From Xestospongia bergquistia (lineage: Eukaryota > Porifera > Demospongiae > Haplosclerida > Petrosiidae), in contig OZ014422.1 of NCBI GenBank assembly GCA_963965975.1, positions 1,984,001-2,048,000 on the forward strand: 64,000 bases of DNA, given 5' to 3'. Made by a program: the position numbers and the translations under genes. Positions 1-64,000 of this stretch are shown here, in pieces. Every line of letters starts with the position of its first letter. Positions within the stretch are counted from its first letter, which is position 1. The notes beneath the pieces were generated by a model that did no database searches, was not told the DNA's origin, and saw only the letters and a list, made by a program, of their open reading frames with translations.

Positions 1-3000
1 TTAACAGAAAATGTGTCAAAAAATGTTTCGGCTACTGAAACAGTGACTATATCAAGTGAACTAGTTGACACTAGTGTAGTAAAGATTGAAACCATGAGGC
101 CAGGTATTATAGTTTCTACTTCTCTCTCAGCTGTTGAAGGACAGATTACAACTGTAACTAAACCAGTGGGTACTACAACTTTAGCTCCAACACCAACAGT
201 ACCTGATACTTTAACCACCACAGCTACTGAACCAGTGGATACAACTTTAGCTCCAAGACCAACAGTACCTGATACTTTAACTACCACAGCTACTGAACCA
301 GTGGATACAACTTTAGCTTCAAGACCAACAATACCTGATACTCTAACTACCACAGCTACTGAACCAGTGGATACAACTTTAGCTCCAAGACCAACAGTAC
401 CTGATACTTTAACTACTACAACTAATGAACCAGTGGATACAACTTTAGCTCCAAAACCAACAGTACCTGATACTACAGCTACTGAACCAGTAGATACTAC
501 AACATTAGCTCCAAAATCAACAGTACCTGATACCATCACTTTAGCTCCATCATTAACAGAAAGTGTGTCAAAAAATGTTTCGGCTACTGAAACAGTGACT
601 ATATCAAGTGAACTAGTTGACACTAGTGTAGTAAAGATTGAAACCATGAGGCCAGGTATTATAGTTTCTACTTCTCTCTCAGCTGTTGAAGGACAGATTA
701 CAACTGTAACTAAACCAGTGGGTACTACAACTTTAGCTCCAACACCAACAGTACCTGATACTTTAACCACCACAGCTACTGAACCAGTGGATACAACTTT
801 AGCTCCAAGACCAACAATACCTGATACTCTAACTACCACAGCTACTGAACCAGTGGATACAACTTTAGCTCCAAGACCAACAGTACCTGATACTTTAACT
901 ACTACAACTACTGAACCAGTGGATACAACTTTAGCTCCAAAACCAACAGTACCTGATACTACAGCTACTGAACCAGTAGATACTACAACATTAGCTCCAA
1001 AATCAACAGTACCTGATACCATCACTTTAGCTCCATCATTAACAGAAAGTGTGTCAAAAAATGTTTCGGCTACTGAAACAGTGACTATATCAAGTGAACT
1101 AGTTGACACTAGTGTAGTAAAGATTGAAACCATGAGGCCAGGTATTATAGTTTCTACTTCTCTCTCAGCTGTTGAAGGACAGATTACAACTGTAACTAAA
1201 CCAGTGGATACTACAACTTTAGCTCCAACACCAACAGTACCTGATACTTTAACTACTACAACTTTAGGTCTGAAACCAACAGTACCTGATACTCTAACTA
1301 CTACAACTACTGAACCAGTGGATACAACTTTAGCTCCAAGACCAACAGTACCTGATACTTTAACTACCACAGCAACTGAACCAGTGGATACAACTTTAGC
1401 TCCAAGACCAACAATACCTGATACTTTAACTACCACAGCAACTGAGCCAGTGGATACAACTTTAGCTCCAAGACCAACAGTACCTGATACTTTAACTACT
1501 ACAGCTACTGAACCAGTGGATACAACTTTAGCTCCAAGACCAACAATACCTGATACTTTAACTACCACAGCTACTGAACCAGTGGATACAACTTTAGCTC
1601 CAAGACCAACAGTACCTGATACTTTAACTACCACAGCTACTGAACCAGTGGATACAACTTTAGCTCCAAGACCAACAGTACCTGATACTTTAACTACCAC
1701 AGCTACTGAACCAGTGGATACAACTTTAGCTCCAAGACCAACAATACCTGATACTTTAACTACCACAGCTACTGAACCAGTTGATACAACTTTAGCTCCA
1801 AGACCAACAGTACCTGATACTTTAACTACCACAGCTACTGAACCAGTGGATACAACTTTAGCTTCAAGACCAACAATACCTGATACTCTAACTACCACAG
1901 CTACTGAACCAGTGGATACAACTTTAGCTCCAAGACCAACAGTACCTGATACTTTAACTACTACAACTAATGAACCAGTGGATACAACTTTAGCTCCAAA
2001 ACCAACAGTACCTGATACTACAGCTACTGAACCAGTAGATACTACAACATTAGCTCCAAAATCAACAGTACCTGATACCATCACTTTAGCTCCATCATTA
2101 ACAGAAAGTGTGTCAAAAAATGTTTCGGCTACTGAAACAGTGACTATATCAAGTGAACTAGTTGACACTAGTGTAGTAAAGATTGAAACCATGAGGCCAG
2201 GTATTATAGTTTCTACTTCTCTCTCAGCTGTTGAAGGACAGATTACAACTGTAACTAAACCAGTGGGTACTACAACTTTAGCTCCAACACCAACAGTACC
2301 TGATACTTTAACCACCACAGCTACTGAACCAGTGGATACAACTTTAGCTCCAAGACCAACAGTACCTGATACTTTAACTACTACAACTACTGAACCAGTG
2401 GATACAACTTTAGCTCCAAAACCAACAGTACCTGATACTACAGCTACTGAACCAGTAGATACTACAACATTAGCTCCAAAATCAACAGTACCTGATACCA
2501 TCACTTTAGCTCCATCATTAACAGAAAGTGTGTCAAAAAATGTTTCGGCTACTGAAACAGTGACTATATCAAGTGAACTAGTTGACACTAGTGTAGTAAA
2601 GATTGAAACCATGAGGCCAGGTATTATAGTTTCTACTTCTCTCTCAGCTGTTGAAGGACAGATTACAACTGTAACTAAACCAGTGGATACTACAACTTTA
2701 GCTCCAACACCAACAGTACCTGATACTTTAACTACTACAACTTTAGGTCTGAAACCAACAGTACCTGATACTCTAACTACTACAACTACTGAACCAGTGG
2801 ATACAACTTTAGCTCCAAGACCAACAGTACCTGATACTTTAACTACCACAGCAACTGAACCAGTGGATACAACTTTAGCTCCAAGACCAACAATACCTGA
2901 TACTTTAACTACCACAGCAACTGAGCCAGTGGATACAACTTTAGCTCCAAGACCAACAGTACCTGATACTTTAACTACCACAGCTACTGAACCAGTGGAT

Positions 3001-3700
3001 ACAACTTTAGCTTCAAGACCAACAATACCTGATACTCTAACTACCACAGCTACTGAACCAGTGGATACAACTTTAGCTCCAAGACCAACAGTACCTGATA
3101 CTTTAACTACCACAGCTACTGAACCAGTGGATACAACTTTAGCTCCAAGACCAACAGTACCTGATACTTTAACTACCACAGCTACTGAACCAGTGGATAC
3201 AACTTTAGCTCCAAGACCAACAATACCTGATACTTTAACTACCACAGCTACTGAACCAGTTGATACAACTTTAGCTCCAAGACCAACAGTACCTGATACT
3301 TTAACTACCACAGCTACTGAACCAGTGGATACAACTTTAGCTCCAAGACCAACAATACCTGATACTTTAACTACCACAGCTACTGAACCAGTGGATACAA
3401 CTTTAGCTCCAAGACCAACAGTACCTGATACTTTAACTACCACAGCTACTGAACCAGTGGATACAACTTTAGCTCCAAAATCAACAGTACCTGATACCAT
3501 CACTTTAGCTCCTTCATTAACAGAAAGTGTGTCAAAAAATGTTTCGGCTCCTGAAACAGTGACTATATCAAGTGAACTAGTTGACACTAGTGTAGTAAAG
3601 ATTGAAACCATGAGGCCAGGTGTTATAGTTTCTACTTCTCTCTCAGCTGTTGAAGGACAGATTACAACTGTAACTGAATCAGTGGACATTACTACTTTAT
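1..3700 (+). repeat. Higher-order coding repeat in the mucin-like exon
   Basis: Two repeat levels are visible. The short unit is 66 bp (22 residues, core PVDTTLAPRPTVPDT), tandemly repeated with small variants (V/I, R/K, P/S). A head module of about 60 residues (starting VSKNVSATETVTISSEL) recurs at 13, 565, 1051, 2110, 2530 and 3529. Each copy is followed by a different number of short units. Spacings of 552, 486, 1059, 420 and 999 bp are all multiples of three, so copy-number change keeps the frame. Blocks 1051-2110 and 2530-3529 open almost identically, which suggests recent duplication of a whole block. Confidence 0.95.
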
Positions 3701-4138
3701 CTCTGACACCAACAGTACCTGATGCCACTGCTCTTGGAACAACAATCCCTTCTAAATCTGTAGACACTACTACTACTTCAGTTCTTATACCAACTGTACC
3801 TGATATCACAACTGAAACAACTACTCATACTGTATCAGTCGATGCTACCAATTTCATAACATCTCTATCTGTTCTAATTACTCCAACTCCTACTCCTGTT
3901 TGTGAATGCAATACCAATGGTACAATTGAAGGCAGTCAATGTGATCCATTAGATGAGATGTGCAAATGTAAGGAAAATGTTATTGGCAAAAACTGTGACT
4001 CGTGTGACTCTGGGTACTATGGTTTACATACCATTGGAGAATGCAGATCATGTAGCTGTTGCTCAGTTGGTACTTATGTCTGTGATATGGTAAGGCATTT
4101 CTTCTAATACTAACACTCTAATGGATTTGAGATATTGT

Positions 4139-4192
<54 letters not shown>

Positions 4193-5447
4193 ACCATTAC
4201 ATATACTTAACTTTTTCTGTGTGTGTAATGTGTATTGCAATTAATACATTTTGCATGCATATGTTAATGTTCTGTAGGAGACTGGTTCCTGCTTATGTAA
4301 GCCTGGATATGCTGGGCCTCAATGTTGTCAAGGTAAATAACTGTAATGTAGCCATTTATAAAAATGATGTGTTTTTGGTGTAAAATAATCAAGTAATTAT
4401 TATAATATCACTGAGTCCTACATTATTAATGGCTATCATTGTTTCCATAGAACTAACTGTACAAGGTTGGAGATTCAATGGCTCAAGTTTCATTCAATAT
4501 CGTACTCAATTCAGACGTCCTATTACATTGATGACTCTCACAATTACATTTAATCCACACAATGATACTGGTTTGGTATTATTTGCATCACGAAACAAGA
4601 ATGGCACTGGACCTTACATTTTAGTACAGTTGGATGAAGGAATACAATTTGGCATAAATACAGGAGCGTATAGAACTTTGTTAAGGTTCATTTTTGCATA
4701 TTTAAATATATGAAACTCTACATACTCTTTACGTTGATCACAATGTTTCTTTTAAAAAATAGATCTCCAAAAGAATTTGCGCTCAAGTTAAAAAAATGGC
4801 AGACAATAAAATTGAGATATATATCATCTCATAACTATGCTATCCTTGAACATGAAGGACAAATACTTTCCTATGGCCATTTGGAGGTTGGGTGGCTGGA
4901 TTGATGGATAGATGGTTGGATAGTTAGATAGACAACAGATGGATGGATAGACGATACAATTTGATATTGAAATTGATGCATAATTCTTTTTAGTTTATCC
5001 CAACTATCCAACCCTCTACAACTGGTTTAAGATTGTCTAGTGGATCCCTCTTTATTGGCAGATTACCAGACACTGTTCTTAGCCCTCCTTCTCTACTGAT
5101 AGATAATGGTTTTATTGGATGCATTGACAAGGTCAGTCACAGGTTACATGTAGTCTCATACCCAGGCTTTTGAGGTATGAGTTTTGAGTTTCCTGGGTAC
5201 GAGGCTAAGGTTACATGTAGATCTTAATTAATTCTCTATTTCCAAATAATTAATGTTATTATTACTCACAGTAATTATCCTATTACAAAATAAAGTGGTT
5301 GTGAATTGTTTTAATTGTTAATATCATTTATTAATAATCATAACATTTGTTGATATTTTTCAGGTGAACTTTGATATCACTGGGTATTACACAGTGGAAG
5401 GAGCACTTGCTTATCATAATGTTGAAAAATGTTACAATGAAAACTAA
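1..5447 (+). CDS. Secreted Thr/Pro-repeat protein with laminin-EGF and laminin-G domains (5' partial)
   Basis: The frame is open from base 1, so the gene starts upstream. Exons: <1-4089, 4278-4332, 4451-4685, 4763-4886, 4994-5131, 5364-5447, all GT-AG with matching phase. About 1,270 residues of Thr/Pro/Val repeats come first (expected to be densely O-glycosylated). They are followed near 3898-4332 by Cys-rich laminin-type EGF modules (CECNTNGT, CDSGYYG, CLCKPGYAGPQCC) and then by one laminin-G domain (WRFNGSSF, LVLFASRN, LKLKKWQTIKL, LFIGRLP, GFIGCIDK). The protein ends YNEN-stop. Family knowledge: LamG plus LE modules occur in extracellular matrix or cell-surface proteins such as agrin, perlecan and usherin relatives. 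A mucin-like matrix or adhesion role is inferred. No signal peptide can be judged because the N-terminus is missing. I cannot name an orthologue. Confidence 0.85.
4143..4188. repeat. (AT)n microsatellite in intron
   Basis: A run of alternating T and A of roughly 46 bp lies inside the 188-nt intron between the first EGF exon and the 55-nt EGF exon. It has no coding role. Confidence 0.95.
5141..5220. repeat. Hairpin insertion, copy 1, with 13-bp flanking repeats
   Basis: Inverted arms tctcatacccagg (about 5154-5166) and cctgggtacgagg (5192-5204). The element is flanked on both sides by the 13-bp direct repeat aggttacatgtag (5141-5153 and 5208-5220), like a target-site duplication. Lies in the last intron of the LamG gene. 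Confidence 0.7.
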
Positions 5448-6053
5448 CCTATGTCATTATAATTATATTTTAATATTAATAGTAATTAAAATGTTTTCAT
5501 ATTTTGCATAATTTTGTAAAGTCATGTTTTCTCCCTATTAGCATTTATTGTATAAATTATTAATAATTATTATAGTTATCATGATTATATATCCTGGGTA
5601 GAAAAAAAAAGCAGCTGTAACACAAAAAGTTCTCTGAGCTCTGTCCATTACCCAAACTAACAGAAAGTATTTGAGATATGTTTGATAATGGTTGGTTAAA
5701 AAGAACCTAGTGTCTGTAGAAAAAATTACACTTGGGAATTTAAATATTGAGAGGAAGGCTCACTATTTACAGGTAAATCTGGAGGAGTTTAATATGCTGC
5801 TTTCTCTAATCAAGATCAATAGAACTACAATAAAAACCAACCATTAGATCTATAATGGTGATAATATCTGCATCTATTATATACAAAATATAACTGTTTA
5901 TATACAATGTATTTCTGATGCTTTATTTATGGTGCTTCTCTATGTAATATCCTCTTCTCCGAGACCAAGTTCCTCTTGGATTGTCTCCCTATAATTATTA
6001 GCCAACAAAGGGTTAAAGAATCTGTTTAAATTAATTAGTGGGCATGGGTGTCA
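5448..6053. other. Intergenic spacer, LamG gene to TAMM41
   Basis: About 600 bp of AT-rich sequence between the stop of the LamG gene and the TAMM41 start. It should hold the 3' UTR of the first and the promoter of the second. I see no ORF, RNA gene or repeat that I can support. Confidence 0.6.
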
Positions 6054-7575
6054 ATGGCTTCTAGTCTTAAACAAGTCATTTCTTCTCTAATCCATCAGTT
6101 TCCTCCTATTGAGCTCACATTTGCTTATGGATCAGCTGTATTTCAACAACATGGAAGAGAGTTGGTAACTTATTGTTCACAATTAAACAACATCAATATT
6201 ACAATTTTTATGTTGTGGCTACGGGCTAGCCTGCTCGTAACAAAATCCCACACTTTAATGGAAGATTAATAGTATGTCTTAGATCCTGAACTGTTAACCT
6301 TGAAACTACACATTGAAGTATATTTGTGACATTGTTTTCTTGTTACATAGATATTATGTAGAAGGAACTACTCTACTCTAATATCTGTGCTTGTAGATAA
6401 TTTGTATTGTTATTTTTACCCCCTCAATAAACATTGTTTAATGGTTCTATTTCAGGGGAAAATGCTGGATCTTGTTTTTGTTGTTAAAGACCCCAAATCA
6501 TGGCATAGAGACAATATACAACGACATTCAACTCATTATTCATTCCTAAAGTAATATATATCTATTCAATGGAGTATTTCAAGCATATAAATATTATTTT
6601 AGATATTTTGGACCTTCTTGGGTTGAGAGAGTTCAACATCAGGTAGCTGGTGTTTATTATAATACTCATGTTGAAATGGACATGCAGGTTGGTAACTAGT
6701 TCTTTATGCAGTAAAAGAAGATGGAAGATACAATCTTTTCTATTTTTCTTGCTTACTTTAGCTTATTAAATATGGCGTGATATCTGTCCAAGATTTCCAT
6801 AAAGATCTTACAGACTGGGAATGGTTATATCTCAGTGGACGACTCCATAAACCAGTTTTAATTCTGGATACAACTACCAATGCTGATAAAAAGACTATAT
6901 TAAACCAAGCTATGGAATACAATTTAAAATCTGCTGTCTTGTGTTCACTGTTGTTATTGAATAAGAAACAAATAACAGAAGAAGAATTGTATCTACAAAT
7001 CACAGGACTATCATTTATGGGTAAGATTATAGGCACAATCTGTGACATGTTATTTGCTTGTATTTTATAGGAGATTTTCGAATGATTGTTGGAGAAGATA
7101 AGAATAAAATTGAAAATATTGTTGTCCCAAATCTGATTCGTTTTCGTCAACTTTATTCTCATGTATTACATCAATATGTAGTAAAAGAAGGAAATAATCT
7201 AATTGTCAAGGTCTCAAACTAGGAAATCCTCCCACACACACAGGCTATTTTATTATTTTATTTTATAGATACCTTTAACAATTCAAGAGCATAAAGATCA
7301 ATTACCTCTGAAACTACGTGAAAGAATTGATAAAGGAATGTCTCTAAAACAAGGTTTGCCATTCTGTCTAATGAGTTATCTTGTGAGACAATGTCTTTAG
7401 CTATAACATCTATTGTTACTTCAAGTAGTATAAAACAGAGCATCAAAGGAATAGTGACTGCTGGTAAGCTACAATCTAATGTTAGTTTGTAATTGATGCA
7501 TCCATTATAGGCTTGATAAAGACATTGATATATGCTGGTCAAAAACTTCTGAAAATGATCCGTAGTCTATTGTGA
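6054..7575 (+). CDS. TAMM41: TAM41, mitochondrial CDP-diacylglycerol synthase
   Basis: Makes CDP-diacylglycerol from phosphatidic acid and CTP in the mitochondrial inner membrane, for cardiolipin synthesis (family knowledge). Eight exons: 6054-6164, 6456-6550, 6603-6687, 6762-7020, 7071-7210, 7269-7353, 7401-7463, 7511-7575, giving 300 aa, slightly shorter than vertebrate forms. Family blocks in order: [100 protein letters not shown]. The ATG at 6054 begins MASSLKQV; the upstream in-frame GTG at 6048 is not a plausible start. The usual GSG of the nucleotidyltransferase loop reads GSA here, while the LD of MLDLVF is kept. It is convergent with DMC1, with 132 bp between stops. Confidence 0.93.
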
Positions 7576-7707
7576 TGTTCTTTACATTATGATGCCACAT
7601 TTCATATATTTTTATATCACATGGAGTCAATAATTTATGTTAGTATAGTCAGAGACAAGTATGTAGCCATTGTATACTGTAGTTCTGTGTGCATTAGATT
7701 TTATGTC

Positions 7708-9644
7708 TTATTCTTTTGCATCATTAATTCCTCCAGGGGTAATAGCAAATGTTGCTTCATTCTCTGGCATATCAGGACTACATTTAAAGAGGAAAACAAA
7801 TTTAATTTGCAATTTGGTTACCTATCATAAATTTTTGCAATACGAACTTCACCTCTCCCCTTTCTTAGGCTGATTCTGGTGGTAGATGCATGAGCTAAAA
7901 TATGACCACCTATAGGTTTCTTAGGATCAGCTTGGAAACTATACAAATAAGAAGGATGATACTGTTTTAAACCAGATATATTGTTACCTCATTGTGGCTG
8001 TTAATTTATGAATAGGAATGGAAAAGAAACATTTTATATAAATAACTAGAGATAATAATTTTACCTCCTGGATCTGCTGTCATTTGGTTTGTCACAAAGA
8101 CTCCAACATTGTATTCTGTATAGGACTCATGTAAGTCATTATTAATATATACATACCTTCAGATATTTTTTGAAGTCTTGAGAGCATCTGAGCTAGTTTT
8201 TGCTGACGATCAGCTAGTTCTCCTCGTCCACTGAAGTCAACACGAAACAAAGCCATAATTGAGTCTACAATCTAAGGATAACAATAAAAATTAGACTATC
8301 ATAAATATTAATATCATACTAATAGTTTAAAAACACCAGGTTCTTCATGAAACTTGGCTGCAACACAATCTAATAACTCCATTTGATGTTCACCTACAAA
8401 GTACAGTAAAAATATCAATGATCATTATTAATAATTACTGTGAGGGCAAAGTTACACCACTTTTGTTGCAATAAATCTTACTGGTGTATGCTCTTGCATA
8501 TAGTACATTGTCTAACATAGCATTGTGGTCCAGGTTGAATCGGTCTGCTATTTCTCTTAATCGATCTGGACGACTAACATAACAGTTAAGAAAAATACTT
8601 GATTTATCAATTATAATAATATATTACATCATTTAGGATACAATGTGTTCTCTGTGTCGAGAAAGACAACTTTTCCTCCTGAGTAACCATTTCTTCCTGG
8701 AAGCTGAGCAGTCACTAAAATGAAATATCCTAATATCAGTAGGAATAATCAGGTCATTAGTATACCACAGAGTGTATGTGATAGTTGAGTCTTGCCAGTT
8801 CTAAATTCTATAAAGAAAGAGACAATAGTTCACATACAAACTCTTGTCATACAGTTTCTGTACCTCCAAATACTTCAGTAATGGACATGCTCTCAATACC
8901 ACCTGGAAAATAACAGCATATTTTAAGTAATGTTTTAATATCTTTGATTTACCTCCAAGTAATTTGCTGTGCAGAGAGAAGAAATAAAGACTTATGTGGT
9001 AGTAAATGTGTTGCTTACTCTAATTCCTGGCTACCAGTTGTGACTCGAAAGACCATTTTTCTTTTGTCGCTGTATTCTAGTGCAGTTAGAAACCCACCAC
9101 TCTAATGATTATATTAGCAAATGAATACAAGAAATATTTGAGTTTAGTAAGTTGAAATCCACTTACTGAGAGCTTTCCAGCAGCTTCCTAACAACAGAAG
9201 AAAAGATTAGCCATTTCATTAGACATGGTATGAAGTCATAATATCACCTTTATCTTATCCACTTTAGCTTCTGAAATGCCCTTGATATTGCAGAGCTTCT
9301 TCCGTGTTGTCATTTGAATTCCCTATTCATAATGAAATAATCACAAAGTGTATGTCAATCAGATTTTTATTTTATTCACCTACCTTTATGGTACATATTC
9401 CAGCAGCTTTTAGTTTTTTCAGGTCTGCAACATTCTATAATATAAGACACTGTCAGGTAACTCTAGCCATCATGAAATAAGAGCTTACTATTCCATGATT
9501 CTGTAGAATATCAATGTCTTGAAAGAAAGATTCCTGTGTAAATTATATAATGATGTTGAGTAAAAGTACAAATGTTATTTTATATACCTCATCAAAGTCT
9601 TCATGGAGTTCATTTTCACATACAACTTGGTCTTCTTGGAGCAT
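7708..9644 (-). CDS. DMC1: DMC1 meiotic recombinase
   Basis: RecA/RAD51-family strand-exchange ATPase of meiotic recombination. Seventeen exons (sense order): 9644-9588, 9533-9489, 9434-9384, 9322-9248, 9187-9167, 9101-9019, 8966-8953, 8902-8864, 8807-8766, 8714-8642, 8573-8482, 8393-8320, 8271-8157, 8115-8065, 7997-7988, 7938-7822, 7777-7708. They join without a phase break into 342 aa (human DMC1 has 340). Visible: start MLQEDQVV; helix-hairpin-helix region ([16 protein letters not shown]); TTGSQELDKLLGGGIES; Walker [10 protein letters not shown] about residue 128; Walker [35 protein letters not shown]-terminus GGINDAKE. The MLQEDQVV start, the NVADLKKLK block and the INDAKE ending fit DMC1 rather than RAD51. 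Exons of 14 and 10 nt are needed to keep frame and conserved residues. Divergent from the 72-aa gene at 9815. Confidence 0.97.
7988..7997 (-). other. DMC1: 10-nt microexon of DMC1
   Basis: Sense sequence ccacaatgag, preceded by ttaacag and followed by gtaaca. It enters with two bases completing an Ala codon and leaves two bases of a Ser codon, supplying the A-T-M-S that joins TADPG to FQADPKK. Without it the flanking exons are out of phase. Confidence 0.9.
8953..8966 (-). other. DMC1: 14-nt microexon of DMC1
   Basis: Sense sequence caaattacttggag between ctgcacag and gtaaat. It encodes K-L-L-G plus split codons, restoring GSQELDKLLGGG across two introns. Phase and protein identity both require it. 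Confidence 0.9.
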
Positions 9645-9814
9645 TTTAGTCAATTTTTTTCACGTGGCAGCAGCCCTAATGAGCGGATTGTCGGGATTGA
9701 GCGCTAAAAATAATGCTTCGCTCAAATCGTCACGTGAGGTTTACGCCCAATCATCATCATTACTCAAACAATATTATTTGTAAAACTTTCCGAGTTCTCT
9801 TAATTATTACAAGT
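9645..9814. promoter_or_regulatory. Shared divergent promoter, DMC1 and the 72-aa gene
   Basis: Only 170 bp separate the two start codons. Two CACGTG E-boxes lie here, at 9661-9666 and 9731-9736. CACGTG is the site of bHLH-ZIP factors such as USF, MITF or Myc (family knowledge). No TATA box is obvious. Confidence 0.6.
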
Positions 9815-10033
9815 ATGCCAAAAGTGAAGCTTCACTACACACTGGAAGGTGAAACTGCAGTTATAGCCACCATCACTGCCAATATAGCTACATTGGATTT
9901 TATTTTTCGAAAGTTACCAGGTCAACCTCAAGGCTACAAACCAGTACGACTTGAAACTGCTGACGGTACGTCTTTAACTGATCTCAGTCAACCACCTCCA
10001 GACACTGTATATGTAATTGGAATTAAAGAATGA
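9815..10033 (+). CDS. Intronless 72-aa protein of unknown function
   Basis: ATG at 9815 opens a 72-residue protein, MPKVKLHYTLEGETA to YVIGIKE, ending at a TGA. The frame is open further upstream to 9713, but that stretch is in the divergent promoter and has low-complexity His/Asn content, so I place the start at MPKVKL. It has alternating hydrophobic stretches (VKLHYTLEG, AVIATITANIATLDFIF, TVYVIGI) with a Pro/Gly-rich middle, compatible with a small beta-rich fold such as a ubiquitin-like domain. That is inference only. No signal peptide or membrane segment. It has no intron, unlike its neighbours, and shares a promoter region with DMC1. I do not recognise the family. Confidence 0.65.
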   Translation: MPKVKLHYTLEGETAVIATITANIATLDFIFRKLPGQPQGYKPVRLETADGTSLTDLSQPPPDTVYVIGIKE

Positions 10034-10097
10034 CTTATCATAAATGAATTATTTTTTGTAATTTGTAGCCTATACAATGTATTAGATTAAGTTCGAT

Positions 10098-10103
10098 CAC
10101 GTG
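10098..10103. promoter_or_regulatory. CACGTG E-box upstream of CD225 gene 1
   Basis: gatCACGTGacgttcg lies about 80 bp before the ATG at 10181. A second tacgtgacg half-match follows at about 10120. The box with flanking gtgacg also resembles a CRE/E-box composite. Confidence 0.5.
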
Positions 10104-10180
10104 ACGTTCGTAATAAATACGTGACGATTACGAGAGGAGCGCAGTAAAGGTGATCGACGCGATTTATCTCCAGTAACAAG

Positions 10181-11947
10181 ATGGAAGGTAAGAACTGTCG
10201 TTTTTGTCTTTATGATAATTATTATAATGTTAGTGAAAAAATTACAAATTAAAATTTTATCACAAGCAATTTATAGACAAATGTAGTCATATTAAAGTAT
10301 TAATTATGGTGTGTGGGCTAGTGTTGAATTATTGCATGGCTAATAAGAACATACTGAAATGATTTTGCCTGGTAATAAAAGTAGATGAAAGTAATTTATA
10401 GTGCTAAATTTTCAGTGCCAAGATTTCTGAATTACCGTATATTTAAGTTGATTGTAATGGATACAAGTACTTAGAATAACTAACAAAGAAAGTTAAGATG
10501 CTATCTATGAATCCTATAATTTATTACAATGAATAATAATATGGTTGTACTATGTAAATGTCATACATTTCTATAAAATAGTAATAGTTAGTTGCTAAGA
10601 GACCTAAGTGGTATTTGTATACGAAGAAGATAGCATTTCAGTACATGACACAGTGCAAGGTACAAAAATGTTTTTTAGATGACTAGACACATTTCCTGTA
10701 TAGACTTACTGTTGTAAGGAGGAATGTTATTTTATAACTCTTCCCAAAAAATTAGGGTAATAACCTTTATCACGTTGTACAGGAAGTGTACTTGGTGTAA
10801 TAGTCAAAACACTAACAAATATGGAGTTCTTGTCAGACACTGTATTTTGTATAATGTCCTATTAATCTAAATTCTTTTTTTTTCCTATAGGAAGTTATTC
10901 ACCACAGGTTAGTGAGTTTAAAAGAGTATAAAATGTACATTCTGTTACTGATATAGGAACAACCTGCTGATAAACAAGAACAAGAGTATCCACCTCAGCA
11001 AGGATACCCTCCTCAACAGGGATACCCACCTCAGCAAGGATACCCACCTCAACAGGGATACCCACCTCAACAGGGATACCCTCCTCAACAAGGATACCCT
11101 CCTCAACAAGGATACCCACCCCAAGGATACGATCAATATAAAGGTATAGATGATAGCATTACTTCTGTATATATCTATTTATATTGTTACAGATGCTCCT
11201 CCCCCTTATTTCAATCAATCTGCTCAACAACAATCGGTAAGTCCTCATATCACTGTTTATTCATAGTAATCTTGTACCCATACAATTACTACTTTAATTA
11301 AAAATTATGTGGTAGTTGCCAACTTGTATTACTGTCCTTAATGGATTCCTTTCTTTCTGTAGTCCAATGTTATGGTGATTCAGCATCAACCAACACCAGT
11401 TGTTACAAGTGCTGTCAGGAATGACTATACTAATGATCATTATTTCATAATGTCCATTGTATTGACAATGATTTGTGTATTTTGTGGTAATTGGTATGGT
11501 CTTCTCTGTACCATACCTGCCATCATTTTCTCTATTATGGTTAGTTGCTGACTAAGTTATATTGTGTAGTTACAATAATTGTAATGCTAATTACTATAAT
11601 ATGCATTACAATTTACAACAAACAACTTTATAAGCTTGACATTACTTTGATTATGAAATCCTATTCATATAAATGGTATAGATTATATAGTCATATTTAT
11701 TCCATTTTTATTTTAGGCTCGTGATGCTGCACAACGTGGAGATGCTGCATCTGCTCGTACTCATAGACGTCTTGCCCTTGGTTTGAATATCACTGCAATT
11801 GTTTGCTTTGTTATTATTTGGGTTTTTGTCATTATCGTTATTGTTGCATCCATTGCTTCTGCTTCCGGTCAAACTGGAAATACATACCGGTATTGTCGTT
11901 ATACAAGTTATACTTACTATTGCACTTATCGGTCCTACTATAAGTGA
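10181..11947 (+). CDS. CD225/dispanin-family membrane protein, paralogue 1
   Basis: Proline-rich two-pass membrane protein of the CD225 (IFITM/dispanin) family. Six exons: 10181-10187, 10891-10907, 10957-11143, 11193-11236, 11363-11539, 11717-11947, 220 aa. The first coding exon is 7 nt (ATG GAA G). The N-terminal cytosolic part holds tandem GYPPQQ repeats, then DAPPPYF. Exon 5 carries NDYTNDHYFIMSIVLTMICV and the conserved turn [15 protein letters not shown]. Exon 6 gives the basic loop ARDAAQRGDAASAR with GLN before the second membrane helix. This order (D-H-hydrophobic helix, A-x-x-x-x-x-G-D loop, A-L-x-L-N) is the CD225 signature. The tail is Tyr/Cys-rich (YRYCRY, TYYCTY). Family members affect membrane fusion or trafficking, but the role here is unknown. 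AATAAA lies at about 12008. Confidence 0.88.
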
Positions 11948-12286
11948 TGAGTTGCAAAGTTTTATTATTCGTTGACATTACTACATATAATGCTGCCAAT
12001 GTTTAAATAATAAATATTAATTATCTTCAGTTATTACTATCTGTGTTCAGTTATATAATTATAACATTGTATTCATCATTGTCCCAATCCATTATATCTT
12101 GATCATAATTAGTATCAGTATAGATGAATATATAATTGATTTATCTATTATCTGTTTCTATTCTTTATAATTTATAAGTTAAGATTTATACATTTTGATA
12201 GTGTATATGTGATGTTGTACCTTCCTTATAATGTAATTTAAACCAAAGTTTAAATATGGTTAATGGGGATGGATCTGGGCTATAGC

Positions 12287-12308
12287 GCGCATGCGCAGTT
12301 TATATAAG
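12287..12308. promoter_or_regulatory. Promoter-like block: NRF1-type palindrome and TATA box
   Basis: GCGCATGCGC at 12287-12296 is the perfect palindromic NRF-1 consensus. TATATAAG follows at 12301-12308. The surrounding 12260-12480 is clearly more GC-rich than the neighbouring DNA. No recognised gene starts here. The only downstream ORF is 28 codons from ATG 12401 to TAA 12487, beginning MTEDPGKWVEH. It could be an orphan or non-coding RNA promoter, or part of an old mobile element. Confidence 0.45.
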
Positions 12309-12829
12309 AGCACATGCTAGGCAAGCTAACAGACTTACCCACCCACCGCTCCCACTAATGGTATAGTTTGGTCCATTTTAACTTCCATCTGACTTCAGAT
12401 ATGACAGAGGATCCGGGGAAATGGGTGGAGCACACACTCGATCCACCCAGTCATATCACCCAAGGACATGCCTCATTTCAGAATTAATAAGTGATTGGGT
12501 CTACCATGATTCATTAAGGGATCATTTAGCTTGACTAACCCCCTAAAACTAGAGTAATTCATTTTAATGATTTTATGCGCCCAGCCTGGATCCTCCTTTT
12601 CCCATACTATACTGTTGCTGGAGAGCAAGGGATCAATAACAAAAATTCTACTAAATGTTAAAGGAAGGGTAAAAGTATATCGACAAAAACCAGAGCAAAC
12701 TATTATCATATCAGCATTAATAGCATATAAAAGGAAGGAAGATTACAAGTCACTTTAAAGACTTCAGTATGTTTACACTCACTGTAATAATGCTTATACA
12801 GTGCTCACACCAAACTGCTAATTCAATAA

Positions 12830-12864
12830 CAGTGGCGAAGGAGCTGTAGCGACTGTAGCAGCCA
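12830..12864 (+). repeat. 35-bp dispersed motif, copy 1
   Basis: Starts cagtggcgaaggagctgtag and matches 32514-32548 (starts cagtggcataggagctgtag) with only about four differences. Both copies sit beside CD225 genes. It is more GC-rich than its surroundings. Confidence 0.6.
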
Positions 12865-13421
12865 CACTTTATTCTATATTTATTAATATTCATAGTTATT
12901 AATATTCATAAACTATTAATAATGAATGATAATTAATTTAACTACTCTAGCTCTTCCCCCTTTCTTCACACTTCATCGAATTAAGCCACATGCACACAAT
13001 GGCAGTCGCTGGTAATAGTGGTAGATTAATAATTATTTGTAAATATAATAATTAATCATCACTTATATAGTGTTAATCAATCCAGCTGCCCAACCTTTAT
13101 CAAGCTATGGAAAGTATTCATCCCTCATGTTCAAGAATGAATAATTATTATTGTCACTCTTCAAATCTAGTATTCTCTGCTCTTTAAATATAAAGTAGTA
13201 AAGTAACTGATCTATTGATATTCATTTTATTACTGTAACCTAACAACTCACATCACTTACTCGTTTTTATTCTGCTAATCTAGATAAATTTTTATTATAT
13301 TGTATTTGTATTTAAAATTTGTTTATTTATTTATTTGGTGCTCTTAATTAGTATTCACATCATTATTAGTATTTCACGTCATCCTTTTGCTGTAAAAACT
13401 CATGTATTGACCTGTTTTTAT

Positions 13422-13485
13422 TTTAGGTTTGTGATGCCAAACAACATGGAGATACTGTACCTGTACTAATGAACACAATCTTAAA
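13422..13485 (+). pseudogene. Relic of a CD225 last exon
   Basis: Tttttattttag followed by gtttgtgatgccaaacaaca and tggagatactg closely matches the intron end and start of exon 6 of gene 1 (ttttattttag, gctcgtgatgctgcacaacg, tggagatgctg). The match includes the acceptor site. The frame then breaks at a stop (taatga) and similarity fades. No other exon of the copy is recognisable, so this is a decayed partial duplicate. Confidence 0.6.
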
Positions 13486-13659
13486 TATAATGGTGCCTAA
13501 TAATTATTGACTGAATTATGATCATCATCATGACTATGATAGTGTTGTCTGCTTGAACTGGCATCAGTGACATGTACTATAGTGTGTGTTATCAACAATT
13601 ATACATTCAAATATTTTTATAACCGAATAATAATTAAATTTTTATTATAAAGTTATAGG

Positions 13660-13665
13660 CACGTG
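13660..13665. promoter_or_regulatory. CACGTG E-box with nearby CCAAT, CD225 gene 2
   Basis: ggCACGTGatg at 13660 is followed about 15 bp later by gaccaatcag, a CCAAT box. Both lie 100-130 bp before the ATG at 13788. Confidence 0.5.
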
Positions 13666-13787
13666 ATGTTCAATTTGACCAATCAGATTGCGTTTGCAAA
13701 GTACAGCAGCAGTGGGGTTGCTTTTCCGTCTGTCGCCCTTTTGCCGGTTAGATCTCCTTTCTATCATTAATACCTGCAACAATAGTA

Positions 13788-16236
13788 ATGGAAGGTAATA
13801 ATAGATAGATCTAATTGTTTGTTAAACAGATATGTGTTTCAATAATGATCTCACTTGGCACTAATAACACTAAGAAATCCTAGATCCAGCGTCATTGCGA
13901 CAAGTTCGAAATAAATAGGTTTTGTTACGAAGTGTAGTGTATCCGACTCATGCGGTACACGGTCAATAACAGCTAGTATTGTTATATGTTATTATCATGA
14001 CTGAAACTTCACTCTTAAAACAAACCAGGTCTCTAGAGTATTACTTCTTTTGATTATCTTCAATAGGAGTATACGTATTGAATGTGATACCTGATTGTAA
14101 TATGATATTGTGGGTAAAATTACCATATCAGATATTAGTAATTAAAAATCAGATATTGGAGACTACATGTGCTGTATGTGGATGTTCAGTAACTCCATTT
14201 TATTTGTTTATTGTTTTAAAATATTAAGTGTGAACATTATATAAAATAACATCACGACTCTTTTTTGATTAAACTCAACAAGTTTATCCAGTGATGATTG
14301 CCTATCCAGCAGTATAGCCATTTACCATATGAACCTATAAATTACCATATTTGATGCGGTTAAGAGTTGTACTTTCCCATTAGTCAAAGCAAACATTGAA
14401 ACCCACTAAGTATGCTGGTATAGTAGTTATATTATAACAATGAAATTATTAAATATTCAATTGTCTTCTGTGCTAGTAGCTTTGAATGTTTGTGTAATTG
14501 GGGACACTAAAGTGATCATGCCACTGATCTTTACAATTGTAGTGTCAGAAAGCAGGAAGTCAATAATATGTTGACAGAAAATGTTGTCTACAGAACCCAA
14601 TTGGGACAATCTGACCTTCAGGCATGGCCCAGTGGGACAATCCAAACCTCAGACCTCATAATGCTTAATTTAGGATTTAGGAAGTGGGGATCAGTAATAA
14701 AATATGCTGATCTTGGACTGTAAAAGTGGGCTTCCAGGCTTCCATAGTTGTCTAAAATAATTGACAGAATGTGTTTTCATCTATATTTTCTTTTTTGAAA
14801 CAGGTGCTGCTTACCCACCACCACAACCAGTCAGTGACACACACTCACATTAACTATTAGTATTATAATAACAAATGTTTGCCTGAGTAGTTTCCCAGAT
14901 ATTGATTACATAGATGTAATGTTATTTAGGGATATCAACCTCCTCCTCCACCTGGAGGTGGATATTATCCAGGACCACAGCAGTTCAAACGTATGTTATA
15001 CAATTAAATGAATGCATGTAATATTCTATTGTTCATACTAGCTGGTGATGTTCCACCTCCATATTATGGTCAACCAGCTCCTGCTCCTGCTCCTGCGCCT
15101 TATGTCCAGCAACAGGTAATTATTTATGCTTGGTTATTTTTGAATAATCACTGCAATGGACAATTCCTAGAGCATAATCCAATGCTAGGGTTAAAAACTG
15201 TTCTCTTAAAGAGTGCAAGATGTAGGCTTAATATATAAGGTGTACCACGACAACATCTGTTAGGCTTAAGACTTTAAAGTTTAGGGAACAAGTATAATGT
15301 GTTTTAGCAATGAGTATTATTGAGTAACAACCAGTTGATGGGTACTGTTTAATCCAGTTCAATACTACTATTTCAAGTAACGAAGAGTAATTTTTACTTA
15401 GTCGTTGACTAATTAGATATTATCAGTTATTATACTATTGTCATAGTAAGAATGTGTATGGTAATTGACTTGACATGTTAAATGACAAATTCAACCTTTA
15501 CTAATATGAGATTGTTGAATAAGTTTTCAAATAATTATTGAACATTTATTTTTTCTTTCTTTAGTCCAATACTAATGTAGTTGTTGTCCAGCAGCAACCT
15601 TCTGTTGTGGCCACAACTACCATACGTCCCGTTGGTGATCATTATCTGACATTGTCTATAGTACTTACTGTACTATGTTGCATCTGTGGAACATGGTATT
15701 CTCTTTTATGCACTGTTCCAGCCATCATCTTTTCCACTATGGTAAGAGACCACAGACCATTGTACAACATATTTAAAAGCCCATGAGCCCATTATATCTT
15801 CCTGAAATATGCACATAAATTGATTTTAGCCACCCAAATTATATCAGTCTGGCCAGTTGTCAAAATTGAAGGATGATTTAAAATTGCTTCCTTTTAGCAG
15901 CCAATTTTGGAAAATGCCTCACACTGATTCTCCATTATACATCCCATGACCTGACTGATCTGTTTTTTATGGCCTTTTTATAGTTATTAGTAATATGGGA
16001 TATCACTTTTTTTCTTATAGGCCCGAGATGCCGAAGCAAGAGGTGATGATAGAACTGCTCTCTCCCATGCTCGTGTTTCACTTGGTTTGAATATTGCTGC
16101 TCTGGTATGGTGGGTTGTGGCTCTGATCATCATTGTCATTGCAGTAGCTGTCAGTGTTTCTACTAATAGGTGTCGCTACTACTACTACTATAATGATGTT
16201 TATGACACCTATGACTGCGCCTATTACTACAAATGA
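13788..16236 (+). CDS. CD225/dispanin-family membrane protein, paralogue 2
   Basis: Six exons: 13788-13794, 14804-14829, 14930-14990, 15042-15115, 15565-15741, 16021-16236, 186 aa. The exon plan and phases match paralogues 1 and 3: a 7-nt first coding exon (ATG GAA G), a 177-nt exon 5, and exon 6 with the loop and second helix. The N-terminus is short and Pro-rich (PPPPGGGYYPG, then a PAPAPAPAP run) without the GYPPQQ repeats. CD225 part: GDHYLTLSIVLTVLCC, SLLCTVPAIIFSTMAR, ARDAEARGDDRTALSHARV, SLGLN, then a second membrane helix. The tail is Tyr-rich (RCRYYYYYNDVYD, AYYYK). AATAAA at about 16422 probably ends the transcript. Gene 1 lies upstream in the same orientation. Confidence 0.87.
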
Positions 16237-16801
16237 GTGCCAAAACTGGAGAGATAACTTTGTAACTTTCTTACTTGCAAACTTGTTTTTGTATTGTATC
16301 ATTTATACACTGTTTTGTTAATCAATGAATAATTTTTAGAATTAATTTAGGCCTAAGTGTTTTTTCTATAATTTTGTGCTTATTATCATTACATAAATTT
16401 GGCTGATTGTTGACTTATACCAATAAAAATATTATCATGGTACTTTTAAAAATGCGTTGTTATGAATTAGTGTAGAAGCAAGTTTGTATTAATTTTGACA
16501 AGAAATCTCACATCCAATGTATAATTGCTTGTAATTTAAGTCGTATTCCAAAATTGAGAGGGTCTGGGTACAAGACTATCAATTTTTAAGTCATAAAAAC
16601 GTTGCAGTGCCTTGGAAGACTTCCATACCATTAGTAACGAACTATTACTGATGAGTGTGTTAATCTTTTGTATTAACTATTTTTACCAGAACTTATTGAA
16701 TTTTGGGGTGAGAATTTTGGGATGAATGAATGAATGAATATTAAAAAAGTGAATGATGATGATTAATGTATGATGCTGTTCTACAAATCATTTTTTCCTC
16801 C
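16237..16801. other. Convergent spacer, CD225 gene 2 to PICK1
   Basis: It contains the 3' UTR of CD225 gene 2 and of PICK1, and a short run of tgaa/tgat units near 16720-16765. No gene is seen. Confidence 0.6.
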
Positions 16802-18776
16802 TCATATAGATATCAAATCTTCATCATCATCTTTGCTTTTTACTTCTGACAAAAGATTCAATGTTGGTGTTGCTGTTGTATCAAGCATTGGTTTTTCCGT
16901 ATCTTCTTCATCAACAACACTCTCCTCAGCATCACCAACATTTAATGTAGGACTTTCGTGTAATTGTAGCTGTACTTCAATAGGAAAGACGCAAGCAGGC
17001 TTTAAAGCTTTGTAACTCTGTCGGCAGTAAACATACATTCCACCTATAAGCCTCTCTAGCTGAAATGCAACATCTTGGACTAGATAAAAAAATAATAAAA
17101 TGACTATATATAAAAAGACAAAAATACTTGTACCTCTTTTGTTGTCTAGTAATTGTAGTTTTACAAGGACATCAGAACGAAGTTTCATGAATTTGGTTTT
17201 TGCTGAGTGTCGACAACGAAGTAATACTCTATATTCATAGTTTCCTGTTACAACACGTAATAATGGCTGACCAATGTGCTAAAAAGTATTAAATAATCTA
17301 CTAATACAACTATAAACTCTTAGGGCTTACTGAGCATTCATATTCTTCATCATCCATTTCCTTTACTTTCAAACAATAGGACTACATGATGAAACATAAT
17401 GAACAATTGTTAATAAAAAATCCAATGCACTCCTTTTTCTGACTCACCAGAAATTCAAACTTTGCACTTTGGTATTTCTTGATAGTCAGTTTAGTATCTG
17501 GGACAGCCTACAACAATATTGCATTACATGAGGAATGCATTAAACTGTACCTACTTTGTCAAGAAATGTATGGAGATCCTTCAACATCTATTCAAAGAAA
17601 GAAGCTGTATTTTTTATACTACAAAATTAGATACTAACTGGTCCAACACGTTGGATGAGTTTATCGCCTTCTTCTGCCATTTTCCTACAAGAACAAGTTG
17701 ACAGCAATCATGACACATTATATGTGACTCACTTATGTGCTATACCAAACTCAGTAAAAGCAATACTGGCACTCTTTTGTGTCTCATAGACACCAATACT
17801 GGAAAATACAGCACTAAGTTCTAAAAGGGGAGGAGAGAGAGAGAGACAGAGGATAGTCAAGGAGTCTCGTTGTACTAGCATAATTTCTTTTGCTATTTTC
17901 CTTACCATGATGTGAGCGTGCAAGGTCTCGTATTTCGACGAGGACATTTCTTGTGTTGATTGCAATACCTTTACAATGATTTCATTGTCAGTGAATAAAA
18001 CGTTTTGAGTACCTTTGAAAACTTTGGACGTATCTTCAAGGTGATCTAACTTTTTGAGTAGTTTGTCTAGAAAAAGATCATGTAATTCATAATACTCACT
18101 ACAGTTAATAAACAAGGACATTCTACATCCTAAATTCAAATACCAGTGTGGGACTAAAATAAGTGTCCTATCCTAGGATGTTCTTTGTTCTTAGAAGTTG
18201 CACCATATTTTTTTAAATCTTACCATTAACTAAAACAGCTCTTGTAATCCCTAGTGTATCTGCTGTGCTTTCTTTCATATTCTCAACTAGTTTGTGCTTA
18301 AATTTCTTTATAGCTTTGAACAAAACATGAAGTATTGTTATAATGTGGAATAGTTTACCTATATCTACGTTCTTTTCTTTTGGTGGGTGAATACGATTAA
18401 ATGTAATTGTGACAGAGCCCTAAATTATTTTATAGAAAGAGAAATAGAATGAAGATTTGGCTAACTTGACTGGATTGAATAAGATCTGCTGTTTGTTTGC
18501 GCGTGTGTTCCACCAGACTGACATCATTAATGGAAACCAGTTCATCCCCAGGACACAATGAGCCATCTTCATAAGCTGGAGTTCTATGAAATACCTATAC
18601 AATAGAACATGGGTTATTATAGATGTGATCTGGTATGACGTAGTTATATATTAAAGGAAAAGTAACGCCATACTTACTTGAACAACATATAATGTGGGAC
18701 AATATGGAGCTCCTCCACCTATACTTATACCGATCATATTGTTTTTACCCTTCTCTAATGTCACAGAATACGCCAT
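16802..18776 (-). CDS. PICK1: PICK1, PDZ and BAR-domain scaffold
   Basis: Binds protein C-termini through its PDZ domain and curves membranes through its BAR domain in receptor trafficking (family knowledge). Thirteen exons: 18776-18678, 18594-18466, 18419-18359, 18313-18224, 18066-18013, 17968-17906, 17820-17733, 17684-17639, 17587-17555, 17507-17448, 17381-17331, 17278-17134, 17079-16802, giving 398 aa (human about 415). PDZ about 1-105: VTLEKGKNNMIGISIGGG, VFHRTPAYEDG, GDELVSINDV. BAR about 125-350: VENMKESTADTLGITRAVL, AVFSSIGVYE, AVPDTKLTIKKY, RVVTGNYEYRVLLRCR. Then VQDVAFQLERLI and VFPIEVQLQLHE. The tail is acidic with KDDDED near the end. A CT-rich tract serves as polypyrimidine tract before 17820. 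Head-to-head with the PH-START gene, 69 bp between ATGs. Confidence 0.95.
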
Positions 18777-18845
18777 TGTCAGAGGAAAATGGTAACTAAC
18801 CCCGCCTCATTTGTAGGTGTGGCTCAGTTGTACTATCTTGTCACG
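18777..18845. promoter_or_regulatory. 69-bp divergent promoter, PICK1 and PH-START gene
   Basis: The two start codons face away from each other with 69 bp between them, so the core promoters and 5' UTRs must overlap or interleave. No TATA box is visible. Confidence 0.55.
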
Positions 18846-20078
18846 ATGGCCACAGCCAAATTAAACAAACTATCTCTTAATGTTAGAAGGCGTAGAAGTC
18901 CAGACATTATAACCAAAGGTAAATAGCTAGTGAATATGATATGTAATGATGGTTTTTCAAATGAAGATAGTGGTGTGGTTCTACACGAAGGATGGGCTAT
19001 TAAAGAAAGTGGCGGTGCTATATTCGGTAAAACTAACTGGAGGAAGAGGTGGTTTCGTCTTGTGCAGAGATCATCTAGTGTCACATTGGAATACTACCGG
19101 TGAGCGAGTATGCATTGATTTAGTTGGAATGACATTTTTTCAGAGGTCTTAAAGAAGTTATTCCAGCCGGTTATGTTCATTTAAATGTCACTTGTAAGAG
19201 AGCCCCAGCGAAAAATATAATTACACTGAAGTCCTTTAATCTTTCCCTTTCAGACTGTACCAGACCAGTGGAGAGTCATTCAAAACCTCATCCCAATTGT
19301 TTTGCTGTGGGACCTTTAATAGAAGATGGAGCAACACGTACTTATTACATAAGTTGTTGTAAGTTGACATCATATCACTTCATTGATGTGATGATGAAAA
19401 GACAACTCTCAATAGACAAATCCCTTTATATTATACATTCACATGTATTACTGAATAGATCTTAATACACTCATTCTTCTTGACAGCTGATCGACTTGCT
19501 ATGCAAGAATGGATAGCAGTCATTGATGCTGCTATTCAAGGAGTGCCTGAACAAGCCCACAGACGTCGACAGACTGTTAACAAGTTATTTGCTACAAGAT
19601 ACAAAGAAAAGGTGAAATAGTTTGTGCATATCCAGAATTGTTTTACTTTGCTTGTGTAAAGTTTACATTGCATATCCTTAAGACTGTACATTAATTGCTT
19701 AACAACATCACAGTATAACTAAGTTAACATAACAAACAGGCATACTTTTGTTAACCTTTCTGTACAATACGATTCATTCACTTGTTTATTTGTAGTTAAA
19801 ACAAACACGAGAGAGAAACATTACTGACCCTACCATTGAGCAACCTCAAGATGAAGGGCGAGATATGTTAGATCTGTCCATGTCTCTTGAACCTAGTGGA
19901 TCTGACTGTTGTGACTCAGAAGATAGTCTAACAGTTAGTACAATGGTCCCTGCTACGTAAGTAACAAAAGGAGAGAGAGAGAGACTGAGACATATATAAT
20001 AGTTGTTACTATGTCTGGTGCTATGAAAGATAGTGTTCCTTTTTTGGGAGAGAAAAAGAGAAATAAAGAGAGAGGGAA

Positions 20079-20153
<75 letters not shown>

Positions 20154-21973
20154 AGACATATATAATAGTTACTGCTATATCTGGTGCTTATCTTTGCCAT
20201 TTCTGTAATGAGAATATTGTTATACAGTTTTTAAAAAGTTTTTATTTCCTTGCAAACTACATATAAATCAGAAAGAGTGTCTTTTAACATCAACTATTTC
20301 CTAAATAATTTTAGAAGTGTATATAATAATACTAGCAATGTTGTGTTTTTATTGATGCCCCATTCACAGACTAAGTCGTGAAGAGCTAACTGAAGAGGAG
20401 ATGATGGATGAAATAGATGATGATATACTCGATGAAGAAGACGACTCCATGACTGAATCTTTGTCAATCATCAAAGCAACTTCTGGTCAACGTCAACGAC
20501 TTGGTCCTGATGTAGGTCTGACGATTGAACAAAGACTTACTTGTTATAGCAATCCTTCTTGGAGACTAGAAGTAAGTGTTGACCAGCTTAAAAGATCATA
20601 CACTTATCAGTATTGTACAAGTATAAAGATTATTATAAATTCAGATGTAAAGCTATTGATATAAGGGACTTACTAGTACAATGCAAAAAAATTGAGTCTC
20701 CGTTTCTTATTTTTAACTCAGCAATGGAATGCATTGTGTACTAAAGTCAAAACAATTCAATGGACCAGATCAGACACTAAAGACGGAGTTACCATAGCTA
20801 GAAGTAAATTTGGGCGGAGCAGTATGGGACATGCTGTTATGAAAGTGGAGGGTGTTTTACCAGCTGCACCAAAAAATGTCTACAAGTTTTTACAACTGAG
20901 TACTAAAGATGGAGGAAAGGTAAAAGGAATATGAGTTTTTCAAATGTTTTTTTTGTTTTTTTTTTCTCTTCTAGTTGGATTATATCTTTAGAAATGAATA
21001 TCTTGTACAAGAATTACAAAGTAAGTGAGTTAGAGGACTTTTTATTTGAGTACTGGTTCCTCTTAGGTGAACCCAAAGCCACAGTCATTTATAATGAGTT
21101 CCAACCTCCTCTACCACGTGTGTCCAAACGAGACATTGTAGCAATGAAAATTTGGATACCATCTAGTTTGACCACTGATGGTAAAACAGGTAACCAAATA
21201 TGGAGACAAAAGTAATATTGAAAATTAGATAAATATCACTGAGTAATGTTATCATAGGATGAACATACTAGACAATAATATTATTAGGGTAAAAAAATTT
21301 TATTGTTAATTTTACTATATATATATATATATAATATAAATCAGTAAAGTTGTGAAGAGATTGTTGACCTAGGCCATTTTGACCATTGTGGGAAGAACCC
21401 TGAATGGATAGATGGAAAGATAAACTAATGGTCTTGCTATTATCAATTTTCTTGTAAATGGTCTTCTTTTCTTGTTCAGGATTTGTCATGTTTTCAGTAG
21501 AGCATCCAGATGTTCCACCTCCAGAGAAAGGATATACAAGAATTAGTGTAGACACATCAGGATTTGTGTTATCATGTTATCCAGGACCAAGTAAGTTCCC
21601 TTACTGAATATCGGTGTGATTTAGTAGACTATATAATCCTTAATAGTTGCATTATCAAATGACACATGAAGATCTCTAGTTAATTTAAATAACCAGTTCA
21701 GTTTCATTAATAAAAATTGATATACACTGACTTTTGTTTTCAGATAATGAAGTTCATACTAAAATGACTGTTTTGATTCAAGTTGCCTTTTATGGGGCGA
21801 TGCATAAAATGCTTAAAGGAGCTTATAATTCTGGTGAGTTAGTTATCTTCTCTAGTTGTATGTAGTGTTTTTTATACTAATGTTATCTAGGTTTGTTGAA
21901 ACTAGGTTTTAGAACAACTTTCAATTTAATTGCTGAGCAATTGGATAAATTTATTGAAGTTACTAATATATAA
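18846..21973 (+). CDS. PH and START domain lipid-binding protein
   Basis: Thirteen exons: 18846-18918, 18967-19099, 19144-19193, 19254-19358, 19487-19611, 19796-19956, 20370-20571, 20722-20919, 20975-21020, 21067-21189, 21480-21590, 21744-21833, 21891-21973, giving 499 aa. N-terminal PH domain about 28-150: LHEGWAIKESGG, NWRKRWFRLVQR, YYISC, AMQEWIAVIDAAIQG. An acidic linker (EEEMMDEIDDDILDEEDD) follows. START-type domain about 285-495: KVEGVLPAAPKNVYKFL, LDYIFRNEYL, VSKRDIVAMKIWIPSS, GFVMFSVEHPDVP, SVDTSGFVLSCYPG, and a C-terminal helix QLDKFIEV. PH domains bind phosphoinositides and START domains carry lipids. CERT has the same pairing, but the spacing and sequence do not look like CERT, so I give no symbol. 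Likely a lipid sensor or transfer protein (inference). Confidence 0.85.
20083..20151. repeat. (GA)n microsatellite in intron
   Basis: About 70 bp of ga repeat in the 413-nt intron of the PH-START gene. A second, shorter copy at 19972-19986, with the same gactgagacatatataat flank, shows a local duplication. Confidence 0.95.
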
Positions 21974-22258
21974 TTGTTCTTTATCATCATTATCACTCAG
22001 TTTTATGTTTTTCACTTGTATTTATTTTGTATTTATTTTTAACAGAGAGAATAAACAATTATGTCTGCTTGTTGATAGTAATAATTTTATTTTCAATATG
22101 CATATTATTTATAAATTCAACGAAATCATTTTTAATTGCCAACGATCATCACTAGATTGAATACTGACTGCACAAGTAGTTGTTGAAACAGAGATGGTTA
22201 GGCATGTCAGCTGAAGTCATGTGATGTTAGGACTGAGTCATGTGATGGTAAGACTAAG
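21974..22258. other. Convergent spacer, PH-START gene to DUS1L
   Basis: The two 3' UTRs. A degenerate 18-20 bp tandem repeat (gtcatgtgatgttaggact type) begins near 22207 and runs into the DUS1L coding end at 22340. Confidence 0.6.
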
Positions 22259-22722
22259 TCATGTGATATTAGGACAGTCATGTGATGGTAAGACTAAATC
22301 ATGTGATGTTGGGACTGAGTCAAGTGATGGTGAGACTATGTTATCATTATCATGTGATGAGTCAAGTGACAGTGGTTGCTGTCCATCCTCATGTTCATAT
22401 CTGCTACTCTGGGTTGACTTATAGTGTGTAAAACTCTTAGGACAATTCTCAACACAACCATATAATGATATAGCTTTTGTTTTGAAGAGGAGATGATGAC
22501 CTAAGACCAACAGAGATAGACAGATGGTTAACAGGAAAAATATAACTTACTAGGACAATCTAATACATCTTGACTACATTTGGTCTTGCAACATTTCTTA
22601 CATAGATCATTAACACATTTTAAACCCTAAACCAACAATGTTATTATCAAACATTACCAACAACATTATTTACTTTAGGATTGTTTCTACATACTATACA
22701 ACCAATCCACTGTTGTTTCTCT

Positions 22723-22761
<39 letters not shown>

Positions 22762-24495
22762 TCTGTCAGTACAATTCAATGATATATTACATACTGGATG
22801 CCGTTCTCATGCTCATCTGGAGCCTTTTCTGCTCTTTCTTAGCTTTTTTTCTACTTAGTCTGGACTGGACGTCAAAATCTTCAGTTCCTTCAGACAACAT
22901 TCGATGTCTTTTGACACTGATTTAAAAGAGGGGAAGTAAGTGCACGTTACATCTTTGACCACATACCTTGGTCTGATATAAGGTTGACACCTCCAAAAAG
23001 GAAGGTTATCTATGCTGTACACAGCATTCAATTCTTCCTTAGACAAATGACTCTATTTCCAACAATAACTTCTAAAATACAAATGTATAAAATATCTTAC
23101 CAGTACCAAAGATTTCAACTCCATTGATATTATCTCTAGAGCTTCCACAGTTTTTGCTGCACCAATTTTATCTCTAAACTTCTCATAACCTGGTGTCTGT
23201 AGTCTAGAGAAGACTTAAATTCATTACTATAACTAATACTAACATATGATGACATAATTTGAACAAATGTCCTCTAACAAATGAAACGGGAGGAGGATAA
23301 ATCTTTACCCATTTGAGATACTCTTCAACCATAGTCCAACATGGTGGCTGGCGACCAGTAAACAAAGCTGGATTATAAAGGTTTCCCTCTGAGAGATAGA
23401 ACAAATGAACAAGATGATGATGGTAGTGTCTCTTACCTGCTGACATAATGCCATCGACTCCAGTCTCTAAGAAGCACTGTTCAATATCTCTTAAAAATTG
23501 TATATTCCCATTAGCAAAAACTGGAATGTTAACATTCTCTCTGCAACAGAAAGGGTAGAATGGAGGGAGAATTGAGTAATAATTCTCTAAATGTATACTC
23601 ACTTCACAGCTTTAATATGGTCCCAACTAGCTAGTCCAGTGAGAGGACCTTTCTGATCTCTAGTCCTACCATGAACAGTTAAGAGCTACAGTAACAAAGT
23701 CACTACATCAAATGTTTTAAATGTTTATCTCAAGTACCTGACATCCAGCCTTCTCTAACATTTTAGCATAGTCAACAGTTCTAGCAATCTCTTCAAAAAC
23801 TCTAATCTTACATGTCACAGGGACTGAGAGCTCTCGATGAAGGAGACCAACTAGAAAGAGAAATTATGTCATCACAGTGTTTATACACTCAAAACAAGGA
23901 GAATAGTGAGTTTAATACTTACCCATTTCAGCTATTAAGTCCCAATCATCTTGTAAAAAAGCTCCATAGTGACCTATATCATAATATATTATATAAAATG
24001 GCCTCCTGGTAATGGAGATGTACCTTTCTTTGCAATGGTCTGTGGACAACCAAGGTTGATGTCAACAGCATCACAGTGGCTTTCTACATATCTTGCTGAC
24101 TCTAATAGAGTCTCAGGATCATTAGCACAGAACTGAAATAAATTGTGATGAATCAACCCTCATCCCCAGACTCTCATGCCAGGGAGTCTGGGGACAAGAC
24201 TATAATTACAGTTTACAGTCCTAAAATTAGGTATTAGGATCTACGATATGTATTATAATACCTGAACAATTAGAGGTCTGTCTTCGGGACATGTCCTAAA
24301 GTTCTGTCTTCTATAAACTGGATCTCTTCTGAAGACTGAAGCATGTAACATTGGCGTGTAGCAGAGTTCAGCGCCATATTGACGACTCAACAGACGCCAT
24401 GCTAGTTCAGATTGGTCTACCATGGGGGCTACAATGACTCTGGCGCCTCTCAGAGTTGATTTCCAGAATGTAAACGCTTCTGTCTTGGCTGCCAT
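22259..24495 (-). CDS. DUS1L: DUS1L, tRNA-dihydrouridine synthase
   Basis: FMN enzyme reducing uridine to dihydrouridine in the tRNA D-loop (position 16/17 family). Thirteen exons: 24495-24262, 24132-24024, 23973-23923, 23850-23738, 23685-23603, 23540-23437, 23388-23244, 23203-23101, 23052-22967, 22916-22795, 22720-22674, 22626-22551, 22500-22259, giving 504 aa (human 473). Seen: [15 protein letters not shown] at the FMN site; catalytic Cys about 107 in [57 protein letters not shown]; a C-terminal Cys cluster ([15 protein letters not shown]) then HHLLFKTK, as in vertebrate DUS1L. The last 20-odd residues are encoded by a DNA tandem repeat and probably replaced an older C-terminus. A CT microsatellite abuts the acceptor of exon 11. 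Confidence 0.95.
22724..22757. repeat. (GA)n microsatellite at a DUS1L splice acceptor
   Basis: On the sense strand it reads (CT)n followed by ctaag and exon 11, so the microsatellite itself is the polypyrimidine tract. Confidence 0.9.
24155..24205. repeat. Hairpin insertion, copy 2
   Basis: Arms ccccagact (24164-24172) and agtctgggg (24185-24193), followed by acaagactata. In DUS1L intron 1. Confidence 0.6.
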
Positions 24496-24610
24496 TTTGT
24501 GACATTAATCAGACATGGGCGGAGTGACACATAACCCCGCCCACAATTATAGTGAAAAAAAAGAGCAAATAATTGTAATATTTAAACTAGAAATGCAACA
24601 TAATTTTTAT

Positions 24611-25516
24611 TCATTGAGTGTTGTCTCTGTGAGCGGTCGAAAGATCTAAGTTAACAAAAATGAGCAACATAATATCATACAAATGTACTTACATGATTCT
24701 GTCCTTTTGTGATCTATTTCCATCCATCCTAAATAAGAGACAGATGATAGTTATTATAAGTTAAATGTAAACCATTATGGAAAAAATCCGAGCCCTTATA
24801 TAGTTTGCTGCATATTATTTTGACACTGTGGGTATCAATCTGTATGTCCCAGTGTGTATGTATTATACTAAAAGTCTTACTAAAAGCAGATAGATAACAA
24901 CAATATATCATTATATCATTATTTTATTGTGCTATATTTCACAGTGTTTCTCATTGCTAGCCAATGATGAATAAAAAGAATGATAAGAGTTGTCAAGTAA
25001 ATTCCAATACATAAACACACATACGTTCATGTAGAAACAAAGCTTGTTCTATGTGGTCTGGAAAGTAGTAGTCTTTCTGAGAGAACTGCTGTTGTTGATA
25101 AGGTGGATGATGAGTGGGCAGTGGTCCATGAAACATGGGTGGAGAAGGAAATGATTTGGGTGGAGCATCTCGCCAATTGAGACTGTCAGACCCACGACTG
25201 TCAAGAAAAAAATGTGTTGATATCTTGTCATATTTTTAGGTGTGAAAGATGACTCACTAACAATACAGCATTTAGAGTTTGCTCTGTAATGTGACTCATT
25301 ATCACAGCTGAAATTTGTATAATTACAGTAAATACCCTAGGTCTGATCACTCAGGACTATACTATCTGATTGTAAATTATATTACTGTAATTACCCTCTA
25401 GTATATCGGTCTTTCTGATATCCATGGCCTATAAGACACAAGACATATATTAATATATTAGTAAGTTATTAGTTCATGTTGCATATTATCTTACTTTGTT
25501 TCTTTCTCTTTTCCAT
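24611..25516 (-). CDS. 117-aa protein of unknown function, six exons
   Basis: Proposed exons: 25516-25495, 25428-25395, 25307-25254, 25197-25025, 24728-24693, 24645-24611. They join in phase to 117 aa, starting MEKRKKQSHGYQKDRY and ending STAHRDNTQ. The middle is Pro/Gln/His-rich (PPKSFPSPPMFHGP, HHPPYQQQQFSQKD). The last part looks helical (DHIEQALFLHERWMEIDHKR). No signal peptide, membrane segment or known domain. The donor of exon 3 (ga|gtcatc) is weak. Two stronger donors just upstream give frames that reach an early stop, so this junction is the least certain. The gene ends 116 bp from the DUS1L start. I do not recognise it. Confidence 0.5.
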
Positions 25517-26032
25517 GTTGTGTCAGTTAGACCACACCCTCGACAAATTCTAATTTAGCACATAACTACATCAATCATAGATCCACGCTTTAATTATAGT
25601 AATTCGGGAGAATTTAAAGAGTTCAACATGTACTCACTCCCTTACAATTAGGTCAATTAAAATTATTACAAAACACAAGTTTCAATTTTGTGAACATACA
25701 ATCACTAAGACTCAACAGTATAACGACCATTGGATAGAATAAATCAAATTTAATTTAAGTTCAGCTAAACTTCAATTTATGTATTCAACTTAAGCACTTC
25801 CCACTAAAAATTACAGTCGTAGTCTCCTACAACACAATGGTATTTAGTAGTCTATGGGTCAGTGAAAGTCAGTGCCAATGACTATATATAGTACAATATT
25901 TGTGTGTCACTATGCATCTTTGTATAGAGGACAAGTATTGTCCCAAACTAGTCCTTAGAATTAAGAAACAATACAGACAACAATAGAGACAAAAGTTATA
26001 TCAACAATACAATATTATATAAATAATTATTA
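25517..26032. other. Spacer, unknown 117-aa gene to GAS7 3' end
   Basis: About 500 bp of AT-rich DNA that should hold the promoter of the 117-aa gene and the 3' UTR of GAS7. No other feature is seen. Confidence 0.55.
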
Positions 26033-29000
26033 TTAAAGTTCAACTAATCTATCAACGGGACGAAGAGTCCCTGTCCCTCTAGTCTTTATAAAATATTCTT
26101 TATCTGCTTTCTTGTTAATGTTGTCCACCATATTCGTTGAAAATGTTAATGACTGTGAGATAGAGAGAAAGAGAGAGCACTAAATAGCAGTATATGGCAT
26201 CCCTACACAGTAGTGACAATATCAAGGGTACAATGCCTATTTGTTACAACAATTGTAGCAAAATTTTATTTCAACAGGAAGTCTAAAGTAAAGACATGTC
26301 CAGCTATTAGGATACATGTCTGATACATACATATGTTTGTTAGCCACATACCTCAGCATTAGCTTCCTGTACACCAACACATAGGTCAATGTACTTAAGT
26401 AATAGACTTTTAATAAAGTCTGACCTCTCTTCTTCATGTCGCTCAAAATCCTACCAAAGAAAAAACATCCTTTATATAAATACTCTAATCACATACCCTA
26501 CAGGCAGCTGTCATACTATCCATCCAAGTTCTCTGAGCTTGATTATAATTCAGTTCTAACTTCACCATGTCTTCACCTGTGAACCAAAAATAATATTAGT
26601 AATATAATTAAGAGTCAAAATGACCAATTGTAATGCAAATAACACATAACACATACCTGATTTAACATCTGTAACAATGCTGCTTTGCTAGAGAGACAGA
26701 GAGAGAAGTCAGAATTAATGAAGATAAAATATTGACATACTCTCTTTAAAATATTCTTGTCCTTTGTTTTGACACCACTTAAAGATAACTTGGCCTTTAG
26801 GAGTTAAACAACACTCAAGCACAACCTATGATATGTATTTTGCACCTTTTCAATAGCAGTATTAAGATTTTGGACTTGTTTTCTGGCCTTCTCTAATATG
26901 TGTTCATGCTATAATGAAATAGATCAGTTAAAGATATACACTGATGTTATGTCAAGGGGATTATCCAAGGAGGGAGGGGTAGGATGATTAGCATTTCTGA
27001 TATATTTGAGACAGGCAGGTACACCTCAACAAATGTAACTTTAGCTCCAAATAAGGGGCCTTGTACTATAAACATACCACCTTCCTCTGGGTCTGCCCCA
27101 ATAAACTAAAATATTTACTGATGTAACATTATATAGCTGAAGATAATTAAAAAGAAATGCATTTTCTTTTTGAATAGCAGCTTCTGTGTTAGCAAATACT
27201 GTTAGCTTGACACATAGTTTAGTATATATTGAAGGACACATGTGTCATCAGTTAATCAACAACTCATGTTTGAGTGCCATTTCATGATCAAATAGTAAAT
27301 TCGAAAACAGAATAAGCCAATCAAAGCAAAGATAATTGACTAGCGTGACTTACACTTTTGATAGAAAACCAAAAACAAAAATGTTTTAATCTAATTAATG
27401 CTTACTTCTTTTCTGTCTGTTTTCTGTGATTCTTTAAATTCAAATAACTGCTTCTCAATTTGTTCGTTGATCTGTTACAACAACATTAACTTTAGTCCAT
27501 AAATATTTAGGCAAACTATTAACCTTGCTTGCAAATTTGCTATGTGCTTCAGACCTGTATCGTAGTTCAGTTTTAAGAGATAGCCATGCTTTAAGTAAAG
27601 TTCTAAAAACAGACTTAATGAAAAACCCAGTCATTTGAGAGCATCAATTATTTTTTTACCCTTCCTCCTGATCACCCAATGTTGACTTTGATAATTTTGC
27701 CAAATTACGTGCATATTGCTCTTCAATTGCAGCTCTAGAGAGAGAGAGAGATAGTGATGCATGCTAAAGTGCGTTCTAACCTTTCTCGAAAGAATTCAAT
27801 CATGTCTTTCATCACAAATTTTCCATTGATGTGCTTTTCACGAATGACATCAAACCCAGTCTGTTCGCCTTTGTCAGACTAGAAAATAAATACATCATCT
27901 ATATATACATGAACATGATCCGTGCATGTGTCTTCCATCCAACAATCTATTCATTCATTCATTTGATTTATCTATCAGTCCAGCTTACCCAGAAATAGTC
28001 AATATACGAAGGAGCTTGTGGGTTCATTAGATCTTGTGGTTCTCCTCCCTCGACTATATATGTCAAACCATTAACCTAAAGAATAAATGTAGCAGTTTAG
28101 TATTACTATATTGTATGGGTTGTGTGTGTATGAATAGGAAAATATCTTAAATATTTGTGGACAGCAAATATGGAAACTAAACACAGTTATATGGTATGTC
28201 AACTTACCACTTGGTATTTGGGTTTTCTTAATTTCTAAATAATTTCATAAAATAAATTTAATAATCTTTGTTTAAAAACTTACCTCTTTGTTTAACCTTT
28301 CTAGAGAAAGAAAAAATAAAGTAATAATTAACACGGACATACAGTGATAAAAGGACAATGTAGTCACTCTTAATACTATTAGGCTTCAAAGATGTCTAGT
28401 CTATAATATCATTCATTGACTACAACAAACACCCTGGATACTATTCTCACTACGGAGGTATCCTCAATACAAAGAATAGATGATACATTTAGTATTAACA
28501 AGGGAGCTAGTATCCTAGTGGTCTAGTGAGTAACTATTTACTTTTTGCTACGCCATTTGCAAATGAGTATGATTCTTCTGATGGGACTGCCAAGAGACTT
28601 GAAGAGGATGTCGGAGGAGATAAGGAAGGCATAATCCATGTAGTTTCTATGGAAACAAGCACAAAAGAGATAGACTGATTTATTAGTTATCACTTGATGT
28701 GTTGCTTAAAAATTAATTAATTACACAAGTTAATTAATGATGGGAATCATAAGTGCTGATAACAGCAACCACCAGCTGATAAAAAATATTCATTATAAAA
28801 AGAATCAATGAATAATATTAATATACTATAGGATACCTTTAGTAGTGTTGTTAACAAAGTAGAGTTTACTCTCTTTGGTAGAATACACAGTCCAGTTGGG
28901 TGAGCGGAGTATACTGACTAACATAGCAGGATCAACAGAGTTCTGGAGAATATAGTTATAAATATTTTAAAATTTTTCTAATGCTTAAAATATTTTTATA

Positions 29001-29739
29001 ACTAGCCAACTACTCAAAATAATTACTACCATAAAAACAACAAATATATCTTTAAAAAGTGATGAAATGTATGGCATTGTTATTATTATCCCACAAGAAT
29101 GTATTTATTATCAATGCCAACAATTATTAGTATATTAACAGTTAGTGTAGCTTTTTACAGTTTTTTTAAAAACACAACTACAGCTATTTCAACACATGAC
29201 AAAGGAGGAGGGAGGTGGTCTAAAGTACACTTCAAATTAGCTAAATACAAAAGTGTCAAACCGACTGTCATCTTGATTTTTGGCATACAGTAATAGAACA
29301 ATGAACTGTATATATTCTGTATTGTTATCTGTCTAATTCTCTACGTCCAATAACTATCTCCACTAATATTAAAATAATATAAATAATAAATATTCTCTAA
29401 TTATAAAATAAAACAATGTACACCATTAATAGAGCAGCTATTACTAATATTTTTAAAGTAGGTCAGTGTTAAAATATTAAATTAACTTTGCCACGCATCA
29501 TTTACCTTGAGCAACTGTTCTAGTGGTATTGGTTGGACATAAGACGTAGGAAACCATCCTTGACTACCAGCAGAATAACCTCTACACCAGCCATCATCTG
29601 CACGTTCTGCTACCAGAAGAACAGCTCCCACGGGGAAAACCAGACCAGGGGACTGATCTGTGCATGCATAGGGGTAGAGTGCTTGTACTACATCCACACA
29701 TTTCAATGAAGATGACAGCCTGTTAGTTTCTTCAGACAT
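26033..29739 (-). CDS. GAS7: GAS7-like SH3-WW-F-BAR protein
   Basis: Membrane-bending, actin-linked adaptor. Sixteen exons: 29739-29506, 28942-28837, 28646-28542, 28300-28284, 28234-28208, 28075-27989, 27878-27781, 27734-27660, 27602-27524, 27471-27406, 27. 26908-26846, 26794-26741, 26687-26657, 26576-26497, 26450-26352, 26152-26033 (the stray '27.' is not an exon). They give 446 aa (human about 476). SH3 about 15-72: VQALYPYACTDQSPGLVF, DGWCRGYSAGSQGWFPTSYV. WW about 85-120: SPNWTVYSTKESKLYFVNN, TKETTWIMP. F-BAR about 170-425: YIDYFWSDKGEQTGFDVIR, MIEFFRERAAIEEQYARNLAKLSKS, YRSEAHSKFASK, QAQRTWMDSM. The end, GTLRPVDRL, resembles the GNIRPVDMEI ending of vertebrate GAS7. One exon is only 17 nt. 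CT-rich tracts precede the exons at 27734 and 26687. Confidence 0.94.
28943..29505. other. GAS7 first intron (563 nt)
   Basis: The longest intron of GAS7, between the SH3 and WW exons. AT-rich, with one 64-codon open frame on the opposite strand (29099-29293) that has no coding character. No element is seen. Confidence 0.6.
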
Positions 29740-29861
29740 TTTGAGAGAACAACTGACATTAGACAATTGCAGAGCAAAATAAAAACCGTATTGTGAACTA
29801 TACTCTATTTATAAGCATATGAACACGAGAAAATAATTGTTATTCTGAAAAAATAATGATT

Positions 29862-31365
29862 TTATGTTGGGTTATTGAGGTCATTATGGGTGGAGTTAGA
29901 GACAGTTACTCCGTGTCTATAGCCTTGTTTTAAAAAGTCTTTCATAACAACATTAAGATTTAGGCGTACAAATCCTTGAGATGACACTCTTGTAACTAGA
30001 GAATTACAATAAGGAACTTTTAAAAAATTCAAAGAGAGTTGAGCTCACTTTCTCGACCTTCTCCTTGTGCAACAAATTTAGGATCCACAAATTCAGGCCG
30101 AGGACCAATTAACCAGCTGAAAATAAATGGGCAATAAAAGGAGTCTCCTGGTAGATCAAGTTAAAATAACTACCTTATTAGTTTTTGAAGTTGTGAAGTT
30201 GGTTCAGGTACAAACATATCAACATTTACTGTGTGTCTAGAGAAAAAGAGACATGTATGTATGTAAAAATTCAAGTTTTAATCACAAGATAATCAAGTTG
30301 TAAAACGATACAAGATATCTATTTCATGTAACTACACATTTCCTAAAAATAGTAACGTGTGTCATGTGTTACTATATTTAGGCTGCATGATGATTGATAC
30401 CCATTGATGATATAATCTCACGTATGATTACATCTAGAATTCAAACGAACTAGCTAGCATGTGTTGTTATCCTGATAACATTTTATTAATTATCACTATA
30501 ACAGTATACTTTAGAGCTTAAGTTAACTTATCAATGCCTAACAATTAACAGTTTCACTGATAAGACATACCCATACTAATAATATATTACATACATTGAC
30601 TGCAATATGGTATATACAGTCTAGTATATAGTTAGTTCCATTTATAAACTATACCATTTATGGTAAAATGTGCAAACAAAATAGAATAAAGATTACACTC
30701 CTACAATATTAATAAATGTGACTGGAGTAATTCACAGCTATTTTGTTTAGTTGCAGTTCTACTTTTAGTTACAATTGTTATAATTGTTATAATTACATTC
30801 TACATTAACTATACTTTAGTAATAGCTAGCTACCTTCCCGGTGTCATTGGGAGATGGATGGCTCCATATCCACGAACTTCATCTCGTCCTAATGTATTGT
30901 TACCAAATACACTAATAACTATCTGTGGCCCTGTAATAAATATATAGTGGTAAGTTGTGTAAATTTGTCTCAAGTAACTTACAGCCAAAAGGATTTGTGC
31001 TCTTAAAAGTGACATCTATTGGAAAATTCCATACAAAGTTGGCTTCTGGAGAAGATCCTCTTATAGCTGTCTGTGTAATACCATCAGATATACCCTATAA
31101 TAATAGTAATAGTTCATAATTTAAAGGAACAAGACAATTGAACTGATCTGAAGGTTTGTTCTTACTGAGAGCACAGCCCAATCTTGACCGTAAACAAATG
31201 AATAATTACAATACAGACCATCGTACTCTGGAAACTGAATGGAAATAAAAGTTATACGAACATGACAACCTGAAATAATACCTCTGCTGATTCTATTTGT
31301 CCTGTTACCAATAACAGGAAAATTGGGTTCTTTTCTGGAACTTTGTTTATCGAAGGTGAAGCCAT
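29862..31365 (-). CDS. B9D1: B9D1, ciliary transition-zone B9-domain protein
   Basis: B9 (C2-like) protein of the MKS complex at the ciliary transition zone (family knowledge). Seven exons: 31365-31282, 31234-31166, 31094-30983, 30930-30834, 30236-30174, 30116-30049, 29995-29862, giving 208 aa (human 204). Start [20 protein letters not shown], then [124 protein letters not shown]. Each block aligns with vertebrate B9D1. The intron from 30833 to 30237 (597 nt) is the only long one. GAS7 begins 122 bp downstream. The start is head-to-head with CD225 gene 3. Supports a ciliated (choanocyte or larval) animal. Confidence 0.96.
30237..30833. other. B9D1 intron 4 (597 nt)
   Basis: AT-rich intron without a visible ORF, repeat or RNA gene. 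Confidence 0.6.
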
Positions 31366-31471
31366 TTGTTTTCTTGTTGGCAAGGTAACTGAGTTTATAA
31401 AGAGTTAAAAATACAACCGCTCCACCCTTTATGTTAGTACGTCTTTTTTGCAAAGCAGCGCAACAACGATC
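31366..31471. promoter_or_regulatory. 106-bp divergent promoter, B9D1 and CD225 gene 3
   Basis: The two start codons face away from each other with 106 bp between them. No TATA or CACGTG box is seen in this one. Confidence 0.5.
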
Positions 31472-33120
31472 ATGGACGGTAAGTGATCGTGAATTATATA
31501 GCAATTTACTTCTTTCTTTTTGTAGGTGCTTATCCTCCTCCATCACAAGTAAGTTATTGATAGATATTCACACATGTCTTTGCCAGCAATAGGATCTCGT
31601 ATCAAAGATATTAGTGTATATTGTGAAGGAACGAAGTCTCTAGGTAACCAGCAGAGAAACGCTGTTCTTTAATGCGAAATTAGCTTCTAAGGTTTAGATT
31701 CGAAGGATAAATATTAATTTCACATTAAAGTATGGCAGACACTGCTGACTACCTAAGAGCAGCAGAGAAGGAAATGGTTTTAACTTGCTATATATTTCAA
31801 TGTTAGGACCCAAATTTCCCACCTCAGCAACCCAGCTATCCACCTCAACAGCCTGGTTATCCTCCTGAACAACAAGGCTATCCACCACAACAACCAGACT
31901 ATCCACCTCAGGGCTATCCACCCCAACAACCAGGCTATCCACCTCAGGGCTATCCACCTCAACAACCAGGCTATCCACCTCAGGGCTATCCACCTCAACA
32001 ACCAGGCTATCCACCTCAGGGCTATCCACCTCAACAACCAGGCTATCCACCTCAACAACCAGGCTATCCATCTCAGGGCTATCCACCTCAATCTGAGCTT
32101 TGCAAAGGTATGGCATATTTTTAATGGTGTAGATCAATGTGTGTGTGCCAATTATAATTGTTTCTATCATAATTCAAGATTACTATGATAATATTATACA
32201 CTCAGCAAATCAATCAATTGTCATGTCCTTATATTATGCTATGTCAGTATAAACATAATCTTGTAGATGCCCCACCTCCTTATTATGATCCACAACAACC
32301 ATATCCACAGCAAGAGGTACAGCAACAAACAGTAAGTCTTATCACACATGTACATGTACCAATAACACAGATGTACATGTACCAATACACATGTACATGT
32401 ATGCACAATGTATCATCACAGCACATTATCAAGAAGCACATGTTTTAAGTCACAATCTAAAAGTCAACAGAATAAACCTATAAAAATCAATATAATGTTT
32501 GTTACACACAATGCAGTGGCATAGGAGCTGTAGCGACCGTAGCAGTCATGGCCGTCTGCACTTAGAAATTGCTTCCTGCACCTTTGCAATGTAAATAATG
32601 TATCTTCATTGTTATCCTTTGGTCATATACAGTTTCCCAAATAAATGATGTAATTTGACTGTCTACTTTTACTTCCTGTCTACTTTTACTTCCTTTCTCT
32701 CTCTCTCTTTCTTACACACACACACAGGCTACTTCAGTAGTTGTGGTTCAGCAACAACCAGCTCATACAACAAGAGTAATTGGAGGATATGGTTCAAGCG
32801 ATCATTACTTGATTTTATCAATTATAAATTTGATCTTTTGCTGTCTATTTGGCTCTGTATTCACTCTCCTTTGTACTATCCCAGCCATATTCTCTGCCTT
32901 GCAGGTATTCATCCAATGATAATGAGACAATTGATCATATTTCCTTGTTACCAACTTGTTATAATAATTTTCATTGTTTTATTAGGCCCAGGAAGCTGAG
33001 AGGCAGGGATACCATACTATAGCACTCTATCGAGATCGAAGGACAATCTCACTGAATGTTTCTGCATTCATCTTTGGACTTGTGGTACTTATAATTGTGA
33101 TTGTTAATGCAGCTATATAA
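31472..33120 (+). CDS. CD225/dispanin-family membrane protein, paralogue 3
   Basis: Six exons with the same plan as paralogues 1 and 2: 31472-31478 (ATG GAC G, 7 nt), 31526-31548, 31807-32107, 32267-32331, 32728-32904 (177 nt), 32986-33120, giving 235 aa. Exon 3 is a run of GYPPQ and PQQPGYPP units with a DNA repeat of about 42 bp, cytosolic and low complexity. Then [17 protein letters not shown], the CD225 block [63 protein letters not shown], and an immediate end (NAAI-stop). Unlike the other two it lacks a Tyr/Cys tail and its loop has QG instead of GD. It lies 15 kb from the other pair. Confidence 0.87.
32514..32548 (+). repeat. 35-bp dispersed motif, copy 2
   Basis: Near-identical to 12830-12864. 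It lies in the 396-nt intron of CD225 gene 3, in a GC-richer patch that runs on to about 32570. Confidence 0.6.
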
Positions 33121-33397
33121 GAACAATGTTTCAAGGAATATTTGTTCCTCATTTCACCTGTTATTAAGTTCATATATAATTATAACTAGTGTCAGTATAT
33201 GTAGGGTATTTTTTAAAAAATTGAAGCTGATTTGAAAATTGTAAAAAATAGAATATTATTGTACAAGTCATGACGTCCAAAAATGACTAGATATTTGCTT
33301 CAAGTCTAATGCTAGAAAATCATGTACTGTTTGCTGATGAGTGTGGATAGACAATGATGTTGAATGATTTGTGATGAAGTCTCAAGTATTCATTAGA

Positions 33398-39721
<6,324 letters not shown>

Positions 39722-39851
39722 GGCTCACATCTATAACTTGTAAAAAAGGAAAAGATATAAGGGAATGCAGCTCATTATTTTGTGATGTGGAGATTTAATA
39801 ATAGGTGTGGCTGCCACGCCTGATTGACCGCACCTACATTTAGTTTTAAAC

Positions 39852-39875
39852 ATGGCACCGGTTTTAGGTGAATAG
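39852..39875 (+). other. uORF in the RNPS1 leader
   Basis: ATG GCA CCG GTT TTA GGT GAA TAG, seven codons (MAPVLGE), ends 33 bp before the main start codon. It is the first ATG of the leader, so it may reduce or gate translation of RNPS1. Confidence 0.55.
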
Positions 39876-39908
39876 TGGCATTATATCTGCCTCCATCTAC
39901 TGAACACA

Positions 39909-41633
39909 ATGTAAGTTTTCTCTTTGTCATATTGCTATAATTTTTATTGAGTATATATTATACAATAATAAAGTTTAGCAATTCATCACGTGATTTTTTA
40001 TCGATATAGGCCAGCAAGAAGTCGAAGCAGATCCAGGTCTAGGGATAGAGGGAGAGGAAGAAGGAGGAGATCTCGATCAAATTCCAGGGGTCGTAATAGG
40101 GAGAGAAATCGTAGTCCTGTAAGAAGACGTGACAGTCGAACACGAGGAAGGGAATATGTTCGACGTGGAAGAGGAGACTATGAGAATTACCGAAGTCGTG
40201 GTCGAGGTCGACCAGGTCAAAGAGGTTCACCACCAAGAGGGCGACCAAGTCGGAGGCGATCACGATCAAGCAGGTAAATTACAAAATAAATAGTGCAAAT
40301 GGAATAATGGCTGGATGATGTATAGTTAGCTCTAGTTGATAATAGTAAGTTATCTATTACTAAAAAATGAAAATAACTTCCCCGTGTCTGACAGCCATAA
40401 CTAAAAGATCATTGACTTCTCTTCTTATATATTATGAACATTGTTTCTATTGCACTTTATCATATAATTAGTTTTTGGTTTTAAAGTAACATATCTCCTT
40501 TTCGTAGTCGCAGCAGATCAAGAGATCGCAAGCGAAGAACTGCTAGTACTAGTAGGTCATCACGTTCCTCGTCTTCTGGTTCCTCATCTGGTTCCTCTGG
40601 TAGCAGTAGTGGTAGTAGCACTCGAAGTAGCAGCAGTGCCAGTCGATCTCCTTCACCAGCCAAAAAACAGAAAGGTAAAGAAGAAAAAGACAAAGAAATT
40701 GCAAAACAGGAGCCCAAAAAGGAATCTCCAAAGCCTACTCCTGAAAAAGTTGTACTTTCAGATAAAGCACCTCCTCCCCCACAACCACCACCACTACCAC
40801 CACCATCCCAAACACCAGCACAACAACAACAACAACAACAACAACAACAGGAACAACCACCTCCTAAAGATAATGTTGTTTCCAGACCTCCTAAGGAAGA
40901 AGATGACAAGCCAATGCCAGAAGTGAAGGATGTAAAAGAAATGGAAGATATCCCAGAAATAAAAGATGAGAAAAAAGAAAAGAAAAGTCCTAGCAAATCA
41001 CGTACTCCTTCTCCCAAAGCTGCCACGCCTCCTCGATCACGTTCAAGATCTCATTCTTCTGAAGGCTCTTCAAGTTCTTCATCAGGCAGTGCTTCTCCTC
41101 CTCGTAAACGTTATTCTCGTGTAAAAGGGTCGCGTTCTCCCTCTGGATCACCTAAACCAAAGCAACGTTCTCCTAGTCCTAAACCTTGTAAAATTTACAT
41201 TGGAAAACTCACAAAAAATGTCACTAAACCTCATGTAAATGAAATTTTTGCCAACTTTGGTAAGATCAAGTCAGTTGATCTGCCTTTAGATCGTGTCAAT
41301 TTTTTACCTCGAGGTCATGCGTACGTGGAATACGAAATCCCTGAGGAAGCTGAGACAGCTCTCAAACATATGGATGGTGGATGGATTGATGGACAACAAG
41401 TTGTTGTTCAACTTGTATTAGCTGTTCAACAAACTCAGAAACCTTATCGACCTTTATCACCACCTAGACGTCGTTCTTTCCGTAATTCTCCTCCTCGTTT
41501 TAGAGGATCTTGGAGGAGATCTCCTCCACCTAGGAATCGGCCTCCACCACCTAGATATAGACGAAGCAGGTCTCGTTCCCGTTCTCGTTCCCCTAGGCGT
41601 AGGCGGCGTTCAGATTCTAATACCTCAAGATAA
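39909..41633 (+). CDS. RNPS1: RNPS1, SR-related splicing and exon-junction protein
   Basis: Splicing activator of the ASAP/exon-junction assembly. Three exons: coding starts with AT at 39909-39910, then 40010-40273 and 40508-41633, 463 aa (human 305). The initiator ATG is split by the first intron: AAT|GTAAGT, then tatag|G CCA GCA AGA, giving MPARSRSRSRDRG. Arg/Ser domain about 1-150, a long acidic/Lys/Pro linker with a ten-Gln run (CAA repeats near 40820) and Pro blocks, then a single RRM about 315-395: KIYIGKLTKNVTKPHV, EIFANFGKIKSVDLP, GHAYVEYEIPEEAETALKHM, GGWIDGQ. A C-terminal Arg/Pro/Ser region follows (SPPRRRSF, RSRSRSRSRSP). ALKHMDGG and the RRM-RSP order are typical of RNPS1. The linker expansion explains the extra length. 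Confidence 0.93.
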
Positions 41634-42185
41634 TAATAACAATAGGCTGCTAGTGACTATAGACTTGAGATTTCCTTCACACTCATCATTTATTATTCTT
41701 TTTTTTGCTACTTATACCTGTTATTACTACCACTACTAACCTCTTTTGTTTATTTTTACTTAATTTTCTGCCATTTTGTCTCTAGCTCTTGATTCATTCA
41801 ACTGTGCATTGATTTGCTAACGCACTGTCAAATACAGGATATTTATACACATCTAACTTGTACACTATTAGTTTACAGGTGTACATAGAGTTTTAAATGA
41901 ACTAAAGTGGATGATAACTAGTACCAAGGGACATTGTAGGTCCACAAACATGTTGTAAGTTAATTCTATTACTGTTCTTTTGATTAATAAATTTTACACA
42001 ATGTTATAAATTCAGCAAAATAACAATAAGGTATTAAAAAGTTACATGAAAAGATTAAAATAAAGATCAAAATTATGAGTTTGATTATAAATTATGCATA
42101 CAAAAACACTTGTCATAAAGTAGTCCAAATTGTACAAATTTTATCCATGTCCCACATGTCAAGAGATAAGATATTACAGTAGTAC
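41634..42185. other. Convergent spacer, RNPS1 to TEX2
   Basis: Two 3' UTRs in about 550 bp of AT-rich DNA. No gene or repeat of note. Confidence 0.6.
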
Positions 42186-45100
42186 TTATGGTGACATAAA
42201 GGTATCTTTTAACTTGTCCTCTGGCAATCCAGAGTTGAGTATTGGAATGACTAAGTCTTCCATATTTGGAAGTACCAGTTTTTTCTACAGAAATAAATGT
42301 TAATTAGATGTGTGGGTGGGTGTGTATAGTGTCACTTACTTCTACTACTTCACAAAGTTTCTTTTCAATCCAATCAGTGACATAAGAGAGGGTCACTTCG
42401 CGTTGACCTAGTTTGGGTTTAGCAACTAACTCCAACTTTGGACTCTCTTGGAAACCAAACCTATCATAATAACAATAACAATAACAAACCATACTACACA
42501 ATAGATAATAAGCATCAGCCACACCCACTACTAAACTTCAAAGGTCCATGGTCTTAAAACTCCAGGCATGTACATACATGTAATTGACTATCAGATCTAT
42601 AAGCCCTAAATTAATTTGAGTATAATGAACACACAAATCTACCACCCAATTAACTACATGAACGAGTTGCTTGAACATAAGTCTACTAATAACTCACTCA
42701 CCAAATTGCATCACTCGGAGGTGGAGCCATATTCAACACTAACAATCCATCAAGATGCTTTACTTCTACTTGTAAAGTAAGTGGATAACTGGAAAATTTT
42801 TCAGCTGCTCTAGCAACAAAACGAGATTTGACAGCAAATTTTTGTAATCTTGAAACCATATTAGTAAGTAATTTTTCCTTCCGTCCTTGAGGACCCATGG
42901 TGACATCATGTTCAGTAGGAGTGGCAGATATATGAGAAGAGGCGGGGTTTGTTGTATGGGGTGAGTCATCTTTAAGAACAATACCCTAACAGAATTAAGA
43001 GTAATTTAGTGAATCAAAAATAATAGACAATGAATAGACTAATGGATGACATGTAGACCATCTTACTTGTGCTTCTAGTTCATCTGGTAGCTTCTCTTCC
43101 ATAGAGTGTGTTAGTGAACTATTCCCACTGTCATCGTCAGATCCACTACTAATCTCATCTTCTTCATCTCCAGTGTTTACTTTAATCCGAGGAAGATGAT
43201 GTCGATGTTTATGAGACACAGTATGAGCTAAGTCTGATAAGTGTTGTGTAGGAGATGGTGAGGGAGAGTGAGACAGTGGAGGAGAGGAGTCACCAGTATT
43301 AAAATGAAGAACTTCACCAATTCCTTTTGGCTCTAGTTTAAGTTTAGTTTCTATTGTCATGGTAAAAGATCCATTGTATTCCACTTCCAAGTAAATCCAC
43401 ATCCCCTGTTGATTTAGGCGTGGTAATTTAAAGGGTCGTTTTATAACAGGCATGTCCATACCCATGTTAACTTCAGTCACTTTCAAGGTTTCCATAAAAG
43501 ATGGTGTTTTGATGCGAATCAATTTTCTTTGAATTCGTGATGTAACCCATTTCTTCCATCTCTCCTCATGCCACAGGTCCCAGGCAAGACGCGCTAATCC
43601 AGCATTAATCCACCCTATAGCTAAATTGAGTGGAAGAGAATCGGGAACATACTTCTTTGGGACAGTTGAAGCTTGTGAAACATGATTGTTTCTGTGATTG
43701 CTCTGTGATGAGATGCTAGTAATATCATTTATTGTTTTTAGCTGGGGTAACATGTTGTCACTAGCTGGAGCTGGAGTTTTCTGTTGGTCAATACTCACTG
43801 ATTGGTCTTCTAGCTCTGTTGTTGACTCGCTGGTACTAGCCATGGAGAAACGTACAGATGTTGTCTCCTGACGATGATGGGATGTAGTGTGTCGATTGTG
43901 TACTGCGCGACGATGATGTCTAGTACTTGTCTGTTGTTGAAATGTAACTGAACTTGATGTACTGGAGTGTGAAGATGGAGCAGCTATAGCCGTGGGCATA
44001 TACTTACCCATGTAACGATAATAGATCTCACAGGTCTGTACTAATTCATCATAAGTTTTCCCTTCTGATGCAGATCGTAGACGACGAAACCACTCCTCTT
44101 TTTCTCGGGAAGTGTTAGGAAACAGGAAAACTCGCCCTTTGTCCTCATCTGATAGCCACGATATACTGAGAGGGAATTTTTTACTCCATCTTCTCTTTCG
44201 ATTCTGAGCCACTTCTTCTGGTACAATTAAAACAGAGCACTGTCTTAAATCTTTTGTTAAAACTTCCTCTCGTGTTACTGTCCCTTCATGGTGGGTCTGG
44301 ACAGTTTTTTTATAACGTATTTCGAGTTGATAGTCATCATAGAGTCTAACTTTAGCTGCGAGTCTTTGACTAGGGTGATGTGATGTTGGATGATACTGAT
44401 GTACTAGACCAAACAATTTACTCTACAAAAAGAATGATGACAACATCATAAATTTAAGAAATGACATATAACGTAGATGATAGCTACGGATTGAATCAAT
44501 ATTATGACTACAATACATTTCATTCATCTACTATCGAACCACTTGGCTTCTGAGTTAAGGAGGGCAGTGGTCATTAATACTATATTATTAATATCAGACA
44601 CACAACAACAATACTTGCTATGTGTAGTATGTATATATACAAAGTTACTGACATTCTTAATATCACTTTCTTGTATTTGTCACATAAAAAGTTATTTAAA
44701 CCCTTTTAGTAATTGGGTATGCCCTATGTAATTGAAACATCACATGTGACATTGTCTGAATGACTTGAGAACACTAAAACAACAAATGAGAGTGTTGGTA
44801 AATACAAGTCACAAGACATAGGCTTATTATAGACTCTTTAGCTGAACTAAGAATGTTATTACATAACATACACTGTTGCTAACAAGGAAAAGTACAGAGG
44901 TCAGAATATATTTAATTCAAATTTGAGGTATTGCAGTCACTTACAAAGTTGATAATACATTGTTTTTATAGTTATTTTTAAACTAACTATAAACTCACTT
45001 TCAATTCCCTATTGCTCTCAAAATCGACCATAATAGTTAATGGAAGCTCATCCAACAAAGGTAATGATGTCACATGACTTGCGGTTGCTTTTCTTCTCTC

Positions 45101-46916
45101 TTTCTCTCGTTCTGAATGTTGAACATACAAAACAAAAGCTGATCCAATTATTACATAAAAAACTAAAAATCCCGCCAAAAATCCAGCAAGATAAGCAAAT
45201 GGATTGAGTGAATAATATAAGTAAAGAAGAAGTGCGAAAAAAGAGAGTAACAAAAATGTGTAATCGTCTTCCGTTTCATTTGAGACAGCTGCTGTCACTT
45301 TAATGAGATCTTGTTCTTTGATAACAGGAGGTAAGACTTCCTGACTTAAAGGAGAGGCTAAGTCACTCGTGGAATCATTCAGAGAGGGGACGCTACTCAA
45401 AGAGTTCTCATAGAGTGATGAGCTATCGTGAATAAATACAGATGAAGTGGTTGACAATGAACTAGCAATGGAGATAGTATCTGGATCACGTTGATATGAT
45501 GGTAATTGTTTTGTGGGCGGACTTGGTCTTGGAGGCACCACAGGAACTAACTTACCAGAACGATTCAGTCTCATGTTTTCATTTATTGGAGGAGATGAAG
45601 AAAGAGGGGAAGGATTTTCTGGTGAGCTATTTGACCATTCAGGAATTAATGTATTACAATGAGTGGTCCCATTTGGTACTCTGATATGAGATGATGTTGA
45701 GTTGTGAGTGACAGAAACATCATGAGAATAGTAATCAGACATGTAGTCATCTTCAAGATGAAGCAAGGGATGGTCTTGTGTGTCTAATACTTCCGGACTA
45801 GATGCCATTGTCTTAGTGGTAGTAACAATAGGGTCTGCCTCATCTTCAATTTGGATTTCTGGACTGTTTTTGTAGATGTCAAACAAGTCTGGCTTTGCTG
45901 ATTGAAATAAATCATCATCATCGTCATGAGTTAGGTTCTCAATCTCTCTGTCTTCATGTAGTTCTTCATCTGGTTGGTATTGAGGTGCTACTACTTCAGG
46001 AAGAGATGACTGTACACTCTCAACAGCATGTGATTGGACTGATTCAGTTAAATCATTGGTCTCCTCCATCTTGTTAGGACTATAGAGAAAGACAGAAAGT
46101 AGAAGGTTAGTGATTCTAACAGAGATTATTGTATGTATGGATAAATTATACTAAGAAGGAGTTGAGGTATATATTTAACCTGTCATGAGGCACTGTAAAT
46201 TTGTCAACACTTTGTTGAAAAAGATTATCAGTTAGTTCTGTATCCTCTCTGTCCAGACCATCTGCAGGTATATCACCTGTCACCTGTAGAGGTTCTGGTC
46301 TTATTGGTGTAGTAATAGTCAATATGTCATTTGTAGACTGAGTTATAGGGTCATCAGTCTCAGTGGTAAGTTCTATGGGATCTCCTGAAATTATGTCATT
46401 ATCAAGCTCATTTTCAAACAGAGGAGATTCCGAATTGGTTCTGGCATAGGGACTTAGACCTAAGGGGTCTTGAAACTCATTTAAATATTCAGTAGATACG
46501 GGACCAAAATAGTTTTCATCTATTTCTGGTTCTTCATTCAAGTTTGGCCCATTGTCGAATAAAGACAAATTGGGTGGTGTTTGATCAATAACACCCAAAG
46601 GATCTACTGATTCATTCATATCATCCCAAATAGTATCAATATTAGATTGTATTTTGTCATCATCTAAATCAGCTGACAATGATGGATCATCATCTTTTGT
46701 TACGATAGTAGGTTCATTGTCAATCCAATTGTCATCATATTCTATGTTCATTGTTTCAATGTCTCTGAATTTAAATCCATCGTCAGAGGGAATTTCACGA
46801 GAATGTCGAGGGTTTTTTTGACGTATCTCATCCTTGACAGCTTGCAGTTGTTTCTTGACAACATCGTCACGGACATTGTGCAATTGGTGACGAGCTTTAC
46901 GAATGTATTTAGACAT
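42186..46916 (-). CDS. TEX2: TEX2-like ER membrane SMP lipid-transfer protein
   Basis: Lipid-transfer protein at ER contact sites (family knowledge). Six exons: 46916-46180, 46079-44999, 44422-43067, 42985-42702, 42460-42341, 42284-42186 (one base uncertain in the fifth), about 1,225 aa. Residues 1-500 are acidic and low complexity, starting MSKYIRKARHQLHN. Two adjacent membrane segments about 520-570 (FLLLSFFALLLYLYY, YLAGFLAGFLVFYVIIG). A PH-like region about 608-720 (LFGLVHQYHPTS, YRYMGKYM). SMP domain about 870-1215: LNLAIGWINAGLARLAWDLW, IQRKLIRIKTPSFMETLKV, MPVIKRPFKLPRLNQQGMWI, EVEYNGSFTMTIETKLKL, WFGFQESPKLEL, VTDWIEKKL. The hydrophobic hairpin then SMP matches TEX2. Head-to-head with EEF2KMT, 429 bp. 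Confidence 0.93.
44423..44998. other. TEX2 intron (576 nt)
   Basis: Between the membrane-segment exon and the PH-like exon. AT-rich, nothing recognised. Confidence 0.6.
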
Positions 46917-47345
46917 TTTTGCCCAAAGAAGTCCTATCAGAGAAAAAAAATTACTTAACTAAACAATGTCTCAAAATACTTCACAGGTCACTTTAAAAAT
47001 ACAAAATTAATGTTATAAAAATGGTGACAAAAGCTGTTTACTAACGTACTACTGTTCTTTCTGGTCTAAATGGCCAATTGTAGCTAATTAAATCAATAGG
47101 ACTACATTTCTAACAACACATTACGTCTTTTGTTTATAGCAGGTGTTACTATACTTGTTATATCTTACCTAGTTGATTGTATCTCTATTATCTATCAAAA
47201 AATTGACTATCGACGGTCACAGACAGAGCTAGTCTTCCGTATAAAATTTAATGGTCATCTTATGTTTTTATTGGGCGACACCTACTTTACGTAACATTGA
47301 CAGGAACCCTTGCATAAATAGAGCAATTGGGTCTGGGTCTAAAAT
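46917..47345. promoter_or_regulatory. Divergent promoter region, TEX2 and EEF2KMT
   Basis: 429 bp between opposed start codons. No TATA or CACGTG is seen; only the head-to-head arrangement supports the call. Confidence 0.4.
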
Positions 47346-50112
47346 ATGAATGATGTCATACTAAATCAATTTCTTGCTTGTCTTCCTGTTAAAGATATTT
47401 CCTGGTGCTATTTCAAATATGCACCTGAATCACAAGCTCAACTATTTAACAAGGTGGTTATATACAATAGTTAATAACCTATTTACTTATATATATCTTA
47501 CGCACACATACATACAGATATTTAATCATGGTGTTGTGAAGGCATATCCCCCTGCTTCGGACTATCAACTCGCTTTTCTGAAACAATGGATGAAAATGGT
47601 GTGTTTTAACAACAAATAAATGACCAATAGATGATATATGAATTAGATGAATGGATGGATGTATAAATAGCAAGATTGTTGTAATACAATATAAATTAAA
47701 ACTGAAATTTTTTGACTATGCTTGTGTTTTGTTAATACATTTGTTATTATAAATAATATGTATTAAATGTATTATCTAACAGACCGAAGAGAATAACTAT
47801 GAAATTACAGATGAAGTATATGAAATGTATGCTAAATTAATAGGAGCTCCCCCAACTGACACAGATTACAATTACAAGTCTTATCATCTAGTTAGTCAAC
47901 TAAGAGCCTCATACCCAGAACACCAGTATGGGTATGAGACTATAGGGCACACCCCCTATAATTACTGTTATGTTTTTTACTAGGGTGATAAATATCGCTA
48001 CATTACAATACAAGAATCGAGACATCTCATTTCTCACGGTACTACAGGACTTCATTCTTGGAAGGTTGTTATTATTGTGTAATTGGTATGTTAATTTGTT
48101 AATTTTACAGGCTGCCTTCTATTTAGCTGAATGGGTTACAGAACACAAACAAATATTTGATGGAAAGTAAGTGATATACTGTAAGTGATGAAATATTATA
48201 GGGAAGGAGACAGCATGGTTACATCATATGATTACTTAATACCCTATTAGTAATGTTGTAACATATCTTTGCTTTGATAAATCTTGAGTTCCTACTCAGA
48301 CCATACATATTGTCTCTTAATACTACTAAGTCAGAATTGAGTCTCATTCCTAAATCATTGTTCCTCTAGTCGGAATGCATTCTTACTATCTGTTTTTACC
48401 TCTAACATGGATAATTGACATAACTATCATTCTCCTTTCAGACACATTCTAGAACTTGGGTCAGGAGTGGGTCTACTTGGACTAGCAACCTGTTGTTTGG
48501 CTAATCCTGCCTCTTATACATTCACAGACTGTGATGAAACTGTTTTGCAACTGTTGAGAAAAAACGTCTCAATAAATATTGGTAAATTAAGTGAAAATGA
48601 ACCCACTCTATATAGAACTATATATTGTTGTTATGATAGCAATGAAGATGTAATTCTAAACTGTTATTAGTAGATACTATTGCTTTTAAATTACCAGCAT
48701 CCAATAAAATGGTTACAATTTTAAGTAACACACAATGTAGTAAACTTGTCACTATAACTATAAGAGATCAGCTGTGTCCTTGTTATTACAGCTGTACTAT
48801 ACATAGTTTCATCTCCAGCTTCACAGGTAGCTTAGCAAACTAAAATAAACTGACATTATAATTATTACAGCTGCACTTGCTACTGTAGCTATTAGGAACC
48901 AATATTCTTTGTGTTATATTATTATTGAAGGTCAAGATTGTCTATCAAGTGTTGCAATAGTCAAGTTAGACTGGACTGCATCTTATTCTTTATCATCACA
49001 AGTTGACTTCATCTTAGCATCAGGTTAGTACTGTATTGGTTGTAAATATGTCCCATCACTAGAGTAGATATATCATACAATAGTGGTCATTGGTATGTTG
49101 GGTGTATGTCACTCACTAGAGTAACCAATTATGTCAATAGTATAGGATAATATTAACCAATAGTGGTCATTGGTATCATTATAGTATTAACTAATGTTAA
49201 TGATAATACATGTATTTAGACAATATTGGTGTTATGGGTAATGACCAAACCTTATTAATGGAAGTATGTATCAACTGAATACATAGAACTAAAGTCATAG
49301 AAAGGATTATAGAGGATTCTGTTAATATTATTTATTTGTTTGTTTCCATTCTTGATATTATCATCATAATTATTGTGAAATAAATATGTCCTATACTACT
49401 CAACTGTTATGTCACACATACACACACACACACATACTCACAAGATATTGTTTATGATCCTGAGCTCATTGAATCATTGGTTGATTTCTTTGAAAACCTA
49501 TGGAGGTAATCTACTTTTTTAGACTCCTATGTATCATATCATTATAGTATGATGTCATTATAGTATCATATCATTATAGTATGATGTCATTACTTTAGTC
49601 TTCATTCTGAAGCTGTTGTAATTATTGCTTCAACTATTCGCAATGAAGACACGTTCAAATACTTCCTGACAAAAATCAGTAAGATCAGAACACATGGTCA
49701 ATTTTAGCTGAGGTTTCATTCCCAGACTACCATGCTCTAAAAGTCTGAGAATGAGACTATGGCTATTGTACATTATACTCAACTCTATTCCTTGAATGGG
49801 AAGACAGCTATGATATTTGACTCGCCTACAAGAGTATTTTTACTAGTGCGTGTAATAATATAACATAATGTACAGATTTGTGTTCTATTAATATCACATC
49901 ACATTTCATAAGGACTATTATGGTGATATGCTCTTGTTGTTCTCATTATAGATCGACCAACAATTAAATATCAAGTATGTACTCCACCTTCTCTTCATCT
50001 TTTTCATTACGATCGATCAGCAGAATTTTCTATTTTAGAATTAAAATATCACCACCTACACAATAAATCTACTCCATCTATTAATAATGATAAGAGTGAC
50101 AATAACTATTAA
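47346..50112 (+). CDS. EEF2KMT: EEF2KMT (FAM86), eEF2 lysine methyltransferase
   Basis: SAM-dependent methyltransferase that trimethylates a lysine of elongation factor 2 (family knowledge). Ten exons: 47346-47453, 47518-47598, 47783-47890, 47984-48064, 48111-48166, 48442-48581, 48871-49023, 49445-49505, 49599-49678, 49952-50112, giving 342 aa (human 330). N-terminal FAM86 region: MNDVILNQFLACLPV, ISWCYFKYAP. Then HGTTGLHSWKAAFYLAEW, motif I HILELGSGVGLLGLA about 146, FTDCDETVLQLLRKN, VAIVKLDWT, DFILASDIVYDPELIESLV, AVVIIASTIRNEDTF, ending in a short polar tail. The FAM86 N-terminus and TTGL-W-A-A-YLAEW block separate it from METTL21-type relatives. Introns 3 and 9 carry hairpin elements. Confidence 0.94.
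47904..47945. repeat. Hairpin insertion, copy 4
   Basis: Arms agcctcataccc and gggtatgagact (47930-47941), with about 14 bp between them. It fills nearly half of the 93-nt EEF2KMT intron 3. Confidence 0.65.
49713..49762. repeat. Hairpin insertion, copy 5
   Basis: Arms tcattcccagact and agtctgagaatga, then gactatggctat. In EEF2KMT intron 9. Confidence 0.6.
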
Positions 50113-50336
50113 TAATTAAATATATACATATATATTAATATACTGTATAAATAATATGAAAATTGTTATTATAAATAAAATTATATATGAAAAATGAGAA
50201 TATAATACACCTGCTTAATATAACAAAATAAATGTGATTAAAATAATTTCATCAATAAATGAATGATCCATTAAATTGATAATATATATATTATGATAAT
50301 TATTATAATAAGTATGTATTATTTTTTGGAAGATTA
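50113..50336. other. Convergent spacer, EEF2KMT to CDR2-like gene
   Basis: 224 bp, extremely AT-rich, serving both 3' ends. Confidence 0.6.
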
Positions 50337-52668
50337 TCATGTTTGCAATGATTTTCTCCTCTCGATTAATTTATCTGCTACAAGTGTTGTCTGTTTAAGT
50401 GTAGCATACACTTCTTGAAACAAGCTTTTCAAAGATGAATCTGGCGCTATCCCTGAACTAATGGTAGACTCATGTGTTTTGGCCTCATCACTCGAATACT
50501 TCGCTGCTGATGAAGATCCTTCCTTTACTTGAAATTCTTTATACGGAGAACTTGCCTTGCACTGACAATTGGCGACAAAATCGTCAAACTTATTTTGCAA
50601 TGAGTTATATTCTGCTTGTAGCTCTGCAAACAAGGTGAGCCCTCCAGAACCACTCGAGTTCTGAAATAGTCTTGAATTAGCAGAGATCATTGTGTCATCC
50701 ACTACCACATGGTTGCTATGGAAACTAAAACTATGCATAGGTGTACCTGGAGATGCATATCTTGTTGGACTTTGAGGTGGAATAGGAGTAGCTGCTTCTG
50801 ATTTTTCCGATAATACTCCTTCTTCCAAAATTTTGACACGACTTTGTAACTCAAAGACTTCTGTTTCAGTCTTTTCTAAAACTTCAGTGAGTTTTGAATT
50901 CTCTAACATAACTGTATCAAGAGTTTGCTGGACTTTACTTTTCTGATATGTAGCATTTTGTAACTTAAAATTTAAATCATCCACTACCTCTTGCAGTTCA
51001 AGCATAGAGAAGCTAGTAGCCAGACTATCTTTGTTTCTATCCTTGTTTCCTGGCTGTTCTGGTTTCATAACACTTGATATTCCATCTATATCATTGGTGG
51101 ACTTCAGTTCATTTCGGAGTTTTGTTATCTCAACCTCTAGTGTGTCAACTCTTTTCTGGAGATCATCGATAACTTTATTTTTCACTTGAATCGTGACATC
51201 TTTCTTTGTCAATGCAAGCTTGAGATCTCTGTTCTCCGTATCGTATTCTTCCAGTTTTAGTTCAAGGTTCTCACATGATCTGTTAGAAAACTTCAAGGCA
51301 TCTTTACATCCAGTGAGTTGTCTTGCCAGTGACTATTTGAAGAGAGAATGTATCATTTATTACACCGCAACATCTTTAATCTAAATGATAGGTAATCCAA
51401 TTGATCTATCCAAATTTAAAAGGATCCCCCCCCCCCCCCCCCAACAATATCATTCATATCTGAACACCAGGTATACTTCAACTGTTCTATCCCAGTTTAA
51501 AACACACAGGCAAGGTAATAACATTACTAACCAGGTGTCCTAGGTAGAAAGCTTCCAGGTGATGACAAACAAATCAAAGGAAATACTCTGGGAACCAGAC
51601 ACATCTCTTGGTTTGTCTGACAAGTTATTTTGTCAATCACAATATACTCACAGTTGGCAAAACAGTCACAATCACAACCCAAAACATCTAAACCCAATGA
51701 TATCAATGATCTCACATCCATGTACTAGACCTCACCAGATGTATGATCATTTCCATTACAAATGCACACACATATTATGTATATGGCTTGCCAAGACAAC
51801 TCAGGTGTTGCTTAAGGAAAGGGAAAATACATTGAATAGTTTTCTTCAAATAATGAACAAAAGGATGTTTATATAACTAAACAAACAACACAATCCTAAT
51901 AGCTATAAATTACCACATAGTTTATTTAACTCAAAAACCGCTTGTTGATCTGAGACATTAAATGGCCAAAGGCACTAGCTATCCCACAACCACTTAGTAG
52001 TGTCTATAACTTACTTGATTGGATACCAGTGTCTCTTCAGCAAAGTCTTCCAGTCTTTTCAATTTAACTTCTAAATCTGTATTTTTCTCCAGCAACGTTT
52101 TCCCTAAAAGTGCAGCCAATTGTAGATCTAGATAGCAATAATGGGAATAATTCATATATAATATCAGGTACATTAATAGTATAATATGAAGCTAGTTTAG
52201 AACTCTAGGCCCCTATTACTAAAGTAGTACCAATTTGTCTTGATAATGCTCCATACAATGATTTCGTGTATATACATTAGTAATAACAGTTTGTCTATCA
52301 TGACCTACAATGTTCACTGAATACTTCATCTATTTTATACAATTACTTAGCAGAGAACATAATGAGAACAACTGTACTGAATACAACATGGTGGAACAAA
52401 CCAATGTTTCACTGTTCACACATTGGTGACTATGCCTAATCAATCGATAGATGGCTACACTACAGAATAAAATCACTCACTCTGAATAATTACAACTATC
52501 ACGATCAGACGATGTCATAACATTCTTTTTAAATAATATATACAAATGACTCTTATAAAATTATAGCTCACCATCAACTAGACCTGTGCCATCTGGGGCC
52601 ACCTTCTCTAAATCAGACAATAGATCTGTCTCTCCGTTACTTAGTCGCCTGTACAACGCCATCGCCAT
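50337..52668 (-). CDS. CDR2: CDR2/CDR2L-like coiled-coil protein
   Basis: Cytoplasmic coiled-coil protein related to cerebellar degeneration-related protein 2. Three exons: 52668-52572, 52127-52015, 51332-50337, giving 401 aa (human CDR2 454). Start MAMALYRRLSNGETDLL; a second in-frame ATG lies two codons on. DLQLAALLGKTLLEKNTDLE corresponds to the hallmark N-terminal block of CDR2. Long heptad regions follow (LELKLEEYDTENRDLKLAL, VIDDLQKRVDTLEVEITKL, LQEVVDDLNFKLQNATYQK). Near the end LFAELQAEYNSLQNKFDDF and SLFQEVYATLKQTTLVADKL match the two conserved C-terminal helices. CDR2 versus CDR2L cannot be separated, and the animal may have one ancestral gene. CACGTG at 52721-52726 followed by gcgcgcgggc marks the promoter. 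Confidence 0.8.
51428..51442. repeat. Poly-C tract in intron
   Basis: A run of about 16 C in the 682-nt second intron of the CDR2-like gene. The remainder of the intron holds no supported feature. Confidence 0.9.
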
Positions 52669-52720
52669 ACAATAAGGTTCACTAGTTGTTATCAAACATT
52701 TATTTTTTAGTTTACATACC

Positions 52721-52726
52721 CACGTG
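52721..52726. promoter_or_regulatory. CACGTG E-box in GC-rich promoter of CDR2-like gene
   Basis: cccaCACGTGggcgcgcgggcccctgcgc: an E-box in one of the few GC-rich patches of the window, about 55 bp upstream of the start codon at 52668. Confidence 0.5.
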
Positions 52727-52951
52727 GGCGCGCGGGCCCCTGCGCAATGTTCAACTACAACAAAAATTTATTTCGTTGTCGAGTGAAATTGTTATTGCAA
52801 ACAAAAATTATGATGTTCTAATTAAGTGATGAGGATTGTGGAGTGCACGTAAAGTACAGAACATTTGCTCTTTTGAAGAAGATTGATTGATAAGTGAGGA
52901 GAGAGAGAGAAAAATATTAATAAAAAAAGATTGTCGGAAGAAAAGTTATAT

Positions 52952-56831
<3,880 letters not shown>

Positions 56832-57083
56832 CGACCTGACTCTGTCCACTAGCCATACCTGGAGAATACAAACAGAGAATGTAAGGACCGTATGGAGTAT
56901 TTCGATCCTCTCAACTTACGTTGCGGTCTTTGCTGAATATAGTGTGCCTGCTAGTTTAGCTGAGGAAGACAATGTAACCCGCCTATAACCACACCCATTA
57001 ACCACGCCCATGATTAATACAATATCGAAAAAGTACAAAATTGAAAGAGGAAGCCAATTTAAAATTATGAATTTTTGCACAGG

Positions 57084-57474
57084 CTAATATTGTACTAATG
57101 TCTCCATCTCTTTAGCCTTTCGTTGACCACAGCACTTTCTCACAGCTCCAATGAGATTATACCATTTGAGATCTGTACATTTTTGAATCATCTTGCGAAT
57201 TGCTATAGTGCTATCTTTATCTCTAATATTTCTCAAACTATCCTGGTCAAGTTTCTTTGAATCCAACTTCTGACCAATTTCCCGCCACTTGTCATCAATG
57301 CCAAGGTGCTTAAATACTTCCACAACACGATCTGGACTTGGAATATCTTTGTCTCTCTCTTTACCATAACTATGGCTTAGTTGAACTAGATGGAAATATT
57401 AATATCAATCATAGCATATTGAGAATATATCATCATGTATTAACAGACACACACAATTATACACTATAGCCTTG

Positions 57475-57526
<52 letters not shown>

Positions 57527-59710
57527 ACTTCAGTGACAGTGACAGTGTTATAATTGTACCATACTACAAACAGAAAATGAACAGAAGCAGGTAACTATTT
57601 CTTTATGGTTCATAAATAAAATATTGCAAAAGTTACTATGGGAAAGTAATTCTTTGATAACCATGGCAACTAGTGGTTCTACCTACTGATTTAAAAATAG
57701 GTCTAAATAAATATCACTTCACTAGAGAAGGTATGTAACACTATACCAGTCCAATACATTATTTAATTTATAATTATTTTATATACCCAATCCATCTTTC
57801 TTTGTTTTATCGTTTACATATAGTTTATAGAATTACCAAACATTTAAAAACTACATTCTCACTTACAACGAGCACCTCTAGGGGTTGCACCCTTAAGTCC
57901 AGTAGAGTTTGAGAGACTTTTCTTCTTAAAATATTCCATTGCATTACTCTGAACTCGTAATGGCTCTATATAATTGAAAATAATTATTATTAACACAATG
58001 TTCTTTACTCACGTTTGAGATACATTAGTCCTGTTGATGCTACATATTGAGATGACATAGTTGAAGGTAGTTGATGTTGTGTTAAATCCAATATTGTTGT
58101 TATTGGAAGGTCGTGTTTATTGATATTATCACATAGATGTTGAGTCCATATGCCACCATTAGTATCACTACCAATACTTCCATTATTGAGATCAGAGATA
58201 GCAGAGATAGCAATGACAACATTTTCACAACTTGGTAATTGGATAGTTCGAGGTGGAGGTGGATCACCTTGTTGAAGACGTAGCTCGAAAAAGAGCATAC
58301 AAGGAAGATAGTTGTGTAGCCTTTGTTGATAGAGTGAGACAATCCAGTCTAAATAGACTTTCTTATCACCAAGTTTAAGATACACACGATGTTGACCATT
58401 AGGATCACAGCTATCACCAGGAGTATCATAACCTCCATAACCAGAGTAATAGAAGGCAAAGAACTTGTAGAATGTAGAGTAGGCAAAGTTAGCAACTGCT
58501 TTGATGATAGCCATTACATTATCACAGTCAACAGCAGTATTTGTATCTTTTATAGTTGCAAAGTTGATGTCTTCTTGTTGAAATAGAACCATCATTTTAT
58601 CTCCATCTTTAGTGAACTCATCTTGAGTAACCACTAACAATGTACCATTACGTTCTTCATTGTCTCCTTCACATTTTGGCTTAACAATATCATTGTACTT
58701 TGATTTGACTAAATTTTCTGTAAACAAAACAATATTAATTGTTATTGTTGTAAATCTGTTAGCTTATAAATTTTAAATACATGATATATTTATTGTTATA
58801 TAAATACAAAATTAATTATATTATTTACCATTGAAGAACAGTTGTCCAGCTAATGAAATATATTGAGGTAACAACTTAGATTCTTGTACTTTTTGATCTT
58901 TAGTTGCTTTAGTTGTTAGATCCAAAATGGCTGTCAAAGGAAGAGCTACTTGAGTAAGATTATTAGATAGACATTGAGTCCATATGCCACCACCAGCATC
59001 ACGACTAGCTTTATTGAGACCAGAGATAGCAATGACAAAGTTATCACAGCATGGCAAAGTAATTGGTCCTACTACATCATTGTCACTGTCACGAAGACAT
59101 AACTCAAAGAAAAGGGCACAAAATGTTAACGGATGAGACATTTTTGCCCGCAATCTTTCCTCAAGGACTTGTAGATTTTGTTTAAACACCCACACAATCC
59201 AGTCTAAATATACTCTTTCTTCAGGTTCTTCTGCTGTGGGAAATTTTGTTAAAATGTATGCCCGCTTATTATCATGATCATAACCTCCATAGCCACTGAA
59301 ATAAAATGCAAATTGTCGATGGAAACATTCTGAAGGAATATACTTCAACATATCAATGAGAGCAAACAGACTATTACAGTCTACATTGCTATTAGTCACA
59401 TATTTAAACCCAAACTTCGTAAAAACCTTTTTCATTGTGAACATATCTTTCGCATCATTTTCACCTTCTGGTGTTTTGAAAAAATCTTTCCCTAATGTCA
59501 CTATGGCAACACCAGAGATCTCAGGATACACTTTGCTACAATCTGCTCCATATGTTTCCCAATTTAATCCAACTTGACCTTCATACTCCTCTTTTGTTAT
59601 GTTTGAAAACTTACGAAGATCATGAGGTTCTTCAATTATCTATATTAGATATAATAAAATATGTCAGCTGTATATAGTTGATATAAACATACCTTGTTCA
59701 CTAAATCCAT
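57084..59710 (-). CDS. Double caspase/paracaspase-like, death-domain protein (copy A)
   Basis: Five exons: 59710-59693 (MDLVNK), 59639-58829, 58717-58013, 57965-57867, 57385-57084, giving 644 aa. Exon 2 is a whole caspase-fold domain: SGVAIVTLGKD, MKKVFTKFGFKYVT, FAFYFSGYGGYD, ERVYLDWIVWVFKQN, FCALFFELCLRDSD, DNFVIAISGLNKAS, GGGIWTQCLSNNL. Exon 3 is a second: FFAFYYSGYGGYD, KVYLDWIVSLYQQ, CMLFFELRLQQGD, GGIWTQHLCDN. Family knowledge: meta- and paracaspases have S/A-G-H-G and a D-x-C active site. Here His is Tyr in both domains (Tyr123 in the first), and in the second the Cys is Arg. The last exon is a death domain: LGIDDKWREIGQKL, LRNIRDKDSTIAIRKMIQKC, LKWYNLIGAVRK. Probably a pseudoenzyme scaffold in death or immune signalling (inference). 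Confidence 0.82.
57475..57523. repeat. (TA)n microsatellite in copy A intron
   Basis: About 48 bp of alternating A and T in the 481-nt intron before the death-domain exon. Confidence 0.95.
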
Positions 59711-60087
59711 CTCTATACTGGTTTGAAGGGGTGTTGAAGTAGTTGTACTAATAATGTGTGGATAGGTCCTAGAGTGGGATTTTTAAAGTTTCTGGTTATT
59801 ATAATGAGATTCACAGGTCTTAATTAAATTCTTATCTGATGATATAATGGTAACGCCCTTATGTGAGCCTCAAATAGATGACACTTTTCTACATATATAA
59901 TATCTTACCTCAGTAGATATATACTGATATGCATTGTTTTTTTTCCAGTGACTACCAATGTTAGCTAATTTCAGAATCAAATTATTAGTAAACAATTTGG
60001 ATCAACAACAATATTCAATTAATGTTTAATTATTGGATAAAGGATATTTACATTATTATTGTTATCTAAAAGTGAGACATCTAATTT
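59711..60087. promoter_or_regulatory. Promoter region of copy A, duplicated with the gene
   Basis: Sequence just upstream of the copy A start (for example gattcacaggtcttaattaa and gatgatataatggtaacg, then atgtgagcctca) is repeated upstream of copy C near 63890-63965, and partly upstream of copy B near 61370-61480. The duplicated unit therefore includes 5' flanking DNA. Confidence 0.6.
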
Positions 60088-61234
60088 CTAATTACTTCTG
60101 ATTACACACTTTTCACAACAAATGTGAGGTTTGTTTTCTCGGAAGCTCCTTATCTCTTTAACCTTTTTCTCACCACCAACGGTATGAACTGCTCCAGTAA
60201 TATTATACCACTTGAGATCTTTACATTTTGAAACCATCAATTTAATGGCTACATTATCTTCACCTCTAATGTTTTTCAATTTACTTTCTTCAAGCAATTT
60301 ATTGGAGACCAATACCTCACCAATTTTCCACCACTTATCAGCAATGTCAAGATAATTTAATGCTTCAACAACATGACCAGGACAAGGTTTGTCTTCACCT
60401 TTATAATATTTACCTATGTGATAATAGTAATCCTTATGATGAGGCACAATTTTAATAGATCTATGTAACTTAAATCATTTATATAAAATGCATTAAAAGT
60501 ATGGGTTTCAAAGTTTAAAGTTTAAGGTTCAGGATTTAGATTCAGGAATTAAGATTTCTATTATGGTCAGATCCATTGACACAATAGTAATAAACCTGTT
60601 GACAATCCACTTGTAATTCTATCATCAAACTTACTCTAATTACATTCATGGAAATATTAAATAACTAAAGAAAGGATCTCTCAATATTTACCAGTTACAG
60701 CAGGTGTAGCACCTGTAAGTCCAGTAGTACCTGTACCACTTATAAAAGATGGACTTGAGAGAGTGCTCCTAAAATATTTCACTGCTTCATCATAAAGACG
60801 TAATGGTAAATGAAGTAATGGGGGCTCTATATAATTGAAAATTATTATTAACACAATGTTCTTTACTCACGTTTGAGATACATTAGTCCTGTTGAAACAG
60901 ACTATTACAGACTACATTGCTATTAGTCACATATTTAAACCCAAACTTCTTAAAAACTTCTTTCATCATATTCATATTTTTATCATCTTCTGGTGTTTTG
61001 AAAGGATCTTTCCCTAATGTCACTATAGCAACACCAGAGATCTCAGGATATACTTTACTACAATCTGCTCCATATGTATCCCAATTTAATCCAACTTGAC
61101 CTTCATACTCCTTTGTTGTTATGTTTGAAAACTTACAAAGATCATCAGGTTTTTTAATTATCTATATTAGATATAATAAAATATGTCAGCTGTATATATA
61201 GTTTATATAAACATACCTTGTTCACTAAATCCAT
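60088..61234 (-). pseudogene. Copy B of the array: internal deletion and frameshift
   Basis: Pieces: 61234-61217 (MDLVNK), a fused exon 61161-60871, 60826-60692, and 60413-60088 (death domain). In the fused exon the first caspase-like domain runs normally from IIKKPDDLCKF to NSNVVCNSLF. It then jumps near 60895 to the last nine codons of what is exon 3 in copies A and C. About 1.25 kb is missing compared with copy A, including both active-site regions. The joint is out of frame and gives an early TAA a few codons later. Linker and death domain (GKYYKGEDKPCPG, LDIADKWWKIGEVL, RGEDNVAIKLMVSKC) are still open, with intact splice sites. As it stands it could make only a 105-aa fragment. Confidence 0.75.
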
Positions 61235-61658
61235 CTCTATACTGGTTTGAAGGGGTGTTGAAGTAGCTGTACTAATAATATGTGGCTGGGTTCGTTTCTT
61301 ACTCGAGTGGGATTTTTTAAAGCTTCTGGTTATTTTCACAGGTTTTTTATCTGGCAATATGATATATAGTAACACCCTTATGTAATATGATATATAGTGA
61401 TGCCCTTATTGTGAGCCTCTTAGTCAGCAAGTTGTTGTAGATGACAAACACTTTATTACATATACAACATCTTACTTCAGTAGATGTATACGCAAATACA
61501 TTGTTTTTAATGACTACCAATGTTAGCTAATTTCAGAATTAAATTATTAGTAAACAATTTGGAAATCAACAACAATATTTATTCAATCAATGTATAGTTA
61601 TTGGATAAAGGAGATTTACTTACATATTATTATTGTTATCTAATAGTGACACACCTAA
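61235..61658. other. Spacer between array copies B and C
   Basis: Holds the duplicated upstream DNA of copy B and the 3' end of copy C. Close to the spacer 59711-60087 in sequence. No separate gene. Confidence 0.6.
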
Positions 61659-63846
61659 TTAATAATTACTATACTTTCCACAACATGTGTGAGGTTTGTT
61701 TTCTCGGAAGGTCCTTATCTCTTCAGCCTTTTCCTCACCACCAACAATACAAACTACTCCAGTAATAATGTACCACTTGAGATTTTCACATTTGGAAACC
61801 ATCAATTTAATAGCTGCATTATTTTCACCTCTGATGTTTCTCAATTCGCTCTCTTTAAGGAATTTATTGGAGACCAATACCTCACCAATTTCCCGCCACT
61901 TATCAGCAATGTCAAGATAATTTAATGCTTCAACAACATGGCCAGGACAAGGTTCATCTTCACCTTTATAATATTTACCTATGTGATAATAGTAATCCTC
62001 ATGATGAGAGGATCTCTCAATACTTACCAGGTGTAGCACCTGTAAGTCTAGTACCACTTATACCAGGTGGACTTGAAAGAGTGCTCCAAAAACAATTGAC
62101 TGCTTCCCTATGAAGACGTAATGGGGGCTCTATATAATTGAAAATAATTATTAATAATACAATGTTTTTTACTCACGTTTGAGATACATTAGTCCTGTTG
62201 ATGCTATATATTGAGATGACATAGTTGAAGGTAGTAGATTTCGTGTTAAATCCAATATTGTCGTTATTGGAAGGTCGTGTTTCTTAATATTATCACATAG
62301 ATGTTGAGTCCATATGCCACCATTAGTATCACGACCAATACTTACATTATTGAGACCAGAGATAGCAATGACAATGTTGTCACAACTTGGTAATTGGATA
62401 GTTGGAGGTGGATCATCTTGTTGAAGACATAGCTCAAAAAAGAGCATACAAGGAAGATAGTTGTGTAGCCTTTGCTGATAGAGTGAGACAATCCAGTCTA
62501 AATAGACTTTCTTATCACCAAGTTTAAGATACACACGATGTTGACCATTAGGATCACAGCTATCACCAGGAGTATCATAACCTCCATAACCAGAGTAATA
62601 GAAGGCAAAGAACTTGTAGAATGTAGAGTAGGCAAAGTTAGCAACTGCTTTGATGATAGCCATTACATTATCACAGTCAACAGCAGTACTTGTATCTTTT
62701 ATAGTTGCAAAGTTGATGTCTTCTTGTTGAAATAGAACCATCATTTTATCTCCATCTTTAGTGAACTCATCTTGAGTAACCACTAACAATGTACCATTAC
62801 GTTCTTCATTGTCTCCTTCACATTTTGGCTTAACAATATCATTGTACTTTGATTTGACTAAATTTTCTGTAAACAAACAATACTAATTGTTATTGTTGTA
62901 AATCTGTTAGTTCATAAATTTTAAATACATAATATATTTATTGTTATATAAATACAAAATTAATTATATTACTTACCATTGAAGAACAGCTGTCCAGCTA
63001 ATGAAACATATTGAGGTAACAACTTAGATTGTTGTACTACTTGATCTTTAGTTGTTAGATCTAAAATGGCTGTCAAAGGAAGATTACGATGAGCTACTTG
63101 AGTAAGATTATTAGATAGACGTTGAGTCCATATGCCACCATCAGCATTACGACTGATACTAGCTTTATTGAGACCAGAGATAGCAACAACAAAGTTATCA
63201 CAGCATGGCAAAGTAATTGGTCCTACTACATCATTGTCACTGTCACGAAGACATAACTCAAAGAAAAGAGCACAAAATGGAAGGCATTTTCTTTTTTGAA
63301 GGACTTGTAGATTTTGTTTAAACACCCACACAATCCAGTCTAAATATACTCTTTCTTCAGGTTCTTCTGTTGTGGGAAATTTTGTTAAAATATATGCCCG
63401 CTTATTAACACGATCATAACCTCCATAGCCACTGAAATAAAATGCAAACTGTCGATGGAAACATTCTGAAGGAATATACTTTAACATATCAATGAGAGCA
63501 AACAGACTATTACAGTCTACATTGCTATTAGTCACATGTTTAAACCCAAACTTCTTAAAAACCTTTTTCATTCTGAGCATATCTTTCGCATCTTTATCAT
63601 CTTCTGTTGTTTTGAAAGAATCTTTCCCTAATGTCACTATGGCAACACCAGAGATCTCAGGATACACTTTACTACAATCTGCTCCATATACATTCAAATT
63701 TAATCCAACTTGACCTTCATAGTCCTCTGTTGTTATGTTTGAAAACTTATGAAGATCATGAGGTTCTTCAATTATCTATATTAGAGATAATAAAATATGT
63801 CAGCTGTATATAGTTGATATAAACATACCTTGTTCACTAAATCCAT
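61659..63846 (-). CDS. Double caspase/paracaspase-like, death-domain protein (copy C)
   Basis: Five exons mirroring copy A: 63846-63829, 63775-62977, 62866-62177, 62129-62028, 61978-61659, giving 642 aa. First caspase-like domain: SGVAIVTLGKD, FAFYFSGYGGYD (Tyr123 at the His position), FCALFFELCLRDSD, GGIWTQRLSNNL. Second: FFAFYYSGYGGYD, CMLFFELCLQQDD (Cys kept, unlike copy A), GGIWTQHLCDNIKKHDLPIT. Linker LTGATP. Death domain: CPGHVVEALNYLDIADKWRE, SELRNIRGENNAAIKLMVSK, and a Cys-containing end (HTCCGKYSNY). The last intron is only 49 nt. Exons 2 and 3 are nearly identical to copy A at the DNA level, while the death domain exon is closer to copy B than to copy A. That indicates gene conversion or a stepwise duplication. 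Confidence 0.83.
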
Positions 63847-64000
63847 TCGTTTGAGGGGTGTGAAGTAGTTGTACTATTTTTTTAGGTTATTATAATGAGA
63901 TTCACAAGTTTTAATTAAATTCTTATCTGATGATATAATGGTAACGCTCTTATGTGAGCCTCATAGATGACAAATACTTTTATACATATACAATATCTTA
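63847..64000. other. Upstream flank of copy C, homologous to that of copy A
   Basis: Matches 59790-59930 closely (gagattcacaag, ttttaattaaattcttatct, gatgatataatggtaacg). The array may go on beyond the window. Confidence 0.6.

What the first reader, a model, noticed from the sequence alone, without database searches (positions are those of the whole stretch)
57084..63846. Tandem array of proteins with two caspase/paracaspase-like domains and a C-terminal death domain
The sequence shows three head-to-tail units with identical five-exon plans: a 6-codon start exon, one exon per caspase-like domain, a linker exon and a death-domain exon. Two caspase folds followed by a death domain is not an architecture I know. 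MALT1 has the death domain first and one caspase domain. The FYYSGYGGYD, LFFELC and GGIWTQ blocks look closer to para/metacaspases (YYAGHGY, LLDMC, NGIF) than to classic caspases.
Basis: partly seen in the sequence, partly recalled or inferred. Interest (0 to 1): 0.88.

Follow-up and report, generated by a model that had tools for sequence, protein, structure and literature searches.

The report
Tandem double pseudo-caspase death-domain genes
An animal genome carries a fast-changing cluster of genes whose proteins join two caspase-shaped domains, both with a broken active site, to a death domain, so they look like built-in regulators of cell-death or immune proteases, not proteases.

Summary
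The finding is real but needs correcting. The genes lie on the minus strand. The window holds two full units (A, 642 aa; C, 644 aa), each with five exons and GT-AG introns; the middle unit (B) is truncated, so 'three identical units' is wrong. The array has eight units over 22 kb, mostly outside the window; at least four are broken. Domain 1 models as a caspase fold, domain 2 is its homologue, and the C-terminal exon models as a death fold that Pfam misses. The D-C-Cys motif became E-L-Cys/Tyr/Arg/Ser and the p20/p10 linker halved (11-15 against 18-32 residues). All 34 scored His-type relatives keep His, D-C-Cys and the long linker. So these are tandem pseudo-caspases. The pair also occurs in one frame in a protein not found in this genome, probably from another species. 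Fold and profile lists are headed by true caspases, not para/metacaspases. Best guess: death-domain-recruited, c-FLIP-like regulators of intact-dyad C14-death paralogues in the same genome. Coral caspase-X (inactive plus active caspase) is the closest precedent. No transcript or activity was tested.

The parts
63829..63846 (-). Unit A exon 1, six-codon start exon (MDLVNK)
   Evidence: GT-AG intron follows
62977..63775 (-). Unit A exon 2, pseudo-caspase domain 1; catalytic-His position Tyr (codon 63425-63427), Cys kept (63251-63253)
   Evidence: Pfam PF00656 22.5 bits; AF2 model and PDB matches; codons
62177..62866 (-). Unit A exon 3, pseudo-caspase domain 2; Tyr (62586-62588), Cys kept (62427-62429)
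   Evidence: PF00656 23.6 bits; codons
62028..62129 (-). Unit A exon 4, linker
   Evidence: spliced model
61659..61978 (-). Unit A exon 5, death-fold domain and stop
61217..61234 (-). Unit B exon 1
60870..61161 (-). Unit B, 5' part of domain-1 exon fused out of frame to the last codons of the domain-2 exon; 98 aa then stop (low end approximate)
60088..60413 (-). Unit B death exon (open, 76% identical to unit A's)
59693..59710 (-). Unit C exon 1
58829..59639 (-). Unit C exon 2, pseudo-caspase domain 1; Tyr (59289-59291), Cys kept (59097-59099)
   Evidence: PF00656 20.7 bits, just under the cut-off; codons
58013..58717 (-). Unit C exon 3, pseudo-caspase domain 2; Tyr (58437-58439), catalytic Cys is Arg (58278-58280)
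   Evidence: PF00656 20.4 bits, just under the cut-off; codons
57867..57965 (-). Unit C exon 4, linker
57084..57385 (-). Unit C exon 5, divergent death-fold domain (45% identical to unit A's) and stop

Best explanation
Each intact gene encodes a double pseudo-caspase with a C-terminal death domain. SHOWN by sequence and model: two homologous caspase-like domains (fold modelled for domain 1), His to Tyr in both, D-C-C changed to E-L-C/R/Y/S, a shortened p20/p10 linker, a C-terminal death fold, and C14-death genes with an intact dyad in the same genome. INFERRED: the death domain brings the protein into a death-domain assembly shared with the intact C14-death paralogues. There the pseudo-caspase pair, unable to cut or be processed, offers caspase dimer surfaces. 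It acts as a c-FLIP-like partner that blocks or tunes activation of the intact paralogues, or as a covalently tethered mock caspase dimer. Birth-and-death turnover of the array fits immune or self/non-self signalling.
Against: No transcript, protein or activity was examined. The 17 Tyr rows are few events: they include this genome's own copies and collapse to 12 clusters at 90% identity and 6 at 70%. dN/dS between array copies is high (domain 1 0.52-0.90; domain 2 0.46-1.80 on few changes), so constraint is weak or recent. At least four of eight units are broken. Against a broad set of 16 Death domains of this genome the death exons match only weakly (probability 6.9, E 0.005). Many other C14 genes of this genome lack the dyad, so loss of the dyad there need not mean a c-FLIP role.
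Confidence: 0.45

Rival explanations
1. Pure death-domain scaffold: the pseudo-caspase pair is a binding module in a death-domain hub (for example below NLRs) and does not act on any caspase.
For: 150 Death matches scored in this genome of 983 candidates (lower bound), so many possible partners; lineage-specific mixing of death-like domains in the sponge Amphimedon is described in PMC8195603 (passages).
Against: The nearest relatives outside the Tyr clade have an intact dyad (34 of 34), and two examined in this genome are C14-death genes, which makes a caspase partner the simpler guess.
Confidence: 0.25
2. Decaying cluster: the genes are duplicates drifting after loss of catalysis, with no present function.
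For: Stops, frame breaks, deletions or fragments in at least 4 of 8 units (B, U1, U3, U5) and dN/dS near 0.5-1.
Against: Three units (U2, A, C) keep complete frames of 640-644 codons. The signature and the pair are shared with P0001 at about 44% identity over a domain, far for drifting open frames. The same replacements occur in both domains.
Confidence: 0.17
3. Decoys that bind pathogen caspase inhibitors or proteases and so protect the intact enzymes.
For: Fast turnover, high dN/dS and many copies; 50 of 87 scored C14 places elsewhere in this genome lack one or both dyad residues.
Against: No pathogen partner known; the same data fit regulation.
Confidence: 0.08
4. Still proteases: the remaining Cys works with another base.
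For: Cys kept in 11 of 17 Tyr rows and in 3 of 4 full window domains.
Against: His is lost in 17 of 17; Cys is Tyr, Arg or Ser in 6 of 17, including one domain of P0001; the processing linker is halved.
Confidence: 0.05

Closest known systems
Coral caspase-X (Acropora; PMC4715348, passages read)
   Same: Two caspase domains in one polypeptide, one catalytically dead; several paralogues; single-domain sister clade judged active; c-FLIP/caspase-8-like pairing proposed from a model
   Different: There one domain is active, and no death domain appears in the passages; here both domains are dead and a C-terminal death domain is present. The paper says caspase-X may be restricted to corals and mentions unverified database entries with more than one caspase domain plus CARD or DD
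c-FLIP(L), vertebrate pseudo-caspase (PMC7586951, passages read)
   Same: Catalytic His and Cys positions replaced in a caspase fold joined to death-superfamily domains; active paralogue exists
   Different: One pseudo-caspase domain and tandem DEDs; substitutions are Arg/Tyr, not Tyr/(Cys, Tyr, Arg, Ser); vertebrate gene
MALT1, type 1 paracaspase (PMC5978004, passages read)
   Same: Death domain plus caspase-like domain in one protein
   Different: MALT1 has an N-terminal death domain, Ig domains and one active caspase-like domain; the paper gives porifera only type 2 paracaspases, which lack these domains
Single-domain C14-death genes of the same genome (L014, L015)
   Same: Related C14 exon with phase-1 donor (by eye); death exon at the C terminus
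   Different: One C14 domain, intact His and D-C-Cys, longer p20/p10 linker
Bacterial pseudo-orthocaspases (PMC6426788, passages read)
   Same: His to Tyr, often with the Cys replaced, in whole clades; a trypanosome pseudo-metacaspase with Tyr/Ser is mentioned too
   Different: Prokaryotic p20 proteins; no death domain mentioned in the passages; acidic pocket residues kept, here D before the Cys became E
Gingipain R (a passage of PMC4626109 describes an inactivated subdomain A covalently linked to the active one; protein name taken from another passage and recall)
   Same: Covalently linked inactive caspase-like domain forming a caspase-dimer-like pair
   Different: Partner domain is active; bacterial; no death domain (recalled)

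Membership tests
Peptidase_C14 / caspase fold | Caspase fold and Pfam PF00656 similarity | tested here: met
Peptidase_C14 as active enzyme | His-Cys catalytic dyad | tested here: not met
   Tyr at the His position in 17 of 17 scored rows of this clade and 13 of 13 array sites; Cys in 11 of 17; codons in the window
Death-domain superfamily | Six-helix death fold, related to PF00531 | tested here: met
c-FLIP | Pseudo-caspase domain lacking His and/or Cys | tested here: met
c-FLIP | N-terminal tandem DEDs | tested here: not met
   Exon 1 is 6 codons and domain 1 follows directly; the one death fold found is C-terminal
Coral caspase-X | Inactive caspase domain followed by an active one | tested here: not met
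   Both domains have Tyr for His
MALT1-type paracaspase | N-terminal death domain and Ig domains before one paracaspase domain | tested here: not met
   Order is C14-C14-death; no Ig hit in the exons scanned (linker exon not scanned)
Para/metacaspase versus caspase | Closer sequence or fold match to para/metacaspases than to caspases | tested here: inconclusive
   Rows listed are all caspases, but lists are cut at 60 or 50 rows; the intact relative L015 matches caspase-8 best (E 3.8e-4) and MALT1 from 0.018
c-FLIP-like regulator | Binds and modulates an active caspase paralogue | not testable with these tools
   Needs biochemistry

The most novel reading that the evidence does not exclude
These proteins are ready-made mock caspase dimers: two dead caspase folds covalently joined and delivered by a death domain to poison or template active C14-death enzymes. 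That would be a c-FLIP-like control layer evolved independently in an early-branching animal and expanded as a fast-evolving immune cluster.
Probability: 0.3. Interest if true: 0.78.

Novelty: new variant of a known kind. Interest (0 to 1): 0.58.

Why it matters
Pseudo-caspases are few in well-studied animals: the abstract of PMC7586951 calls FLIP(L) the only human one (listing), and PMC11121540 adds caspase-12 (passages). A clade of double pseudo-caspases with a death domain, beside intact C14-death paralogues, would suggest that control of caspase-like proteases by dead copies arose more than once and also in an early-branching animal. It gives a defined pair of genes for direct binding and inhibition tests. 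The genome-wide count, 50 of 87 scored C14 places without the full dyad, suggests a larger pattern.

Tried and rejected
Three identical units: rejected; unit B is truncated. Active protease: unlikely. Separate genes for the two domains: not favoured. Domain 1 has no stop before its donor, the start-exon sequence occurs only upstream of domain 1 in the window (3 places), and P0001 reads both domains in one frame, by eye through an in-frame intron. Para/metacaspase closeness: not supported by rankings, which are cut lists; VIA rows shown for domain 1 hold no MALT1 or metacaspase, which is not evidence of absence. A single-sequence PDB search with unit C domain 1 gave no hit at E up to 1. The death exons gave no Pfam hit at E up to 10 and no Foldseek hit at E 0.001, though the leading rows were mostly death-superfamily. 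The PF00531 labels on P0064 and P0066 I had first taken as support; they are circular, since L014's Death exon was a row of the query, so I ran instead (L014 type left out of the query profile): strong to the L014 type, weak to the broad set. The first tree had long branches; S_L013a and P0029 were left out of the second, so L013a is not placed there. The C4 copy has a frame break in domain 2 and a different C-terminal exon, not scanned. Rows skipped in the signature count: P0028, P0041, P0044 (fragments or misaligned). Five Tyr rows are near-exact copies of this genome's own exons (P0002, P0003, P0004, P0008, P0009, at least 99.5%). Expression under immune challenge: a sponge study (PMC6208332, passages) lists death-domain genes that change, but nothing could be mapped to these genes. 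Prior description of this architecture: in the titles and abstract starts listed (lists cut at 10-30 rows; open-licence papers only) I saw none in sponges.

Full report
The window is bases 1984001-2048000 of contig C12 of a 146 Mb, 21-contig genome. All genes of the finding are on the minus strand.

GENES. Splicing unit A (exons 63846-63829, 63775-62977, 62866-62177, 62129-62028, 61978-61659) gives 642 codons and a stop. Unit C (59710-59693, 59639-58829, 58717-58013, 57965-57867, 57385-57084) gives 644 codons. All 8 introns are GT-AG. Unit B starts alike, but its domain-1 exon breaks off after 'CNSLF' and is fused out of frame to the last codons of the domain-2 exon, so it stops after 98 residues, although its death exon is still open.

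ARRAY. Searching the genome with the exons shows eight units between C12:2041084 and 2063440, of which the window holds the last three. Outside the window, U2 has a full 640-codon frame. U4 is open in both domains, but only with an additional short intron in domain 1; its full model was not completed. U1 has a stop in domain 2 and a frame break in the death exon. U5 has a frame break in domain 1 and no start exon found. U3 is a domain-1 fragment. In U2 and U4 an A-type death exon lies after the C-type one; I do not know whether it is used. Further copies lie on contig C4 and at C12:2128-2131 kb. dN/dS between array domain-1 exons is 0.52-0.90 (10 pairs); for domain 2 it is 0.46-1.80 (15 pairs), on at most 7 synonymous changes. 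By eye, the U4, C4 and L015 C14 exons begin after a phase-1 intron, as domain 2 does, and the domain-1, domain-2, L014 and L015 exons end before a phase-1 intron. A symmetric exon of this kind can be duplicated in frame, so tandem exon duplication is the likely origin of the pair (inference).

LOST ACTIVE SITE. In the array, 13 of 13 sites of the motif read SGYGG: 7 in domain-1 exons (A, C, U1-U5) and 6 in domain-2 exons (A, C, U1, U2, U4, U5); B has lost the site. An alignment of four window exons, the C14 exons of L013-L015, the 44 proteins and the two halves of P0001 has 54 rows. Three could not be scored. Of the other 51, 17 have Tyr at the catalytic His and 34 have His. The 17 Tyr rows have Cys 11, Tyr 4, Arg 1 or Ser 1 at the catalytic Cys, with EL (16) or QL (1) before it, and 11-15 residues from there to the Pro before the next strand. 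The 34 His rows all have Cys, all have DC before it, and 18-32 residues. The rows are related, and some are this genome's own copies: the Tyr rows collapse to 12 clusters at 90% identity and 6 at 70%, the His rows to 31 and 17. So this is one or few events, not 17. In trees Tyr and His rows lie on two sides of one branch with 100/100 support, with all columns (39 rows) and with both motif blocks left out (37 rows). That the His-Cys dyad carries catalysis and is lost in pseudo-forms is described in PMC7586951 and PMC6426788 (passages). That both domains are inactive follows from this knowledge and was not measured.

SECOND GENOME. One full-length hit, P0001 (456 aa), has two C14 domains in one frame, both SGYGG, with Tyr and Cys at the catalytic Cys position respectively. 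Its best matches in this genome are 44% over a whole domain and 46-57% over shorter pieces, so it comes from another species or from a gene missing here. Its domains fall with domain 1 and domain 2 respectively in the second tree (87/81; holding domain 2 together is not rejected, AU p 0.55), which suggests but does not show that the pair is older than the split. P0001 shows no death domain. P0017, an intact-dyad C14 protein, sits on a contig of the same length (859,900 bases), so probably on the same contig.

CONTEXT. This genome has 106 PF00656 matches and at least 150 Death matches. I fetched 94 places (6 matches already in hand left out, split matches merged) and read the dyad columns from one best fragment each on an uncurated alignment. 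Of 87 places with a letter in both columns, 37 have His and Cys, and 50 lack one or both. In two big arrays (C11:6283-6473 kb, 20 places; C12:5395-5543 kb, 14 places) no place shows both. Loss of the dyad is therefore common here; what is special to the finding is the tandem pair with a death domain.

MECHANISM. I favour a c-FLIP-like or mock-dimer regulator recruited by the death domain to the assemblies of intact C14-death paralogues (confidence 0.45). The parts are shown; recruitment, pairing and the sign of the effect are inferred. Coral caspase-X is the nearest tested precedent: the full protein kills less than its active domain alone (PMC4715348, passages). Rivals are a pure scaffold, decay, decoy, and residual protease.

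NOVELTY. New variant of a known kind. Ten literature searches were run; none of the titles and abstract starts listed described this architecture in sponges, and the lists are cut. PMC4715348 itself notes unverified database entries with more than one caspase domain combined with CARD or DD, so the architecture may exist as unnamed predictions.

Noticed in passing
G000 C11:6283-6473 kb (20 places) and C12:5395-5543 kb (14 places), within L037-L102: Two large arrays of C14 genes in the same genome in which none of the 34 places read shows both catalytic His and Cys (for example DN, DS, PN, AG); separate from the array studied. Architecture of the full genes not examined.
   Followed up: partly
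C12:2057293-2056979 and C12:2051381-2051067: In units U2 and U4 an A-type death exon lies downstream of the C-type death exon, a possible alternative last exon or a remnant of a lost unit.
   Followed up: no
L011 (C4:2483237-2479500): C4 copy has both domains, a frame break in domain 2 and a different C-terminal exon with a death-like pattern (judged by eye).
   Followed up: no
window 53200-55900: Minus-strand WD40-repeat sequence (PF00400 22.7 bits, below cut-off, one exon scanned) next to a short exon that reads like an F-box by eye: perhaps an FBXW-type gene beside the array.
   Followed up: partly
window 1-4107: Open frame of 1368 aa on + (EGF_laminin near its end) and 1274 aa on - over nearly the same bases, with strong GC skew; the overlap was not explained.
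   Followed up: no
window 55607-55736 and 57476-57523: Perfect (GA)65 and (TA)24 repeats.
   Followed up: no
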